Notes under the pieces: generated by a model
The model's input: the letters and a program-made list of their open reading frames with translations, nothing else
Told to the model about the DNA's origin: nothing
Databases searched by the model: none
In this document: piece by piece, positions 1 through 64,000 of the stretch
Numbering within the stretch: position 1 is the stretch's first letter
Layout of the letters: each line of letters opens with the position of its first letter
NCBI GenBank assembly: GCA_018266755.1
Contig: JAFDZW010000005.1
Location: forward strand, 1,093,233 to 1,157,232
DNA length: 64,000 bases
Direction: 5' to 3'
DNA from: Bacteroidota bacterium
Lineage (GTDB): Bacteria > Bacteroidota > Ignavibacteria > Palsa-1295
Translations under genes and position numbers: made by a program

Positions 1-707
1 GGGAATATGCTCGATCCGTTGTCGAACATGATCCTCAACGATTTGCCGTGCAGCTTCATCGGCAGAATCACTCTGCCGTCGGGATCAAATTCCGCATCGA
101 TCAGATCGTGGTTGTATTCGTTCGGAACATGGTCGCAAATCGCGAAGCGGGAATTTGGATAATCGATCAACAGCACGGTATTCTTGAAGAAATCACTGCC
201 GATCGTTCCGATGTGGATCGTGTCCCCCGCGTCGGGCTTCTCGATATGTTCTCCATACTTCGGATACACAAAACCGGTGGTGTTTCTTGCGGTGTATCCG
301 CCGAAATGCAATCGAATATTATCAATATACTTCCTGCTGTTCCAAAACTCGAGCGGACTTTTGAGTCGCTTTAATTTCTCCTTTGCAACGGTATTGACTT
401 CGGCTAACGCCCCGACGGTATTCTCATACACCCCGGTCATGTCGGCTCCGAGATCGAATTGGAACGTGAAGACGTTGGGAAGTCCTTCGATCGTGCAGGG
501 AATATCCATCGCCGTTTTCTCGACATACTTTCCACCGAGCGAATCGCTCACCCATTCGAACGGCGCCCACACGATCTTCGAGGTTTCGTGGCTATTGGTT
601 GTGATCTCCCACTCCCCATAGCCACTCTTGTCGGTCAGAACAGAAATTCCGCACACCACCAAGAGCAGTGTTGTAGCTACAGCCGATATCGTTGCCGATG
701 TTCTCAC
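1..707 (-). CDS. Secreted aspartyl-protease-like protein (3' end outside window)
   Basis: An uninterrupted frame runs from a GTG at 707 to the window edge, about 235 codons; an in-frame stop lies just upstream of the GTG. The start MRTSATISAVATTLLLVVCGIS looks like a signal peptide, possibly a lipoprotein with its cysteine near residue 19. Inside are FQFDLGADMTG (about residue 70) and, at the edge, MFDNGSSIF. Both resemble the D-T/N-G-S/A motifs of retropepsin-like aspartyl proteases, which suggests a two-lobed fold. The catalytic assignment is inferred from these motifs only. No promoter was found and the C-terminus is missing. Confidence 0.6.
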   Translation of the reverse strand, partial: MRTSATISAVATTLLLVVCGISVLTDKSGYGEWEITTNSHETSKIVWAPFEWVSDSLGGKYVEKTAMDIPCTIEGLPNVFTFQFDLGADMTGVYENTVGALAEVNTVAKEKLKRLKSPLEFWNSRKYIDNIRLHFGGYTARNTTGFVYPKYGEHIEKPDAGDTIHIGTIGSDFFKNTVLLIDYPNSRFAICDHVPNEYNHDLIDAEFDPDGRVILPMKLHGKSLRIMFDNGSSIF

Positions 708-761
708 GTTGATGTGTTGTCCAAGCAATACCAACAACTACACATCCTGAGACCTCCGTTG

Positions 762-1145
762 CTATACCACGTCAAACCCGAGCGGCGACTGGTCTTCGGG
801 GTCGTTCTCGTAGTTGATGTGGATCTCCTGGCCCGCGGGGATATCGCGCAGGGCGATGTAGGTGATCGTGTCGTCGTCGAACTCGTAGTCGGCGTCGGGG
901 TCGAACGAGTGGTTATAGAGCGATCCATATCCGAGGGCGATGGCAACCTGATCTTCGTCCCAATAATAGACATAGTATTCACCGACGTTCGAGTGATTCT
1001 CCGGATGAAATTCGTCGGAGCCCATCAGCAGGACGGGTGCGACCTCGATCACCTGCCCTTTCTTGATATCAACGTTTGCAAAGACTCCGCGCCCCTTGCC
1101 CGGGGACGAATCCACATAGATCAGCGTCGATGGTTCGATTCTCAT
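762..1145 (-). CDS. SET domain protein
   Basis: This 127-aa protein spans a compact SET domain. GKGRGVFA near residues 16-23 is the SAM-binding entry motif, YNHSFDP near 78 corresponds to the NH(S) motif, and IPAGQEIHINY near 107-117 to the GEE-x-x-x-Y end. Bacterial stand-alone SET proteins are presumed lysine methyltransferases; the substrate cannot be read from sequence. The usual C-terminal post-SET cysteines are absent. A -7 promoter element lies 53 nt upstream of the ATG. Confidence 0.8.
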   Translation of the reverse strand: MRIEPSTLIYVDSSPGKGRGVFANVDIKKGQVIEVAPVLLMGSDEFHPENHSNVGEYYVYYWDEDQVAIALGYGSLYNHSFDPDADYEFDDDTITYIALRDIPAGQEIHINYENDPEDQSPLGFDVV

Positions 1146-1197
1146 ACGTATCGTGTCGTCGGCAAACCAAGAGTTTGCGTATCAATTCAAACGGGTG

Positions 1198-1205
1198 CAA
1201 AGATA
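1198..1205 (-). promoter_or_regulatory. Bacteroidota-type -7 element TATCTTTG
   Basis: TATCTTTG on the minus strand fits TAnnTTTG and lies 53 nt upstream of the SET-domain gene start. Confidence 0.5.
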
Positions 1206-1247
1206 CGCAATGCACGAAGCCGTTGACCCTATCGTGGATGATACAGT

Positions 1248-2369
1248 CTATTTTGTCGCGGGGCGTCCCCACCACAAATGTCCGATCGTGCCAGGTTGAA
1301 ACCCAGCCGCAGCCGTTACCGTCGCACTCGCAACGTCGTACGTAAACGATTGCCCGATGAACTGGGTACCGGCAAGATTTGATTCCGACGTGCGCAGGAT
1401 GAGCGACTTGCTATCAGGCGACCAATCGTATGCAGCCAAGCTCCCATTTACTAACTGGTAGGGCAATGATAGTCTTGTCGATGATTTCGATACGAGATCG
1501 TAGACGACCGGCGTACAGACACTATAGGAATTATTGATCTGCGTATTGGTATAGAATGTCTCGTAGAGAACATAACGCCCTGACGGTGATACTTTGACGG
1601 ACGTCGGCTGAATGGACGAATCCGAGACCAGCGTCTCGCTCACGCCGGTTTTCGGATCGTATCGCTTCAGTGCGCGCATACTTGATGACGCCGTGGCGCC
1701 GATATAGATTAACGTACCATCGGGAGTCCAATCATATGAGTGTGGGTCCGGATCGGCAGCAACACTTGCCAACAGTACCGTATCGGGCAACGGTCGCAGC
1801 ACAGCGCTCTGTACCTCGGCGATGGTGATATGAAAGATCGAATTATCTACGTATGCGATAGCGACTTGTTTGGAATCGGGCGAGAAGACGGGTGTTTGCA
1901 TCCAGTACCACGACAGCGAGCCGTTCGGCGATGCTTGCATCTTGGTCTCTTGTGCGGAGGACAAATCGCGCACCCGCAGATCCGATCCGTCGGTCGTATA
2001 GAAGAGCCGATTTCCGTCGGGAGCAACCGCAAGATCTCTCGGATATCCGCTGACACGGAACAGCACATGCGGTGTAGTATCGACGACACTATATTTGACG
2101 AACGCGATCGAGTCGCCGTCGGTGCGCAATCCGATAATGTTACCGTCGATCGGACGTGCAACGAGCGTCATATTCGGACCAATCATCTTCGAGGTGCCGT
2201 CCGTCTGGAGCCAGTAGATACCTACCACAGAGGAATTACTGGAAGATGCAACGTCGTACACGATCGGACCGCTCGGCGTCGTGCCCGTCTGAGGAGCATT
2301 CGACGAAGAGCATGAATATAGAACAGCGGACAAAAGAAGAATAGCGAACGATCTAATGATGGACTTCAT
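1248..2369 (-). CDS. Lipoprotein with WD40/TolB-like propeller repeats
   Basis: This 373-aa protein starts MKSIIRSFAILLLSAVLYSCSSS, a type II signal peptide with the lipobox cysteine at about residue 20. Repeated blade-like segments follow, such as DLAVAPDGNRLFYTT, PVFSPDSKQVAIAY, DWTPDGTLIYIG, VSPSGRYVLYE and DWSPDSKSLILRT. These are the PDG/SPDSK repeats of TolB-like or WD40-like beta-propellers. It should be membrane-anchored on the periplasmic side. A Pal/Tol partnership is not supported because no tol genes are nearby. Confidence 0.8.
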   Translation of the reverse strand: MKSIIRSFAILLLSAVLYSCSSSNAPQTGTTPSGPIVYDVASSSNSSVVGIYWLQTDGTSKMIGPNMTLVARPIDGNIIGLRTDGDSIAFVKYSVVDTTPHVLFRVSGYPRDLAVAPDGNRLFYTTDGSDLRVRDLSSAQETKMQASPNGSLSWYWMQTPVFSPDSKQVAIAYVDNSIFHITIAEVQSAVLRPLPDTVLLASVAADPDPHSYDWTPDGTLIYIGATASSSMRALKRYDPKTGVSETLVSDSSIQPTSVKVSPSGRYVLYETFYTNTQINNSYSVCTPVVYDLVSKSSTRLSLPYQLVNGSLAAYDWSPDSKSLILRTSESNLAGTQFIGQSFTYDVASATVTAAAGFQPGTIGHLWWGRPATK

Positions 2370-2440
2370 AGTGTACCGTTAGAATGGATGTCAGAAAAAC
2401 ACATTAGGATCGGTGTTGTTCCGCCGCGCAGTCACAGGTA

Positions 2441-2585
2441 GTAGCTCAGTCTGAAATTGTCTAAATACCCGTCATTCTGAGCGAAGCGAAGAATCCCTGT
2501 GGCGGAGCCTCACTGCATTTCATCGAGGGATTCTTCGCTTCACTCAGGATGACACTCGGAATACAGTCGAAACTGAGCCACTACT
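2441..2585. repeat. Dispersed inverted-repeat (MITE-like) element, copy 1
   Basis: A roughly 145-bp element with nested inverted repeats. The inner arms, GTCATTCTGAGCGAAGCGAA and its near-complement, flank GGCGGAGCCTCAC. The outer arms are AGTAGCTCAGT and ACTGAGCCACTACT. A second copy with the same core and outer arms lies at 5811-5980. It sits between the propeller lipoprotein and the next minus-strand gene and encodes nothing itself. Confidence 0.8.
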
Positions 2586-2599
2586 CGATCACCCCACGT

Positions 2600-4141
2600 T
2601 TACCGCACAACTACGAACGAGCCGGAAACCCAATGGCTCCCACTCTGGATTCGCACATAGTATAATCCCGATGCAAGCGTCTCTATCGGTATTGTCGTCG
2701 TGAAGTCCGAACCAAGGGCACGGTCACTCGAACGACGAACCAATCTGCCGACTGCATCCCGCACCTCAAACACCACCGTACCGCTGGTGTGCGCTCCATA
2801 CAACGATACCGTGATGACGTTCTGACCCGGCCCAACCGGATCAGGCACGATCGCGAGCCGTGCAGTCGGCATTGCGGAATTGCTTGCAACACCGAATGTT
2901 GGGTCATACCATATTTTATAGATCGCCGGTGCACTGTGAGCCCCGCCTTCATCGGACGCAACGTAGAGCGCGCCGACACTATCGAAAAATACGGCACATG
3001 GCCGCGCCCATCGCTGATAGTTAAGCGAATCGGTCAGGAACCCCGTTGCAAACTCCCGCACACTCCAACTCCCGTTCGATTGCGCACCACGGAGGATTGA
3101 CGAGCCGTTCGCAATGAATCGTCCATCCGCCGCATGATACGAGCCATGCAACGCAATGAAGGCATTCCCATAATACTCGCTCGGAAACAGGGTCGCGCGA
3201 TCGATCGCTACGCCAAGAGCCGTCGAGTGTGCAGGGACGATCATCTGAGGTACATACATTGACGCAACGAGCACGGAATCCGCATGCGTGACGGGCAGCA
3301 GTGCTTGATACTCTGTACTAGCGTTGAAATCGTCCCACTGGTGATCGCCATACGCAATCGGCCAGCCATAAAACGCACCGGGTTCGATCTTCGCGACAAA
3401 ATCGCCCGGAAGGTCCTCGCCGAGGCTATTGCGCTCTGCAACCGCAGCCCACACTGTGCCGGTCATGGGATCCTGCGTCAACCCGACCGCATTCCGTAGC
3501 CCGGACGCGTAGATCGATCGATGCGAACCGTCGAGATCGAGACGCAGAATTGCAGCGCGGTTGCTGTCATTCTCGCGGCATGCGTTGCACGGTGCACCCA
3601 CGCTGAGCAAGATCTGCTTGTGTATTGTATCGAAGAGTATTGTTCGCGTATAGTGGTTCGGAACTCCCTCTGCGAGGTACGGGACGTTGTCGATGAAGCG
3701 TGACGAATCGGCATAGCGTCCCTCTGCATTCGGATGCTCGTACTTCATCACATATCGCTCGGCGGCGGTATAGAGGGCACTATTATAAAAAGCAAATCCA
3801 TGCGCACCGCCATCGCCGCTTGCAAGCACGATCGACGTGTCGGCAACACCCGTTCCGCTTCTCTCGAGTAACGCATAGATTATCCCCGCTCCCATATCCG
3901 AGCACGCGATGTGGCCGTTCGGGTCGATTGCAAGCGAACGAGGATGAAAATTCGGTGCGCTGTAGTACACTTCACAGCGAAAACCGGGTGGGAGATTGAC
4001 CGTATGGACCGAATCGAACAGCGACTGAAATCGACCTGCGACGATGAGATCGCTCGACACAAGCGAATCGCTTGCGGTCTGTGCGTTCACCGACATCGCA
4101 AGACACATCACTCCAACCACACACCACAGGGCACAACGCAT
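2600..4141 (-). CDS. Secreted PQQ/sorbosone-dehydrogenase-like propeller with T9SS sorting domain
   Basis: The frame opens further upstream, but the start at 4141 gives a clean signal peptide, MRCALWCVVGVMCLAMSVNAQ, and avoids overlap with the divergent gene at 4246; the protein is then 513 aa. Residues about 45-400 resemble soluble glucose/sorbosone dehydrogenase propellers (PPGFRCEVYYS, PRSLAIDPNGHIACSDMG, AEGVPNHYTRTILFD, GLRNAVGLTQDP, GEDLPGDFVAKI). The last 80 residues form a type IX sorting domain ending in LASGLYYVRIQSG and SFVVVR. It should be exported across the outer membrane. The substrate is unknown. Confidence 0.82.
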   Translation of the reverse strand: MRCALWCVVGVMCLAMSVNAQTASDSLVSSDLIVAGRFQSLFDSVHTVNLPPGFRCEVYYSAPNFHPRSLAIDPNGHIACSDMGAGIIYALLERSGTGVADTSIVLASGDGGAHGFAFYNSALYTAAERYVMKYEHPNAEGRYADSSRFIDNVPYLAEGVPNHYTRTILFDTIHKQILLSVGAPCNACRENDSNRAAILRLDLDGSHRSIYASGLRNAVGLTQDPMTGTVWAAVAERNSLGEDLPGDFVAKIEPGAFYGWPIAYGDHQWDDFNASTEYQALLPVTHADSVLVASMYVPQMIVPAHSTALGVAIDRATLFPSEYYGNAFIALHGSYHAADGRFIANGSSILRGAQSNGSWSVREFATGFLTDSLNYQRWARPCAVFFDSVGALYVASDEGGAHSAPAIYKIWYDPTFGVASNSAMPTARLAIVPDPVGPGQNVITVSLYGAHTSGTVVFEVRDAVGRLVRRSSDRALGSDFTTTIPIETLASGLYYVRIQSGSHWVSGSFVVVR

Positions 4142-4245
4142 ACACGATCTATGATTGAACACAACAATACCAACACCGACAGATCGAGAAAGTCGCACCC
4201 TGCGTACTCGACGCTTGTAGTGCCACTCTATCGTATTTTGCATGT

Positions 4246-4482
4246 ATGAACACGACCGATATTGTTGGCTCCGCAGGCGTATTTCTATTGCTGGTGGCAT
4301 TCTTTCTGAACCTGATGAAGAAACTGCCAACCGATAGCCGTCTGTATTCGCTCCTGAATGTCGTCGGTGGTGCACTGGCTTGCACCGCATCGATCATGTT
4401 GCATTACATTCCGTTCGTCGTGTTGGAGGTCGCATGGACCGTCGTTGCAATGGGCGGATTATTTCGACATGCCAAAAAATAA
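4246..4482 (+). CDS. Small CBU_0592-like membrane protein
   Basis: A 78-aa hydrophobic protein with about three membrane segments (residues 7-24, 36-52 and 55-72) separated by NLMKKLPTDSRLYS. The layout resembles the CBU_0592-like domain of small bacterial membrane proteins, whose function is unknown. It is divergent from the sorbosone-dehydrogenase-like gene and is followed at once by a hairpin terminator. Confidence 0.7.
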   Translation: MNTTDIVGSAGVFLLLVAFFLNLMKKLPTDSRLYSLLNVVGGALACTASIMLHYIPFVVLEVAWTVVAMGGLFRHAKK

Positions 4483-4483
4483 C

Positions 4484-4508
4484 AAAGCCTCCGTATGTCG
4501 GAGGCTTT
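4484..4508. terminator. Bidirectional hairpin terminator
   Basis: A perfect 10-bp stem (AAAGCCTCCG / CGGAGGCTTT) with a 5-nt loop lies between convergent genes ending at 4482 and 4516. It has an A-run on its left side and T's on its right, so it could act in both directions. Confidence 0.75.
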
Positions 4509-4515
4509 GCCTGTG

Positions 4516-4815
4516 TTAGAGATCCACGCTCTTCCACATCTCGCGGTACGATGACTCGCAGAGTGGTTTGAATTTTTCGTACCAGCTTTTCCATGCCGGG
4601 TCGCTCATACCTTTTGCCATCTCGGATTCGTACATCGCAAGATTCGGATATTGCGTCTCGAGCACCATGCGATACGCCTGCCCTGTCAGATCGACACTGA
4701 CCGACATCGGCGTGCTGGTCGCTGCCTTCATAACCGGTGCGATCTCCTTCATTGTGGCAATCGCATCGCGCGCCATGCCGAATTTGAGCTGGAATACATC
4801 TCGGACAATGACCAT
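4516..4815 (-). CDS. Small dimeric alpha/beta-barrel-like (NIPSNAP-type) protein
   Basis: A 99-aa soluble protein (MVIVRDVFQLKFGMARDAIA to REMWKSVDL). The start at 4815 is supported by an AGGAGG ribosome-binding site 8 nt upstream, which is unusual in this window, and by a -7 element 36 nt upstream. The pattern (a strand, a helix with KEIAPVMKAA, a strand, YPNLAMYESEMAKGMSDPAWKSWYEKF) resembles ferredoxin-like dimeric alpha/beta-barrel proteins of the NIPSNAP/DUF6039 sort. The reaction is unknown. Confidence 0.65.
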   Translation of the reverse strand: MVIVRDVFQLKFGMARDAIATMKEIAPVMKAATSTPMSVSVDLTGQAYRMVLETQYPNLAMYESEMAKGMSDPAWKSWYEKFKPLCESSYREMWKSVDL

Positions 4816-4850
4816 ACTACTGCCTCCTCTGGATGAATGTGAATGATCTG

Positions 4851-4858
4851 CAAAGATA
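4851..4858 (-). promoter_or_regulatory. -7 element TATCTTTG
   Basis: TATCTTTG on the minus strand lies 36 nt upstream of the start at 4815 and is identical to the element at 1198-1205. Confidence 0.5.
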
Positions 4859-4940
4859 CAGTGAAATTTCCTCTGTTCCAAATCCTCGTGCAACCGCGGT
4901 ATTATCAATATGTTACCGCATGCCAACATAGAATTAATAT

Positions 4941-5774
4941 ATGATGAGGCGACATCCCGGAGCCACAGAATGTTTTGAACGCGTGGATTCACTTACTTCA
5001 TATTACCACTCCCTGCTGCGAACTTATCGCAACACGCTCGATGATGCGTTATCATCGGCGAACGAAGATGCCGTTCACGACCTTCGAGTAACAACGAAAC
5101 GCCTTAACGCTATCTATCAACTGGTCTCGTTCGTTGATCCGCAATTCAAGGCACAGAAATCCTTCCGGCCGTTCAAAACAATCTTCGATTCGTTCGGTAG
5201 TGTCAGGGACCTCGATATCGCTGCAGCAGTCGTTCACCGTACAAAACGCCTCCCCGGGTCCACAACTGCACGACTGGAGCAGTACTTGGTATTACGCAGA
5301 GATAAAACGCTCGATTCACTTCGTTCAACGATCAGAAAGCAGAGGAAGCTCGGCGAACCGTCATCTTCCGTCGAAGATATCCTGTCGTCAATCGACGAGA
5401 AAGGACTCGGTAGGTTTTTACGGGGGATACAATCCGAAATTGGTGAACAGACAAGGCACGATGCATCGGTTCGCCGACTACATCGGGCACGGAGACTCTA
5501 TAAAATATATTTGTATCTGAGTGAAGCGGCAGACATGCGTGGCGCCGCACATCCTCTGCGGTTGGAGCGAATTCAATCGACGCAACGCTCGCTCGGCAAA
5601 TGGCACGACCTTGTAATCGTGATTGAGTGTCTTGAGGAACTGCGCAAGCATGTGCCGATCTCGAAATCGGATTTAACAACAGTGATCAACGAGATCAAAG
5701 CCAGGGAACGGAGAACTCGCAAACGAATTCTCAAAACAATCGCAACACAGAAGATCCGGAGCACGGTTTCATAA
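4941..5774 (+). CDS. CHAD domain protein
   Basis: A 277-aa, mostly helical, basic protein. VHDLRVTTKRLNAIYQLV near residues 43-60 is the CHAD signature HxLRVxxKRLRA; FGSVRDLDIAA near 88-98 and VRRLHRARRLYKIYLYL near 178-194 complete the two four-helix halves. CHAD domains bind inorganic polyphosphate. The usual partner CYTH/triphosphate-tunnel domain is absent from the protein and its neighbours. The ATG is followed by a second in-frame ATG, so the start could shift by one codon. Confidence 0.85.
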   Translation: MMRRHPGATECFERVDSLTSYYHSLLRTYRNTLDDALSSANEDAVHDLRVTTKRLNAIYQLVSFVDPQFKAQKSFRPFKTIFDSFGSVRDLDIAAAVVHRTKRLPGSTTARLEQYLVLRRDKTLDSLRSTIRKQRKLGEPSSSVEDILSSIDEKGLGRFLRGIQSEIGEQTRHDASVRRLHRARRLYKIYLYLSEAADMRGAAHPLRLERIQSTQRSLGKWHDLVIVIECLEELRKHVPISKSDLTTVINEIKARERRTRKRILKTIATQKIRSTVS

Positions 5775-5810
5775 CCAACGGTATACTCACTGCCGGTGTC
5801 CGCCCTCGAC

Positions 5811-5980
5811 GTTGTAGCTCAGATTAAGACCTGCATTCCTATTGTCATTCTGAGCAGATTCGCTTCGATCAGGGTAAACTCCACGAAGAATCCCTTGATA
5901 AAACCCTGTGAGGCTCCGCCAAAGGGATTCTTCGCTTCGCTCAGAATGACAACTCCTTGCCGTTTCAAACTGAGCCACGA
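5811..5980. repeat. Dispersed inverted-repeat (MITE-like) element, copy 2
   Basis: A roughly 170-bp copy of the element at 2441-2585, with outer arms TTGTAGCTCAG and AACTGAGCCA and inner arms ATTGTCATTCTGAGC and GCTCAGAATGACA. It has extra sequence between the arms. In one frame the arm reads CHSERSEESL, a motif often mis-annotated as protein. It fills the gap between the CHAD gene and the lipoprotein at 6054. Confidence 0.8.
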
Positions 5981-6013
5981 TCAGTCCTCGACGGTAGAAA
6001 CTATTGTATATCC

Positions 6014-6034
6014 ACTATGTTCAAAGTAACATAG
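6014..6034. promoter_or_regulatory. Palindrome upstream of lipoprotein gene
   Basis: CTATGTT-CAAAGT-AACATAG is a perfect 7-bp palindrome with a 6-nt spacer, 20 nt upstream of the ATG at 6054. It could be an operator or a hairpin. A GGAGG ribosome-binding site follows at about 6044. Confidence 0.35.
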
Positions 6035-6053
6035 ACGGTCAACGGAGGATAGT

Positions 6054-6467
6054 ATGAGACCGAATGTACTGTACGGTGTGATTCTTATTTTTTGTGCTGG
6101 CATATTCTTGTCCTGTTCGAATAGCAACGGACCGGCAAGCGGTGGAAATGGAACGCTCGCACTCCATGTGCTCACGAACATCGGCGGCCCTGCGGTCGGC
6201 CCTTTGGCAGGCGCACCGATCCAGATCGAAACACTCTCGGGTACTGTCGCATCGACACTCGTGAGCGATTCGAGCGGTAATGCTACCACACAGCTTGCTA
6301 GCGGCGCGTATATCGTTCATCCGCTCGTCGTTCCGTCTCGACCGGATTTCTATCATCCCCCGACACCGACCCGAATCACGGTCACGACAAATGTGACCCT
6401 GTTTGATACTATCTACTACACCAACCCGATCGTTCGCCCTTCGGGGGGTCATGGTTCGACGTGGTGA
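6054..6467 (+). CDS. Lipoprotein with prealbumin-like/CNA-B-like domain
   Basis: This 137-aa protein starts MRPNVLYGVILIFCAGIFLSCSNS, with a lipobox cysteine at about residue 21. The rest looks like one beta-sandwich of the carboxypeptidase-regulatory/CNA-B kind: GTLALHVLTNIGG, LAGAPIQIETLSG, SDSSGNATTQLASGAYIVH. A GGAGG ribosome-binding site supports the ATG. It overlaps the next small gene by 17 nt, so the two are probably translationally coupled. Confidence 0.75.
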   Translation: MRPNVLYGVILIFCAGIFLSCSNSNGPASGGNGTLALHVLTNIGGPAVGPLAGAPIQIETLSGTVASTLVSDSSGNATTQLASGAYIVHPLVVPSRPDFYHPPTPTRITVTTNVTLFDTIYYTNPIVRPSGGHGSTW

Positions 6468-6603
6468 TATGGAACGGTGGGATACGCTGGCAGTCATTAC
6501 GATCGGAATTGCGATGTTCGGGATGGTCAGTGTTGTCATCCGTTGGCTAAACCCACCGCTGAAGCCGCCCGAAGATGAATGGGATAAGTGGTCGAAGCTG
6601 TGA
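6451..6603 (+). CDS. Small single-span membrane protein
   Basis: A 50-aa frame (or 44 aa from the ATG at 6469) with one membrane helix, LAVITIGIAMFGMVSVVI, then an acidic tail NPPLKPPEDEWDKWSKL. It overlaps the end of the lipoprotein gene. No family is recognised. The hydrophobic segment and charged tail favour a real gene, but it is short. Confidence 0.5.
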   Translation: MVRRGDMERWDTLAVITIGIAMFGMVSVVIRWLNPPLKPPEDEWDKWSKL

Positions 6604-6660
6604 AGCGCATTTATACAGTGTAGTTGAGATTCAAATATCCATCCCCGTCGCCCAGAATTT

Positions 6661-9513
6661 ATGAGCAGTGCGCTGCATACCCGTCTATTCTCCGTTTCCG
6701 TCTTTGTGTCTATCGTAGCGACGCTATTGTTTCCACACAACGTGCGCTCGCAATACCAGAACGAACCGACAATGCTTCGGACCTTCCAAGACACCCGCAA
6801 TCTCCTACGCGAACCACTCGACGAAGCGAGCGACATCGACGGCGAAGCAACGCGCTTTCGCAGATGGGAATATCGCATGGTACCGCGACTTCTGCCCGGC
6901 GGATACTTCCCGAAACCATCGATCCTGCTCGACGAACTCGAACGTTACCAGCGTTCGCACGAGCGCTCGAATGCACTGCCGGCAATGCAGGGCGGCAACT
7001 GGCGTGTACTCGGACCGAGTTTGTTCGATGCACTCGATAACAATAACGGAGCCACCGGACGCGTGAGTGTCATACGCTTCGCTCCGAACGATACCAATAC
7101 GATCTTCGTCGGTACGCCCGATGGCGGGGCGTGGCGTACTACCGACGGCGGAACAAACTGGAAGCCGCTCACCGATCGCATCCCGAATCTTGGTGTCTCG
7201 GACATTGCAATCGACCCGTCGAATCCCTCGAATATCTATCTTGCAACCGGCGATGCAAAAGATGCCGGCATGTACGGCAACCCGTATTCGTATGGCATTC
7301 TCAAAAGCAGCGATGGCGGTGCGAGCTGGGCAATGTCCGGCCTGAGCTGGGATGTGTCGGAGCGCGTCACCATCCCTCGCCTCGTTATCTCTGCGGCTGA
7401 CCCGAAGATACTGCTCGCCGGAGTCTATGGCGGTACACATCGTGGGATTCAGCGATCCACGGACGGTGGCGCGACATGGTCGCAGCGTGACGGTGGTTCG
7501 ATATACGATATCCAGTACAACCCAGCAGACCCATCGATCGTCTATGCCTCCGGCTATGGTAACTTCCGTCGCTCGACCGATGGAGGCAGCTCATGGACGA
7601 CCGTCACCTCGATCCTGCCAACATATACCGGCAATAATGTGAGTCGAACTGCAATCGGCGTGACCCCTGCCGACCCAAACATCGTGTACGTGTTGTATGT
7701 CAGTCACACGAACAATCAAATCTACGGGCTCTATAAGTCAACCGATAAAGGCCTGACGTTCACACAGGTATTTCAAAATACGCCGACCGTCTTCGGCAAC
7801 TACGGCGAGTATAATCTTGTCTTTAGCGTCTCGCCGAAGGATCCGAATCTCCTGATTCTCGGCGAACAATATCTTGCAAAATCAACTGATGGCGGTCTCA
7901 CCTGGAAGCCGATCCATATTCTGATTCATGTCGACAATCACGCGCTGCAATTCACGCCCAGCGGCGCGAGGATGTTCAGCGGAAACGACGGTGGTATCTA
8001 TCGTTCGTCCGACGGTGGGAAAAACTGGACGGACCTCAATACCGGTCTTGTGATTACACAGTTTTATCGAGTTGGCAATTACGACGCTCCGCCGAGTCTT
8101 CTCTATGCCGGTGCACAGGATAACGGGATCAGTCACGAACAATCAACGATATGGTCGCATGCGCTCACTGGCGCAGACGGCGCCGAATGCGTGGTCGATC
8201 CATCCAACCCCGATACGGTCTTCATGGAGTTTCAACAGGGATATCTCTACCGCTCGGATGATGGCGGACAAACGGCGAACTACATCGCTCCGGCCACGAA
8301 CGGACATTGGATCACGCCGATCGTGATGCATCCGAACGATCCCGATCAAATCTACGCCGCCTACCAAAGTATCTGGCACACGAGTGATCGTGGCGAGACA
8401 TGGGCCAAGACGTCCGCCCCCATCGTTTCCGGCGACAACATCAAGTCGCTTGCGATCGCGCCGTCCGATCCTCGTATTATGTATGCGGGCACGTACGTCC
8501 GGCTCTTCAAATCGACCGACGCGGGGACGACATGGAACGAGCTCACGTCGAACACGCCAACCAGCGATTCGATTGTGCTCACGAGTATCACCGTCAGCCG
8601 TACCGACGCGAATAAAATATGGCTGACGTATTCCGGGTTCATCGATGGTCAGCACATGTATAGCTCGACTGACGGGGGTGCGACATGGAAGAATATTACT
8701 GGCTCGCTCCCGAACGTCCCGGTCAATACCAGTGTCTATGATAACAATTCGCAGGATGGCATCTATATTGGCACGGATCTCGGCGTGTATTATCGCGATG
8801 CGACGATGAACGATTGGGAATCGTTTAACACCGAGTTGCCGAACGTTTCGATCTCCGAACTGGAAATCGATTATGCAAAAGGCCGCTTGCTCGCGGCAAC
8901 ATTCGGTCGTGGAATCTGGTGGTCACTCCTTCGAAACGAAGTCCCGCCTCTAGCACCGTCGTTGCGCCTACCGCCGAACGATACAGTTGGTACGGTGCTG
9001 CATCCGTTCTTTTCGTGGGACGGCTATAACGGGTTGCAGTATGGGATCGATGTTGCAACCGACTCGCAGTTTTCAACCATCGTCTTTCATCGCGACTCGT
9101 TCGCGAATCACTCGTTCGTCCTTCCACTTTCGCTCGCAACCGGCACGACCTATTACTGGCGCACACACAGTATGAACGCTTTCGGCCCCGGTGCCTGGAG
9201 CGACACGTGGCGCTTCACGACAATCGCAACCGACGACGTGCAGATGCACGATGGTGATGAGCAGATGAGCGTTATTCCAAATCCTGCATCACGTACGATT
9301 CGCTTCGAACGACCAGCGGGTTGGGACACACCGGCAGAAGTGGTCATCTCGAGTGTGCTCGGCGTCCCTGTGCTTCGGACAACGATCCGAGCGGAGCGTG
9401 CCGGCGAGAGATCGGATGGAGTCGATGTGTCCGGATTGTGCAACGGCACGTATCTGTATATGCTTCGTGTCGGCGAGTCCCTCTATCGTGGGTGCTTACA
9501 GATCGTGCGCTGA
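6661..9513 (+). CDS. Large secreted BNR/sortilin-like propeller with T9SS sorting domain
   Basis: This 950-aa protein has a signal peptide ending near residue 31 (HNVRSQ). From about residue 110 to 740 there are many Asp-box/BNR repeats (STDGGATW, SSDGGKNWTDL, TDRGETW, STDAGTTWNEL). They form the Vps10/sortilin-type propellers also seen in xyloglucanase-like glycosidases, and no catalytic pair is obvious. A fibronectin-III-like stretch (about 755-855) precedes a type IX sorting domain (SVIPNPASRTIRF to GTYLYMLRVGE). It is likely surface-attached or released. Its end overlaps the convergent NFACT gene by 18 nt. Confidence 0.88.
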   Translation: MSSALHTRLFSVSVFVSIVATLLFPHNVRSQYQNEPTMLRTFQDTRNLLREPLDEASDIDGEATRFRRWEYRMVPRLLPGGYFPKPSILLDELERYQRSHERSNALPAMQGGNWRVLGPSLFDALDNNNGATGRVSVIRFAPNDTNTIFVGTPDGGAWRTTDGGTNWKPLTDRIPNLGVSDIAIDPSNPSNIYLATGDAKDAGMYGNPYSYGILKSSDGGASWAMSGLSWDVSERVTIPRLVISAADPKILLAGVYGGTHRGIQRSTDGGATWSQRDGGSIYDIQYNPADPSIVYASGYGNFRRSTDGGSSWTTVTSILPTYTGNNVSRTAIGVTPADPNIVYVLYVSHTNNQIYGLYKSTDKGLTFTQVFQNTPTVFGNYGEYNLVFSVSPKDPNLLILGEQYLAKSTDGGLTWKPIHILIHVDNHALQFTPSGARMFSGNDGGIYRSSDGGKNWTDLNTGLVITQFYRVGNYDAPPSLLYAGAQDNGISHEQSTIWSHALTGADGAECVVDPSNPDTVFMEFQQGYLYRSDDGGQTANYIAPATNGHWITPIVMHPNDPDQIYAAYQSIWHTSDRGETWAKTSAPIVSGDNIKSLAIAPSDPRIMYAGTYVRLFKSTDAGTTWNELTSNTPTSDSIVLTSITVSRTDANKIWLTYSGFIDGQHMYSSTDGGATWKNITGSLPNVPVNTSVYDNNSQDGIYIGTDLGVYYRDATMNDWESFNTELPNVSISELEIDYAKGRLLAATFGRGIWWSLLRNEVPPLAPSLRLPPNDTVGTVLHPFFSWDGYNGLQYGIDVATDSQFSTIVFHRDSFANHSFVLPLSLATGTTYYWRTHSMNAFGPGAWSDTWRFTTIATDDVQMHDGDEQMSVIPNPASRTIRFERPAGWDTPAEVVISSVLGVPVLRTTIRAERAGERSDGVDVSGLCNGTYLYMLRVGESLYRGCLQIVR

Positions 9514-11070
9514 TTCGGCAGGCTGCTTGGGCTCTGCCATGACCACTTCCTCGCGCTCGACGACCACCGCACCGGGCGCCGCACCTTTCGGCTTGCGCAC
9601 ATATTTGCGCTTCGTATATGAAACGGGCGCGACCTTCTGCGTCTTTGCTTCGGAATAGAATGCGGCGATCGATGCCGCCGCTTCGATGGCCGCGTACGGC
9701 ACTTCCTTCCGGCCGGCGCACCGCAGCACCACATGCGAACCGGCGACGTGCCGTGCATGAAACCACAAATCTTCCTTTGCCGCGATCTTCATCGTCAGTT
9801 CGTCATTCTGCTTTGCATTTTTTCCTGCAAGCACTTCGAATCCCCCGGCAACACGGAAGCGGCGAAAACGGTCGAGCGTATCGCCGGAGCGCTCGGCGCT
9901 TTCGTCGCTGCGCTCAAGCAAAAACGCACGTTCGCGTAGTGAGGCCTCGAACGCATCGAGTGCACGCAACTCGCCGATACGTGCGAGTTCCGCACGGACC
10001 TCTGCGATCAGCGCCATATTGCGCTCAAGCTCCGCAAGCCGCCGCGCAAGCGCAGCTTTTGCCTGCTCGCTCTTTCTCGCTTTGTCGTAAAACTTCGCCG
10101 CATTCTCGTATGGCGTACATTTCGGGTCAAGCACAGCCGTCGATACGGCGTGTTCCCATTCGTAGCGTACCTCGGTGCTTCCCTTTGGCAGTTCGTGTGC
10201 GGCGATCGTGATGGCGTCGGCGATAGCACGGTACCGATCTGCGCGGGCACTCGTCTCGAGCCCGTGTCTGGCATCGCCCGTCGCCTTGCGCGTTCGCGAT
10301 TCGAGCGTATCGAGCCGTGCGTTGATCGACTTCTTGCGATCTGTCAGTGTCTGCGTTCGCCGACGCGAACGAAGCACTTCCGCAACGGCGGCCGATGCAT
10401 CCCGCTGTGTCCGTTCGAGCTTCCACTGGATGCTCTCGGCAAGCGAGTGCAGAACGATCGGCGACAGAAGATACTCTTCTGCGTTTCGATACAGTACAAC
10501 GCCTGTTGAATCTCGCAGCAAACGATCGAAGTCTTCGGCAGCGCCGCGCATCTGTTCGATCGTCGCGTTTCGTGCGGAAGGATTACGCACAAAGAACTCC
10601 GTTTCGAGATGCTTCCCCAGCATCGGCAGCAATAACTTTATTGCGGAAGCCGCCGCCGGCGGTTTCCCAGCCTCACGCTGCTCGGGCTCTTTTTTAAACG
10701 CGGAGATGACCTTGCCGTCACTGACGAGCAGTGCGTTCGGCGAGTTATAAAATCGTAACTGCAGAGTGTATTGGTCAAACTCGAACGTCACGAGTTTGTC
10801 GTCGTGCGCGATGCGGACATCACGAACCGTGCGGCCGCGTATGACTTCGAAGAACGAGATCGAGTTTCTGCGCGGAGCCGATGCATTTGCAACTTCCTGG
10901 GCATAGAGTGTCGCATGCGCAGGGTTGAGGATGGCCGTCACAACGGTATCGTCATCCAAGACGAGCAGTAATTCCCCCGGCCGTACTGAGTACGCACCGC
11001 GCAACTGCACACCGATCAATCGGCGGAGCTCGGCGACGACACGATGTATGACATAGTAGTTTGACAGCAT
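9496..11070 (-). CDS. rqcH: NFACT-family ribosome quality-control protein (RqcH-like)
   Basis: This 524-aa protein has an N-terminal NFACT-N/FbpA-type domain (MLSNYYVIHRVVAELRRLIG), a long central coiled coil (about 250-370) and a C-terminal NFACT-R domain (DLWFHARHVAGSHVVLR, AASIAAFYSEAKTQKVAPVSYTK). RqcH/Rqc2 proteins bind obstructed 50S-peptidyl-tRNA complexes and direct C-terminal alanine tailing. Where well-studied RqcH proteins carry an Asp-Arg pair, this one reads HDDKLV, so the pair appears to be Asp-Lys. An acidic tail follows the NFACT-R domain. It has no operon partner here. Confidence 0.88.
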   Translation of the reverse strand: MLSNYYVIHRVVAELRRLIGVQLRGAYSVRPGELLLVLDDDTVVTAILNPAHATLYAQEVANASAPRRNSISFFEVIRGRTVRDVRIAHDDKLVTFEFDQYTLQLRFYNSPNALLVSDGKVISAFKKEPEQREAGKPPAAASAIKLLLPMLGKHLETEFFVRNPSARNATIEQMRGAAEDFDRLLRDSTGVVLYRNAEEYLLSPIVLHSLAESIQWKLERTQRDASAAVAEVLRSRRRTQTLTDRKKSINARLDTLESRTRKATGDARHGLETSARADRYRAIADAITIAAHELPKGSTEVRYEWEHAVSTAVLDPKCTPYENAAKFYDKARKSEQAKAALARRLAELERNMALIAEVRAELARIGELRALDAFEASLRERAFLLERSDESAERSGDTLDRFRRFRVAGGFEVLAGKNAKQNDELTMKIAAKEDLWFHARHVAGSHVVLRCAGRKEVPYAAIEAAASIAAFYSEAKTQKVAPVSYTKRKYVRKPKGAAPGAVVVEREEVVMAEPKQPAESAHDL

Positions 11071-11283
11071 ACGGCGCAGGCTCTAACGAAGTCTGCTGTC
11101 GATGCGGTTCGCGTGGCGACGACGATTCTTCCGGGAAGGATGTCTGAAAAAAAAATAGCAGCCCCACACAACTACTTCAGTGAGGCCGCCATCATTCTTT
11201 CCCTCTTTTGCATCAGAGGAGGACCAGCGTTGTGAGATAGAACTTACTCACGATCTTCGTACAATCCGATTCATGCAGGGCAT

Positions 11284-11355
11284 TTACATGAGCCCTGCAA
11301 GAAATCCGACAGCCAGAAACGCTGCGAGGAATATGACAAATTTGAGTTCTCTCAT
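11284..11355 (-). CDS. Possible 23-aa hydrophobic peptide
   Basis: ATG at 11355 to TAA at 11284 encodes MRELKFVIFLAAFL followed by AVGFLAGLM, a charged N-terminus plus one membrane helix. It lies in the 465-bp gap between the NFACT gene and the XRE regulator, where no longer gene is seen. No ribosome-binding site is obvious. Size and composition fit a small membrane protein or a type I toxin-like peptide, but chance cannot be excluded. Confidence 0.35.
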   Translation of the reverse strand: MRELKFVIFLAAFLAVGFLAGLM

Positions 11356-11481
11356 GACCGTTAGTATTGAATTCACGAGCACGATCGCCCGCTTGCTATA
11401 ATAATGCCTGAGCCCCCCGATAGTTACACCACGAAATGCAAATTTCACCGTGAGGGAATAAATTGTGCCTTTTCAAACCAT

Positions 11482-11507
11482 AAAAAAAGGCAGCCATTGG
11501 CTGCCTT
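11482..11507 (-). terminator. Rho-independent terminator of XRE gene
   Basis: On the minus strand, a 9-bp stem (AAGGCAGCC / GGCTGCCTT) with a 3-nt loop is followed by seven T's. It lies just beyond the stop of the XRE regulator gene. Confidence 0.85.
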
Positions 11508-11535
11508 CACAATCGGTGTAACGACACGAAACAAA

Positions 11536-11910
11536 TCACTGTCGGCGACGGCGTACTTCATCACGAATAACGCCAAGCGAACGACGCACCCACTCCATCG
11601 TCCCGTCGTCCGGACGATCGCCGCCCATGAAGCGGATCATTGCGGATTCGCTCGCCAGCACTTCATCGATGCTCACCGGCAACGCATCCGAACCTGCAAT
11701 GCGGTCGGATGGCTTCGGGATATACAGCGATTCGAATGATACGCCAAGAGCATCGGCGATCTTGCGCAGCGTATTGCGTGTCACGCCCGACTCGTCGTTC
11801 TCGATGCGCGAGAGGTGAGCCTGCGTGATCCCGGTGGTTTCCGAGATAAACTTCTGTTTGATACCTTTTTCGTCGCGTACACGACGAATGCGTTGACCTT
11901 GAGTCTCCAT
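11536..11910 (-). CDS. XRE-family transcriptional regulator
   Basis: This 124-aa protein has an N-terminal Cro/C1-type helix-turn-helix (about residues 7-62: IRRVRDEKGIKQKFISETTG, LSRIENDESGVTRNTLRKIA). A short C-terminal region of unknown fold follows (MIRFMGGDRPDDGTMEWVRRSLG). A -7 element lies 22 nt upstream of the ATG, so the 5' leader is short. It is a single-gene unit with its own terminator. It is 1.4 kb from the capsid module, so control of that module is possible but not shown. Confidence 0.85.
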   Translation of the reverse strand: METQGQRIRRVRDEKGIKQKFISETTGITQAHLSRIENDESGVTRNTLRKIADALGVSFESLYIPKPSDRIAGSDALPVSIDEVLASESAMIRFMGGDRPDDGTMEWVRRSLGVIRDEVRRRRQ

Positions 11911-11931
11911 GTGATACGTCGATATTCCCTA

Positions 11932-11939
11932 CAAATATA
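11932..11939 (-). promoter_or_regulatory. -7 element TATATTTG
   Basis: TATATTTG on the minus strand lies 22 nt upstream of the XRE gene start. Confidence 0.55.
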
Positions 11940-12082
11940 CGATACTAATGTCAAAAATGCAAATTATGGTTCAAATTATGGTAAAATTGCTGTTTTTGAT
12001 AGAATTTCGGCATCTTTTGAATCGTATTCGATGACGTCTTGCGTGTCGGAACTGATCGGTACGGGTGTCGCTTGCAAATAGA

Positions 12083-12934
12083 ATGGTGCGTGTTACTTTG
12101 ATCGTCTTGCTCATCGTCGGCGTGTATTCCGACGTGCGCTCGCAGATACTCAACGGCGATTTCGAATCGTGGACAAACGGAAGACCCGATTATTGGACGC
12201 CGGTCGATACGATGGGGTCCTACATGCAAGGGATCGACACGTCGAATAACTCCGCATGTTTCAGCTACCATGCTGCGGGCTCTGGCACTGGTGCGTGGTA
12301 CACAGATTTTCTTTCCAACGCGACTCGAACGGCGCAGTTCGGGAGTGTCATACCACCGGGATCGAAGGTATTGATGTTCCGCTACACGCATAACTGCGAT
12401 CCGACGAGCGGATATATCTCTGCGACATATAAGCTTCATTTGCCATCGGGGAATACATACGCAAACAGTTCGTTGTTGCTTGCGGCCGGTGGATGGCAGA
12501 CGATTCGATTTGCGATCCCACCGAACCCGAATCCACTTGCGAAGGCGTATGCCGAAATCAATTTCCGTTTCATCTTTGCGTCGTTATCGAAAACCGTATC
12601 GTACTCGTTCGATGCATCCATCGACGATGTCGGGTTCGACTCTGTTACCGATGCATCGACCCAAACTGCAAACACCGTTGATCTGCAAACACCCGGTATC
12701 TATCCAAATCCGGCAAGTTCAATCGTTACGATCAAACTCCCCTCACCTCTTGCACCGGCTGCAACCATATTCTTATCGGACGCCGCCGGGCGCATCTGCC
12801 GACGAAGCGATGAATTCCTGAGTGTCGACGACCGCACCCTTCTGCTTGACGTTTCGTCACTGCCAAACGGACTCTACTTCATCCATTCCACCGGAGCCTC
12901 GAATCTCTCCTCCGCCGTTTTGGTCAGCCATTGA
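12083..12934 (+). CDS. Secreted PCMD/CBM-like protein with T9SS sorting domain
   Basis: The ATG at 12083 gives a 283-aa protein whose signal peptide, MVRVTLIVLLIVGVYSDVRSQ, is cleaner than from the upstream GTG at 12065. Residues about 22-185 form a jelly-roll-like module beginning ILNGDFESWTNGRPDYWTP, typical of carbohydrate-binding or PCMD-type domains in Bacteroidota exoproteins. Residues about 210-283 are a type IX sorting domain (GIYPNPASSIVTIKL to LPNGLYFIHSTG). The ligand is unknown. Confidence 0.8.
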   Translation: MVRVTLIVLLIVGVYSDVRSQILNGDFESWTNGRPDYWTPVDTMGSYMQGIDTSNNSACFSYHAAGSGTGAWYTDFLSNATRTAQFGSVIPPGSKVLMFRYTHNCDPTSGYISATYKLHLPSGNTYANSSLLLAAGGWQTIRFAIPPNPNPLAKAYAEINFRFIFASLSKTVSYSFDASIDDVGFDSVTDASTQTANTVDLQTPGIYPNPASSIVTIKLPSPLAPAATIFLSDAAGRICRRSDEFLSVDDRTLLLDVSSLPNGLYFIHSTGASNLSSAVLVSH

Positions 12935-13041
12935 GCACGGAATCCGGATTTTGTCACAATCTTACAACATTTTATTTGTCTGAATTATATTACGTTAGCT
13001 ATTATACGATAAAAAAGTATAAAAAAAATACTATGGGCACC

Positions 13042-13072
13042 TTGACAAAGGCAGAAAAATTTCGTATATTTG
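13042..13072 (+). promoter_or_regulatory. Strong promoter: TTGACA, 17-bp spacer, TATATTTG
   Basis: TTGACA at 13042-13047 and TATATTTG at 13065-13072 are separated by 17 bp. The pair fits the classical sigma-70 consensus and the Bacteroidota TTG...TAnnTTTG form at once, and lies in an AT-rich stretch. It points into the capsid module, with the first open frame 40 nt downstream. Confidence 0.75.
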
Positions 13073-13111
13073 CATCACGTTATTCAACACAGATTATCAC
13101 TTATATATTTT

Positions 13112-13207
13112 ATGCCTATGAAAACAACAACCGAACGATCCGCCGGCCATTGCCGGCTTCCGACGTCAGTACTCGGGCCACTACCGAATGAGGTCAGTGG
13201 GCTCTGA
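13112..13207 (+). CDS. Possible 31-aa leader/small protein
   Basis: ATG at 13112 to TGA at 13205 encodes MPMKTTTERSAGHCRLPTSV and 11 more residues. It begins 40 nt after the -7 element and contains a GCCGGC-CATT-GCCGGC hairpin. It could be a leader peptide or a chance frame. The rest of the 350-bp interval 12935-13287 holds only AT-rich DNA and the promoter. Confidence 0.3.
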   Translation: MPMKTTTERSAGHCRLPTSVLGPLPNEVSGL

Positions 13208-13287
13208 TTGCGGGAACAGTTCAATACCGAAACGGACTTAACCCTGACAACCTTTTTTCGCTGCAACACTTACCCAACGCCACGACC

Positions 13288-13527
13288 ATGAACGTCAAAG
13301 CTGAAAAGTACATCATTTCCGCCGAAGGAGTCGAGACTCCGGAGACCACCACACGTTGGGGGTTCGGTGCGGCAAGCGAAGAGATCCAGCGGTTTCTCAA
13401 CAAGCAGGTCCCGCGCGTCAGGATCCGAATCGACGGTACTCCGAAGGAGGCGGTCTTTGCACAAGACAAAGACTGGAGACTCCTTGACATCAAACAGCGC
13501 CTAAAGACGCTGTCGAACCTCGACTAA
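13288..13527 (+). CDS. Small hypothetical protein at head of capsid module
   Basis: A 79-aa soluble protein (MNVKAEKYIISAEGVETPET to LKTLSNLD), rich in charged residues, with no recognised family. It is the first substantial frame after the 13042 promoter and lies on the same strand as the terminase and portal. A regulatory or packaging role is guesswork. Confidence 0.55.
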   Translation: MNVKAEKYIISAEGVETPETTTRWGFGAASEEIQRFLNKQVPRVRIRIDGTPKEAVFAQDKDWRLLDIKQRLKTLSNLD

Positions 13528-13652
13528 GTAACACGTCATCACACGACCGAACAGGTCACCTGCGGCATGGGAAGTTTCCCCTGCTGTGCGGAGCATTCCC
13601 TGACGAATGCCGACCGAACTCGGCCTATTCATTTTCAACACACATAGACACT

Positions 13653-13925
13653 ATGAACCAACATTCGTATCCTCATCGCTCGCTCGCCAAGCGGGCAACA
13701 CGCGAGAAAGAACAACAAACGGATATGCGAGTGACCAACGGCGACCTTCATTTCGTCACCGACTTCGTTCGCGGATCCGCATTCTACATCGAAGATCTCG
13801 AGGAACGCATCGGCGAAGACCTCGATGACTTCTGGCAGTCGCGCGAACATGCGATGCGCATTCTGACCGACTGGATGATGCAGTCGATGACGCCAACAGC
13901 GGCCGTCACCGCAAAAGCAGCCTAA
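13653..13925 (+). CDS. Small hypothetical protein upstream of large terminase
   Basis: A 90-aa protein with a basic N-terminus (HRSLAKRATREKEQQ) and an acidic helical middle (YIEDLEERIGEDLDDFWQSREHAMRILTDWMMQ). It occupies the position where a small terminase is usual. No helix-turn-helix is evident, so that role is only a positional suggestion. Confidence 0.55.
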   Translation: MNQHSYPHRSLAKRATREKEQQTDMRVTNGDLHFVTDFVRGSAFYIEDLEERIGEDLDDFWQSREHAMRILTDWMMQSMTPTAAVTAKAA

Positions 13926-13936
13926 GCACACACAAC

Positions 13937-14070
13937 GCCGGTCCTTCGAGAGGTGCGTGGGTCACATAACGACGATGCACACGACCGATACGCGTCACTC
14001 CGAACCACTCGAACAATCGAACACTATCCTCGCGAGGAGCGCCTTCCCGCGCGCCTCTCGAAGGACCGGC
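13937..14070. repeat. Long inverted repeat upstream of terminase
   Basis: Two 21-bp arms (13937-13957 and 14050-14070), GCCGGTCCTTCGAGAGG and its complement with one mismatch near the inner end, flank about 92 bp. The element ends 22 nt before the terminase ATG, so it supports the later start at 14092. It may be a REP-type insertion or a structured leader. Confidence 0.65.
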
Positions 14071-14091
14071 AATATTCTTCACTCGGCAACA

Positions 14092-15468
14092 ATGCACCCG
14101 TTATCGATCGGACGATTCGCGCAACGCTATCTCGGACTGACCCGGTGGTCGGCGTTCGAGACATTGTTCTCGGCCGTCGAACGTGGCGAGCGAAAAATAC
14201 TGATTCGAAGTTGCAACGGTGCTGGCAAGACCACGGCCATCGCGGTTATCACTAATTGGATGATGGCTTATCACCCGGAGTCGGTCGTACTGACAAGCGC
14301 AGCAACGCATATTCAACTTCGTAGAAATCTGTGGGGGGAGATCCGGCGCCAAGCTCGCGAGACGCATCTGTTTTCCGATCACAGTATCGGCGAACAACAC
14401 TTGCATGTGAGCGACAAACACTTTGCGATCGGCATCTCCCCTGCCGTCCCGGAGAGTGCGCAGGGCTACCATGCCCCGAAAATCATGATCGCGGTCGACG
14501 AAGCAACCGCCCTCGACCGTGACATTATGGAAGCCCTGCTCGCCAACGGGACGGGCGAGGACTCACAAATTATCCTCGCCTATAACCCGCTCGGCACGGC
14601 AAGCTACCCGTACGAAGCCGAGCGCAATGGCGAGTGGTTCGTGGTGCACTTATCGGCCTTCGAACACCCGAACCTCACCATCGGCCACGAAACGGTCAAA
14701 GGCGCCGTCACGCTGCATTGGGTGCGCCAAAGCCTCGCACAATGGAGCTATCCGGTCGAACCGCACACCGAAGGTTCGCTGGAATTCGAGGGGACATGGT
14801 ATCGCAAGACGCGCGAGATCGCCACGCGTGTCTTGGGCGAATGGCCTGATGACGACGGTGAAGGATTCTTCGCAATGTATCTGCTCGAACGCTCGGTCGC
14901 TTCGACTGCCGAAGGCGGGCAACGTGCGATGGGTGTCGACGTCGCGCACGGCGGCGAGGATGCGACTGTCTTCGCCTTCTTCGATGGCAATATACAACAG
15001 GACTTCCAAACGATGCGCACCCGAGACATCGTTGCCATTGCCGAAGCGATTCGCACGCACTACAACGCAGGATGCACGACGATCGCGATCGACGATACCG
15101 GTATCGGCGGAGGTGTCACCGATATTCTGCGCTCGTATGGGATCCCGGTGCATGCCGTGAACTTCGCAGCGGCGGCAAAAGGCTTTCAGGAGAAACCGTT
15201 TGCCAACGCACGAGCGGAAATGTACTTCATCCTCGAACACGAAGTACGCAACGCTACGATCAAGTTGCTCGACGACGAGGCACTCCTGCAAGAACTCAGC
15301 GCACTGCGACTCGACCAGAGCGAATTGACCACGCGATACCGCTTCGAACCGAAAGAAGATCTGCGCAGACGCCTCGGCCGAAGCCCCGACCGAGCCGACG
15401 CAACGGCGCTTGCGCGCTACGGGATCTGGTGCGCTCAGTATACGCCGGTAGGTCCACGATTATTATAG
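14092..15468 (+). CDS. Phage terminase large subunit (TerL)
   Basis: A 458-aa packaging motor. The ATPase half carries Walker A CNGAGKT (Lys46) and Walker B MIAVDEA (Asp136-Glu137). The nuclease half has MGVDVAHGGEDA (Asp283), TIAIDDTGIGGGVTD and DRADATALA near the C-terminus, the acidic residues of an RNase H-like metal site. It would pump DNA into proheads through the portal. A longer frame from 13957 would run through the inverted repeat, so 14092 is preferred. All key motifs are intact. Confidence 0.92.
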   Translation: MHPLSIGRFAQRYLGLTRWSAFETLFSAVERGERKILIRSCNGAGKTTAIAVITNWMMAYHPESVVLTSAATHIQLRRNLWGEIRRQARETHLFSDHSIGEQHLHVSDKHFAIGISPAVPESAQGYHAPKIMIAVDEATALDRDIMEALLANGTGEDSQIILAYNPLGTASYPYEAERNGEWFVVHLSAFEHPNLTIGHETVKGAVTLHWVRQSLAQWSYPVEPHTEGSLEFEGTWYRKTREIATRVLGEWPDDDGEGFFAMYLLERSVASTAEGGQRAMGVDVAHGGEDATVFAFFDGNIQQDFQTMRTRDIVAIAEAIRTHYNAGCTTIAIDDTGIGGGVTDILRSYGIPVHAVNFAAAAKGFQEKPFANARAEMYFILEHEVRNATIKLLDDEALLQELSALRLDQSELTTRYRFEPKEDLRRRLGRSPDRADATALARYGIWCAQYTPVGPRLL

Positions 15469-15502
15469 CGCTTCATTTATCATCGATATCCACGAAGATT
15501 CG

Positions 15503-15510
15503 TAGTTTTG
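15503..15510 (+). promoter_or_regulatory. -7 element TAGTTTTG before S41 peptidase
   Basis: TAGTTTTG fits TAnnTTTG and lies 20 nt upstream of the ATG at 15531, inside the capsid module. It suggests that the peptidase can be transcribed independently of the phage-type genes. Confidence 0.45.
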
Positions 15511-15530
15511 CGATACCATTCTTCCACGCT

Positions 15531-17234
15531 ATGAAACGATCGCTCTCTATCACCCTTGTCGCACTGCTGGCGGCGACCTGTGCATACTCGCAACCACAGG
15601 ACAGCCAGAGTGTCAGGAATATCGCTGCGTTTTGCAAATGTTGGGGATTCCTCAAGTACTATCATCCTGCCGTGGCGGACGGGAAGGTGCTCTGGGACGA
15701 GCAGTTCGTCAAAACCTACGATCGCATCCGCTCGGCACGAACACGCAAGGAGTGCAACGACGTACTGATATCGCTCTACAAGAGCGCGGAGAGTGCGCGA
15801 GACGTGTGGGCGGATCAGCCTTCTGTCGAAGAATTCGATTCCTCGGCAGTAGTATCGAAACCGGACTTGAGCTGGATATTCGATACGACATTATTCACGC
15901 CAGAGGTAACCACCCTCATGCGAAACGTAAAAGAGGCGTTTCGACCGCTTGCAAACCGGTACGTGACAGCCTATCGCGGCGCGATGAACCCGGACGTATC
16001 GATCGACGATAAGTATTTCGGGCCGAGCGAACCGTTATACCCGACAGAGGCGATCCGGATCCTTGCGCTCGCACGGTATTGGAACATCATTCAGTACTAC
16101 GATCCCAATCGCGCATTGATCGGCAGACCGTGGGATTCCGTCTTGTTCGATTACATCCCCCGGTTCTCCCAAGCGCAGGATTCGATCCAATATTTGTACA
16201 CGGTACTACAGCTTCGCGGAGAATTGCACGATAGTCATGCCTTTGTTCGCAGCCCGATCGATAAGTATGTATTCGGCGATGGGTATTTGCCGATCCGACT
16301 GATGTACTTGAACTCGCAGACGGTGATCGTGGGCTCCTTCGGTAGCAGCATGGCACGGTTCGACTCGTCGTTGGCGTCGCTCGGACTCCATCGGGGCGAT
16401 CTGTTGATGAAAATTGGCGGGGTCAACGTCGCAGAACTGCGAGAACGATTGCGGCATTATGTCGGCGGTTCGAACGAGGCCGCAATCGAACGAGATATCA
16501 ACAACTATCTGCTCCGTGGCAAAGTTGGCGACAGCATTCGGCTGACAATCGACAATGGCGAAAAGGAATTTGAAGTTACCGCACACTACCAGACCGAACT
16601 GAGAGCCTCTGACGTTCGAACGAACCTCCTGAGCAACGAATGGTCGATCCTGCAAGGGAATATCGGCTACGTCGATATGGGACAGCTCGAGCGGCGGAAC
16701 GTACGCACGATGATGAAGTCGCTCATGAGCCTGCCCGCGATCATCTTCGATGTACGAAATTATCCGAGAGGTACGATGTACGACATTATGGCCTATCTAA
16801 GTAAACGTGTGCCCTTTGCGTTCTTCACACGACCGGTCGTCTCGCACCCGGGGTATCTCGTCAGCACAGCAAAACAGATGATGGTGTGTGGCGACGATCG
16901 CGGTGATAAATACAAGGGGAAGATCATCATCCTGGCGAACGAACTGACGCAGAGCCATGCCGAATTCACGATCATGTCGCTGCAAACGAGGCTCGATGCC
17001 ATCACGATCGGCAGCCAGACTGCGGGTGCAGACGGGAATATCTCAGAAATCCGACTCCCGGGAAACATCACGACATTCTTTACCGGTCTCGGAGTTTTCT
17101 ACTCCGGCGGCCTGCCGACGCAACAGATCGGCATTAAGATCAACATCCCCGTCGTCCCGACGATTGCGGGAATACGCGAGGGCCGCGACGAGGTACTCGA
17201 ACGTGCGGTTCGCTACGCGCTAAGCGGGAAATAG
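15531..17234 (+). CDS. Secreted S41-family peptidase
   Basis: The start at 15531 gives a 567-aa protein with signal peptide MKRSLSITLVALLAATCAYSQ. After a helical N-terminal region (FCKCWGFLKYYHPAV) comes a PDZ-like segment (about 265-350, GLHRGDLLMKIGGVNVAELRE) and the tail-protease core with IIILANELTQSHAEF. Ser475 is the likely nucleophile. The serine/lysine-type general base expected about 25 residues later is not seen; GSQTAGADGN stands there, as in S41 relatives of the non-lysine type. It is an unusual host-like gene between terminase and portal. Confidence 0.85.
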   Translation: MKRSLSITLVALLAATCAYSQPQDSQSVRNIAAFCKCWGFLKYYHPAVADGKVLWDEQFVKTYDRIRSARTRKECNDVLISLYKSAESARDVWADQPSVEEFDSSAVVSKPDLSWIFDTTLFTPEVTTLMRNVKEAFRPLANRYVTAYRGAMNPDVSIDDKYFGPSEPLYPTEAIRILALARYWNIIQYYDPNRALIGRPWDSVLFDYIPRFSQAQDSIQYLYTVLQLRGELHDSHAFVRSPIDKYVFGDGYLPIRLMYLNSQTVIVGSFGSSMARFDSSLASLGLHRGDLLMKIGGVNVAELRERLRHYVGGSNEAAIERDINNYLLRGKVGDSIRLTIDNGEKEFEVTAHYQTELRASDVRTNLLSNEWSILQGNIGYVDMGQLERRNVRTMMKSLMSLPAIIFDVRNYPRGTMYDIMAYLSKRVPFAFFTRPVVSHPGYLVSTAKQMMVCGDDRGDKYKGKIIILANELTQSHAEFTIMSLQTRLDAITIGSQTAGADGNISEIRLPGNITTFFTGLGVFYSGGLPTQQIGIKINIPVVPTIAGIREGRDEVLERAVRYALSGK

Positions 17235-17266
17235 CACTACTCGGTATTTGTATCGTGATCGAATAG

Positions 17267-17283
17267 CACCCCTCTACGGGGTG
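17267..17283 (+). other. Intercistronic hairpin before portal gene
   Basis: CACCCC-TCTAC-GGGGTG is a 6-bp GC-rich stem in the 90-bp gap between the S41 peptidase and the portal gene. It could modulate read-through. There is no T-run, so a classical terminator is unlikely. Confidence 0.35.
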
Positions 17284-17324
17284 GATGGAATTGCTCGGAC
17301 TTCATACAACACACACGCTCAATC

Positions 17325-18536
17325 ATGGACCTACGACTCGGCACATTCAATATCTCGATCTCGCGCAAGGCTGCCCCCCAGCAAGCGGCGCTGACGATCA
17401 CCGGCGGCGGCACCAACTCGCCGTTCATTTTCAATCGGTATGACAATCCTCGACAGAATCTTCTGTTCATCCGCGAAACGGTATCGGCGGCGATGCATGC
17501 ACGCAGCGAAGCGGTCGGACGCGGAACACTCCACGCATACGACACCAGCGGAGGAAAGCAGACTGCGCTTTCGGCGGATCATCCCATCGAACGCATTCTC
17601 GCAGCGCCGAACCCGTTGATGAACGGCACCGACCTGCTGGAGCTCATCTCGCAGTGGCTCGACGCCACCGGGAATGCGTTGTTACTCAAAGTCCGCAATG
17701 GCTACGGTCAGCCGAGCGAACTATGGCTGCTGCCCGCGACGAGCTATACGATCGAGCGTGGAACAGACGAACTGCCGGCATTCTACCGGTTCTTCCCCTC
17801 GAACACCCGCATCCCCGCGGCGGACGTCATTCACATCAAACGCTCCGATATTCGCACAGCGCCATTCAGCGGACACGCAATCCTTTCGGATATTATCGAG
17901 ACGGCCATGACCGATAGCGCGCTGCGTTTGTATCAGCAGCGATTCTTCGACAACGATGCCATGCCTCGTGCGGTCATGCAATTCCCGAAAGGCACGACTC
18001 TCACGCAGGCACAGCTCGACGAGATCCGCGCGACCTGGGAGGCCAAGTACCAAGGGCCGTCGAACGCCGGCAAGCTCGCCATCCTGCCCGACGGCGGTTC
18101 TCTCGAAACGCTTGGCGTCGGTGCGAAGGAGCTTGATTTTGCCGAAAGCCGCAAAGCGTTGCGCGATTCGATCCGCGAAGCGTTCAAAGTCCCGAAGATC
18201 GTGCTTGGCGATACCGATGGGGTCAATCTCGCGAATGCGGAAACGAGCTACCGCGTGTTTATGCGCGATGTCGTCGATCACGCGCTCGGCAAGATCGCAG
18301 CAGCGCTCACACGCGGACTCGCGCTCGAATTTTCCATCTCGTTCGTCATCCGATGCGACGATATCGTACCGGAAGCAGAAGATAAATTACTCGGTCGCCT
18401 GCAAGAGCTCAAACAATCTCTGACTGTGGACGAACAACGGAAGCTACTTGGCCTCGGGCCGCTCCCAGCAGGGAAAGGAAATGTCTTTGTGGTCGGGACG
18501 AACGTCTACGACGCCAATTGGAAAGAAATCACTTGA
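17325..18536 (+). CDS. HK97-family phage portal protein
   Basis: A 403-aa protein of about the usual portal length. Typical features are LSADHPIERILAAPNPLMNG, WLDATGNALLLKVRNGYGQP, LWLLPATSYTIERG, DVIHIK and LDFAESRKALRDSIREAFKVPKIVLG, the last a hallmark of phage_portal proteins, followed by AETSYRVFMRDVVDHAL. Twelve copies would form the vertex through which terminase loads DNA. The frame is intact. Its last 8 nt overlap the convergent lipoprotein gene. Confidence 0.92.
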   Translation: MDLRLGTFNISISRKAAPQQAALTITGGGTNSPFIFNRYDNPRQNLLFIRETVSAAMHARSEAVGRGTLHAYDTSGGKQTALSADHPIERILAAPNPLMNGTDLLELISQWLDATGNALLLKVRNGYGQPSELWLLPATSYTIERGTDELPAFYRFFPSNTRIPAADVIHIKRSDIRTAPFSGHAILSDIIETAMTDSALRLYQQRFFDNDAMPRAVMQFPKGTTLTQAQLDEIRATWEAKYQGPSNAGKLAILPDGGSLETLGVGAKELDFAESRKALRDSIREAFKVPKIVLGDTDGVNLANAETSYRVFMRDVVDHALGKIAAALTRGLALEFSISFVIRCDDIVPEAEDKLLGRLQELKQSLTVDEQRKLLGLGPLPAGKGNVFVVGTNVYDANWKEIT

Positions 18537-19074
18537 CGTATTCCATGATCGGCGGCTCGTCGTGAAAGATCGCATTCCCCCGGACTTTTTGTCGGTCGTC
18601 GGGTACCCAGAGGTAGAGCCAATCGTTCGTCAGCGATTCGATGAGCAGACGGACCTTTTCGAGATTCCAAGCCAACGCCAGGCCGATCACCGATTTCGAG
18701 AGCTTATCCTCGCAGTCGCACGGCTTGCCGACGGTGGCACCGATGCCAGCGCCGATCAGCATTGCCGGGATCGAACTGACGAAATCTCCTTGGACCGGAA
18801 GCTTCACCCGATTGATGGCGGTATCGGCAATCACCTGCATGTGGGTGTACGCCAGATATCGAGGGTCGGTTTGCTCGTAGGTCGGCAAGACGACGATCGC
18901 CGAATCGCGGATGCTCACAAGGGAATACTCTGTCGTACTTCCGTCGCGTAATTCTACTTCGATGCGATGCTTTGGCGCGCACGACGACAGTATGACGCAT
19001 ACGAGAGCGACTGCAAACGAACGTCGGGCAAGCGGCACGAACGGATAGACGGCACGGTGGCGAACGAGCGGCAT
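18529..19074 (-). CDS. Antisense lipoprotein A inside capsid module
   Basis: A 181-aa protein with signal peptide and lipobox (FAVALVCVILSSC, Cys at about residue 32). The body opens with VELRDGSTTEYSLVSIRDSAIVV, has a glycine-rich segment MLIGAGIGATVG, and ends GNAIFHDEPPIMEYVK. It shares the (S/N)AI(F/Y)HDEPP ending and the LxSxRDxAxVV motif with lipoprotein C at 19765-20325, so they look like diverged paralogues. Function is unknown. No -7 element is visible upstream, so it may be read from the promoters of its neighbours. Confidence 0.7.
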   Translation of the reverse strand: MPLVRHRAVYPFVPLARRSFAVALVCVILSSCAPKHRIEVELRDGSTTEYSLVSIRDSAIVVLPTYEQTDPRYLAYTHMQVIADTAINRVKLPVQGDFVSSIPAMLIGAGIGATVGKPCDCEDKLSKSVIGLALAWNLEKVRLLIESLTNDWLYLWVPDDRQKVRGNAIFHDEPPIMEYVK

Positions 19075-19116
19075 CGCAGCTATTAACAGCCGCGTCGCAG
19101 GTTTGAATCGAAGAAG

Positions 19117-19614
19117 TTAATGCGACGTCTCGGCTGCGGGAGTCTGCGGAAATTGAGCGACGTCGGTTTGGAGCATCTGCACGTCTCGGTCGTTCGTGAG
19201 TTCGTATTCGCTGAACGACTTGCTCGTGAAGTATTCGAACGAATACCGCACAGCGTCATAGAGTGCCGACACATTATTGCCGAAGGCATTCACTCTGAAT
19301 GCTCGACGCGTCGAAAAAATGTCAGCGATCGTCGGCAGGAACGTCCCCGCAAAGGACTGGTGATTGCGGCGATAGACACGGTCCACGGCTCGCGTCGGCA
19401 GAATCATCTCATGCAGTGAGAGCGCTTCGGCAGGCATGCCGGCCGGATCGATGTCGGAAACGATCAGCGCATCGTCGCCGACGGACAGCAGGTAGCAGTC
19501 CTTTAGGCTCGAATCGGTAAATTGCAGCGTGACGTGGTTCACGGATGAGTAATCGCGGGTAATCCCGCAACTTGCGAGCATAACTGCGAGGATCAGTATG
19601 GCTGCGTATCTCAT
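19117..19614 (-). CDS. Antisense lipoprotein B inside capsid module
   Basis: The start at 19614 gives 165 aa beginning MRYAAILILAVMLASCGIT, with lipobox Cys16. NHVTLQFTDSSLKDCYLLSVGDDALIVSD parallels the opening motif of lipoproteins A and C, and its ending differs from theirs. A TACATTTG element lies about 88 nt upstream. It is the middle member of a minus-strand trio (42-nt and about 150-nt gaps). No function is recognised. Confidence 0.7.
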   Translation of the reverse strand: MRYAAILILAVMLASCGITRDYSSVNHVTLQFTDSSLKDCYLLSVGDDALIVSDIDPAGMPAEALSLHEMILPTRAVDRVYRRNHQSFAGTFLPTIADIFSTRRAFRVNAFGNNVSALYDAVRYSFEYFTSKSFSEYELTNDRDVQMLQTDVAQFPQTPAAETSH

Positions 19615-19701
19615 CTGGTGTGTCCGTTCTCGAATTCTTCGGGGTCTGTCGTGACCGGTCCCCTTCATATTAAATAACACATCAAATTCGATTTTGATAC
19701 A

Positions 19702-19709
19702 CAAATGTA
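19702..19709 (-). promoter_or_regulatory. -7 element TACATTTG before lipoprotein B
   Basis: TACATTTG on the minus strand, in AT-rich DNA 88 nt upstream of the start at 19614, has a TTG 17 nt further upstream. Confidence 0.5.
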
Positions 19710-19764
19710 GATGAAAAAATGATGACCAATTTCTTACACGCACAACTGACGCATTTTCAATCCG

Positions 19765-20325
19765 CTACCGGATCTTTGCAAGTTCGGGCGGCTCCTCGTC
19801 ATGGTAGATCGCACTATGCCGCAGCTTCGCTACATCCTCCGGACGACCGAGATCGAAGACCTGTTCTGCACGATGCGTCGACAAATATCCGACCGTCGCC
19901 CCAAGCGCAAGGCCGGAGAGCATACCGAGATAGGTTTCCTTCGTAAACTCGAAACTTCGGACGCCACGTTCGATCTCGGCCTGTGTCGACGGGCGTACGA
20001 GATCGCCGATATACGCGCCGGAGACGAGTCCGGCCGCTGAACAAATGCCGATCATCCGCCAATTATCCGACGCCGACTTGCCCACATACCTAACATGCTC
20101 GAATGGGATCGAGATCGATGCAGCGATCGTCGCATCGATATGATAGAATTCTTCGGTGTATGGCGAGACGACGAGCGCATGTTCGCGAACGCTCATCAGA
20201 AAGAATTCCTGACGTGAAATATCTGCCGTTTCGAGCATGATACGGCTGCCGTCGACAGGTCGACCGCCGGCCGCACAGGACGAGAGTACGACAACAAGCA
20301 AGAGCACGGGTACGAACTTCATCAT
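19765..20325 (-). CDS. Antisense lipoprotein C inside capsid module
   Basis: A 186-aa lipoprotein (MMKFVPVLLLVVVLSSCAAG, lipobox Cys17). The body has QEFFLMSVREHALVVSPYTEE, two glycine-rich hydrophobic stretches (IGICSAAGLVSGAYIGDLV and GMLSGLALGATVGYL) and the ending HSAIYHDEEPPELAKIR. The glycine-zipper-like stretches suggest membrane association. A -7 element ends only 2 nt before the ATG, so the transcript may be leaderless and the second ATG (20322) may be the true start. Only 39 nt separate it from the divergent prohead protease gene. Confidence 0.72.
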   Translation of the reverse strand: MMKFVPVLLLVVVLSSCAAGGRPVDGSRIMLETADISRQEFFLMSVREHALVVSPYTEEFYHIDATIAASISIPFEHVRYVGKSASDNWRMIGICSAAGLVSGAYIGDLVRPSTQAEIERGVRSFEFTKETYLGMLSGLALGATVGYLSTHRAEQVFDLGRPEDVAKLRHSAIYHDEEPPELAKIR

Positions 20326-20326
20326 C

Positions 20327-20334
20327 CAAATATA
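20327..20334 (-). promoter_or_regulatory. -7 element TATATTTG abutting lipoprotein C start
   Basis: TATATTTG on the minus strand is directly adjacent to ATGATG. The expected transcription start would fall in or beside the start codon, implying a leaderless mRNA. It fires against the direction of the capsid genes. Confidence 0.5.
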
Positions 20335-20364
20335 CTGAGTTTGACACACAGAACAGCAACGCCT

Positions 20365-20958
20365 ATGACACAGACACAACTGATCGAACACATCCGAAAG
20401 AGCGGCAAACTGCTGGCCGACGACGAGCAGATAAAGATCGCTGCCGACATCCTCTTCCCGCTGACCCCGAGCGACGAACGCGCACTTGCCGGCGAGACGA
20501 CCACTTCGCGGCAACGCTGGCTCAAGATCGCTACCGCCGATGTCGACCGTGCTGGCGATGAGCTTGTGATCGAAGGAGTCGTTACCGCCAACTTCGAGCG
20601 CAACCCGCAATTTCTCTGGCAGCACGGAATGACCGAAGAGCCGATCCATACGATCGGCCGTATCGTGCGGCTCGTGCAAACCAAGAACGCACTCTACGCC
20701 CTTGCCGAATATGCTTCGGCCGACATCTCGCCTCTTGCCGGGAAGATATTCGATCTGGATATGGCTGGTCTGCTGCCTGCAAATTCGGTCGGATTCCAAC
20801 CGATCGAGTGGGAGCCGAATGCACACGGCGGCGTCCGCTTCACGAAATGGGAGCTGATCGAAGTCTCAAAGGTCGAACTCCCCTGCAACCCGTTTGCCAT
20901 CGACGACGGATTGCCAGGAAAACGCCTCTCGCTTTCCGACGCAGCGGGGCTGCTCTGA
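20365..20958 (+). CDS. HK97-family prohead protease
   Basis: A 197-aa protein from the ATG at 20365. RWLKIATADVDRAGDELVIEG opens the assemblin-like fold. His87 in LWQHGM and Ser141 in LLPANSVGFQP are the likely catalytic pair, and WELIEVSKVELPCNPFA closes the domain as in other prohead proteases. It would cleave scaffold or the capsid delta domain during maturation. The frame is intact and it lies directly upstream of the capsid gene. Confidence 0.92.
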   Translation: MTQTQLIEHIRKSGKLLADDEQIKIAADILFPLTPSDERALAGETTTSRQRWLKIATADVDRAGDELVIEGVVTANFERNPQFLWQHGMTEEPIHTIGRIVRLVQTKNALYALAEYASADISPLAGKIFDLDMAGLLPANSVGFQPIEWEPNAHGGVRFTKWELIEVSKVELPCNPFAIDDGLPGKRLSLSDAAGLL

Positions 20959-21017
20959 CCATTCGTCCAGCGTATCGATTCACCAGTACCAACAACTAAC
21001 ATCCAAACCAACCACAT

Positions 21018-22238
21018 ATGATCACACACAACGAACACACCGACACACTCACCGCATCGCGTACCGAGCTGAAGCAGCTCATTGACGAAGCGGTCACACG
21101 ACGCACCAAAGAACAACCGGACCGCTCGGCGCTGAAGGCATTTAATGTACTCGGCACGAAGTCGGCAGAGAAAGAGAAGATCCGCAAGACGTTCCGGTTC
21201 TTCTCCGCTCTTTCGGCAGGTGACCACGACGAGATGCGACGCATTCATGCGAGCTACGATCCCGAATACGTCAAGCTCTTGTCGCCACAGATCGAAGGGA
21301 CGAGCTCGGCGGGCGGATACCTCGTCCCACAAGAGTTCTATGCCGATGTTGTCTTCGCACTCGGTGAATACGGCTTCGCCCGAAAGTATTGCCCGGTCGT
21401 GGAGATGAACTCGAACATTCTCAACGTCTCGACACTGGCAGGAAAACCGACGGTGCAATGGGTCGATGAGAATAATGTCATCAATGCATCGAAAGCAACC
21501 TTCGGACGCTTGACCCTCACGGCCAAGAAACTCGCTGCGATCTATCCGATCTCGAACGAACTCTTGCAGGATGCGAACATCGACGTGTACAACACGATCG
21601 TCCGCATCTTTGCGAACGTCTTTGCACAGGAAGAAGATACGCAGGTCTTCCGCGGCAACGGCACGCCGTTCACCGGCATCCTGAATACGGCGGGTGTCAA
21701 CACGACATACCTCGGCGGCAGCTCGGCAAGCGGCAAGACGCACTTCCCGGACGTCACGTTCGACGATATGATCTCGCTCGTGCAGTCGCTCGCACCGGCA
21801 TACCAGCGCGACGCGGCAATCTTCATCGAGCAGAATGCGCTCACCGAACTGCTCAAGAAGAAAGATGCGAACAGCCGCTACCTCTGGGATTTGACGAATG
21901 CGATCCTGCCGAACGTCACGCCGAACGGACCGCTTGCTCAGACGGCGCTGAGCTTCCGCGGCTTCCCGATCGTCGTGCTGCCGAACGGCATTCTCACGAC
22001 GACCTACGATGCCAACCCGCACCCTGCGACACCGTTCGCCATTTTCGGCAACCTGAAGACGGCGGGTGCCTGGCTCGGTCAGCGTGGCGCGATGGACGTC
22101 CGGATCTCGTTCGATGCCACGGCCGATACGGTTAATGCATTCACGAACGATCTGCAGATGATGCGCCTGACCGAACGCATCGCCTTCGGCGTCGCACAGC
22201 CGAGCTATCTCGCTGTGCTCAGCACCAGCGCGTCGTAA
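21018..22238 (+). CDS. HK97-family major capsid protein
   Basis: A 406-aa protein. The first 100 or so residues are charged and helical (TASRTELKQLIDEAVTRRTK) and resemble a removable delta/scaffold domain. The rest carries HK97-fold hallmarks: SSAGGYLVPQEFYADVV, KKLAAIYPISNELLQDANID, FAQEEDTQVFRGNGTPFTGI, GFPIVVLPN, FGNLKTAGAWLGQRGAMDVRI and FTNDLQMMRLTERIAFGVAQP. Length and order match a complete, expressible shell protein. Two GC-rich palindromes follow immediately. Confidence 0.93.
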   Translation: MITHNEHTDTLTASRTELKQLIDEAVTRRTKEQPDRSALKAFNVLGTKSAEKEKIRKTFRFFSALSAGDHDEMRRIHASYDPEYVKLLSPQIEGTSSAGGYLVPQEFYADVVFALGEYGFARKYCPVVEMNSNILNVSTLAGKPTVQWVDENNVINASKATFGRLTLTAKKLAAIYPISNELLQDANIDVYNTIVRIFANVFAQEEDTQVFRGNGTPFTGILNTAGVNTTYLGGSSASGKTHFPDVTFDDMISLVQSLAPAYQRDAAIFIEQNALTELLKKKDANSRYLWDLTNAILPNVTPNGPLAQTALSFRGFPIVVLPNGILTTTYDANPHPATPFAIFGNLKTAGAWLGQRGAMDVRISFDATADTVNAFTNDLQMMRLTERIAFGVAQPSYLAVLSTSAS

Positions 22239-22249
22239 CTGCTCCACCC

Positions 22250-22318
22250 GGCGACGGCCTGTCGCCGAACACGATCAACGACTGAACATTGTACGGACGA
22301 GGCATGCCTCGTCCGTAC
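22250..22318. repeat. Tandem palindromes after capsid gene, one a perfect 28-bp palindrome
   Basis: GGCGAC...GTCGCC (22250-22266) is followed by a perfect 28-bp palindrome at 22291-22318 with half-site GTACGGACGAGGCA. They fill the gap between capsid and connector genes. They could protect the capsid mRNA 3' end or limit read-through, which would suit the stoichiometry. A REP-type insertion is the alternative. Confidence 0.7.
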
Positions 22319-22362
22319 CGGTCGTTCGCCCGATCACCACTCAATCACATCCATTCTCATCT

Positions 22363-22944
22363 ATGCCAACATACACATCACCGGTCACCGTACCGGGCTT
22401 TCAGCTCTATATCAACGACCTCAGCGGCGACCCGACGATCCTCGGTTTTTTTCAGACCTTGCTCGACACCGCGACGGAACGAGTCTATACGTATCTCGAT
22501 CTCGACTTCACCGCCAATGCGACGAAGACCGAGACCTTCGAGGGCAACGGCACCGACTATCTTCGACTGCATCAGCCGGCGAGCTCGGTCACCTCCTGGA
22601 TCACGACCGACATCAACGGCGTCGCGACACCGCAAAGCATCGCACCGCTGCATCTATTCGAGAGCGGAATACTACTTGTCAACTCGCAAGGGACGTTCGA
22701 CTCCGGCTATGAGCATAGCATCTCATACAAAACCCCACTGTCGTTAACTTGCCCCGAAACTGTGCGACAAGTCATTACGGAGATTGCAGCCGTGATGCTT
22801 CGCGAATCGAAGCAGGGAGCAGGGTCGCTTTCGAAAGCGATCGATTTGTATCGGGACACGGCCTCGCTCGCCCGCAGCGAATATGTCGAGCTGACCGATC
22901 GCCACCGTGCTATGCTTTCACCCTATAAGCGCTATGCCGTATGA
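22363..22944 (+). CDS. Phage head-tail connector (gp6/DNA-packaging type)
   Basis: A 193-aa protein in the position of the HK97 gp6-like adaptor. The helical N-terminus (LGFFQTLLDTATERVYTYLDLDF), a beta middle (TETFEGNGTDYLRLHQPASSVTSW) and a C-terminal helix (CPETVRQVITEIAAVMLRES) match head-tail connectors that sit under the portal. The ATGA overlap with the next gene (22941-22944) indicates coupled translation. Confidence 0.8.
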   Translation: MPTYTSPVTVPGFQLYINDLSGDPTILGFFQTLLDTATERVYTYLDLDFTANATKTETFEGNGTDYLRLHQPASSVTSWITTDINGVATPQSIAPLHLFESGILLVNSQGTFDSGYEHSISYKTPLSLTCPETVRQVITEIAAVMLRESKQGAGSLSKAIDLYRDTASLARSEYVELTDRHRAMLSPYKRYAV

Positions 22945-23387
22945 CACGAGAAGATAACTTTCATCACACTTTCGTCCAGCAGTTGGTCGCTTATGCCGTC
23001 TGGAAGTTTACGCCGTCGATGGGAATACGCGACATTCCCCTCTCGTCGTTTCCATGCTTCTCGCTCGAACTCGGCGATACGAGCTACACAACATTCGACT
23101 TCAACGGCAAAGCGACCCGGGGCCAGCAGGAATTCGAACTGCGTGTGTACCTAGCTGTCGGCGAGAATCAATACAACGAATCTCATACGCTGCGCAGCAA
23201 TACGGTTGCATCGATCGAGCAGTTCATCAACACGCCCTATTACTCGCCGCCAACGATGTTGCCCGGCGATCTCTATTGCATCGACCGTGCTGAACTCGTC
23301 TCGATCGACGCATGGCGTTTCATCGCAAGCGAGTCGCGCTTCGTGCTGCACGTTCGTGCGAAATACACATTCAGTCTCTTTACATAA
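22941..23387 (+). CDS. Phage morphogenesis protein, probable head closure/tail terminator type
   Basis: A 148-aa protein overlapping the connector gene by ATGA. The pattern (VQQLVAYAVWKFTP, an internal beta sheet FELRVYLAVGENQYNE, then SIEQFINTPYYSPPTMLPGDLYCIDRAELVS and RFVLHVRAKYTF) resembles neck or tail-terminator proteins of the DUF3168 type. Position supports a morphogenesis role. The exact family is not certain. Confidence 0.6.
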   Translation: MTREDNFHHTFVQQLVAYAVWKFTPSMGIRDIPLSSFPCFSLELGDTSYTTFDFNGKATRGQQEFELRVYLAVGENQYNESHTLRSNTVASIEQFINTPYYSPPTMLPGDLYCIDRAELVSIDAWRFIASESRFVLHVRAKYTFSLFT

Positions 23388-23415
23388 TCACCGACACACT
23401 ATCTGACCGATCACA

Positions 23416-23829
23416 ATGACACCACTCTACTTACGGTACCGAAACGCAACGACCGATCCCTGGACTGTTCCGCCTGCACTGGGTGCATCCATACCCGGCT
23501 TGCCTGCCGGCGCCTTACCGCTCGAACACATGAAGCTATCGACCGGACCGCAGACCGAAACGCCGTGCGGTTGCTCGTCCACCGATCCCTACGTCGAAGA
23601 TCACTATGGGATGGAAGCGGGGCTCAGCCCGATCCCACAGGCGGCTATGCCATCGGTTGCAACATATCTGCTACGGTTCAAACAGGCCGCGTATCACGAA
23701 GCAATGCACTCGCTGTATGCAAGCGGAGGCTTCACGAGCGCGGATCTCTCCGAACTATCGATTGCAAACGCCGACGGTCGCTCGTCGATCAACTTCCGCG
23801 TTGCCGCCAAGATCCTGGATGTCGTATGA
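23416..23829 (+). CDS. Small protein of the capsid operon, function unknown
   Basis: A 137-aa protein (MTPLYLRYRNATTDPWTVPP to FRVAAKILDVV). A Pro-rich N-terminus includes ETPCGCSSTDPY, and the C-terminal half is helical. No family is recognised. Its stop overlaps the next start by ATGA at 23826-23829, tying the secreted product downstream to this operon. Confidence 0.6.
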   Translation: MTPLYLRYRNATTDPWTVPPALGASIPGLPAGALPLEHMKLSTGPQTETPCGCSSTDPYVEDHYGMEAGLSPIPQAAMPSVATYLLRFKQAAYHEAMHSLYASGGFTSADLSELSIANADGRSSINFRVAAKILDVV

Positions 23830-24320
23830 GCGTATGCACGATTCGAGTTGCTCGAATAGTATTCGTCGTTGTACTGCTATTGTGCAGTGCGCGATGTGCA
23901 CCCTCGCAGGTGCTTTCCGTTGATTCGCTCGAGCATCATGGGTATCGTGTCCATGTCTATAAGCCGACGCCACTGCGCACACGGACGATCGAAAAACTGG
24001 TTCACGATACCATCCGCGAGATCCGCTACCGAATATTGATCGTTCACGATACAATCACGCGCGATCGACGCACGATCGCGATCCAACAGAGCGTACAATA
24101 CGTCGTGCTGCCTGAGCGATCGAACGACCGGTTCGCTCTCATGCTTGTCGGCAATGCAAATACGAACGGATACGGCATGCATCTGGGAGCACAGGTGTGG
24201 ATCGGCGAACGCATCTGTTTCTTCATCGGCGGGGGAATGGGCTATAACAGCGTGACAAAGCTTACGCATCTGGACCTGGCAGGCCTACTGACGATACGTC
24301 TGTGGGAGCGACCCGATTAA
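23826..24320 (+). CDS. Secreted protein, last gene of capsid operon
   Basis: A 164-aa protein with signal peptide VARIVFVVVLLLCSARCAPSQ. A helical stretch with repeated HDTI motifs follows (IEKLVHDTIREIRYRILIVHDTITRD). The C-terminus, from FALMLVGNANTNGYGMHLGA to LAGLLTIRLWERPD, looks like beta-hairpins with alternating hydrophobic residues. Translational coupling to a phage-type gene followed by a terminator makes it the end of the operon. A spanin-like or envelope-exit role is conceivable but not shown. Confidence 0.65.
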   Translation: MSVCTIRVARIVFVVVLLLCSARCAPSQVLSVDSLEHHGYRVHVYKPTPLRTRTIEKLVHDTIREIRYRILIVHDTITRDRRTIAIQQSVQYVVLPERSNDRFALMLVGNANTNGYGMHLGAQVWIGERICFFIGGGMGYNSVTKLTHLDLAGLLTIRLWERPD

Positions 24321-24327
24321 AAACATC

Positions 24328-24372
24328 AAGGGCGGCTTTCGAGTATGCTTGCGCATACTCTCAGCCGCCCTT
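24328..24372 (+). terminator. Strong hairpin at end of capsid operon
   Basis: The outer stem AAGGGCGGCT / AGCCGCCCTT and inner stem GAGTATGC / GCATACTC make a long two-part hairpin, followed by TTGCATTCTTTC. It lies between convergent genes ending at 24320 and 24397. Confidence 0.8.
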
Positions 24373-24396
24373 GCATTCTTTCCCCCGAAAGAACTC

Positions 24397-25209
24397 TTAC
24401 TGAACCATGAGCTTCTGGCTCATGACCACATTCCCTGCCTGTACACGGAGGATGTACAGACCCGGCTTCAGGCCGCTCAGGTCGAGCGTCACCGTCTGCG
24501 CAGTGGTATCGGTTACGTTGCCGCTGAAGACTGTCTTCACGGCTGTACCCATCAAGTCATTGATCGTGATGTTCACGTCACTTGCAGCGCTAAGCGTGTA
24601 GGTGAACGATGCCGTTGCACCTGTCGGTACCGGATTCGGTACGATCGGCGTGACGACGAGCGGCATTGTGCCACCGCTGCCCGGTCCGCCCTTATGCGGC
24701 GGGTTTGGCATTCCACCACAATCCTTGCGGACGGCAATCAAGAGATCCTTGTACTGATCGAGGATCGACTTCAAGTTCTTCGCCAGATCGGTCATCTGCT
24801 GATGCAGAGCCTGGAGCTGCGCACGGATCGCAGCGATCGCAACGGAATCATGTGCTTTGAATGCTGCAAAGAGCTGGTGACGAAGCGTATCTGCCTGAGC
24901 CTGATCGGTCTGCAGACCATTCATATCTGCGGTGATCATCGCTGCAGAATCGGCCGGGATCTGCGACAGGAATACCTGGAAGCAGGAATCCTTCAGACCA
25001 ACACGACCACCACGCGGCTTACCGAACGGCGGACGATGCAGCGTATCCATCGGACCGCCATGCAACGAGTCCATCGGACCATGCGGCGGACGAATGGTAT
25101 CACCCGGAAAACCATGATGACCCGGACCGCCACGATGCTGCGCGAGGCTCAGACCCGAAGTAAGGATCAGGGCCAGAAGTGCTGCGAACACTGTAGTTGA
25201 CTTTCTCAT
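24397..25209 (-). CDS. Secreted helical protein with T9SS sorting domain
   Basis: A 270-aa protein with signal peptide MRKSTTVFAALLALILTSGLSLAQ. A Gly/His/Pro-rich segment (GGPGHHGFPGDTIRPPHGP), which could bind metal, is followed by a helical domain (about 72-160) reminiscent of Spy/CpxP-like periplasmic proteins (QAQADTLRHQLFAAFKAHDS, ALHQQMTDLAKNLKSILDQY). The type IX sorting domain is at 185-270 (PIVPNPVPTGATASF to LKPGLYILRVQAG). A -7 element lies 9 nt upstream of the start, so the leader is very short. Confidence 0.78.
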   Translation of the reverse strand: MRKSTTVFAALLALILTSGLSLAQHRGGPGHHGFPGDTIRPPHGPMDSLHGGPMDTLHRPPFGKPRGGRVGLKDSCFQVFLSQIPADSAAMITADMNGLQTDQAQADTLRHQLFAAFKAHDSVAIAAIRAQLQALHQQMTDLAKNLKSILDQYKDLLIAVRKDCGGMPNPPHKGGPGSGGTMPLVVTPIVPNPVPTGATASFTYTLSAASDVNITINDLMGTAVKTVFSGNVTDTTAQTVTLDLSGLKPGLYILRVQAGNVVMSQKLMVQ

Positions 25210-25217
25210 ATCCTATT

Positions 25218-25225
25218 CAAATATA
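25218..25225 (-). promoter_or_regulatory. -7 element TATATTTG
   Basis: TATATTTG on the minus strand, 9 nt upstream of the start at 25209, leaves almost no 5' leader. Confidence 0.5.
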
Positions 25226-25394
25226 ACGAGTTAGAAGATTGCGCGTCTTTCGTAACCGTCTGCTCTTTCAGTATTGACACAGTAATTTCTATTTCGTTTA
25301 AATATTTCGCCTCTTTTTTTCTTTTTTTTTCGTGTCAGGTGTCGTACAGAGGATTTATTGGTCACCCCTGCTTCAAAATTTGGTCACGAAAAAT

Positions 25395-25402
25395 TAGATT
25401 TG
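25395..25402 (+). promoter_or_regulatory. -7 element TAGATTTG
   Basis: TAGATTTG lies 75 nt upstream of the ATG at 25477, in AT-rich DNA that includes a T-run at about 25315-25330. Confidence 0.45.
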
Positions 25403-25476
25403 TAACCGAAACGTCGGGACTTCCGACAAACTGCATGTATTCGGGCAATTCACGATCATTGTATCTCTATAAAAAC

Positions 25477-27792
25477 ATGAAGATAATTACCATCCTGCTT
25501 CTCTGCGGCACCTCTATTATATCCGCATGGGCACAGAACGGCCATTCGCTTCAAGGTGACGACGGACTCGGACACTACTTCTTGATCAGCGGCAGCGGAC
25601 TAAATGCCGCAGCGAACAACTATACGCTCAGCCCAGGCGGCGGCCAGATACTAACCTCCGGCGGTCTCAGCGGCCTGGCTTGGATGCTCGGTGGCAATAC
25701 CGGATCGGCACCGAACAATTATCTCGGGACGCTCGACAATGCACCGCTTGATTTCGTCACCGGCACCGGCGGACCGAACACACGGATGATCATCGATGCC
25801 GACGGCGAGGTCGGCATTGGCGTCACGCCGACCTTTGGCACAGTCAACCCGATGCTCTCGGTGCTTTCGACTCGCGCAGCAGATCCGTCCGGTTGGTACG
25901 ACTGTATCGCCTACGGACATCACTTCTCGCCAACAACGATATGGAACAGCAACGTCACAATGCTCGATCTGTTCGCACAGATCACCAATAGTAGTAATAA
26001 CTTCAACGGGTCGTACTTTGGTGTGCATTCGCAAGTATCCGTCGGACAAAATTTCAGCGGGGCGTTCAGCGACCTCGAAGGCGGCTTCTTCTTTTCGGAC
26101 TTCGAAGGAAGCGGCAATGTCAACCAGCAGATCGGCACGATCGGCTGGACGTACAACAATAGCCAATCCGCCGCATCGACGAATACATATACCATCGGTA
26201 CGTATGGACTGGTCGAGAACAGTGGGAAGGCAACGATCCTCAACGCATACGGATCGTATGCAGCGATGTATAACGTCGGCAGTGGCACGATTACCAATGC
26301 ATACCTCTTCGGCGCAAACAATCCGGGAACAGCGGGCATCACAAATCTCTATGGTCTGTATGTGCCACAGCTCACTGGCGCAACGAATATTAACGCCATC
26401 CGCTACGATCATCCCACACGCCCGTTTGTGGTCGATGGCAACGGCAATGTTGGCGTAGATATGGATGCGCAGATTGGCGTCGCGCTTGCCGTTGGTACCG
26501 GCTCGAGCGGACATCCGCTCGTTCGCATCTTCAAGACTACTGCATCAAATCAATATGCTTCGGTAGACTATGCACCGTTCGGTGCAATCACTGCGGCAAA
26601 CCCGAGATGGGGCAACGGTGTCATGGGCCTTGCATTTCCGAATAACAACTACTCGATCTGGTCCTTCGACGGAGCAAGCGACCACAACCGTGTGACGATC
26701 GATCCGGCCGGACTCGTCGGTATCAATACCTGGCCCACCTACCCCACCCTGTCAAGTCAGTTCACCGTCTATAATTCAGGTACTACCGATCCGACAGCGG
26801 GAAATCTGAACACGATTATGAACATGGATATCATTCCCTCTGTACCGATCACGCACAACGCCACGACCCTCAATGTGAACGCTGTCGTTGCGAACTCGTC
26901 GCAGAACTTCACCGCTGCCCTCGCCGCAGAGCGTGCAACCGCCTGGGCATTCGGTAACTATACCGGAACACTCGGCTACATGCAGGGCGGTAACTTCACT
27001 GTACAATTCCAAGCGCCATCCACTCTTTCCGGATGCGACGGCGTCGCAGGGACGGTAGTCAATATCGGTGCAACACCGGTGATCACTCAGGCACGAGGCG
27101 TTACCGGGCAGATTCAAAACATCGGGACATGCACGGTAAACACGGCATGGGCTCACTGGGCCGGTTTTCAAAGCTCGGGCGGCGGTAACATCGCAAACGC
27201 CATTATGTACGGAGGTGCGAACCCGGCAACGACAGGTATCACCAATCTCTACGGTGTCTATATACCGCAGCTCACTAGCGCGACGAACATCTTTGCATAT
27301 TATTATGCCCATCCGACAACGCCGTTCGCTGTGACCGGCACCGGGAGTGTTGGTATCGGAACATCAAGTCCGTCCTCCCTCTTCTCCGTCGGTGCAGGCA
27401 GCAAATTTCAGATTGACGGAAACGGGGATATGGTTGCCATCAAGAACATCGCCTACTCATGGCCGTCGGCACATGTTGCAACGCTTGCAAGCGGGTATCT
27501 GGAGTCAGACAATTCCGGTGCGCTCTCGTGGCGTGGCAGCGTCGTTGTGAGTGCGGCAATCACCTTCAATAATACCGCGACCAATGGCGTCGATAACCAG
27601 ACGGTCACGGTCAACGGAGCGGCGACCGGTGATGTCGTATCGCTCGGGATCCCGAACGGTGCGATGCCTGCCGGGATGGCATGGTATCAGGCGTGGGTCT
27701 CCGCTGCGAACACCGTAACCATCCGTTTCTATAATCAAACCGGTGCGAATCAGGCGCCCAGCGGCACGTTTTCCGTCAAGGTTACACATTAA
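25477..27792 (+). CDS. Large secreted fibre-like protein with two internal repeats
   Basis: A 771-aa protein with signal peptide MKIITILLLCGTSIISAWAQ. It is Gly/Asn/Thr-rich and has an internal duplication: TNLYGLYVPQLTGATNI (about 295) and TNLYGVYIPQLTSATNI (about 595), each followed by PTxPFxVxGxGxVGxG. The IDADGEVGIGVTPTF and GSVGIGTSSPSSLFSV motifs occur in phage tail fibres and in secreted Bacteroidota proteins. The signal peptide argues for a cell-surface adhesin. No T9SS domain is seen. It starts 1.1 kb after the capsid module. Confidence 0.7.
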   Translation: MKIITILLLCGTSIISAWAQNGHSLQGDDGLGHYFLISGSGLNAAANNYTLSPGGGQILTSGGLSGLAWMLGGNTGSAPNNYLGTLDNAPLDFVTGTGGPNTRMIIDADGEVGIGVTPTFGTVNPMLSVLSTRAADPSGWYDCIAYGHHFSPTTIWNSNVTMLDLFAQITNSSNNFNGSYFGVHSQVSVGQNFSGAFSDLEGGFFFSDFEGSGNVNQQIGTIGWTYNNSQSAASTNTYTIGTYGLVENSGKATILNAYGSYAAMYNVGSGTITNAYLFGANNPGTAGITNLYGLYVPQLTGATNINAIRYDHPTRPFVVDGNGNVGVDMDAQIGVALAVGTGSSGHPLVRIFKTTASNQYASVDYAPFGAITAANPRWGNGVMGLAFPNNNYSIWSFDGASDHNRVTIDPAGLVGINTWPTYPTLSSQFTVYNSGTTDPTAGNLNTIMNMDIIPSVPITHNATTLNVNAVVANSSQNFTAALAAERATAWAFGNYTGTLGYMQGGNFTVQFQAPSTLSGCDGVAGTVVNIGATPVITQARGVTGQIQNIGTCTVNTAWAHWAGFQSSGGGNIANAIMYGGANPATTGITNLYGVYIPQLTSATNIFAYYYAHPTTPFAVTGTGSVGIGTSSPSSLFSVGAGSKFQIDGNGDMVAIKNIAYSWPSAHVATLASGYLESDNSGALSWRGSVVVSAAITFNNTATNGVDNQTVTVNGAATGDVVSLGIPNGAMPAGMAWYQAWVSAANTVTIRFYNQTGANQAPSGTFSVKVTH

Positions 27793-27813
27793 TCAGCTCT
27801 GTGTAGTACATAC

Positions 27814-27854
27814 TGCGCCGGCTGCGCATCACGAGAGTGAGGCCAGCCGGCGCA
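27814..27854. terminator. GC-rich hairpin
   Basis: A perfect 11-bp stem, TGCGCCGGCTG / CAGCCGGCGCA, lies just after the fibre-like gene. There is no clear T-run, so it may be a factor-independent terminator of weak type or an mRNA-stabilising hairpin. Confidence 0.55.
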
Positions 27855-27924
27855 GCGATTATCTTCGGCCCCAAAATATTCGTCTGCCTCAGCCAACATT
27901 CATAGTATATTGATACTGACATTG

Positions 27925-28434
27925 ATGGGCACCCCCTCGCTCATGAAACAAGCCTTTACACCATATCGAACCGACGAGGTAATTGCGCTAGCGCGTAACG
28001 CCGCCCGACGATTCGCCGGCAGAACGATCGACGAAATCGCCGAGACGGAAGGTATTATTCTCGTTCGTCTCCCGGATGCACATGCCGAGCGCGAAGGATT
28101 CTGTTCTATCCTTTCTGTGCCATCGCCAAAACCCTTCGCAAGCGCTGCAGCTACCGATGAGATTCGCTACTCATTTACCGAGGAAATACACGTCACGTAT
28201 CCTGCAATCGTAATCAATCCGCTTCGATGTAAGAACGAAGCTGTCGTGTTCTGGCATGAGTATTATCACCTGCTATACTCGCCATACCGGTCGTCACAAG
28301 CGACATTCTTCGACGGATATTCGACACGTGGCGTGCTGGACAAACAAGAAGAGCGTCGCGCAAACCTCTTCGCAACGCATGTCATCCGTTCCTGCTCGCA
28401 AGAGGACGATGATCTCAGTCTTCAAATGGAATGA
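27925..28434 (+). CDS. ImmA/IrrE-family metallopeptidase
   Basis: A 169-aa protein (or 163 aa from the ATG at 27943). The N-terminal helix (EVIALARNAARRFAGR) is followed by a beta region and the zinc motif HEYYH (His111, Glu112, His115), with EERRANLFATHV supplying the third ligand, as in the ImmA/IrrE family. These peptidases usually cleave an XRE repressor encoded next door. No XRE gene adjoins it, and the nearest is at 11.5 kb. It converges on the DD-peptidase gene. Confidence 0.82.
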   Translation: MGTPSLMKQAFTPYRTDEVIALARNAARRFAGRTIDEIAETEGIILVRLPDAHAEREGFCSILSVPSPKPFASAAATDEIRYSFTEEIHVTYPAIVINPLRCKNEAVVFWHEYYHLLYSPYRSSQATFFDGYSTRGVLDKQEERRANLFATHVIRSCSQEDDDLSLQME

Positions 28435-28476
28435 TCTTGCGAGTATACCATGTACTCGCCGCACTTCGGTAGAATA

Positions 28477-30063
28477 TTACTTCAATACCGGATTCCTCAT
28501 GAAATTAACCAGTCTGAGGATGACGAGGTCCATAAGATTCTGAATTTCCGCACCGGAACAAGTATAGTTATTCACGAGGATCGAGAACGCGATCGGCTCG
28601 TCGTCTTTTGTGCGAAGATATCCGCTGAGGCTGCGCGCACCGGTAAGCGAGCCGGTCTTGGCGTGCACATTCCCCATTGCGCGACTGTCATGCAACCGTG
28701 AGGACAATGTACCATCGACCCCCATGACCGGCAGCGACGAATCGAAGGCGGGATAAATCTTCTGGTCGGCAGCAACGTAGCGAAGCAGATTGACGATATC
28801 CGCCGCCGAGACAAGATCCATACGCGAGAGGCCCGAACCGTCGTAGAGCGCGATGCGGTCCGGTTCGATCCCGGCAAAATTCAGATACCGCTTGACCGCT
28901 TCGGCCCCCGTGCGCCAATCGCCTTTGCCAAGTGTTTCTTTGCCGATCGTTCGCATGAGCTGTTCGGCAAATTGGTTGTGCGATTTCTTGTTCACGACTC
29001 GCACGATCTCGGTAAGCGGCGGACTCAGATGATTGATCAGAATTCGTGTTGCATTATAATTAATGCGTTCGTCGAGGTCTGCGGCGCTCATCGCGCTGCC
29101 CGTCACGGTAATCCCATGCGATGCAAGAATCTCGCGAAAGACCGTTGCGATATAGAGTGGCGGGTCCTCGACCGAGAGCTGTTCGTTCACGGCCGGCGAA
29201 CCGCGGTCGATGCTGCCTTGAATGCTGATCGTGTTCTCGCCGGATTCGCGAGTGATCGTGATCGAGTTCGACGGAGCCACCGCCGAATCACCCTGTTTGC
29301 GAGGCACGTCCCTCGTGACGGCAAGATCATTCACTTCGAAGTACTGCGACTCCGGCGTAATCTCATAGACCGGTTTCGCACCGCCACGTATCCCGGGGCT
29401 GACCGTCACACTGACGGCATTATCGGCGAACGACAGCCCCGACGATTGGGTCGCATAGTAATACGGAATATCTTCGAGCGTCCATCCGAGCGGATACTGA
29501 TCGCTCGTGAAGTAACTTGCATCGCCGACGATGCTGCCGTCGATCTTCTCGATACCGAGCGCTTCGAGCGAATCGGCCCATTCGTCGAGAACGGCCGTCG
29601 GGTACGAGCCCGTGAACATCGACGGCGAACCGAGCGTCGGATCGCCCGAACCACGAATGATAATATCACCCTTGAGCACACGACGAACGAGTTTGCCGCC
29701 GGTGACCACTTGGGTCGAATACCGAAAGTCCGGCCCGAGCAAATGCAGCGCTGCGGCGGTGGTCACGAGTTTGAGATTCGACGCCGGCAGCAGGTTCTTC
29801 TCGGCATCGAGATTGAACAGCCGTTCACCGGTTTGCAACGACCGGACGTCAATCCCGATCTGCGCATTCGAATACTTCGGGTCGGCAAGCGTCGAAACCA
29901 GATCGCGCTGAAGGTCGGCGAGGGTGCGTTGTTGTTGCGGGGTTTCAGGGTGCTGCGGCGCGACGAGCGGCTGCGAACGGACGATGGCGCCACAGAGCGC
30001 AAGAAATAGGACGAACACAGTCCGACTTCCCGTGCGACTAAGAACCCGTTTGCGGCCGTCCAT
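28477..30063 (-). CDS. dacB: D-alanyl-D-alanine carboxypeptidase/endopeptidase (PBP4, class C)
   Basis: The start at 30063 gives a 528-aa protein with an N-terminal hydrophobic signal (TVFVLFLALCGAIVRSQ). It has the penicillin-binding motifs: SxxK in PASNLKLV (Ser95, Lys98), SxN in SHNQFAEQL and KTG in HAKTGSLTGARSL. The large insertion between SxxK and SxN is the usual PBP4 layout. It trims or cleaves peptidoglycan cross-links in the periplasm. It is divergent from the dioxygenase gene with a 60-nt gap. Confidence 0.92.
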   Translation of the reverse strand: MDGRKRVLSRTGSRTVFVLFLALCGAIVRSQPLVAPQHPETPQQQRTLADLQRDLVSTLADPKYSNAQIGIDVRSLQTGERLFNLDAEKNLLPASNLKLVTTAAALHLLGPDFRYSTQVVTGGKLVRRVLKGDIIIRGSGDPTLGSPSMFTGSYPTAVLDEWADSLEALGIEKIDGSIVGDASYFTSDQYPLGWTLEDIPYYYATQSSGLSFADNAVSVTVSPGIRGGAKPVYEITPESQYFEVNDLAVTRDVPRKQGDSAVAPSNSITITRESGENTISIQGSIDRGSPAVNEQLSVEDPPLYIATVFREILASHGITVTGSAMSAADLDERINYNATRILINHLSPPLTEIVRVVNKKSHNQFAEQLMRTIGKETLGKGDWRTGAEAVKRYLNFAGIEPDRIALYDGSGLSRMDLVSAADIVNLLRYVAADQKIYPAFDSSLPVMGVDGTLSSRLHDSRAMGNVHAKTGSLTGARSLSGYLRTKDDEPIAFSILVNNYTCSGAEIQNLMDLVILRLVNFMRNPVLK

Positions 30064-30123
30064 TGTTCTAAGGCCGGACAAATACCACCATATACTCACG
30101 CTCATATCGCAAGGAAAGCAACA

Positions 30124-31263
30124 ATGGCACAAGCAGAATTAGTCGCAGAATCGAAGGCCTCCGGGGCCGCTACGCAGGACTTCCTGCCCCTCAACGGCAT
30201 TGATCATATCGAATTTTATGTAGGCAATGCAAAGCAGAGCGCCTACTATTATCGCTCGGCGTTCGGCTTCAGCATTCGCGGCTACCAGGGCCTTGAAACC
30301 GGTTCGCGCGATCGTACAAGCTATCTCCTTGAGCAAGGGAAAGTACGCATCGTCCTGACGACGCCACTGACAAAAGACCATTATATCAACGAGCATCTCG
30401 CAACCCACGGCGACGGTGTGCATTCGATCGCCATCGAAGTCGACGATGTCGAGTCTGCCTACAAGGAGACGACCAAACGTGGCGCTGTCGGCGTGCAGGA
30501 GCCGCGCGAGATCACCGACGAGAACGGTACGTATCGCACGGCGTCGATTCGTACGTATGGCGACACGATCCATACCTTCGTCGAGCGCAAGAATTATAAA
30601 GGGTTTGCCCCAGGCTTTCGGATGGTGACGGAGCCCGATCCGGTTGCCCGGCCAACGGGTATTGCTGCTGTCGATCACATGGTCGGCAATGTCGGCTGGA
30701 ACGAGATGAACAAGTGGGTAAAGTGGTATGAAGAGGTAATGGGCTTCCATGTGTTCGTCTCGTTCGACGATAGCGATATCAGCACAGAGTATTCGGCGCT
30801 GATGTCGAAAGTGATGGCGAGCGGTTCGGAAAAGATCAAATTCCCGATCAACGAACCCGCGACCGGCAAGAAGAAGTCGCAGATCGAAGAGTATGTCGAA
30901 TGGTACAATGGCCCCGGCGTGCAGCACATTGCGCTCATCACCGGCGATATTCTCTCGACAGTCACGAAGCTGACCGAGCAGGGTGTCGAGTTCTTGCGCG
31001 TGCCGAGTTCGTACTACCGCGACCTCGAAGCCCGCGTCGGGAAGATCAACGAACCGATTGCCGAACTCGAGAAGCTCGGCATCTTGGTCGATCGTGACGA
31101 CGACGGCTACATGCTTCAGATCTTCACAAAGCCGGTGCAGGACCGCCCGACCGTGTTCTTCGAGATCATCCAACGCCGTGGCGCCCGCAGCTTCGGCAAA
31201 GGTAACTTCAAGGCCCTCTTCGAGTCGATCGAGCGCGAACAAGCGCTCCGAGGGAATCTCTAA
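30124..31263 (+). CDS. hppD: 4-hydroxyphenylpyruvate dioxygenase
   Basis: A 379-aa two-domain vicinal-oxygen-chelate enzyme that converts 4-hydroxyphenylpyruvate to homogentisate in tyrosine breakdown. The Fe(II) ligands are visible: His185 in AAVDHMVGNV, His268 in GVQHIALIT and Glu347 in FFEIIQRRG. Full-length family features include FYVGNAKQSAYYYRSAFGF at the start and GFGKGNF-like SFGKGNFKALFESIEREQ at the end. No other tyrosine-degradation gene is in the window. Confidence 0.95.
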   Translation: MAQAELVAESKASGAATQDFLPLNGIDHIEFYVGNAKQSAYYYRSAFGFSIRGYQGLETGSRDRTSYLLEQGKVRIVLTTPLTKDHYINEHLATHGDGVHSIAIEVDDVESAYKETTKRGAVGVQEPREITDENGTYRTASIRTYGDTIHTFVERKNYKGFAPGFRMVTEPDPVARPTGIAAVDHMVGNVGWNEMNKWVKWYEEVMGFHVFVSFDDSDISTEYSALMSKVMASGSEKIKFPINEPATGKKKSQIEEYVEWYNGPGVQHIALITGDILSTVTKLTEQGVEFLRVPSSYYRDLEARVGKINEPIAELEKLGILVDRDDDGYMLQIFTKPVQDRPTVFFEIIQRRGARSFGKGNFKALFESIEREQALRGNL

Positions 31264-31288
31264 GTAAGACGGCTTTTCTGAACGAAGC

Positions 31289-31356
31289 GGCTCCGGCAAA
31301 CGCCGGAGCCAAAGTAGCTCCGACTTTAGTCGGAGCGCACGCCCGCGAAAGCGGGC
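31289..31356. repeat. REP hairpins upstream of RAYT transposase
   Basis: Three consecutive hairpins: GGCTCCGGC/GCCGGAGCC (31289-31310), CTCCGACTTTAGTCGGAG (31318-31335) and GCCCGC/GCGGGC (31341-31356). They end 25 nt before the transposase ATG. Related hairpins recur at 31856-31892, 42972-43012 and 48043-48109. Confidence 0.8.
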
Positions 31357-31380
31357 GATTGCATTTCTATCGAAAGTACT

Positions 31381-31854
31381 ATGTTTGAAACCACCTCCGA
31401 GTTTTCGTCTTACCGGCGCAACCTCCCTCATTGGCAAATCGGAGGCTATACGTATTTTGTTACCTTCCGCGCACTGAGGATTCTGCCAAACAACTCACGC
31501 GATATCGTTTGTAAGAAGGTCCGTGACGGACATCATACGACTTACGATCTTCTCTTTGGGGTTGTCATGCCCGATCATGTTCACCTGCTGATACGGCCAA
31601 CTAAAAAGGACACAGAAACTTGGCACCCGCTTCCCTCGATTCTTCAAAAAATCAAGGGAGGAACTGCTCGTGAGATCAATATAGCCGAACATTCGTCCGG
31701 TACACTGTGGCAAAAAGAGAGCTTCGATCGGATGATTCGTAATGAACACGAGTTGCTCGAGAAGTGGGAGTATATTTGGAACAATCCGATCAAAGCCGGG
31801 TTAGTTGATTCAATTGTCGAGTATCCATTCTATATTCGACCATCGGTTGGATGA
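31381..31854 (+). CDS. REP-associated tyrosine transposase (RAYT, Y1/HUH family)
   Basis: A 157-aa single-domain Y1 transposase. The HUH motif is MPDHVHLL (His66, His68) and the likely nucleophile is Tyr131 in EKWEYIWNNPIKAGLV. NxxRDIVCKKVRDG and TLWQKESFDRMIRN are typical of RAYTs. These enzymes act on REP palindromes, and this gene is flanked on both sides by such hairpins. The motifs are intact, so it may be active. Confidence 0.9.
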   Translation: MFETTSEFSSYRRNLPHWQIGGYTYFVTFRALRILPNNSRDIVCKKVRDGHHTTYDLLFGVVMPDHVHLLIRPTKKDTETWHPLPSILQKIKGGTAREINIAEHSSGTLWQKESFDRMIRNEHELLEKWEYIWNNPIKAGLVDSIVEYPFYIRPSVG

Positions 31855-31855
31855 A

Positions 31856-31892
31856 TCCCATCCTGTGGATGGGACGCCGACTAAAGTCGGCG
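31856..31892. repeat. REP hairpins downstream of RAYT transposase
   Basis: TCCCATCC-TGT-GGATGGGA (31856-31874) and CGCCGACT...AGTCGGCG followed by CTAC (31875-31896). The second matches the GCGCCGACTGAAGTCGGCGC hairpin at 48090-48109. Confidence 0.8.
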
Positions 31893-31908
31893 CTACTTTT
31901 TTGAACCC

Positions 31909-32673
31909 ATGACCTACACCACCGACACTGCAACGATCTCCTACGAACTCGTTCACGAAGAAAAACGAGGCGATCATATCCCTCTGCTGTTTCTGCACAG
32001 CGCCCTCGGGACGCGACGCGAGTTCGACCGACTCAAAGAATACTATCCCGACCGGATGCTCATCCTGCCGGATCTCCCATCGCACGGTGAGAGTACGACA
32101 ACGCTGCACGCAATCACAATGCACGACCTTGCGATGTGGATGCGGCGACTGGTCATCGAGCATCTGAAGATCCCAACCGTTGATATCATCGGCTACAGCA
32201 TGGGCGGCTATGTCGCGATCACGCTGGCGCTCCAGGAGCCGCGACTGGTGCGCAGCATCGTTAGTCATGCGATGAAGTTCTACTGGACCCAGACCGCGAT
32301 ATCGGAAGCGCTTGCCGGTCTCGACGCCGATGCTATCAAAGCTCGCTCGGAGAAAGCCTACGCAGCACTGTCCGCGATCCACGAACCCAACGATCTTCAC
32401 CGCACTGCGGCATTGGCTTCGTCAGTGATCCGGTCATTCGCTCAGAAGCAGTTAACCGAAGAAGACGTGAAGAAACTCGAATGTCCGCTGCTCGTATCGG
32501 TTGGCGATAACGACACGATGGTCACGCCGGAAGAAGTTACCCGTCTGTATGGAGCACTCGCACGAGAGAAGGCCTACCTCGCCATCCACCCGAACTCGCC
32601 ACACCAGATCTCAAAGCTCGATCTTGGATCATTTACCTTTTCAAATCGACTGGTATTTGGTGGAGAGCGATAG
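31909..32673 (+). CDS. Alpha/beta-hydrolase
   Basis: A 254-aa single-domain hydrolase. LLFLHSALGT provides the oxyanion region, GYSMGGYVA the nucleophile elbow (Ser97), VGDNDTMVTPEEV the acidic residue and HPNSPHQIS the catalytic histidine. A cap region lies between strands 6 and 7. The substrate is unknown. It ends 1 nt from the stop of the convergent anti-sigma factor. Confidence 0.85.
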   Translation: MTYTTDTATISYELVHEEKRGDHIPLLFLHSALGTRREFDRLKEYYPDRMLILPDLPSHGESTTTLHAITMHDLAMWMRRLVIEHLKIPTVDIIGYSMGGYVAITLALQEPRLVRSIVSHAMKFYWTQTAISEALAGLDADAIKARSEKAYAALSAIHEPNDLHRTAALASSVIRSFAQKQLTEEDVKKLECPLLVSVGDNDTMVTPEEVTRLYGALAREKAYLAIHPNSPHQISKLDLGSFTFSNRLVFGGER

Positions 32674-32674
32674 A

Positions 32675-33427
32675 TCAGGAGTCGCGAAGCCGAGCAACCA
32701 AGGAGTTGAGTTCGCCTTCCTTGAGAACACCAACAATCCAGAAGCGCAACGCACCTTGTGAGAACGACGCAACGGTATAGCCGTTGCGATCCCAACGGTG
32801 GAGCTCGTCCGAGAGGTGAGTGCCGCGGGGAAACTCATAGACATCTACCACCTCGCCTCTCAACTTCAACCGAATTACAGCCACCTGCTTACCCGCGACG
32901 TGCGCTGAGCGCGCCCCAAGAAGTTCATATCCACCCGACTCACTTGCCGAGAACGTTGGAGTGAACCCGACTGTCTCCCGGACCCACTCGGAGACGGCGG
33001 TGTAATCGGCGGAAGCGATCGAGCTTGCGACGCCTTGGGTTACTGCGTTCGTGTGGTCTGTCACGAATTCCGTCGCTTCGGCATCTTCGCTGCTCGGGAC
33101 ACTCCTATGAGTAAAGAACCAGACCGAGCACAGCAACGCCACGACACACGCCGCAACGCCTGCCATCCTCCACGAAATGATCGGGACCAATCGCTTCGCA
33201 GGAGGCGCCACCACAGCAGCGGCGCGGATGTGATCGCGAACGGACTCCGGCACCAGTTCTGAGGGAAACGCTGTCTTGAGCCGCTGATGTAATAGACTGT
33301 AGGCTCGAACTTGCTCGGCACATTGCGCGCAGGTGCGAAGGTGCTCGACGAAGTACGAGCGTTCTTCGGCCGAGAGTTCGCCATCGAGATACGGATGAAG
33401 CTGCGAATGAATATCCGGGGTCTCCAC
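32675..33427 (-). CDS. Zinc-finger anti-sigma factor
   Basis: A 250-aa protein starting at a GTG at 33427 directly beside the stop of the sigma gene. The N-terminal ZAS/zf-HC2 domain has HLRTCAQCAEQ (His29, Cys33, Cys36). A single membrane span (MAGVAACVVALLCSVWFF) lies near residues 88-105 and a periplasmic domain follows. It would hold the adjacent ECF sigma factor at the membrane until a signal arrives. Confidence 0.88.
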   Translation of the reverse strand: METPDIHSQLHPYLDGELSAEERSYFVEHLRTCAQCAEQVRAYSLLHQRLKTAFPSELVPESVRDHIRAAAVVAPPAKRLVPIISWRMAGVAACVVALLCSVWFFTHRSVPSSEDAEATEFVTDHTNAVTQGVASSIASADYTAVSEWVRETVGFTPTFSASESGGYELLGARSAHVAGKQVAVIRLKLRGEVVDVYEFPRGTHLSDELHRWDRNGYTVASFSQGALRFWIVGVLKEGELNSLVARLRDS

Positions 33428-33955
33428 TTACGGTCCGGGATAAAGTTGAAGACGGAGCGAATCGCGCAAGATCGCGCGACCGCGAGATAGCCTGGACATG
33501 ACAGTCCCGATCGGGATCTCGAGTACAAGCGCGATCTGCTTATAGTCGAGCTCCTCCAACTCTCGAAGCACGATCACTTCTCGAAACTCCGGCGGCAGCG
33601 CAGCAACCGCCGAACGCACTGCTAGCGATTCTTCCGATTGCACGAGCGAATCATCCGGCGAGACATCGTCGGACTGTATGCCGAAATGTTGCTCATCAAG
33701 CGATTCATGTCCCTGTCGGTTCTTCATTTGCTCGATCCACGTATAATACTGATTACGCACGATCTTCAGCACCCACGTCCGCGCATTGAGGCCTCGAAAT
33801 GTATCGAAATAGCGCATTGCCCTGAGATATGCGTCCTGGACAATATCCGCGGCATCTGCCCTATTTCCGCACAACCGAAGCGCGAACGAATAGGCCGCAT
33901 CCAGATGCGGCATGATCTCCTGTTCGAACCGTGCATGCTGTGTTTGGGGCCTCAA
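33428..33955 (-). CDS. ECF-type RNA polymerase sigma factor
   Basis: A 175-aa sigma-70 family protein with region 2 (DAAYSFALRLCGNRADAADI, VQDAYLRAMRYFDTF) and region 4 (LPPEFREVIVLRELEELDYK, QIALVLEIPIGTVMSRLSRG). Region 3 is missing, as is usual for ECF factors. It is co-transcribed with the anti-sigma gene. Its target promoters cannot be read from this window. Confidence 0.92.
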   Translation of the reverse strand: MRPQTQHARFEQEIMPHLDAAYSFALRLCGNRADAADIVQDAYLRAMRYFDTFRGLNARTWVLKIVRNQYYTWIEQMKNRQGHESLDEQHFGIQSDDVSPDDSLVQSEESLAVRSAVAALPPEFREVIVLRELEELDYKQIALVLEIPIGTVMSRLSRGRAILRDSLRLQLYPGP

Positions 33956-34081
33956 GCGATGAAGAGTGCCTCTGCAATAATAGTAATGACCGGAGGAGAC
34001 CCTAAAATATTCCCAAAATTCTTTCGGGGAATAAGAACGGTCAAGCGGCAGTCAGTAGCAATATTCACAATTCATAACTCT

Positions 34082-34579
34082 ATGCGTACTCGACTCGCTG
34101 TATTGAACGACACCCCGACCGACGGACCAAAAGCAACGCTCGTCATTCGACTGATGACAGGCTCAGTATTCTTCTGGGAAGGCATTCTTAAGTTCGTCTA
34201 TCCCAATCAAGGCGTGGGCCGATTCACGAAGATCGGATTTCCGATGCCTGTGGAGTTGGCGACCTTCGTCGCGCTGCTCGAGATCATCGGTGGGCTTTGT
34301 TTGCTGTTTGGATATCGGACACGGATCGTATCCGCGCTGTTCATCGGGCAGATGATCGTCGCCATTCTCTCGACGAAGATCGCTCTCTATCTCGGAACAT
34401 CTCCCTTGCCGCTCCCGCCCGCTCCGCCGACGGTAGGAATGTGGGCGGTATTGCACGAATCACGAGCGGATGTAGCCCAATTGCTGACGTGCGTGTTTCT
34501 GTTCTTGGCTGGTCCTGGTCCGATCTCGCTGGATGCTCGTCGCGTCTCGAGACCGGCAGGTGAGGTCAGTACTTCTTAA
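34082..34579 (+). CDS. DoxX-family membrane protein
   Basis: From the ATG at 34082 the protein is 165 aa with four membrane segments. LVIRLMTGSVFFWEGILKFV and GRFTKIGFPMPVELATFVALLEIIGGLCLLFGYRTRIVSALF are typical of DoxX. Many relatives are uncharacterised; some link to redox or respiratory processes. The end overlaps the convergent rhodanese gene by 14 nt. Confidence 0.85.
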   Translation: MRTRLAVLNDTPTDGPKATLVIRLMTGSVFFWEGILKFVYPNQGVGRFTKIGFPMPVELATFVALLEIIGGLCLLFGYRTRIVSALFIGQMIVAILSTKIALYLGTSPLPLPPAPPTVGMWAVLHESRADVAQLLTCVFLFLAGPGPISLDARRVSRPAGEVSTS

Positions 34580-34886
34580 CCTTCGGGTCGATGCGGTCGC
34601 TCCAGGCGTAGATGCCACCCTGAAGATTCTGCGCATTCGGGAAGCCGTTCTGGCGCAGGAAGGAAGTAACCATTGCGCTGCGGCTGCCGGTGCGGCAGAC
34701 GATAACGAGCGGGATGTCACCGCGCAGTTCGTCGAGGTGTGCGGGAATCTCGCGCATCTCGATGAGCGTCCCGCCGATATTCGAGAACTGGAATTCATCC
34801 GGGCGGCGGCAATCAATAAGCTGATGCTCGACATTGCTGTCGAGCATCTTCTTAAATTCTTCTACGGTAATATCGAACGGAGGCAT
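34566..34886 (-). CDS. Rhodanese-domain protein
   Basis: A 106-aa single rhodanese domain: QLIDCRRPDEF near 22-32, the active-site loop VCRTGSRS (Cys about 64) and LQGGIYAWSD at the end. Such proteins carry sulfur as a cysteine persulfide, often between sulfur donors and acceptors. It lies 18 nt beyond the nuoN stop and may share the nuo transcript. Confidence 0.9.
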   Translation of the reverse strand: MPPFDITVEEFKKMLDSNVEHQLIDCRRPDEFQFSNIGGTLIEMREIPAHLDELRGDIPLVIVCRTGSRSAMVTSFLRQNGFPNAQNLQGGIYAWSDRIDPKVKKY

Positions 34887-34904
34887 TCGCTCGTGGACGA
34901 TCGT

Positions 34905-36608
34905 TTACGACAGGTTAAAGAATCGGATCGCTTGCTTTGCCAGATCGACAAGCGGCGTGAAATACACGCCAAGTACGATCGTTGGTACGAGGAACACGAA
35001 AATGTATGCCTGCGAATACCATGAGAATCGGATCGTGCCATCGGCCTGCACATCGGCGGCATCGGTCAACGGCGCGGTCTGCTCGTCAGCCTGCTTGATG
35101 AACATCGCCTGCATGACGCGGACATAATAATAGAGCGACACCACCGAGTTCAGCGCCATCACGATCGCAAGCCAGAGCCACTGGGGCTGCTTTAAGATCG
35201 CAAGGAAAATATAGAACTTGCCGATGAAGCCTACCGTAAGCGGTATGCCGGTAAGCGAGACTAAGAACAACGAGAATGTGACGGCAAGCATTGGCGACTT
35301 TTTCGCAAAGCCCTTATAGTCTTCAACCTCTTCCGAACCGATCTTGTTGGCGATCAGCATCACGACATAGAACCCGCCGAGGTTCATGAAGAGATAAGCG
35401 ATCAGATACATGATGATCGACACCACGCCTGCATCCGACGCGCCCGGTGAAAGACCGATCACTTTCTGGCCGGCGCCGATCGTCACCAGACCGACAAGCA
35501 TATACCCGGCATGCGCAATCGTCGAATACGCGAGCATACGTTTCACGTTCGATTGTCGCAATGCCGAGAAATTCCCCAGCGACATCGTCAGTGCTGCAAT
35601 GACAGCGATTGCAAGCGGCCAATTGATCCATGGCTGCAACGTCTGACCATTTGCCGGCATCGCGAAGATCAGGAACCGCATGAGCATCGCAAATCCGCCG
35701 GCCTTCGACGCGACCGAGAGCAATGCAGTGACCGGGATCGGAGCTCCTTCGTACACGTCCGGTGTCCAGAAATGGAACGGGGCTGCGCTCACCTTGTACC
35801 CCATGCCGACAAGCGACAGAAGCACGGCACTCCAAAGTGCAGTGGTATTCACCGAGCCCATCACGAATTGTCCTTCAAGAATCTGTCGGATCGCAGTAAT
35901 GTTCGTCGTACCGGTCAGTCCGTACAGGATAGAAAATCCGTAGATCATCAGCCCGGAACTGAATGCTCCGAAGAGCACATATTTCATCGACGCTTCGGTG
36001 CTCTTGGCATTGTCCTTCATGAAGCCTGCCATGATGTAGCTCGAAATGGAGACCAGTTCGAGTGACACATACATCATTACCAGATCCATCGACTCGGCCA
36101 TCAGGAACATGCCGAGCGTCATGGCGAGCAAGAGTGAGTAGAACTCGCCGTTACGTCGGCCGCGCTCTTCGATCTCGCGAGACATCAACGACATACCGAT
36201 CACGAGCATACCGGAAAGCGAAATGATCAGCTTGAAAAGCACCGCGAAGTTATCGACAACCGCCATCGAATAGAAGACATCCATTGTCTTCGTCATCGAA
36301 TTCGCCATCGGCGGGAAGAGCGTCATCGTGTACGGGAAGATGCCTGTGCCACCTTGCCACGATTGATTGGGTGTCCACCACGTCATCTGCGTCAGCGACT
36401 CGACGAACGCCGCCGCAAGCACCAGTAGTGCGAACGACCCGACAAGTTTCTTGCCGGCCTTGTCTTTGATGAACAGATCGAGAATGATGGCGAGCAGGAA
36501 CCCACCGGTCACGATCGTCTCCGGCACGAACTTCGTCATGCTCTCAGCGACGAACTGACCGACGCTTCCGGCGCCCAGTGCGACTGTCTCAAGTAATGAT
36601 ACGTGCAT
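34905..36608 (-). CDS. nuoN: NADH-quinone oxidoreductase subunit N
   Basis: A 567-aa antiporter-like membrane subunit of complex I, with about 14 membrane helices. It has YVSLELVSISSYIMAGFMKD, KYVLFGAFSSGLMIYG and SNVKRMLAYSTIAHAGYMLVG, the usual helix pattern around the proton-channel glutamate and lysines. It is the last nuo gene of the operon. Confidence 0.93.
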   Translation of the reverse strand: MHVSLLETVALGAGSVGQFVAESMTKFVPETIVTGGFLLAIILDLFIKDKAGKKLVGSFALLVLAAAFVESLTQMTWWTPNQSWQGGTGIFPYTMTLFPPMANSMTKTMDVFYSMAVVDNFAVLFKLIISLSGMLVIGMSLMSREIEERGRRNGEFYSLLLAMTLGMFLMAESMDLVMMYVSLELVSISSYIMAGFMKDNAKSTEASMKYVLFGAFSSGLMIYGFSILYGLTGTTNITAIRQILEGQFVMGSVNTTALWSAVLLSLVGMGYKVSAAPFHFWTPDVYEGAPIPVTALLSVASKAGGFAMLMRFLIFAMPANGQTLQPWINWPLAIAVIAALTMSLGNFSALRQSNVKRMLAYSTIAHAGYMLVGLVTIGAGQKVIGLSPGASDAGVVSIIMYLIAYLFMNLGGFYVVMLIANKIGSEEVEDYKGFAKKSPMLAVTFSLFLVSLTGIPLTVGFIGKFYIFLAILKQPQWLWLAIVMALNSVVSLYYYVRVMQAMFIKQADEQTAPLTDAADVQADGTIRFSWYSQAYIFVFLVPTIVLGVYFTPLVDLAKQAIRFFNLS

Positions 36609-36630
36609 ACACTTCGCGTTGAACTCACAA

Positions 36631-36650
36631 GTCCGCCTCAGACGGCGGAC
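36631..36650. repeat. Hairpin between nuoN and nuoM
   Basis: GTCCGCC-TCAGAC-GGCGGAC is a 7-bp GC stem in the 56-nt spacer between nuoM and nuoN. It may be a minimal REP or an intercistronic stabiliser. Confidence 0.5.
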
Positions 36651-36664
36651 TCATGCAGAAAAAA

Positions 36665-38266
36665 TTACTTCAGGATCGAGGCGGCCTGTGCGGCGTGCGG
36701 CGCGGCTTTGTGGACGAAGTCCGCAAGCTGGTTCACACTCGTCATCATCAGGTTCAGGATCGGCGCCGGGTAAATACCCAGGAAGATCACGATCACTGCA
36801 AGCGGCACGAGCGCGACAAGCTCGCGGCCGTCGATATCGACGAGACCGTTCCAACGCTCCGGCAGCGTGCCGAGGAACATGCGCTGGAGTGCCCAGAGCA
36901 TATATGCGGCCGTGAGAATGATACCGAGCGTCGAGAGAATCGTCCAGAACTGGAAGGCCTGGAACGAGCCCAAGAAGACGAACGCCTCGCTAATGAAGCC
37001 CGAGAAGCCCGGCAGACCGAGTGACGCGAAGTAGCAGATCACGACGAGCGCGAAGTACTTCGGCATCTTGTTTGCCAAACCGCCGAACTCATTGAGTCCG
37101 CGCGTATGAGCCTGATCGTAGAGCACACCAACGCTCAAGAAGAGCATTGCCGTGATCGTCCCGTGATTGAACATCTGGAAAATTGCACCGGCCATGCCCT
37201 GCGAATTCAGCGATGCCATGCCAAGGAGCACATAGCCCATGTGGCTGACCGACGAATAGGCGATAAGCTTCTTCAAATCCTTCTGAGCCATGGCACAGAA
37301 TGCACCATAGACGATATTGATGAAGCCGAAGATCACGAGATACTGACTCGTCGCAACGGCGATCTCGGGGAAGATACCGTAGCAAATACGAAGGATACCA
37401 TACGTACCCATCTTGAGCAATACGCCTGCAAGAATCACCGAGATAGCAGTCGGTGCTTCGACGTGTGCATCCGGCAACCAGGTATGGAATGGGAACATCG
37501 GGATCTTGATGGCGAAGCCGAGGAAGAGTCCGAGATAACCGATGTAGCGCCAGGTCGTCATCGAACCCGCAAAGATCGAGCCGGCCATGTGGTTCGCCGG
37601 GTTCATCATGTCGAGCAGGTTGAACGTGTGGTACGGCGTACCGCCCATGTTTACGACCGTCGTCATGTTCAGCCCGATCATGACCAGAAGCATGAAGATC
37701 GAACCGAAGAGCGTATAGATGAAGAACTTGATCGCTGCATACTCGCGGCGTGGTCCGCCCCAGATACCGATGAGGAAATACATCGGCAACAGCATCAACT
37801 CCCAGAAGATATAGAAGAGGAAGAAGTCGAGCGAGACGAAAACGCCCATCATTCCTGTCACGAGCAAGAGATACATCATGAAGTATCCCTTCTCGTTCTT
37901 ATGGATCGAGAAACTGGCGATCGCGCCAACGAAGGCGACGAGCGCCGTCAGCAGCACCATCAGGACCGAGAGTCCGTCGATGCCCATCGCATAGTCAATG
38001 GCAATGTTGCCGAAGATCGGCAGGCCACCGAGGCGGATCCAGGAGAAGCGCTCCGTAAACTGGAACTGCTTCGGATCGTTGATTCCGGCGATCGAACCGT
38101 TAAAGTTCATCCACAAGATGATGGCAAAGATGATCTGCAATGCCGTCACCGCGACGGTGACGCCTCTGAGCATCTTCACATTCGTCTTCGGCAAGAAGGC
38201 GATGACGATCATTCCGAGCACCGGAAGGAACGTCAGGATCGATAGGATCGGAAAGTTAAATGGCAT
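36665..38266 (-). CDS. nuoM: NADH-quinone oxidoreductase subunit M
   Basis: A 533-aa antiporter-like complex I subunit with 14 predicted helices. FLFYIFWELMLLPMYFLIG contains the conserved Glu, and FPFHTWLPDAHVEAPTAISVILAGVLLKMGTYG and KDLKKLIAYSSVSHMGYVLLG are signature stretches. It is separated from nuoL by the subtilase gene. Confidence 0.95.
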   Translation of the reverse strand: MPFNFPILSILTFLPVLGMIVIAFLPKTNVKMLRGVTVAVTALQIIFAIILWMNFNGSIAGINDPKQFQFTERFSWIRLGGLPIFGNIAIDYAMGIDGLSVLMVLLTALVAFVGAIASFSIHKNEKGYFMMYLLLVTGMMGVFVSLDFFLFYIFWELMLLPMYFLIGIWGGPRREYAAIKFFIYTLFGSIFMLLVMIGLNMTTVVNMGGTPYHTFNLLDMMNPANHMAGSIFAGSMTTWRYIGYLGLFLGFAIKIPMFPFHTWLPDAHVEAPTAISVILAGVLLKMGTYGILRICYGIFPEIAVATSQYLVIFGFINIVYGAFCAMAQKDLKKLIAYSSVSHMGYVLLGMASLNSQGMAGAIFQMFNHGTITAMLFLSVGVLYDQAHTRGLNEFGGLANKMPKYFALVVICYFASLGLPGFSGFISEAFVFLGSFQAFQFWTILSTLGIILTAAYMLWALQRMFLGTLPERWNGLVDIDGRELVALVPLAVIVIFLGIYPAPILNLMMTSVNQLADFVHKAAPHAAQAASILK

Positions 38267-38296
38267 AATCGTTACTCAAAATACCTTCAATAAAAA

Positions 38297-40729
38297 TTAT
38301 TTAATCACCACGCGGCTCACGAGTATATCACCTTCGCCCGTCTGCAGACGCACGATATACACGCCGCTCGCAAGGCCCGCCACCGGCAGTTCCCAGCGGT
38401 TTGCACCGGCCGCGAAGACGCCCGCATCGTAAGATCCGACGGTCCGGCCGAGCATATCGCTGATCGAGATTGCGACGCGGCTCTCGCCCGCGAGGTTGAA
38501 ATACGCCATTGCCACCGTCGAGGCGGGGTTTGGCGACACCCGAAGATCGCTCGTGCGGTTGCCACTCACGGTCGGCACGGCATCGACATACACATTGTCG
38601 CCGGTGATCGAGACCGTCAGGTGAAGCGTTGCCGAATAATCGCTCGACTGCACCTGAATATCCATCGGCAACTGCTTGCCGTTGTCGGTCGTATCGCGCA
38701 CGAAAAGAAAATCGCCGGACTTGGTGCCGCCACTGGCGATCGTCCCGAGCGATACAGCGGTACTATGCACGGTATATCCGCTCTTCGGCAGTAAGGTAGC
38801 GGTAAAGTTCGCAGCGCCGCCGGTGTTCTTGAACGTCACCGACAGATCGTACTGCTTATTGATATAATCGAGCGAACCGTTCGTCTTGCCGTCGATACTG
38901 TACGAGTTGATCGACAGATTCGGCTTGGTCGTATCGACCCAAACATTGTCGCCAGTGATCTCGAGTGTCAAATACAGGGAGTCTTTATATTTCGCACCGT
39001 CGGTGACATAGAACACCATCGGAAGCTGCATGCCGTCGTCCGACGAATCGCGCGTAAACTTGAACACGCCGTTTGCCGTCGCATCGGTATTGAGCGCACC
39101 GAACGATGCCGAAGCCTGCTGTACGGTATAGCCGCCCTGCTGCACCAGCCTCACTGAAAGAGCATTGCCATTATTGCCGAGCAGATTACGGAAGGTGATC
39201 GAGAGCGCGTACTGCTTATTAAGATAATTCAATGTCCCGCTCGGCGTACCGTCCACACTGTATGACGAGATCACAAGTGCAGGAGTCTTTGCAGGGATCA
39301 GCGCATTTGCCGCATTCACTCGGCCCCAGTAGAGGTTACGATCGGTCGGCGACTTCAGCGCATCGACGGTCGAGACGATCTGGCTCTTTAAGATCTTCGG
39401 TGTCCAGTTCGGGTATCGCGATGCAAGCAATCCGGCAACACCGACAGTGTACGGACAGGAGAAGGACGTCCCGCCGGAGCTCCCATAGCTCGAATTCCCC
39501 GGAAACTCGGTCGACCAGATATTTGCACCCGGAGCATAGACATCCACACGATGGCCGTAGTTCGAAAAGCCAGTCACATGATCGTTCTCATCGGATGCGC
39601 CGACGGTCAGTACATTCGCATCGAGCGACGCGGGGATAAACGGAGTCGCGTCGATATTTGCACTGTTGTTGCCGGCCGCTGCAACGACAAGCGCGTTATG
39701 TGCGGTGGCATAATCGATGATCGAGTTCAAGAATGCAATATCGCTCGGCGTTGCGCCCGACGCATCGCCACCCCACGAACAATTAATGACCCGGGCCCCA
39801 TGCATCGCAGCATACGTAATTCCTTCGTATCCGAAGCTGATATTGCCTGCATTCTTCCCGGTATCGGCAGTACACTTGATCGGCAAGTAGTGGCAATTGA
39901 ACCCGACACCGGCAACGCCGAGTCCATTATCCGGTGTCGCGGCAAGACAGCCGGCGACGAACGTGCCATGTCCTTCATTCGGTCCGGGCATCGGGTCGTT
40001 GTCGCCTTTGTAGGTGCTGGTGTGGTCGGCACCCGACGAACTGCCTAGATCCCAGCCGTGCCAATTATCGACATACCCGTCACCATCGTCATCGACGCCG
40101 TTCGACCGCTTGTCTTTCCCTTTCGAATCCGTCCCCATCTCGCCCGGATTCGTCTGAAGGTTTGACATCAGATCCTCGTGAAGATAGTTCGTCCCTTCAT
40201 CGAGCACGGCAAGCACCACCGATGACGAACCCTTCGTGGTGTTCCATGCCGTCGGCACGCTCATGAGGTTCAGGCCATACTGATCGCCGCTGGTGAAGTG
40301 CGGATCGTTCGGTTGATAGCACGGTTTGAAAATGAAGCGGCGGCTGACGAGCTCGACTTCCGGCAATGTCATCAGCATCGATTCGATCCGTTCTGCCGAG
40401 AGCCCTTCGTTGCTATACACGATATTGGCAATCGTTTTCACGAAGCCGTCCGACTGTCGCGGATCGTCGCCGTCGAGGCCGAGGAATGGTTGGATGTCAC
40501 GCACACCGATTGTCTCGAACGCACGATCGAGATCGGCAAAACCCGTCGTCGTGCCCGCATGCAGATGCGAGGCCACGATCTTGCTCGACGGCTTGAATTT
40601 GATATAGAGAAAATTCTGCTGGAAGACGGCACCGCCCTTGGTGAAGCTCTGCGGCTGTTGGGCGAACGCCACCGTACCGAGCGCCGCCAGCAGCAATGCA
40701 ATAGAATATGTTCTGATCGAGTGCGTCAC
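38297..40729 (-). CDS. T9SS-exported subtilisin-like (S8) serine protease inside the nuo operon
   Basis: An 810-aa protein from a GTG with GAGGAG upstream; signal peptide TYSIALLLAALGTVAFAQ. A propeptide-like region precedes the S8 domain with Asp177 (VLDEGTNYLHED), His254 (GHGTFVAG) and Ser422 (GGTSFSCPYTVG). Two related beta domains follow (NSYSIDGKTNGSLDYINKQY-type repeats, about 505-725), then a type IX sorting domain (RVSPNPASTVAMAYF to ASGVYIVRLQTGE). It starts 20 nt after nuoL and ends 30 nt before nuoM, so co-transcription is likely. Confidence 0.92.
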   Translation of the reverse strand: MTHSIRTYSIALLLAALGTVAFAQQPQSFTKGGAVFQQNFLYIKFKPSSKIVASHLHAGTTTGFADLDRAFETIGVRDIQPFLGLDGDDPRQSDGFVKTIANIVYSNEGLSAERIESMLMTLPEVELVSRRFIFKPCYQPNDPHFTSGDQYGLNLMSVPTAWNTTKGSSSVVLAVLDEGTNYLHEDLMSNLQTNPGEMGTDSKGKDKRSNGVDDDGDGYVDNWHGWDLGSSSGADHTSTYKGDNDPMPGPNEGHGTFVAGCLAATPDNGLGVAGVGFNCHYLPIKCTADTGKNAGNISFGYEGITYAAMHGARVINCSWGGDASGATPSDIAFLNSIIDYATAHNALVVAAAGNNSANIDATPFIPASLDANVLTVGASDENDHVTGFSNYGHRVDVYAPGANIWSTEFPGNSSYGSSGGTSFSCPYTVGVAGLLASRYPNWTPKILKSQIVSTVDALKSPTDRNLYWGRVNAANALIPAKTPALVISSYSVDGTPSGTLNYLNKQYALSITFRNLLGNNGNALSVRLVQQGGYTVQQASASFGALNTDATANGVFKFTRDSSDDGMQLPMVFYVTDGAKYKDSLYLTLEITGDNVWVDTTKPNLSINSYSIDGKTNGSLDYINKQYDLSVTFKNTGGAANFTATLLPKSGYTVHSTAVSLGTIASGGTKSGDFLFVRDTTDNGKQLPMDIQVQSSDYSATLHLTVSITGDNVYVDAVPTVSGNRTSDLRVSPNPASTVAMAYFNLAGESRVAISISDMLGRTVGSYDAGVFAAGANRWELPVAGLASGVYIVRLQTGEGDILVSRVVIK

Positions 40730-40748
40730 GTAGGGTGGTCTCCTCTGG

Positions 40749-42944
40749 TTACATCAACTTGAAACCGTACGACAACAACAGGAACACGGCGACGACACCG
40801 GCGAGCGTCCAGGCCAGATACGTCTGGATGCGTCCCGTCTGGAACGAGCGGAATGCCATGCCGATCACCTGCGAAATTCCGGCGACAAGGTTGACCAGTC
40901 CGTCAACGATATACTTATCGATCCAACCGCTGATCATCGATACCGCAACCGTCAGTTTACCGACGCCGTTGACCATGCCGTCGACGATATTCGTATCGAA
41001 CCATGCGCAAGAGCGCGAGATCAGCATAAACGAACCGACGAAGACAAAATCATAGAGCTCGTCGATGTACCACTTGTTCAAGCTGAAGTTGTAAAGTGGC
41101 TTCAAGGCCGAGGCAAGCTTATCGACGAGCGTCGTATTCTTCAGATATAAGAACCACGCAAGCGCAATACCGCTCAGCGCAACGACGATCGAGATGATCA
41201 TGCCCATACCGGCGACTTCGTGCGTCTTATGCTCGAGCGCTTCCTGATGCGGAGCGAGTTCGATCGCTTCCTGCTTCAGTGCTGAGTGCTCAGTGCTGAG
41301 TGCTGAGTGCTCGGCAGCAGCGGGACCTTCCACATGTGCAAATTTCGGCGCAGTATTCGCCGGGACGATCTGAGCAGGCGTTGCTGCCCACTTCTTCATA
41401 AACCAGCCGTTCGCCGGATCGATCGGGTTTGCACCGTACCAAATCCAGATCGAGAGCGTCGCAAGAATCATCAACGGTACGGTCATTACCTTCGGCGATT
41501 CATGGACGTGCTCGAAAATCTCGGGCTTGCGTGGCTTGCCGAAGAACGTCATGAAGACCTGACGCCACATGTAAAAGGCCGTCATCATCGCAACACCAAA
41601 CCCGAAGATCGGCAGGATACCTGCGATGCCGCCTTGTAACGCGGAGTAGGCCGTTGTACCGGCAAGAATTTCATCTTTCGACATGAAGCCGCTCATGAGC
41701 GGAATACCGCTGATTGCGAGCGTCGCAACGATAAATGTCGTCGCAGTGATCGGCATCTTCTTGTAGAGGCCGCCCATGTTGCGCATATCCTGCGGATCGG
41801 TGTGATGATCGTGCAAGTGATGCAGCGAATGGTGCATCGCATGGATCACCGAACCCGAACCGAGGAAGAGACACGCTTTGAACATTGCGTGCGTCACGAG
41901 GTGGAAAAATCCTGCGCTGAAGGCGCCCACACCAAGCGCCATGATCATGTACCCAAGCTGTGACACCGTCGAGTATGCAAGTACTTTCTTGATGTCGTTC
42001 TGTGTCAGAGCGATCGAAGCGGCGAGGAAGCTCGTGAAGCCGCCGATCATTGCAACGACGAGCATCGCGTCGCCGGTCAGGATCGGGAAGATGCGGCACG
42101 TCAGATACACACCGGCTGCAACCATCGTTGCAGCGTGGATCAGTGCGGACACTGGCGTCGGGCCTTCCATTGCATCGGGAAGCCACACATGCAACGGGAA
42201 TTGTGCGCTCTTGCCGACCGCACCGCAAAAGATCAATACGCCGGCAACCGTGAGCGTTGTCTCGGGGCTCAAGCCCAAGAGACTGAAATTCGCCGGAAGC
42301 CCGGCATGAATCGCGGCAAAGATCTTCGAGAAATCGAATGTGTGGAACGTCGTGAACATCAACATCAACCCTGTCCACATGCCGACGTCGCCGACACGAT
42401 TGACGATGAATGCTTTCTTCGACGCCTGCTGTGGGCCTGGCTTCTCATACCAGTGCGAGATCAGCGCATAACTCGAAAATCCGACAAGCTCCCAGAAGAT
42501 ATAGAGCGAGAGTAAATTATTGCCGAGGACGATACCGAGCATCGAGAAGGTAAAGATGCCGAGATAGGCGAAGTACCGCGAGTAGCGGATATCGTCGTGC
42601 ATGTACTCGCTGGAAAACAGATGCACCAGGAACGAGATCAAGGTCACGACCACAAGCATGATCGCCGTCAGGTTGTCGATCATGACGCCGGTCGTCAGGT
42701 CCCACTGTCCGACGCCGGGGACGTTGCCGAAGCTGATCCAGTTGGTCGTCCAGTTGATCGTTTCTGCCGATCCGGTGAGCTTATTGACGCAGATATAGAT
42801 CGCCAGCGCCAGTGCAGTGCCGAGGATCGGCAAGCCCACCATGTGCGCCTTGTGCATCAATCGTTTCTGATTGAAGATAATGATCAGGAACGACAGCAGC
42901 GGCAGTCCCAGAATTACCAGCGATAATGCTATCAGTTGGTGCAT
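40749..42944 (-). CDS. nuoL: NADH-quinone oxidoreductase subunit L
   Basis: A 731-aa subunit from the ATG at 42944 (MHQLIALSLVILGLPLLSFL). It has the long 16-helix antiporter layout with a C-terminal lateral helix. Hallmarks are LYIFWELVGFSSYALISHWY, PLHVWLPDAMEGPTPVSALIHAATMVAAG and NDIKKVLAYSTVSQLGYM. A loop near residues 545-580 carries the small tandem repeat EHSALSTEHSAL, absent from typical NuoL. The remainder looks functional. Confidence 0.95.
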   Translation of the reverse strand: MHQLIALSLVILGLPLLSFLIIIFNQKRLMHKAHMVGLPILGTALALAIYICVNKLTGSAETINWTTNWISFGNVPGVGQWDLTTGVMIDNLTAIMLVVVTLISFLVHLFSSEYMHDDIRYSRYFAYLGIFTFSMLGIVLGNNLLSLYIFWELVGFSSYALISHWYEKPGPQQASKKAFIVNRVGDVGMWTGLMLMFTTFHTFDFSKIFAAIHAGLPANFSLLGLSPETTLTVAGVLIFCGAVGKSAQFPLHVWLPDAMEGPTPVSALIHAATMVAAGVYLTCRIFPILTGDAMLVVAMIGGFTSFLAASIALTQNDIKKVLAYSTVSQLGYMIMALGVGAFSAGFFHLVTHAMFKACLFLGSGSVIHAMHHSLHHLHDHHTDPQDMRNMGGLYKKMPITATTFIVATLAISGIPLMSGFMSKDEILAGTTAYSALQGGIAGILPIFGFGVAMMTAFYMWRQVFMTFFGKPRKPEIFEHVHESPKVMTVPLMILATLSIWIWYGANPIDPANGWFMKKWAATPAQIVPANTAPKFAHVEGPAAAEHSALSTEHSALKQEAIELAPHQEALEHKTHEVAGMGMIISIVVALSGIALAWFLYLKNTTLVDKLASALKPLYNFSLNKWYIDELYDFVFVGSFMLISRSCAWFDTNIVDGMVNGVGKLTVAVSMISGWIDKYIVDGLVNLVAGISQVIGMAFRSFQTGRIQTYLAWTLAGVVAVFLLLSYGFKLM
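41277..41312. repeat. In-frame microrepeat within nuoL
   Basis: Units of CAGTGCTGAGTGCT and GTGCTGAGTGCTC repeat in tandem, adding EHSALSTEHSALK to a soluble loop of NuoL. The repeat is in frame and sits in a low-complexity linker. Confidence 0.75.
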
Positions 42945-42971
42945 AATACTCAGTAGCTCAGTATATAGTGG

Positions 42972-43012
42972 AACCGGCGTTGAGCCGGTTCGCTCCGGCA
43001 AGAAGCCGGAGC
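42972..43012. repeat. REP hairpins between nuoL and nuoK
   Basis: AACCGGC/GAGCCGGTT (42972-42990) and GCTCCGGC/GCCGGAGC (42992-43012). The second has the same stem as the hairpin at 31289-31310 near the RAYT gene. Confidence 0.75.
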
Positions 43013-43019
43013 CACTTCC

Positions 43020-43328
43020 TTAGTCCCGCAACGAATCTGCGTCGGCAGGATTGACGGTCTTGAAATTTTTGAATACGTTCAGTACGATCGCCAGCGCGAC
43101 TGCTGCTTCGGCAGCGGCGACGACGATCACAAAGATCGAGGCCATCTGGCCGCCGATATTGATGCCACCGAACCGGCTAAAGCCGATGAAGTTCAGATTA
43201 GCGGCATTCAAGATCAGCTCGGCACCCATAAGGATGGCGATGACATTCCGGCGCGAGAGCATCGTAAAGACGCCCAGCACGAAGAGTGCGGCGCTGGCGA
43301 ACAAGTAGTGATTGAGTCCGATGGTCAT
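43020..43328 (-). CDS. nuoK: NADH-quinone oxidoreductase subunit K
   Basis: A 102-aa subunit with three membrane helices. RRNVIAILMGAELILNAANLNFIGF and AAEAAVALAIVLNVFKN carry the two conserved membrane glutamates of the proton path. It is 14 nt downstream of nuoJ. Confidence 0.95.
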   Translation of the reverse strand: MTIGLNHYLFASAALFVLGVFTMLSRRNVIAILMGAELILNAANLNFIGFSRFGGINIGGQMASIFVIVVAAAEAAVALAIVLNVFKNFKTVNPADADSLRD

Positions 43329-43342
43329 ACGAGATTGTTCGC

Positions 43343-44017
43343 TTAGTTGTTGGCGGTTAACGCATCGCTCAGGGCTTCTTCCTTCGGTGTCGGCTCTTTG
43401 CGCGCGATCATTGCTGCCCCAATTAGTGCGACAAGCAATACGACCGACACGATCTCGAACGGCAGCAGATAATCGTTGAGCATCAACTTGCCGATCTCGG
43501 TTGCCGTACCGCTCGAGCCTTCGCCCTTCTTCATTTCTTCCGGCGTACCGTACTTGACGTTCAGGATGCGCTCGTTCGCATCTTTATTCCACGGGCTCGA
43601 CGCCCAAGGCTGGCTCTTGTAGGTCGGGAAGGTAGAAACGGTCTGCGACTTACCGTCTGGCGTCTTGATCGTCTTCGTCGCATCGCTGCCGAAATATGCC
43701 ATGCAGAGAATAGCGAATAGGCCGAGCGACAATAGCCCCGCCGCCCATCGCGATCCCGAACTCATCGTGATGTTCGCGCTCGCGATGCGGTTGGTGAGCA
43801 TGACGCCGAAGATCAAGAGGATCAGGATGCCGCCGACATACACCATCAACTGCGTGATGGCCAGGAAGTCGGCATTTGCCATGACGTACAGCCCTGCAAC
43901 CCCGAAGAATGTAAAGAGCAGCGCGAACGCCGCATACACGATATTCTTCGAGAATGCCGTGACGAAGGCACCACCAAGGGTGACCACGAGAAATATATAG
44001 AAGATCAGATCGAACAT
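43343..44017 (-). CDS. nuoJ: NADH-quinone oxidoreductase subunit J
   Basis: A 224-aa membrane subunit: VTAFSKNIVYAAFALLFTFFGVAGLYV and AITQLMVYVGGILILLIFGVMLTNR are typical of NuoJ, including the pi-bulge helix region. A longer hydrophilic loop (about 105-165) separates the last two helices. It is preceded by a 93-nt gap after nuoI. Confidence 0.93.
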   Translation of the reverse strand: MFDLIFYIFLVVTLGGAFVTAFSKNIVYAAFALLFTFFGVAGLYVMANADFLAITQLMVYVGGILILLIFGVMLTNRIASANITMSSGSRWAAGLLSLGLFAILCMAYFGSDATKTIKTPDGKSQTVSTFPTYKSQPWASSPWNKDANERILNVKYGTPEEMKKGEGSSGTATEIGKLMLNDYLLPFEIVSVVLLVALIGAAMIARKEPTPKEEALSDALTANN

Positions 44018-44110
44018 GTACGTTTCTTCCGAATGTACTGTATAACTTTGGCGGTGCTACCGTCGGACGAATCGGATCGGACCGGCGGCGCAACACAACT
44101 CACACTTTAC

Positions 44111-44779
44111 TCAGCTCTTCGCCTGGAACGGGGGCGGCTTCACTCCGCCCGGCTTCGCAGCGAATGGCGGTGGCTTGACCCCACCGGCGGCTGCAGGCGG
44201 CGGCGTTACCGGTGCTGCAGCCGGAGCGGCTGCGGCGGCCTTTGCCTTTTCTTCGGCCTGCTTTGCGCGTTCGGCGGCCAGACGCTCTTCGTCCTTCTTG
44301 GCAGCCTCCGTGCGCTTGGCAGCCTCATCCGCGTTCATCGTCGCGTAATTATAGATCAGATTCACGCGATCGAATTCGCTAAACTCATAGACATCCGTCA
44401 TGCGGATGCATTCGGTCGGGCATGGGAACGTGCACAGACCGCAATAGCAGCATTTCGCAATATCGATATCGAACCGCGTTACCCAGAGCGACTTCTTCTT
44501 GCCCTGCGATGTCGTACCGAGTTGGTCGCCGGGGACGCCCTTAGCCGTATCGATAGTGATACAATTCACCGGGCACGCACGCGCACACTGGTCGCAGCCG
44601 ATGCAATCGTCCATATTGACATAGAGACGGTTGCGGGCACGCTCCGGCATGATGTAGCGGTCCTCGGGGTTCGGATATTGACGCGTGACCTTCGGCTGAA
44701 GCAAATGCTTCATCACGATGCCCATTCCCTTGAGCGCCGTTCCGAGTCCGTCTTTGATATCGCTAAAGTATCCTGCCAT
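44111..44779 (-). CDS. nuoI: NADH-quinone oxidoreductase subunit I with unusual Pro/Ala-rich tail
   Basis: From the ATG at 44779 (MAGYFSDI) the protein is 222 aa. Two 4Fe-4S motifs are present, CIGCDQCARACPVNCI and CCYCGLCTFPCPTECI, which hold clusters N6a and N6b. After about residue 155 comes an atypical tail: a charged helix (KRTEAAKKDEERLAAERAKQ) then Ala/Pro-rich repeats with GGVKPPPF twice. Usual NuoI proteins end near residue 160-180. The tail might bind a partner that replaces missing peripheral subunits; this is inference. Confidence 0.93.
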   Translation of the reverse strand: MAGYFSDIKDGLGTALKGMGIVMKHLLQPKVTRQYPNPEDRYIMPERARNRLYVNMDDCIGCDQCARACPVNCITIDTAKGVPGDQLGTTSQGKKKSLWVTRFDIDIAKCCYCGLCTFPCPTECIRMTDVYEFSEFDRVNLIYNYATMNADEAAKRTEAAKKDEERLAAERAKQAEEKAKAAAAAPAAAPVTPPPAAAGGVKPPPFAAKPGGVKPPPFQAKS

Positions 44780-44838
44780 GTTTTGAATTGACAATTGAGA
44801 TCCGAGCGGCTCGGGCGACCCCGAACGTCTCTCGGACG

Positions 44839-45078
44839 TCATTCATCGATATACACATTCTCCTGCCACTCATTTGCTTCGGCATCCGGCACCAGCATCG
44901 CGCCGATGACCCCGATGATCTGGATCGAATGGCCGCCGATCGTCAGTACCTGGGCGATGTTGCCCGGGACGACAGCCTGAAGCCACCGTGCAATGTAGCC
45001 GACCGACGCAAGCCAGCCGGTCGCTGCGGCAAGCGTCCCGAATAAGAAGATCGCTCCGAACGCAAGCCGTTTCTCCAC
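44839..45078 (-). CDS. Small membrane protein between nuoH and nuoI
   Basis: A GTG at 45078 with GGAG 5 nt upstream, 8 nt after the nuoH stop, opens a 79-aa frame. MEKRLAFGAIFLFGTLAAATGWLAS and TIGGHSIQIIGVIGAMLVPD look like two hydrophobic segments, and the tail is acidic (DAEANEWQENVYIDE). I recognise no standard complex I subunit. Its position and ribosome-binding site argue for a co-expressed protein that may associate with the complex. Confidence 0.7.
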   Translation of the reverse strand: MEKRLAFGAIFLFGTLAAATGWLASVGYIARWLQAVVPGNIAQVLTIGGHSIQIIGVIGAMLVPDAEANEWQENVYIDE

Positions 45079-45086
45079 ATCGCTCC

Positions 45087-46181
45087 TTAGTGCACCAGCC
45101 AGGTCACGAGCGTTCCGATGACGAGCACCGTCGCCATGCCGAACGGGATCATGACCTTCCAGCAGATATTCATCAGTTGGTCGACGCGCAAGCGCGGCAG
45201 TGTCCAACGGATCCAGATCTGAATGAGCACAAAAAAGATCGCTTTCCCGACGAACCAGAACAGGCCCATCACCGGCCCACCGAGCACATCGCCGAACGGC
45301 GAATTCCACCCGCCGAGAAACAACACCGAGGCGATCGCGCTGACGACGAACATATTCGCATATTCCGCCAGGAAGAACAGCGCGAACTTCATAGCCGAAT
45401 ACTCCGTGTGATACCCGGCGACGAGTTCGGATTCTGCTTCGGGAATATCGAACGGCACACGGTTCGTTTCCGCGAGCGATGCGACGATATAAATCACAAA
45501 GGCGACAAGCATGAACGGCGTCAGCAACCAGGAGTAGCCGCCGCCAAACCCGGCCAAATGCTTCGGACCGCCGAAGAGAAACCAGTTTTGAATACCGCCT
45601 TCCTGCAACTTCGAGATGGTCTGCATATCCATCGAACCGGCAACCATCACGACACAAAGGATGGCAAGCCCGGTCGGAATTTCGTAGCTGACGATCTGTG
45701 CGACCGAACGCATCGAGCCGAAGAGCGAATACTTATTGTTCGATCCCCATCCTGCCATCAAGAGACCAACGACCACGAGGCCGCTCGCCGCGACGATATA
45801 GAAAATACCGAGATTGATTCGGGCGCCGATATATGCAGCCGAGAACGGCAGCGCAGCAAAGCCGAGATAGCTCCCGATAAAGACGATAAACGGCGACATA
45901 TTGAAGAGCTTCTTATCGGCATCCTTCGGCGAAATATCTTCCTTTTGCAGAAGTTTCAGGATGTCGGCGATCGGCTGCAGCAAACCCATCGGCCCGGTGC
46001 GCATCGGTCCGAGTCGGTCCTGCAAGAATGCGGAAAGTTTCATTTCCGCATAGATCGCGAAGAGTGCATAGAGCAAGATCACCACAAGCGGCATCGCCGA
46101 ATACACGACGACCGCAAGGATGTCGGAAAGGTCTCCCTTCCCGAGCAAGCTTACCAACAGATCTCGAAGTCCGTCAAACAT
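45087..46181 (-). CDS. nuoH: NADH-quinone oxidoreductase subunit H
   Basis: A 364-aa membrane subunit near the quinone site: [89 protein letters not shown] and [18 protein letters not shown] are all NuoH signatures. It is separated from nuoD by a 143-bp gap that holds an inverted-repeat element. Confidence 0.95.
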
Positions 46182-46221
46182 GTACTGTTTGCTTTGTCAG
46201 TTACTACTCAACGATTATCAC

Positions 46222-46312
46222 TGCGAGCGAAGCGAAGCAATCTATGATCTCGAAGCGGGCGATGCACCCGAACATTCCAGATTGCTTCGTCGGGCTAAAG
46301 CCCTCCTCGCAA
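46222..46312. repeat. Inverted-repeat element between nuoD and nuoH
   Basis: TGCGAGCGAAGCGAAGCAATCT and AGATTGCTTCGT...CTCGCA form the arms of a roughly 90-bp imperfect palindrome. It is similar in style to the elements at 2441 and 5811 (both contain GCGAAGCGAA) but has different arms. Confidence 0.65.
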
Positions 46313-46324
46313 TATCATTAATAT

Positions 46325-47527
46325 TTACCGATCCACTTCTCCGAGCACGATATCGATCGAGCCGAGGATGATGATCAAGTCCGCCATCAGGTAGCCGCGC
46401 GAGATGATCGGCAGCAACGCTAAGTTCGTGAAGGCTGGCGAGCGAACTTTGACACGCCACGGATTCACGTTGTCTTTCGACACAATGTAATACCCAAGCT
46501 CTCCGCGCGGATTCTCGGTACGCGAGTAGATCTCGCCGACCGGCGGCTTGATGCGCTTCGGGATCGCCTTCTGGACGTCCGTCTTGTCATTCTGCGGGAA
46601 TTGCTCGAGGATCTGCTCGATGATATTGAGCGACTGTTCCCACTCGAGCATTCTGACCCAGTGACGATCGAAGCAATCGCCGACTTGCCCGATCATTCCG
46701 GTGCCGACGGCGACCTCGAACTCAAAACGATCATATATGGAATATGGGTCGTCGCGGCGAAGGTCCCACTTCACGCCCGAACCGCGGAGCATCGGTCCGC
46801 TGGCGCCCATATTGATCGCGACGTCCGGCTTGAGGACGCCGACGTTCGCTGTGCGCTCGAGGAAGATCTTGTTGAACGTCAGCAGTTCGTTGACTTCCTT
46901 ATGTGTGGCGCGATTCTTCTTGACGAATGCGCGCACCATGCCGAGCACATCGGGATGCAGATCGTGCGAAAGACCGCCGACCCAGATATAATTATAGAGC
47001 AAACGCGCACCGCAGGTCTTCTCGAACATCTCGAGGATATCCTCGCGGTCACGGAAGCAATAGAGGAAGGGAGTGAAGGCACCGACGTCGAGACCGAACG
47101 TGCCGACCGCGATCAAGTGCGACGCGATACGCTGCAGCTCCGCGAAGAGCACGCGGATATACTCGACCTTCTCGGGCACTTCGATACCCATCAAACGCTC
47201 GACTGCAAGTGCATAGCCGTGCTCGGAGTTCATTGCCGCGAGGTAGTCCATACGATCGACGTACGGCACGACCTGCGGGTAGGTCATGGCCTCGCAATGC
47301 TTCTCGAAACAACGGTGCAAATAGCCAAGATGCGGCACAACGTCGATCACGAGTTCGCCGTCGAGCACAGCCTCCAGGCGCAACACACCGTGGGTGGACG
47401 GGTGCTGGGGCCCGATGTTGAGGATCATCTCCTCGGTCTTCAGACGGTTCGTCTCGACCTTCTCGGCCGGCACGACCTTCACCGGTACCGGCGCGGTCGT
47501 CAAGTTGGGGTGAAGAACTTCAGCCAT
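46325..47527 (-). CDS. nuoD: NADH-quinone oxidoreductase subunit D
   Basis: A 400-aa 49-kDa-type subunit. MILNIGPQHPSTHGVLRLEAVLDGE holds the conserved quinone-site region (HPSTHG), and GASGPMLRGSGVKWDLRRDDPY and the C-terminal ADLIIILGSIDIVLGEVDR are diagnostic. Its ATG overlaps the nuoC stop (TAATG), so translation is coupled. Confidence 0.95.
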   Translation of the reverse strand: MAEVLHPNLTTAPVPVKVVPAEKVETNRLKTEEMILNIGPQHPSTHGVLRLEAVLDGELVIDVVPHLGYLHRCFEKHCEAMTYPQVVPYVDRMDYLAAMNSEHGYALAVERLMGIEVPEKVEYIRVLFAELQRIASHLIAVGTFGLDVGAFTPFLYCFRDREDILEMFEKTCGARLLYNYIWVGGLSHDLHPDVLGMVRAFVKKNRATHKEVNELLTFNKIFLERTANVGVLKPDVAINMGASGPMLRGSGVKWDLRRDDPYSIYDRFEFEVAVGTGMIGQVGDCFDRHWVRMLEWEQSLNIIEQILEQFPQNDKTDVQKAIPKRIKPPVGEIYSRTENPRGELGYYIVSKDNVNPWRVKVRSPAFTNLALLPIISRGYLMADLIIILGSIDIVLGEVDR

Positions 47528-48027
47528 TAATACTGTACCTTCATTCCTCTGTAAAACTCGGGGTGCTTGTAGTCCTTGCGAAGCGGATGGCCGACCCAGT
47601 CGTCATCGAGCAGGATGCGGCGCAGATCGGGATGTTCGAGAAACTTGATCCCGATCATATCATATCCCTCACGCTCGTGCCAGTTCGCGCTGGCCCACAG
47701 ATCGGTCACCGACGGGACGATCGGGTGATCGACCGGCACCGTGACCTTCAGTGCGAAGGCGTGCTTCTTGGACATCGACTCCATGTGGTACGCGACGTAG
47801 AGCGTCTTATCGCCATTGTCGCCACAGGAGACACTATTAAGATTCTCGAACGCCAGATCGCTGTCATCGCGCAGGTACTGGCAGATCTCGTGAACCGCAC
47901 CGGGCTCGGCGACATCCGCATAGCTCGAGGTGCGCTTGGCGTACTCGGAGCCGGTCTGCTCGTTGAAGTCGCCGATTTTGTTGCCAAAAACGGCTTTCAG
48001 CTTTTCGTAGATCTCTTTGTTCGTCAT
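47527..48027 (-). CDS. nuoC: NADH-quinone oxidoreductase subunit C
   Basis: A 166-aa 30-kDa-type subunit. Late motifs [26 protein letters not shown] and [19 protein letters not shown] are diagnostic. It is separate from NuoD rather than fused. Confidence 0.94.
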
Positions 48028-48042
48028 ACACTTTTCAAGTAG

Positions 48043-48109
48043 CGCCGACGTTCGTCGGCGGGTCCCAACCGCAAACCTTCGGTTTGCGGGCGCCGACTGA
48101 AGTCGGCGC
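48043..48109. repeat. REP cluster between nuoB and nuoC
   Basis: Three hairpins: GTAGCGCCGAC...GTCGGCG (48039-48060), CCGCAAAC-CTTC-GGTTTGCGG (about 48069-48089) and GCGCCGACTGAAGTCGGCGC (48090-48109, then TAC). They match the REP hairpin directly downstream of the RAYT gene in inverted and direct orientation, resembling a bacterial interspersed mosaic element. Confidence 0.8.
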
Positions 48110-48115
48110 TACTAC

Positions 48116-48619
48116 TTAACTCAATACCGTCCGCGCAACCGACTGCTTGCGAACCTTCTCTTGCAGCTTCATCAGTCCTTCAAGAAGTGCTTCCGGACGC
48201 GGCGGACAGCCGGGGATATACACGTCTACCGGAATCACACGGTCGACGCCCTTCAGGACGTGATACCCATGTTCCCAGTACGGGCCGCCGCAGTTGGAGC
48301 AGGAGCCCATCGAGAGAATGTACTTGGGGTCCGGCATCTGTTCGTAGAGCATCTTCGTGCGGCTGGCCATTTTCAGGGTCACCGTGCCGGAGATGATCAT
48401 AATATCCGACTGCCGCGGGCTCGGACGCGGAATGACGCCGAAACGACCGATGTCGTAGTGCGATGCCGAAGCAGCCATCATCTCGATAGCGCAGCATGCC
48501 AGGCCGAAGCCCATCATCCACAAGCTCGACAATCGCGACCAGTTCAGCAGTGTGTCCACGCCGGTGATCACGATGTTCCCGCTATCGAACGGATTGTCGT
48601 ACTTATTGAGTAATCCCAT
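48116..48619 (-). CDS. nuoB: NADH-quinone oxidoreductase subunit B
   Basis: A 167-aa subunit holding terminal cluster N2. [22 protein letters not shown] and [12 protein letters not shown] supply the four cysteines. [18 protein letters not shown] is the usual substrate-channel region. Confidence 0.96.
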
Positions 48620-48713
48620 ACTTTCGTAAACGGATGAAGGATGAATGAGGAAGGATCACCGAAGTCGTCCGCCGCTCATTCTTCGCAATTCACAGTTCAA
48701 ACTTCACACGTCG

Positions 48714-49187
48714 TCAGTTCACAAGCTGCTCGACGGGCATCGGCATCACATCGGCCGGAACCGGCGTCGGGCTCTTGCGCGGCTGTGCGCGGAGCACGAG
48801 GTCGCCGAGATCGGCAACGTACGGCTTCGGGCGCACCCAGTCGAGGTCGCCCTTCACCCATGCGTACGCAAAGCCGACGATCAGGATGGCAAGGAACACC
48901 AGCATTTCGCTGTATGCCAGCCAGCCCATCTGCTTATAGACGAGCGCCCAGGGAAAGAGAAAGACGATTTCGACGTCGAACAACAGAAAGATCAGGGCTA
49001 CGATATAGAAGCGGATATTGAATTTGATCCAACCGGACCCGATCGGATCTTCGCCGCATTCGTAGGCGGAATTCTTGAGAGTATTCGGCTTGGTAGGACG
49101 GATGAGCATGTTGGTGACAATGCCCCCTGCCGTAAAGATGATCGCTAATATGAAAAACGCAAAAACGTGACTAAATTCGCCGAGCAT
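48714..49187 (-). CDS. nuoA: NADH-quinone oxidoreductase subunit A
   Basis: A 157-aa subunit with three membrane helices; YECGEDPIGSGWIKFNIRFYIVALIFLLFDVEIVFLFPWA is the NuoA hallmark. The C-terminus is extended (VRPKPYVADLGDLVLRAQPRKSPTPVPADV...). It is the first gene of the leftward nuo operon, 77 nt after a -7 element. Confidence 0.95.
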   Translation of the reverse strand: MLGEFSHVFAFFILAIIFTAGGIVTNMLIRPTKPNTLKNSAYECGEDPIGSGWIKFNIRFYIVALIFLLFDVEIVFLFPWALVYKQMGWLAYSEMLVFLAILIVGFAYAWVKGDLDWVRPKPYVADLGDLVLRAQPRKSPTPVPADVMPMPVEQLVN

Positions 49188-49263
49188 CGTTAATGCCTTT
49201 CAGTAAAGGAATAGCTCTAAACAGATTCCCCACGGAGAAAATTGCCCGCAGTGGAAAATCGTA

Positions 49264-49271
49264 CAAATATA
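49264..49271 (-). promoter_or_regulatory. -7 element TATATTTG, nuo operon promoter
   Basis: TATATTTG on the minus strand lies 77 nt upstream of the nuoA start, in the 200-bp gap to the divergent lipoprotein. It is the only such element I see for the whole nuo operon. Confidence 0.5.
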
Positions 49272-49387
49272 CGAGGGTATCCGGCCCACTGTCGGCAATT
49301 AGTCTAAGACCGAAGCGCGAGCAGCCGTGTATCGCTATTTGACCAACACGATGAGAACGCAGGCGATATCGTGCACGTTTGGACGTT

Positions 49388-50380
49388 ATGACTCCGCATA
49401 GTTGCTCTCGGGTTCTCGGTATTCTCACCTACTCGATGCTTGCCATTGGGCAATTGCTCACGGCCGGATGTCGTTCATCCGTTACCGCTCCAACGGAAAC
49501 TCCTGTACTGAAAGATTCGGTCACATACCGGGTGACTGCCAAAAGCTCCAATGTCACTGCAGACTCCTTAATCGAACTCCGGCTCACACCGACTCCGCCG
49601 GGAATCGTGTCATATCGATGGTCGTATACGGATACAGCGGGACATGCGGAGTACACAGATTCCAACCGCTTCAACGCAGCCATCCACTTCCCCGGTCTCT
49701 ATACAATTCAAGTCGAGGCATTCGCATCCGGCAGTACGAAGGCGATGGTTGTCGAAACCGGCTTTGTCTACGTGCACCCCCACGCCATTGAGCTGTCACT
49801 CATTCAACAGTTTCAAAAGGTACGGATCGACGTTCGCTTTTCAGGCTGGTATCGTGACAGTGTGTATCATCACGCCGGTTCGCTTCGCACAGTGTATGAT
49901 TCGCTCCGTGGGTTGTTCGATGACGGTAAGTCAGTGACGCTCGACGTGCTTGTCGATCCATTGGGTAGCTTTTCCGCAAGCACGCACCCGCCTCAAACAT
50001 CGTCAGGTACCCCACCCGAATACGCTTCCGGGCAAGACGCCTACATCTCCGGCGAGCTGTCGTATGATGGGACCCAGCTTGACGATGCAGATCTGCGTGG
50101 AGATGCGGGCTCATTCATGAACCTCGATGGGCACCAATCCCAAGACGATCGTTCGGTCTCCCTCTTGTTTCGCTCGCTGCATGTAGTGGACGTGTTCACT
50201 GATTCCGTTCGGTTCATGGAATTTGGGAATACATTACGGTCAGCGGTCCAGGTTCAAGATGATTCGGTGTCGAGCTATTCCTACGCGAATACGCACGAAT
50301 ATTTTTCCCACCGCCTCCTTCAAATAGATACAACCGATGGATATCATCGAGCATATTGCACGGTCACGTTCTTCCGCTAA
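49388..50380 (+). CDS. PKD-like lipoprotein 1
   Basis: A 330-aa protein (a TTG at 49379 is a less likely start). The signal has ILTYSMLAIGQLLTAGCRSS (lipobox Cys about residue 28). Residues about 40-130 resemble a PKD-type beta-sandwich (LTPTPPGIVSYRWSYTDTAG, FPGLYTIQVEA). The C-terminal half is unique and beta-rich. It overlaps the next gene by 44 nt. Function is unknown. Confidence 0.72.
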   Translation: MTPHSCSRVLGILTYSMLAIGQLLTAGCRSSVTAPTETPVLKDSVTYRVTAKSSNVTADSLIELRLTPTPPGIVSYRWSYTDTAGHAEYTDSNRFNAAIHFPGLYTIQVEAFASGSTKAMVVETGFVYVHPHAIELSLIQQFQKVRIDVRFSGWYRDSVYHHAGSLRTVYDSLRGLFDDGKSVTLDVLVDPLGSFSASTHPPQTSSGTPPEYASGQDAYISGELSYDGTQLDDADLRGDAGSFMNLDGHQSQDDRSVSLLFRSLHVVDVFTDSVRFMEFGNTLRSAVQVQDDSVSSYSYANTHEYFSHRLLQIDTTDGYHRAYCTVTFFR

Positions 50381-51317
50381 GCGAAGCCTCGTGCTCGCAG
50401 CCGCGATATGGTTGTTCCTTTGTGGCTGTCATTCGTCTGGCGACCCGCTTCAGCCGGTTCCATCCTCTGGTCCCAAGCCGGCGGCGCCGAAAGATACCCT
50501 CCGAATTGTACCGAGTTCGACTGTCGAGCTTCCGACCGACACCCTAGAATTTTTCGCTACGACTACACTTGCGCTCCCCAGACCGATGCTCTTTGAATGG
50601 GAGTTCGATGATTCATTCCATGTGATCACAGGTCTCGACCTCGATACGATTCGGTACTATTTCCGTGAGCCCGGTGAACATGTCGTCCGGCTGAAACTGA
50701 TTGAACCGAAGTCTCAATTGGTGTACGATACTGCGTCAACGACGATCCAACGCACGCCAAGTGACGCGGAGCGTACGTTTGCGATTTTGCAGAAATTCTC
50801 GAACTTGTCGGTAACAATGACCGCGAAGAATCACTACTCAACGAATACGAACAACGATACCGTGGCCTCGGAGACAACTGTGTTCCAACCGTATGCTTCG
50901 TTGAACTGGCACTATCATCAATGCGGCGTTCTATACTCGTTTTACCAGCCTCCGAATTCATACCCGCATCGCACTGACTCCCGGTCCACATACATCAAAT
51001 TCTCCGACGACGGGAAACGTATCGATTCCCTCGACATCGCCATCTACCAGGCTACCGAAGGCCAGATCCAACCTGCCGACCCTAACCTGAAATTCACAAT
51101 CTCACAGAGGCTGACCCTGATAAACCTGCCACTAACGTACTACAGCAAAGACAGCGTAGTGGTGAATCTGAAGGGCCCGGAGGTAGAGCCCAAGGTGATC
51201 GAATATGGAACGGGCCTATACCTGCAGTCGAGCACGGACTTCTACTACCGAAACTCCACCTCCACCGACTGGGGCTCGCCCGACTCGCCGCCGGAATTGC
51301 GGTTGACCTTGTGGTAG
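50337..51317 (+). CDS. PKD-like lipoprotein 2
   Basis: A 326-aa protein with signal and lipobox (LVLAAAIWLFLCGCHSSGD). It has the same plan as the preceding gene: a PKD-like stretch (LPRPMLFEWEFDDSF, FREPGEHVVRLKLIEPKSQ), then FAILQKFSNLSVTM, which parallels IELSLIQQFQKVRIDV there, then a unique beta-rich region. The two genes look like an old tandem duplication. Confidence 0.72.
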   Translation: MDIIEHIARSRSSAKRSLVLAAAIWLFLCGCHSSGDPLQPVPSSGPKPAAPKDTLRIVPSSTVELPTDTLEFFATTTLALPRPMLFEWEFDDSFHVITGLDLDTIRYYFREPGEHVVRLKLIEPKSQLVYDTASTTIQRTPSDAERTFAILQKFSNLSVTMTAKNHYSTNTNNDTVASETTVFQPYASLNWHYHQCGVLYSFYQPPNSYPHRTDSRSTYIKFSDDGKRIDSLDIAIYQATEGQIQPADPNLKFTISQRLTLINLPLTYYSKDSVVVNLKGPEVEPKVIEYGTGLYLQSSTDFYYRNSTSTDWGSPDSPPELRLTLW

Positions 51318-51569
51318 CTACTGGGGAAATGATGGGAGACGGCTGGACCCTCGATTCCATCGGTTGGCACTCGACGAAGGTGACCCCAACACTGCGGCTA
51401 ATCTTTACCAAATACTGAAGACCGGTGTAACCGATTGTATATACAGGATATTTGCTGTTTGGGCTACGTGTCGGATACAGATGCCTATGTGCGCCAATAA
51501 AAAAGAAAAAAATTGTAACCAATGACCGGGGGATGAGTTACTATTAAGTAATACACACAGTCCGTACCC

Positions 51570-54500
51570 ATGCGACGATACCGGTTCGTCCTATCCCTCT
51601 TTTTGTTGCTTGTTGCAGGCCTGGCGGCGCGCGCGCAACAACCCCAGTGGCGCCTGCTCGCGCCGAATATCATGCAGACCTCGCGCAACACGGCGTTCGC
51701 ACCCGCTGAGTATGGGTCGATCAAAGCGAAGGATTCGGTCATCCTTGCCGGATGGGCCAATTTGGTGCTTTCAACCGATTACGGCGCGACCTGGACGACG
51801 CTGACTACTCCGCCAATTGGGAATTGGATCGGCGATGTCGATATCTGGGATGTCGATCACTTTGCATTCGTCACACGCGATAAAGGCGCGTTCTACACGA
51901 CCGACCGCGGCAATACATGGAAGAGCCTGGTCCCTTCGACTGGCGGACATTGCATCCTCTACGATTTCGCACCGGACCGGTTCATCCTCTATGCCGATAT
52001 GGGCGTGGTAACCAAGGTCACGCTCGGGAGCACGCCAATCCGTACTAGTACCGGATCGTGGGGATATATCACCGTCGCCGCAGACAGCACATACCGCATT
52101 TCCGCCGGGGGCTCATTCTATTACAGTACCGATCACGGTGTTTCCTGGGTCAAGACTGCAACCGGTGTAACGTATCAAGACTGCAACACCTCGATCTCCG
52201 ATCAAACCGACCCGAATATCCACATTGTGATCAATGAAAACTGGGCGTTTCGCAGCCCGGTATTCTCGCAGATGTTTCGGACGACCGACAACGGAGTGAC
52301 CTGGAATTTGTGCTATAAGGTCTCGCTCGGAGCGTTTACTGATCTCAAAGGCAATTCCACTCGCGGCTGCCACGATTATTTTGTCGGAGAAGAGGGCAAC
52401 GGAATCCTGCGCTCGTCCGATCAGGGAGTAACCTGGACACCGATGATCTCGCCGGTCTCGGCTGTAGATTCACACAACATTTTTGCCGTCGACGACAGCC
52501 TCCTGTACGTCATCGATACCCTCGGTTCGATCTGGGGTACTGCCGCTCCCGGAACGTCGAGCGGACTGGGGATTCAGGGTCAGCACTTGTTCAAGCCGTT
52601 TTCGCTTTCGATCTGCGACACACCGATTTATAACTATTTCGTCCTCTCGCCGTCGACGTGCCGACCGAAGTGGGCGGTCTCGGCCGAGATCGACGGCCAA
52701 GACATTTCGAGCTACCTGCTGTTGAAGCAGCCAACGCTGCCGCCGCCGGACCATGACACCATCTATGTGCGGTTTAATCCGGTGAGCGTCGGTGCGAAGC
52801 ATGGGCGCGTCAAGCTGACACTCAACGACGGATCAATCACCTATATCGATCTCGACGGATCTGTTTCACCACCGACACTCGATACGAAACCGTCGAGACT
52901 CTTTACCGATGATACGATCGATTTCTGCTCGAGCGCACTTGACAGTCTTCTCCTCAAAGCAGCTTGCCCCGTTGTCTTTTCATCGGTCACCATCATCGGC
53001 CAGGATGCATCATCGTTCGTGATTGTCGGCTCGAAACCGAAACTGCTCCCATCCGACTCCATGCTGCGTGTGCTCTGTAGCCCGAAGCGTTCGGGTATGC
53101 TTCACGCGTTTGTGCATTTTGTTGGGAAAGACGGCGGCAGTTGGGATGTGCCCCTCGATCTGTACGTACGAACGCTGCCGTTTACCTATTCGCCACCGGC
53201 CCTCTTCGTCGGCGATACGATTGCCGGCTGCAATACGCGGCTCGACAGTCTGATTGTTCACGCCCCATGCCCGACATCGTTCTTGTCTGTGACAGTGCTC
53301 GGATCCGATTCACTTTCGTACACCATCGTCGGTAACAAACTACTGAATATTCCTTCGGACTCGGTGCTGCACGTACTTTGTACTCCGCATCGCGCCGGTC
53401 GTTTGCATGCGCGGCTGCATATCGTCCGTTCAGATGGGGGCACAATCGACTTGCCGCTCGATCTCGATGCCGATACCATTGGTGTGACGGTATCACCACT
53501 CACCTCTTCTCGCGTCGATACGATCTATATCTGCCAGCTTCACACCGACAGCATTCTTCTGCGCGCACCGTGCGCGGTCGGGATTGGTTCGTTCACGATC
53601 AGCGGGCCGGACTCCGCATCGTTCCGCTCTTCGCGCCGCTCGGCAGTGTTGCCGGCGGACTCGCTCGTGAGTATCGTCTGCGACCCCACACACACCGGCG
53701 ACCTGACGGCTACACTACATATCGCCACGCTTGACGGCAGAAGCTGGGACGTGCTGTTGCATGTCGTCGTGCTCACGGCGCCGATCGCGGTCGAGCCGCC
53801 GGAGCTGTTCCATGGCGATACACTCTATCTCTGTTCGCGTGAACTCGATAGCCTGCGGATCGTCTCGCCATGTCCGTTCGCGATCGACTCTGCAACGATC
53901 CTCGGGCCGGACTCCGCATCGTTCACGTTCACAAGTTTGAACGCCTCCGCATCGGATTCGTTGGTACGAGTGCTCTGTACACCTCGTCACGACGGCACCC
54001 TCACTGCATCCGTCCATGTCGTTGCTTCGGACGGACGCACCGAGGACATTCCCCTCTCGGTAGTTGTGAGCCCCGATCAAACGATCGCTCGTGCGCTGGC
54101 AAGTTTGCAAGGCGACACACTCTATCCGTGCCAGAGCCGCGTCGGTACGATCGAGCTGCGGTCCCCATGCAGTAACGACATTGTTACGGCGACGCTCCAA
54201 GGGCAAGACGCTGCGCTCTTCTCGCTTTCATTGACAACCGCACATCTGCCCGAAGATTCGCTCCTGACGGTCGATCTCGCCCCGACAACGAACGGACACT
54301 ACCGTACGACACTCCATCTCGAAGCAGCCGATGGACGTACGTGGGATTTCCCGATCGATGTATTCCGCGCTGCAACTCAGATCTCGTACGCACCGGCAGC
54401 TCTCTTTCGCGGGGATACAGTTTCGATGTGTGTCGGTGGGTCGGATACGATCGTGTTACGAACGCCGTGTCCGCTGTCGCTTTCTTCGATGTCGATCACG

Positions 54501-55661
54501 GGTGTCGATGCAGCATCGTATACATTACTCACGACTTCGACGCAACTTCCCGCCGATTCGGTGGTCATTGTGCGTTGCACGCCGAAACACCTTGGGATGC
54601 TCGATGCAACTCTTCATGTAAGCGACGCCGAAGGCGGGAGCCACGATATATCGCTCGCTGTCGTTGTCGCCGGAGCGACCGTCACGCTCTCGCCGGCGGT
54701 GCTGTTCGATAACGATTCGCTCTCAGTGTGTACCAGCATCGCGGATTCTGTTTCGATCCGCATCCCGTGTCCGGTGGACCTGGCGGATATCTCCGTCACC
54801 GGTCCGGACGCATCGTCGTTCGTGCTGACGGCCACCGCTCCGCTGACGGTAACACACGACTCGACGATCGTGCTGACCTGTGTACCCGTGCATCCGGGTA
54901 AACTCGATGCGAAGCTGCACATGAGCGCAACGGATGGTCGTTCGTGGGATGTGCCGCTGGCACCGTTCGTAAACGCACTTCCTACCGTATTCTTCGATCA
55001 ACACAGCATGACACCTGCGTATACTGACACCGTGGGCGGCGATGCATTCATCCCGATCGTGATCGAGCATACGGGAGCACAAACCGATGTCGAGTTTACG
55101 GTAAACTTCGACCCCAGACCACTGGTGTATCGGGGAGTGTTCGACCGGCAAGGACGCGACGTAACGATCGGACATCCGTCCGCTTCGCAAGCGCGCGTAC
55201 GGTTCAATACGCGCAACGATACGACCCTCGAAGCGTACTTCTCGTTCTACCCGGTCGATTCGGCATGTACGCATGTCACGATCGATTCGGTGACCGGCGC
55301 CGATGGGTCGCTTGCTTGTCTGAGTGTCCTCTCACAGCCGATCGGTACCGATGTGTGTTCACCGACCGGCTGCGCATGGGGCCCGCTTGCAAACTACCTC
55401 CGGTTCCGCACGATGCCGAACCTGAAGATTATCCCCAATCCTGCGAATACATCCTTCATCTTGCGCACAAGCGAACGCATCGAGCATGCGACCGTCGAGA
55501 TTGTCGATGTATTCGGCACACGAACCAGAGTTGCCGATGATGTGACGATTTCGCAGGACGGCCTGAACTGTAGCACCGATCGGTTTGCAAGCGGCGTCTA
55601 CGAAACGGTGGTCACCGCAAGCGCAGGAACGATCCACGCGCGAGTCGTGGTGATGCGATAG
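51570..55661 (+). CDS. 1363-aa T9SS protein with BNR region and seven cysteine-bearing repeats
   Basis: The signal peptide is FVLSLFLLLVAGLAARAQ. Residues about 30-330 are BNR-like (STDYGATW, TTDRGNTW, SSDQGVTW). From about 445 to 1125 come seven repeats of roughly 90-100 residues with the frame LF-x-x-DT-x6-C, x-PCP, GxDxxSF, Dx4VxCxP, GxLxAxLHxxxxDGxSWDxPL, usually with three Cys per unit. They resemble Ig-like anchor domains. A beta domain (about 1130-1260) and a type IX sorting domain (KIIPNPANTSFIL to ASGVYETVVTAS) end it. It is probably a surface protein. Confidence 0.88.
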   Translation: MRRYRFVLSLFLLLVAGLAARAQQPQWRLLAPNIMQTSRNTAFAPAEYGSIKAKDSVILAGWANLVLSTDYGATWTTLTTPPIGNWIGDVDIWDVDHFAFVTRDKGAFYTTDRGNTWKSLVPSTGGHCILYDFAPDRFILYADMGVVTKVTLGSTPIRTSTGSWGYITVAADSTYRISAGGSFYYSTDHGVSWVKTATGVTYQDCNTSISDQTDPNIHIVINENWAFRSPVFSQMFRTTDNGVTWNLCYKVSLGAFTDLKGNSTRGCHDYFVGEEGNGILRSSDQGVTWTPMISPVSAVDSHNIFAVDDSLLYVIDTLGSIWGTAAPGTSSGLGIQGQHLFKPFSLSICDTPIYNYFVLSPSTCRPKWAVSAEIDGQDISSYLLLKQPTLPPPDHDTIYVRFNPVSVGAKHGRVKLTLNDGSITYIDLDGSVSPPTLDTKPSRLFTDDTIDFCSSALDSLLLKAACPVVFSSVTIIGQDASSFVIVGSKPKLLPSDSMLRVLCSPKRSGMLHAFVHFVGKDGGSWDVPLDLYVRTLPFTYSPPALFVGDTIAGCNTRLDSLIVHAPCPTSFLSVTVLGSDSLSYTIVGNKLLNIPSDSVLHVLCTPHRAGRLHARLHIVRSDGGTIDLPLDLDADTIGVTVSPLTSSRVDTIYICQLHTDSILLRAPCAVGIGSFTISGPDSASFRSSRRSAVLPADSLVSIVCDPTHTGDLTATLHIATLDGRSWDVLLHVVVLTAPIAVEPPELFHGDTLYLCSRELDSLRIVSPCPFAIDSATILGPDSASFTFTSLNASASDSLVRVLCTPRHDGTLTASVHVVASDGRTEDIPLSVVVSPDQTIARALASLQGDTLYPCQSRVGTIELRSPCSNDIVTATLQGQDAALFSLSLTTAHLPEDSLLTVDLAPTTNGHYRTTLHLEAADGRTWDFPIDVFRAATQISYAPAALFRGDTVSMCVGGSDTIVLRTPCPLSLSSMSITGVDAASYTLLTTSTQLPADSVVIVRCTPKHLGMLDATLHVSDAEGGSHDISLAVVVAGATVTLSPAVLFDNDSLSVCTSIADSVSIRIPCPVDLADISVTGPDASSFVLTATAPLTVTHDSTIVLTCVPVHPGKLDAKLHMSATDGRSWDVPLAPFVNALPTVFFDQHSMTPAYTDTVGGDAFIPIVIEHTGAQTDVEFTVNFDPRPLVYRGVFDRQGRDVTIGHPSASQARVRFNTRNDTTLEAYFSFYPVDSACTHVTIDSVTGADGSLACLSVLSQPIGTDVCSPTGCAWGPLANYLRFRTMPNLKIIPNPANTSFILRTSERIEHATVEIVDVFGTRTRVADDVTISQDGLNCSTDRFASGVYETVVTASAGTIHARVVVMR

Positions 55662-55685
55662 TCTTACCCCCCAAATAACATACGA

Positions 55686-55718
55686 AGGGTGCGAAGTCAG
55701 CTACGGACTTCGCACCCT
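55686..55718. terminator. Strong hairpin terminator between convergent genes
   Basis: A perfect 13-bp stem, AGGGTGCGAAGTC / GACTTCGCACCCT, with a 7-nt loop lies 25 nt after the long T9SS gene and 44 nt from the end of the convergent gene. Confidence 0.8.
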
Positions 55719-55761
55719 CTCGTGTGACACACGTGAACTCTCTGCTGCGACGAGAGTATCG

Positions 55762-57285
55762 TTATTGTTTGATCACCAACACATTGAACTGCGCGTTATC
55801 GGGGATCGCAACGTTATTCTCGTTGAAGATTTCCCACTTGCTGCGAGTCGTGTTATAGTATACGCCGATCGGGCTGTTATTATAGGTGATATTCGACGGA
55901 TTAAGCTTCTGCGTCACGAAGAGAAAACAGTTCGGATCGCCGTTGCACATCGCATTGTCCACGTCCGTCCCGTTTGCCGAGAGTTTGTTCGCCGCCGTTG
56001 CTGTATGCACGAAGGCAGCTTTGTTCGTACCGCTCAACTGAATAGCGCCATTGCCGATTTGCAGTGCGACGCCGAGCCCGCTCCCCGAGTATCTCGCCGC
56101 CACACCGATACCGTTCGGTGAATATACTTCACCGCGGACACCGACGGTTGCTGCGTTCGCATCGGTTGCTATGCCATACACTCCGTATCCTTTGGGCGTT
56201 TCGCCATACACGCCCCAGCCGCTGCCTGCTTGGTAACCGATGACACCAATCCCAAGCCCGCCGGTCCCGTTATTGACGCCACGCACACCCGCCGAATAGC
56301 CACCCGGCCCTTCGCGAGAAACAAGCCCCACGACGCCGCTTGCACCGGCGCTTGCTCCGGTCCCGTTCGACTTACTTTGTGTTTCGCCGAACACGCCGGT
56401 CGACATTCCGGCGGTATCCTGCGAGATACCGTGGATCGCGCTCACACCGTTTGCGCTCGCCGTGGCTCGCACAGCCTCGCCGATACCGACGGTCGACACT
56501 TCGAGTGCGTTGGCCGTATTGATCGGGTTAATGATGCGAAACGCCCCGGCGATTCCTGCGCCGCTCATCGCAGCGACACCGACACCGTTCTCGCTGATCG
56601 CTTGCAAGCCGCTCGTAAATCCGCCGCCGCGAGCCAGGACACCGGCGTATGCATCCGAACCCCCGTCACTATAGCCCGCAACACCGAAATATCCGGCGCC
56701 ACCAGAACCCCAAATCGCCGAACCGGTCATCACGCCGATCGTGGAGCCGCCACCGCCAAGACCGACGATCGTGCTGCCGCCGGATCCGGAGTTCGAGACT
56801 TGCAAGACAGGATTCGTCCCGTTCGCACCAACGCCCGAGAATGGCAAGTACAGGCTATCCGTCGAGCCGGAGTGCATCGAGACATCCGCACGATTCGCAT
56901 GCTCGGAGTTCAGAGCATACGGCGCCGGCATGAATGCTGTTCTCGGCGTGAGCTCGGTGGTGCCATCGACCGCGACACCGAGGAAATAGGCATGATCGAA
57001 CGCCAGGCTGGCCGGCAGCGGGATCGCCGAACCGAGCAGGACGTTGAAAATCCCTTTGACGACGACGACATTCTGCGTTTCGGTGAAGAGTGTCGCTCCG
57101 CCGGTCGCTGTCGAATAGATACTGAGCGTAAGGGTGTGATTCCCATCCGGCACAGTTGTGCCATCCGATTGAAGCAAGATCCCCTGATAGGCGATCTGCC
57201 GTGGGATTTGGGCCCGAACAATAGTGCCGAACGAGACGAGTGCGACACAAACGATGCAAAGAAAACGCATGTAGCGAGTAAGCAT
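55762..57285 (-). CDS. Secreted fibre-like repeat protein
   Basis: A 507-aa protein with signal peptide MRFLCIVCVALVSFGTIVRAQ. The opening domain IPRQIAYQGILLQSDGTTVPDGNHTLTLSIYS and FMPAPYALNSEHANRAD is common at the N-terminus of secreted Bacteroidota/Ignavibacteria proteins with tail-fibre-like bodies. A long Gly/Ala/Val-rich middle has recurrent GVxGxxxGxGxGV units (about 170-420). No T9SS domain is evident. It is likely a surface adhesin. Confidence 0.75.
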   Translation of the reverse strand: MLTRYMRFLCIVCVALVSFGTIVRAQIPRQIAYQGILLQSDGTTVPDGNHTLTLSIYSTATGGATLFTETQNVVVVKGIFNVLLGSAIPLPASLAFDHAYFLGVAVDGTTELTPRTAFMPAPYALNSEHANRADVSMHSGSTDSLYLPFSGVGANGTNPVLQVSNSGSGGSTIVGLGGGGSTIGVMTGSAIWGSGGAGYFGVAGYSDGGSDAYAGVLARGGGFTSGLQAISENGVGVAAMSGAGIAGAFRIINPINTANALEVSTVGIGEAVRATASANGVSAIHGISQDTAGMSTGVFGETQSKSNGTGASAGASGVVGLVSREGPGGYSAGVRGVNNGTGGLGIGVIGYQAGSGWGVYGETPKGYGVYGIATDANAATVGVRGEVYSPNGIGVAARYSGSGLGVALQIGNGAIQLSGTNKAAFVHTATAANKLSANGTDVDNAMCNGDPNCFLFVTQKLNPSNITYNNSPIGVYYNTTRSKWEIFNENNVAIPDNAQFNVLVIKQ

Positions 57286-57358
57286 AGCAATCCTTTCTAA
57301 ACTGTAATGGTGCAGTCTTGGGGAGCCGCTTCTGTAAATGCGTCTGGGAAGTGTCGGT

Positions 57359-57366
57359 CAAATATA
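57359..57366 (-). promoter_or_regulatory. -7 element TATATTTG
   Basis: TATATTTG on the minus strand lies 74 nt upstream of the fibre-like gene start. Confidence 0.5.
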
Positions 57367-57488
57367 CAGCCATTCGGGCGAAAGTGTACCGATTATCTCG
57401 GAAGATAATTTCGTGAGGGCGTCTTTGATGCCTGTGGGGCCGATTCTTCCGTATTTTGTTGTTCTTCAATTACATCACTGAACGACCC

Positions 57489-58799
57489 ATGCAGGCACCG
57501 TCAGGATACAACCGGGAGGAGTTTATTGCCCGGCTCAAGGCAGCAATGGAATTTGTCGAGCGGCGCGTGATCAACCGCTCCGAAGTCGTCGAGCAGATCT
57601 TTCTCGCGTTGCTCGTCGGCGAACACATACTCATCGAAAGCCGAACCGGCGTCGGGAAAACATTGCTCGCCGATCAGGTCTTCGCCATGTTCGACGAAGC
57701 CCGCATTTTCAAGGTACAGGCGTCGAAAGAACAACAACCCGATACGTATTTCGGCGGCCTCGATATCGAAGAGCTCAAGAAAGGCCTCATCATTCACAAT
57801 ACCGAAGGTTCGCTGATCGAAAGCGAATTCGGTTTCATCGACGAGATCTTCGACGCAAACGACTACACCCTTCGAGCGCTGCTAACGACACTCAACGAAC
57901 GCGCCCTGATCCGTGGCTTGCAGCAAAAGCCCGCCGCGATCCACACGGTGATCGCTGCGACCAATTACCTGCGTATCTCGGAAATCACCGAAGCCTTGCT
58001 CGACCGATTCCTGTTCAAATCGCTCGTCATCCCCGACAAAGATCCGTTCATGCAGTATCTTATCGGCGAGCAATATCTCAAAGCATCCGGCAAGACGCTC
58101 GAGCCGCCGACGAAGGTGCATTACTCCTGGCTGAAATATGCGTCCGGGGTGATCAAAGGGGAATCGCAGGACGAAGAGGTCGCCGTCAGTTCGGAACACC
58201 TGTATTTTACGAACCTCGTGATCCGGCATTACGAAGTCCAGCGTAACCGCATGCTGCAGGAGCGGCCACACGAGGAGCGCATCCGTCATAAAGATTATTA
58301 TATTTCTCCGCGCACACAGGCCAAGTCGCTCGACCTTTTGCGAGCCCTTGCCTTCCTGAAGAACCGGACGTCAGTCGATCTGACGGACGTACAGCGGCTG
58401 CACTATATTCTCTGTACCTCCGGCATTGCTGCCGAGAAGGCGTTATTCGTCAAGTCGTATGAGACGCTGAATCACCTCTACGGCGCAAGCGGCGGGTTCG
58501 AGCAGCTTGCGCAGCTATTAACGATCGAGTCGCTGTTGCGGAGTCTTAAAGCCGATCCGAAGGCCATCCAGGAACCGATTGCCGAGCTCGAAGGAGTGAC
58601 GAAAAAACGGTCGATCGTCGAATGGGCAAAAGAAAAATTCGGCTCCGCCGACAAAGACGCTGGGGCAAAACGCCGACAATTCGAAGCGGTCGTTGCTGCC
58701 ATTCAGCCGCTGACCGAAGACCTCAAACAACTCAAGATTCATATCGAGAAGGAAATCCGCACTGTCTTCGGTTCGCACGACGGCGAACTGACGGCATAA
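57489..58799 (+). CDS. MoxR-family AAA+ ATPase
   Basis: A 436-aa protein from the ATG at 57489. Walker A is SRTGVGKTLLADQV, with GGLDIEELKKGLI and FIDEIFDANDYTLRALLTTLNER forming Walker B and the sensor region, and LLDRFLFKSLV the arginine-finger/sensor region. MoxR ATPases act as chaperones, often with VWA proteins. No VWA gene is adjacent, though a VWA-OmpA gene lies 4 kb downstream. The C-terminal extension (about 350-436) is helical. Confidence 0.88.
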   Translation: MQAPSGYNREEFIARLKAAMEFVERRVINRSEVVEQIFLALLVGEHILIESRTGVGKTLLADQVFAMFDEARIFKVQASKEQQPDTYFGGLDIEELKKGLIIHNTEGSLIESEFGFIDEIFDANDYTLRALLTTLNERALIRGLQQKPAAIHTVIAATNYLRISEITEALLDRFLFKSLVIPDKDPFMQYLIGEQYLKASGKTLEPPTKVHYSWLKYASGVIKGESQDEEVAVSSEHLYFTNLVIRHYEVQRNRMLQERPHEERIRHKDYYISPRTQAKSLDLLRALAFLKNRTSVDLTDVQRLHYILCTSGIAAEKALFVKSYETLNHLYGASGGFEQLAQLLTIESLLRSLKADPKAIQEPIAELEGVTKKRSIVEWAKEKFGSADKDAGAKRRQFEAVVAAIQPLTEDLKQLKIHIEKEIRTVFGSHDGELTA

Positions 58800-58854
58800 G
58801 AGTGGCCGCACGCCGACTCAACTAAGCCCCTCGCTTCGCTGTTGTGTGCTCTCC

Positions 58855-59892
58855 ATGTCGCCAACGAAGCACAGCGATGAATCTGCCATCGAGAAGCCTT
58901 GGAAGCTTTCGGACTTCCGTGTGTTTTCCGTAACCGTCGCCGCAGGCGAAACACCGGAACGGCTCGATCATTATCTTTCGCGTGTCATTGCCAACACATC
59001 GCGCTCCAAAGTCCGCGAGGCGATCGATTCGTGTGCCGTCTTTATCAACAACAAGATCGAGACACGCGCGGCCTACAAGATCAAAGGCGGTGACGAGATC
59101 GAAGTGTTTATTCCGAAGCCACCTCGCCAAAAAGCGGAGGCCGAGGCGATTCCACTCGATATCGTTTTTGAAGACGACGACATCATCGTCATCAATAAAC
59201 CGGCCGGTATGGTTGTGCATCCGTCGCCGACCACCACGAGCGGCACGCTGCTCAATGCGCTGATGCATCATGTCGAAGGGATTGCCGAACACCTCGACGA
59301 TCACGAACGCGCCGGTATCGTCCACCGGCTCGATAAAGACACCTCCGGGCTGCTCGTCGTCGCAAAGAATATGTTCTCGCACCGCAAACTCTCGAAGCAG
59401 TTCTTCGATCACACGGCGCACCGAGTGTACCAGTGTATTGTCTGGGGACTTCCAAAAAAGCGATTCGGCCGCATCGAGACGCAGATCGGCCGCGATCCGA
59501 AAGAGCGCAAGCGCTTCGCCGTTGTACCAGAAGGCGGCAAGACGGCAATCACCGAATATATTGTCATCGAGGAATACGCCGGTTTTTCACTGCTTGAGCT
59601 GCGCCTCGAAACCGGCCGCACCCACCAGATCCGCGTGCACATGCAGCACATCGGTCATCCGGTCTTCGGCGACCCAACATACGGCGGCCGCGTGATGCAT
59701 GTGAAGCGGATCGACGTGCAAGGCTTCAAGCATCGCATCGAGGACATGCTCACGGGCTTCCACCGTCAAGCATTGCATGCCAAGACGCTTCGCCTTTATC
59801 ATCCCCGCACCGGCGAACTCATGGAATGGACGACCGAACTGCCGGACGATATGATCGCGATCATCAAAGCGCTGAGAAAGCTTTCCAAATAG
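58855..59892 (+). CDS. rluD: RluA-family 23S rRNA pseudouridine synthase (RluD-like)
   Basis: A 345-aa protein from the ATG at 58855. The S4 RNA-binding domain is at about 30-95 (ERLDHYLSRVIANTSRSKVR). The catalytic motif HRLDKDTSGLLVVAK holds the nucleophilic Asp, and LETGRTHQIRVHMQHIGHPVFGDPTYGG is also diagnostic. The S4 domain and length favour RluD-type enzymes; the exact modified positions are inferred. Confidence 0.9.
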   Translation: MSPTKHSDESAIEKPWKLSDFRVFSVTVAAGETPERLDHYLSRVIANTSRSKVREAIDSCAVFINNKIETRAAYKIKGGDEIEVFIPKPPRQKAEAEAIPLDIVFEDDDIIVINKPAGMVVHPSPTTTSGTLLNALMHHVEGIAEHLDDHERAGIVHRLDKDTSGLLVVAKNMFSHRKLSKQFFDHTAHRVYQCIVWGLPKKRFGRIETQIGRDPKERKRFAVVPEGGKTAITEYIVIEEYAGFSLLELRLETGRTHQIRVHMQHIGHPVFGDPTYGGRVMHVKRIDVQGFKHRIEDMLTGFHRQALHAKTLRLYHPRTGELMEWTTELPDDMIAIIKALRKLSK

Positions 59893-59900
59893 AATCGAAA

Positions 59901-59929
59901 CGGACATGCCCTCCGTGAGAACATGTCCG
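59901..59929. terminator. Hairpin between convergent genes
   Basis: CGGACATG / CATGTCCG forms an 8-bp stem with a 13-nt loop, 8 nt beyond the rluD stop and 24 nt from the stop of the phosphoesterase gene. Confidence 0.6.
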
Positions 59930-59952
59930 CCCGATCTGCATACAACTCTGTG

Positions 59953-61032
59953 TTACCAGCTAATGATCTGCGAATCGCGAACCGTCGTTGGATACGAAGA
60001 CGCAGGTGAAGGGTCGAGGTAGCCAGAGAAATTGCGGCCATAACTCTTCTCGATCACTTTTCCACTTTTGAGAACCTGCACAACGGTGTATCCGTAATTC
60101 TGTTCGGCCGTCGTAACACCCGTCTCGAGCTTACTACCGCCATTGCCTGCTATGATCTCCCACGTCTTGTTGGTCGGACGGAGAATTGTGTGGACGTGGT
60201 TGTGCGCGCAAAGAAATGCTTCGGCACGATTGTTATCGAGCGCATTCCACAGGACATCGCGATTCTCGGGATACTGTCCCAACCCGTCATTCGCCGATCC
60301 GGCGCCGAGTTGGTAGTCCCAGGCGTAGGCAGGTTTGTGGCCGATTGCGAAGATGTGCTTGCTTCCCGAAGTCTTTGCAGCAGCGATGTCGGACGCGATC
60401 CAATGCGACGCCGGACGCCAGTCTCGCCCGACCGGGTCGGTATTAACGACCACAAAGTGTGCATCCTTAAAATTGAACGAGTATGTGAGTTTGCTCTGAT
60501 CGGTTTGCAGGCTGTCGGCCCCCCCGATCCCCGGACCATTACTACCAAGGATATATGGCGACATGATAGAAAGCCACTGACGTTCGGCGGCAGCCGTCGC
60601 AATCTTTTTGTCATTCTGCGATTCATGGTTTCCGAGCACTGCAACGAGCTGGATGCCGGCCGCTTTCGCTGCAGATGCTTCGTAGAGTGCTCTCCACGCT
60701 CCAAGTTCGCTTGCTAACTGCGTCGAATCCTTCGTATAGCCGAGTACCATGTCGCCGGCAAAGAAGAGATAATCCGGTTTCGGATTTAGCGACGCGATCT
60801 CCGTCATAGAGCGATTGAACTGGCTGAGGTTTGCCGTGCTCGGATTCGATGTAAAATTTGTATCGGCTTTATCGACACGATTACATCCAAGCACAACAAA
60901 CGAATATGCGACAGCATTGGAATCGGTCGATGTCGGGGGCGTCGTAGTAGTGGAATCGGATGTGCAGGAAGCTAACAGAAGTGCCATAGCCGCGCCGAGC
61001 ACGACAGCACCGAACGAAACAATACGTACCAT
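59953..61032 (-). CDS. Metallophosphoesterase lipoprotein
   Basis: From the ATG at 61032 the protein is 359 aa with lipobox VVLGAAMALLLASCTSD. The calcineurin-like motif set is present: FVVLGCNR, FFAGDMVLG, AVLGNHESQ, AIGHKPAY and CAHNHVH supply the dimetal ligands. The substrate is probably a phosphate ester in the periplasm or at the surface, not further defined. A -7 element lies 59 nt upstream. Confidence 0.88.
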   Translation of the reverse strand: MVRIVSFGAVVLGAAMALLLASCTSDSTTTTPPTSTDSNAVAYSFVVLGCNRVDKADTNFTSNPSTANLSQFNRSMTEIASLNPKPDYLFFAGDMVLGYTKDSTQLASELGAWRALYEASAAKAAGIQLVAVLGNHESQNDKKIATAAAERQWLSIMSPYILGSNGPGIGGADSLQTDQSKLTYSFNFKDAHFVVVNTDPVGRDWRPASHWIASDIAAAKTSGSKHIFAIGHKPAYAWDYQLGAGSANDGLGQYPENRDVLWNALDNNRAEAFLCAHNHVHTILRPTNKTWEIIAGNGGSKLETGVTTAEQNYGYTVVQVLKSGKVIEKSYGRNFSGYLDPSPASSYPTTVRDSQIISW

Positions 61033-61090
61033 GAGTAACAAGAAATGAGGTGAACGAAATAGAATTGCCCATCAGCAATGGTGGGAGATG

Positions 61091-61098
61091 CAAAACTA
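61091..61098 (-). promoter_or_regulatory. -7 element TAGTTTTG
   Basis: TAGTTTTG on the minus strand lies 59 nt upstream of the metallophosphoesterase start. Confidence 0.4.
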
Positions 61099-61197
61099 CC
61101 CGTCCCTCGTTATTTCCCTATTACCACGGTGTTATGAATCGAATACGCGCCGATCCTCGCTTGGGATCGGTCGTAGAAATACGATGGAGACCGTTGA

Positions 61198-61659
61198 TTA
61201 TTTATCGAGCAACTTCATGACGACGCCCCATTCGCTTTCGCTCACCGGTTGCACGCTCAACCGGGAACCGCGTTGGAGCAGCACCATCTTCTCCAACCCT
61301 TTTGTCGTTTTCAGTGCAGCAAGCGTGATCGGGTTCTTCAGTTTCTGTTTGAACTTCACGGTCCGAGAGTACCAGATCGGATTGTCGGGTGTGGACTTCG
61401 GGTCGTAGTGATCGTCAGCGGCGTCGAGCGCCGTTGGGTCGGCATGGGCATCGCTTGCAATTTCGCAAATGCCGACAATGCCGATCACATCGCTGCTCGA
61501 ATGATAGAAGAATGCAAGATCGCCCTTCGACATCAGATCGCGAATCGTGTTACGCGCCTGATAATTGCGCACACCGCCCCAATCGGTCTGTTTGTCGCGT
61601 GCCAGATCGTCGATCGAATATGCTGTCGGTTCGGATTTCAAAAGCCAGTAGTTTGCCAT
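61198..61659 (-). CDS. EVE-domain protein
   Basis: A 153-aa protein spanning one EVE domain: YWLLKSEPTAYSIDDLARDK, WGGVRNYQARNTIRDLMSKGDLAFFYHSS and GIVGICEI. These PUA-like domains are thought to bind modified bases in DNA or RNA. It is stand-alone, with no restriction-modification genes nearby, so a housekeeping role is as likely as defence. Confidence 0.92.
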   Translation of the reverse strand: MANYWLLKSEPTAYSIDDLARDKQTDWGGVRNYQARNTIRDLMSKGDLAFFYHSSSDVIGIVGICEIASDAHADPTALDAADDHYDPKSTPDNPIWYSRTVKFKQKLKNPITLAALKTTKGLEKMVLLQRGSRLSVQPVSESEWGVVMKLLDK

Positions 61660-61682
61660 CACATTGCATATTAAGGCTAATA

Positions 61683-62489
61683 CTAACGCAGAACACCACT
61701 AAGAGTGTTCGAGGGTTGACCGAGACCAACATAAACATCTTCGCTCCTCACCGGATCGAACTCGGTCATCTGGATCACTCTCGGATACGCGCGTGCATAA
61801 ATACTGTCGCCGGACTTGAATCCGTTACCGAGCAATGAACTGTAGGTAAGGGGAGCTCTAAGCGACCGGATCGTATCGGCGGTTGCACCATACTTGTCTA
61901 CGCTGAAGCCCGATGCAAAACCATAGCTGTCCGGATCAACCGGATCGAACACAGCGTGTTTCCCGACAAACAGGAGCGCCGGAGATGAAATCGCAAACGG
62001 ACCGTTGGGGCTGGTATGTCCGAGCAGTACACCATCGTGCAGGGTCACCCGCCCGAACGAATCGACTTCTGACGGCGAGGGTAGGATGACTGCATCAAGC
62101 GTAATAGTGAAATCCGGTACCACCGCCAGATAGATAACACCTGCATTGACCACACCACCCCCGAGAAAGACGATGCTCCGAATCCTGCGCGTCGTGTAAC
62201 CGGGTTTGGTAAATGTCAGCGAGTACGTCCGTGACGGCAAACCGTGGATGATCCACCGGCCGGTCGTATCGGTCTCGGCGCTGAAGTCTGTCCCGTCGCA
62301 TCGCACCGTCACTCCGGAAGCCTCCGCTACATACTGTCCCTCTCGATCATAGAGGTACACTACGCCAGCCAGATCCCCCGTCAGGGTTGATCCCCCTCCG
62401 CCGGAGCCCACCGAATCGCTCGACTTGGAACAGGAACTCGTCACTGCTGCGAGGAAGCAGAGAATAGTTATCACGGTCAGACGCTGCAT
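61683..62489 (-). CDS. Lipoprotein with carboxypeptidase-regulatory-like domain
   Basis: From the ATG at 62489 the protein is 268 aa (MQRLTVITILCFLAAVTSSC, lipobox Cys20), followed by a Gly/Ser linker. Residues about 35-125 form a CarboxypepD_reg-like sandwich (GDLAGVVYLYDREGQYV, DTTGRWIIHGLPSRTYSLTFTKPGYTTRRIRSI). The remainder is beta-rich and not recognised. A TACATTTG element lies 28 nt upstream. Confidence 0.78.
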   Translation of the reverse strand: MQRLTVITILCFLAAVTSSCSKSSDSVGSGGGGSTLTGDLAGVVYLYDREGQYVAEASGVTVRCDGTDFSAETDTTGRWIIHGLPSRTYSLTFTKPGYTTRRIRSIVFLGGGVVNAGVIYLAVVPDFTITLDAVILPSPSEVDSFGRVTLHDGVLLGHTSPNGPFAISSPALLFVGKHAVFDPVDPDSYGFASGFSVDKYGATADTIRSLRAPLTYSSLLGNGFKSGDSIYARAYPRVIQMTEFDPVRSEDVYVGLGQPSNTLSGVLR

Positions 62490-62516
62490 AGTAGGATCGG
62501 ATAGCCAATATCGAGA

Positions 62517-62524
62517 CAAATGTA
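62517..62524 (-). promoter_or_regulatory. -7 element TACATTTG
   Basis: TACATTTG on the minus strand lies 28 nt upstream of the lipoprotein start at 62489. Confidence 0.5.
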
Positions 62525-62688
62525 CGAACACAATCGGGATCGTGCACGCAAACGGACTATCGATTGATTGCCGACCGATGATCGTGCCCACGTGAATGGC
62601 AACCAGTCAACTCCATGGGGTATGCATCGGCAGAAAGAATGCTGGGGGCAGTTTCCGGTGAGGCCATGCGCTAAGTAACACTGCTACG

Positions 62689-62696
62689 TATATTTG
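62689..62696 (+). promoter_or_regulatory. -7 element TATATTTG
   Basis: TATATTTG lies 53 nt upstream of the VWA-OmpA gene start. Confidence 0.5.
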
Positions 62697-62748
62697 CACG
62701 GTCTGTGCACGTCACGGACCGATCAAGTACCCCAGAGACATCCATCGA

Positions 62749-64000
62749 ATGACAATGAAGTTTCCATCGTACCTACTACTCACACTTTGTATTTCCGGCT
62801 GCTCCATACTCAAGAGCGAACCTGCCGCGACGGCCGATGCGACACCACCGCCGGGATATAACCCCGTCTATATCACCGGCATCAAGAAGATCACCTCGCC
62901 GCCGACCGAGCGCCCGGCATTCTACCTGAGTCGTTCCGAGGCAACCGAACCCAACCGCATCCGTCTGTTCTCGCATATGGTGGATTCTGCCGGAAATTAC
63001 CTTTCCGGCGCATCGAGCTCGAAACTTCGCTCGATGTGGTGCCGCCTTACGGATGTCTGTGCGGGGCGCACCGATATTATCAAAGATTTCAAACTTCGCG
63101 AAGTCTCGGAGAACGACCATATCCCGACAGCAATCGTGCTGGCAATGGATCACTCCGGCTCGATGGGTGAGCCCCGTGCGCTTGCAGTGCAAGAGGCCGC
63201 GTCAAAGTTCATCTCCATGAAGATGCCGGAGGATGCATTCGCATTGATCAAGTATGACGGACATATCGGCGTCGAATCGCCGCTCTCCAATGATGGCCAA
63301 TTGCTGCAATCGCGGCTGCAAAAGACAGGGCTTACCGGGTTTGGAGGGTTCACGGCCATCGGCGATGCGATCGAATCGGGTATCGACCTGCTCGCGAAGA
63401 CACAAGGATACGACCGCAAAGCGATCGTCGTCTTCACCGACGGAAAGGACAACAGTTCGACGCTGACACGCGACTCGGTCATCCGTAATGCCAGACGCAA
63501 CGGCGTTATCGTTTGCGCAGTCGATTTTGGCGAGAACATCGATCCGGGATATATGACCGAGGTTGCAAACTCGACCGGAGGCATTCACGAGCAGGTGTAT
63601 CGCACCGGTGAATTCGAGTCGGTCTTTCAAGACCTCTATCGCAAACTGAAAAACTATTACGTGATCGAATATACGCCGCGCTCCTACGGCCAGCACACGG
63701 TCTCGATGAAGCTCTGTCTGCCACGCGATACGGCGATCGCAGAACGCACATTCGATAACTCGCCGAAAGCAGGCGAAGTCGCATTCCTGGATATTACATT
63801 CAATGTCGATCAGGCAGACATCCAGCCCGCATCGGAAGAAGCGCTGACAAACGCAGAATATTTGCTCAAAGCATTTCCGACAATGACGGTCGAGGTCCGC
63901 GGACACACCGACAACACCGGCGATTCGCAACATAACAAGACGCTCTCCGAACGACGCGCACAGGCTGTTCGCGCTGCCCTCGTCAAGCGCGGCGTCGCCG
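62749..64000 (+). CDS. VWA-OmpA lipoprotein (3' end outside window)
   Basis: An open frame from 62749 to the window edge, 417 codons. The signal FPSYLLLTLCISGCSILKSE has lipobox Cys at about residue 18. A von Willebrand A domain (about 125-310) shows an intact MIDAS start, DHSGSMG, and VVFTDGKDNSS. The C-terminus enters an OmpA-like domain (FNVDQADIQPASEEALTNAE, VEVRGHTDNTGDSQHN, LSERRAQAVRAAL) that binds peptidoglycan. The protein would tether the VWA module to the cell wall. A few C-terminal residues are missing. Confidence 0.9.
   Translation, partial: MTMKFPSYLLLTLCISGCSILKSEPAATADATPPPGYNPVYITGIKKITSPPTERPAFYLSRSEATEPNRIRLFSHMVDSAGNYLSGASSSKLRSMWCRLTDVCAGRTDIIKDFKLREVSENDHIPTAIVLAMDHSGSMGEPRALAVQEAASKFISMKMPEDAFALIKYDGHIGVESPLSNDGQLLQSRLQKTGLTGFGGFTAIGDAIESGIDLLAKTQGYDRKAIVVFTDGKDNSSTLTRDSVIRNARRNGVIVCAVDFGENIDPGYMTEVANSTGGIHEQVYRTGEFESVFQDLYRKLKNYYVIEYTPRSYGQHTVSMKLCLPRDTAIAERTFDNSPKAGEVAFLDITFNVDQADIQPASEEALTNAEYLLKAFPTMTVEVRGHTDNTGDSQHNKTLSERRAQAVRAALVKRGVA

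What the first reader, a model, noticed from the sequence alone, without database searches (positions are those of the whole stretch)
13042..24372. Capsid-only HK97 locus carrying host-type cargo genes
Terminase, portal, protease, capsid and connector genes are intact and in canonical order between one strong promoter and one strong terminator. I see no recognisable tail, integrase, replication or lysis genes in or beside the block. Intact frames argue against simple decay. The locus could be a domesticated capsid, a gene-transfer-agent-like packager, or a capsid-forming satellite that borrows tails. All frames are open, and envelope proteins are encoded within it.
Basis: partly seen in the sequence, partly recalled or inferred. 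Interest (0 to 1): 0.8.

Follow-up and report, generated by a model that had tools for sequence, protein, structure and literature searches.

The report
Inherited phage-head cassette, probably GTA-like
A set of virus genes for building and filling a DNA-carrying shell has been passed down with one bacterial family's own chromosome, kept working but without tail, integration or replication genes beside it, so these bacteria probably use it to package their own DNA; no such system appears to be described in this phylum, but no particle has been seen.

Summary
The observation largely holds. Window 13288-23829 encodes, in canonical order, a candidate small terminase, TerL, HK97 portal, prohead protease, HK97 capsid, head-tail adaptor and two family-specific proteins (g148, g137). 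No integrase, replication, lysis or tail gene was recognised beside them. It is not one transcription unit: three minus-strand lipoprotein genes sit between portal and protease.

New here: the cassette is in all 11 near-complete genomes of the bacterial family; TerL is in 12 of 13. Close TerL relatives were found neither in 378 other genomes of the class nor in IMG/VR (best 31% identity). Its tree matches RpoB (6 of 8 splits; 0 of 20,000 shuffles), dN/dS is about 0.05-0.28, catalytic motifs are conserved. One lineage (G006) is decaying. Inserted host-type genes are genus-specific. In one genus the cassette ends with a lytic transglycosylase and a two-TM protein. The resident siphoprophage is unrelated.

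Best explanation: an old, host-domesticated DNA-packaging head, a GTA-like viriform, in Bacteroidota. The computable GTA criteria are met or partly met; packaging of host DNA and delivery are untested, and no conserved tail was found. A tail elsewhere, a short or absent tail, or another head-based function remain open.

The parts
11536..11910 (-). XRE-family (HTH_3) regulator, candidate regulator of the cassette
   Evidence: PF01381 3e-14; one clear ortholog (57-74% identity) in 12 of 13 family genomes, beside the cassette in G000, G001, G002 and G006, elsewhere in genus g3 and G005. Link to the cassette is inferred.
13033..13072 (+). Promoter: GGGCACC element, TTGACA, TATATTTG
   Evidence: 11 of 12 to the consensus; the same promoter precedes the cassette in G001, G002 and G006 but also precedes unrelated host genes
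13288..13527 (+). p79: conserved 79-aa protein of unknown function
   Evidence: 53-58% identical homologues upstream of TerL in G001, G002, G005 and G006
13653..13925 (+). Candidate small terminase (90 aa): by position, with a conserved helical C-terminal stretch; no known domain
   Evidence: Homologue directly upstream of TerL in genera g1, g2, g3 and g5; no PHROG or Pfam hit
13957..15468 (+). Large terminase TerL
   Evidence: phrog_2 E 7e-26; Walker A, Walker B and nuclease acidic residues invariant in 7 genomes; in 12 of 13 family genomes
15531..17234 (+). S41-family peptidase with signal peptide (host-type insert)
   Evidence: PF03572 2e-9; no homologue in the relatives' cassettes
17325..18536 (+). 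HK97-type portal protein
   Evidence: PF04860 4e-53, TIGR01537 above cut-off
18529..19074 (-). Lipoprotein-like gene A (insert)
   Evidence: 45% identical homologue at the same place in G001; no Pfam hit
19117..19614 (-). Lipoprotein-like gene B (insert)
   Evidence: Homologues at the same place in G001 and G002
19765..20325 (-). Lipoprotein-like gene C (insert)
   Evidence: Related minus-strand genes before the protease in G001, G002 and G006
20365..20958 (+). Prohead maturation protease
   Evidence: phrog_617 1e-12, phrog_80 1e-7, TIGR01543 1e-5; QHG and NSxGF motifs, probable catalytic sites, conserved
21018..22238 (+). HK97-fold major capsid protein with an N-terminal region of about 95 aa (delta-domain-like)
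   Evidence: PF05065 2e-42, TIGR01554 4e-53; in all 11 near-complete family genomes
22363..22944 (+). Head-tail adaptor
   Evidence: phrog_442 5e-7, phrog_137 7e-4; alignment of 8
22941..23387 (+). g148: neck protein candidate; predicted strand-helix pattern is compatible with a tail terminator, unproved
   Evidence: Homologues in 8 genomes, always after the adaptor; no PHROG or PDB match; single-sequence model pLDDT 45
23416..23829 (+). g137: last universally conserved cassette protein, function unknown
   Evidence: Homologues in 8 genomes after g148; no PHROG or PDB match; found only in this family among 395 phylum genomes
23826..24320 (+). Exported protein, not conserved in relatives (insert)
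   Evidence: No homologue in the relatives' loci, no Pfam hit
24327..24373 (+). Strong hairpin, terminator-like, no U-run
   Evidence: z -8.9
27934..28434 (+). IrrE/ImmA-like (M78-type) metalloprotease with HExxH; possible partner of the XRE regulator
   Evidence: 35% identical to the protein next to the XRE ortholog in genus g3, which hits PF06114 weakly; link inferred

Best explanation
A head-and-packaging cassette of an ancient HK97-type tailed phage, captured by the ancestor of one Bacteroidota family and inherited with the chromosome since; it works like a gene transfer agent (GTA). Proposed working: a regulator (possibly the XRE protein) switches the genes on in some cells. Capsid, portal and protease assemble and mature a procapsid. 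TerL, with a small partner that lacks a recognisable DNA-binding domain, fills it with host DNA. The adaptor, g148 and g137 close the neck. Particles leave by lysis (in genus g3 perhaps helped by the cassette's lytic transglycosylase) and pass DNA to kin, using a tail encoded elsewhere or a minimal neck device. Shown: gene identities, order, integrity, family-wide presence, vertical descent, purifying selection, retained catalytic motifs, no recognisable contiguous tail or integration genes. Inferred: particle formation, host-DNA packaging, regulation, release and delivery.
For: Capsid in 11 of 11 near-complete family genomes, TerL in 12 of 13, no close TerL among 378 other class genomes or IMG/VR. 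Same order everywhere. Cassette tree congruent with RpoB: 6 of 8 splits, 0 of 20,000 shuffles. dN/dS about 0.05-0.28. TerL ATPase and nuclease residues invariant. Base composition like host genes. Packaging genes (TerL, portal, adaptor) kept together with the capsid, as expected for DNA packaging. Genes interleaved with host genes in ways that differ by genus, so the set is not kept together as a mobile unit.
Against: No tail, holin or receptor-binding gene found with the cassette, and no family-wide tail companion (weak tests). No evidence of particles. One species (G006) has broken copies, so the function is dispensable at least there. The amino-acid economy seen in alphaproteobacterial GTAs is absent. 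The link to the XRE regulator is circumstantial. Synonymous sites are near saturation, so dN/dS values are rough.
Confidence: 0.6

Rival explanations
1. A domesticated phage head with a function other than gene transfer: a particle used for killing kin (PBSX-like), for interfering with incoming phages, or as a compartment.
For: Same conservation evidence; no delivery device found; PBSX packages host DNA without delivering it (discussed in PMC12946183).
Against: TerL and portal remain under purifying selection with catalytic residues intact, which an empty shell or compartment would not need; a PBSX-like killer needs a tail.
Confidence: 0.2
2. A capsid-forming phage satellite (cf-PICI-like) that borrows tails, for example from the resident siphoprophage at C5:590-630 kb.
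For: Head genes without tail; a complete siphoprophage lives in the same genome; one extra TerL copy of the family in G002 lies on a contig with a Dam methylase, a ParB-like protein and an AAA ATPase.
Against: No integrase, primase or attachment site recognised; co-divergence with the host; genes pushed apart by up to about 8.5 kb; the prophage's capsid, portal and TerL belong to different sequence groups.
Confidence: 0.07
3. A slowly decaying prophage remnant: the head genes simply have not been lost yet.
For: Tail and replication genes are missing; G006 shows stops and frameshifts in TerL, portal and capsid; inserts interrupt the cassette.
Against: Intact frames in ten other near-complete genomes at divergences where third positions differ by 40-60%, with dN/dS well under 1 in every gene; a remnant under no selection would be broken in all of them.
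Confidence: 0.06
4. Repeated acquisition: a family of phages specific to these hosts keeps inserting similar head clusters, so the pattern is not vertical descent.
For: G002 carries extra TerL copies, one of which groups with G005; flanking genes differ between genera.
Against: Trees agree with RpoB at all well-supported deep splits; no free phage of this clade in IMG/VR or the phage records; inserts are stable within genera.
Confidence: 0.07

Closest known systems
FpGTA of Faecalibacterium (PMC12946183)
   Same: A roughly 10.5 kb head cluster (small terminase without obvious DNA-binding domain, TerL, portal, capsid, hypotheticals), present across a host group and without integration genes noted; tail and lysis genes at a second locus
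   Different: Faecalibacterium is Bacillota, scaffold-type head, podovirus-like second locus known, particles and packaged host DNA shown; here HK97 protease/capsid, Bacteroidota, no second locus found, no particles seen
RcGTA-type alphaproteobacterial GTAs (PMC9662315)
   Same: HK97-type head genes in the order terminase, portal, protease, capsid, adaptor; vertical descent with the host; regulators at other loci
   Different: RcGTA has a contiguous tail gene set; no close sequence relation was seen in the searches made; the amino-acid economy signature is absent here
Capsid-forming PICI-type satellites
   Same: Head and packaging genes without tail genes
   Different: Satellites have integrase, replication and regulatory modules and move between hosts; here none was recognised and descent is vertical
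PBSX-type defective prophage
   Same: Conserved phage-derived structure fixed in a host lineage
   Different: PBSX keeps tail and lysis genes; no tail genes found here
Encapsulin nanocompartments (HK97 fold, PMC8346489)
   Same: HK97-fold shell protein kept by bacteria
   Different: Here a phage-type capsid with its protease, portal and terminase; encapsulins have none of these

Membership tests
Gene transfer agent (criteria of PMC9662315) | Proteins derived from a tailed-phage ancestor | tested here: met
   TerL, portal, protease, capsid and adaptor hits
Gene transfer agent (criteria of PMC9662315) | Genome fully endogenised, often across several loci | tested here: inconclusive
   Cassette is chromosomal and interleaved with host genes; no second locus identified
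Gene transfer agent (criteria of PMC9662315) | Vertical inheritance and co-diversification with the host | tested here: met
   Cassette and RpoB trees share 6 of 8 splits, 0 of 20,000 shuffles
Gene transfer agent (criteria of PMC9662315) | Particles mostly contain random host DNA | not testable with these tools
   Needs particle DNA
Gene transfer agent (criteria of PMC9662315) | Own genome cannot be fully packaged | not testable with these tools
   Head size unknown; the set is spread over 10.8 kb here and more in relatives
Gene transfer agent (criteria of PMC9662315) | Packaged DNA is delivered to other cells | not testable with these tools
   Needs transfer experiments; no tail found
Capsid-forming phage satellite | Integrase and defined element ends, horizontal spread | tested here: not met
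   No integrase recognised in the scanned neighbours, no tRNA in the window, vertical descent
Complete temperate prophage | Tail, lysis, replication and integration genes contiguous | tested here: not met
   None recognised in the window or in relatives' flanks; contrast with the C5:590-630 kb prophage
Encapsulin | HK97-fold shell without portal, terminase or protease | tested here: not met
   Portal, TerL and protease are present and conserved

The most novel reading that the evidence does not exclude
An independently domesticated GTA of the Bacteroidota, unrelated to known GTAs, that works with a head-and-neck set only (no long tail), has been inherited since the origin of a bacterial family, and has its genes stably interleaved with genus-specific envelope genes.
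Probability: 0.3. Interest if true: 0.85.

Novelty: new variant of a known kind. Interest (0 to 1): 0.7.

Why it matters
Very few GTA lineages are known (PMC9662315 and PMC12946183 list alphaproteobacteria, Brachyspira, a sulfate reducer, a methanogen, Faecalibacterium and PBSX-like cases). None in Bacteroidota was found in the held library (subscription papers and preprints are not covered). A cassette that tracks its host family, with broken copies in one species, gives an independent origin in which to test why bacteria keep such systems and which genes are the minimum: here head, packaging and neck genes are universal, while a lytic enzyme is genus-specific. It also shows that virus-finding tools may file such loci as incomplete prophages.

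Tried and rejected
Regulon by promoter: the cassette's GGGCACCTTGACAAA promoter element was sought genome-wide to find partner loci; it precedes unrelated host genes, so it is a general promoter. Regulator locus: regions around the XRE orthologs in genus g3 and G005 were read for tail genes; only the M78-like partner and host genes were seen. Tail search: tape measure PF10145 (weak, since it misses the tape measure of this genome's own prophage) and sheath PF04984 (the hit in this genome lies in what looks like an extracellular contractile injection system). Profile comparison of adaptor, g148 and g137 with a prophage of the same class: no similarity. Phage and IMG/VR relatives: only distant ones. 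Amino-acid cost signature of alphaproteobacterial GTAs: not seen.
Full report
CHECK OF THE OBSERVATION. The window is G000:C5:1093233-1157232 of a 3.55 Mb assembly in 11 contigs. The named genes are present and open: TerL 13957-15468, portal 17325-18536, protease 20365-20958, capsid 21018-22238 and adaptor 22363-22944. Two more conserved genes follow, g148 (22941-23387) and g137 (23416-23829). Two small ones precede TerL: p79 (13288-13527) and a candidate small terminase (13653-13925). The promoter at 13042 and a very stable hairpin at 24327-24373 exist. The locus is not one operon, because three lipoprotein genes lie on the minus strand at 18529-20325. A plus-strand exported S41 peptidase (15531-17234) sits between TerL and portal.

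DISTRIBUTION. The capsid protein was sought in 149 relatives. It occurs in all 11 near-complete genomes of the same family at 64-79% identity (own copy apart) and is missing only from two that are 67% complete; outside the family only four weaker hits appeared. A TerL profile finds one or more copies in 12 of 13 family genomes, G005 included, plus a doubtful fragment in G004. In 391 genomes of the class nothing outside the family scores better than 3.5e-31. The g137 profile hits only two family members among 395 phylum genomes. IMG/VR offers at best 31% TerL identity, and in the TerL tree the family forms one clade on a long branch away from the nine viral relatives included.

ORDER AND INSERTIONS. 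Gene order is the same wherever contigs allow it, but different genes are wedged in. Genus g3 has a minus-strand membrane protein of about 560 aa between TerL and portal in all seven genomes. G009 has about 8.4 kb between portal and protease; G008 has about 8.5 kb between capsid and adaptor; G002 has about 4 kb there and one gene between g148 and g137. Minus-strand lipoprotein genes before the protease are shared by this genus and genus g2. The inserts are thus fairly stable within genera and differ between them. In genus g3 the cassette ends with a lytic transglycosylase (PF01464, 2.5e-18) and a protein with two predicted membrane segments; the transglycosylase is absent from the other genera. 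After that come ordinary host genes.

DESCENT AND SELECTION. Concatenated cassette proteins and RpoB give trees sharing 6 of 8 splits; none of 20,000 label shuffles reached that. The differences are the order within G010/G011/G012 and the weakly supported place of G009. Pairwise dN/dS is mostly 0.05-0.28 for the cassette genes, against 0.02-0.09 for rpoB; synonymous sites are near saturation, so these are rough. Third-position divergence is like that of rpoB, for example TerL 0.413 and rpoB 0.421 in G007/G008. Walker A, Walker B and the acidic nuclease residues of TerL are invariant in seven genomes, and the probable catalytic motifs of the protease are kept. Base composition equals that of neighbouring host genes. 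One lineage is an exception: in G006 TerL has an in-frame stop, the portal is partly duplicated and broken, and the capsid frame is broken.

SURROUNDINGS. No integrase, replication or tail gene was recognised among the scanned neighbours, no tRNA in the window and no Rfam hit. An XRE regulator (11536-11910) has one clear ortholog in 12 of 13 genomes, beside the cassette in four of them and elsewhere in the rest. In six genus-g3 genomes it is paired with an IrrE/ImmA-like metalloprotease, whose relative lies at 27934-28434 here. This is a lead for regulation, not proof; it may be a general stress regulator. The genome also has an ordinary siphoprophage at C5:590-630 kb with its own head, tape measure and endolysin, whose capsid and portal are the only others found with those Pfam families.

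WHERE IS THE TAIL? Nothing conserved was found. The PF10145 tape measure occurs in one genome and a contractile sheath in three, here within what looks like an extracellular contractile injection system. These tests are weak: the prophage's own tape measure escapes PF10145. In Faecalibacterium the tail and lysis genes of FpGTA lie at a second locus that was found by proteomics and was not detected in seven strains (PMC12946183), so a missing tail locus does not exclude a GTA.

INTERPRETATION. Long vertical descent, purifying selection, retained packaging enzymes and absent mobility genes argue for a function useful to the host. With TerL, portal and adaptor conserved along with the capsid, DNA packaging is the most economical function, hence a GTA-like viriform. 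Of the six published GTA criteria (PMC9662315) two are met, one is inconclusive (endogenised, but no second locus), and three need experiments. I therefore say that it works like a GTA and is a candidate, not a proven member. Rivals are a head used for something else, a satellite, a decaying prophage and repeated acquisition.

NOVELTY. No Bacteroidota GTA was found in the papers searched.

Noticed in passing
G000:C5:590000-630000 (L003, L004): An ordinary, complete-looking siphoprophage (terminase, portal, capsid, tape measure, endolysin, replication genes) unrelated to the cassette in its head-gene groups.
   Followed up: partly
G000:C1:170622-190543 (L236, L237): Cluster with sheath, two tube-like proteins, a spike/hub-like protein and very large baseplate-like proteins; looks like an extracellular contractile injection system. 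Sheath found in only 3 of 13 family genomes.
   Followed up: partly
window 13033-13072 and many places in G000, G001, G006: A promoter class GATGGGCACCTTGACAAA ... TTTCGTATATTTG, often followed by a second GGCACC near the start of transcription, recurs before unrelated genes.
   Followed up: partly
window 11536-11910 and 27934-28434: XRE regulator and IrrE/ImmA-like metalloprotease lie on the two sides of the cassette here but side by side at a distant locus in genus g3; resembles ImmR/ImmA or DdrO/IrrE pairs.
   Followed up: partly
G002:C41 (L170) and G002:C106 (L171): Additional TerL copies of the same family; the C41 copy sits with a Dam methylase, a ParB-like protein and an AAA ATPase, as if on a mobile element.
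   Followed up: partly
G006:C412 (L172) and G006:C296 (L041): Cassette genes broken in one species: in-frame stop in TerL, partial duplication and breakage of the portal, broken capsid frame.
   Followed up: partly
window 31381-31854: IS200-like transposase-domain protein (PF01797); a similar gene lies just upstream of the cassette in G011.
   Followed up: no
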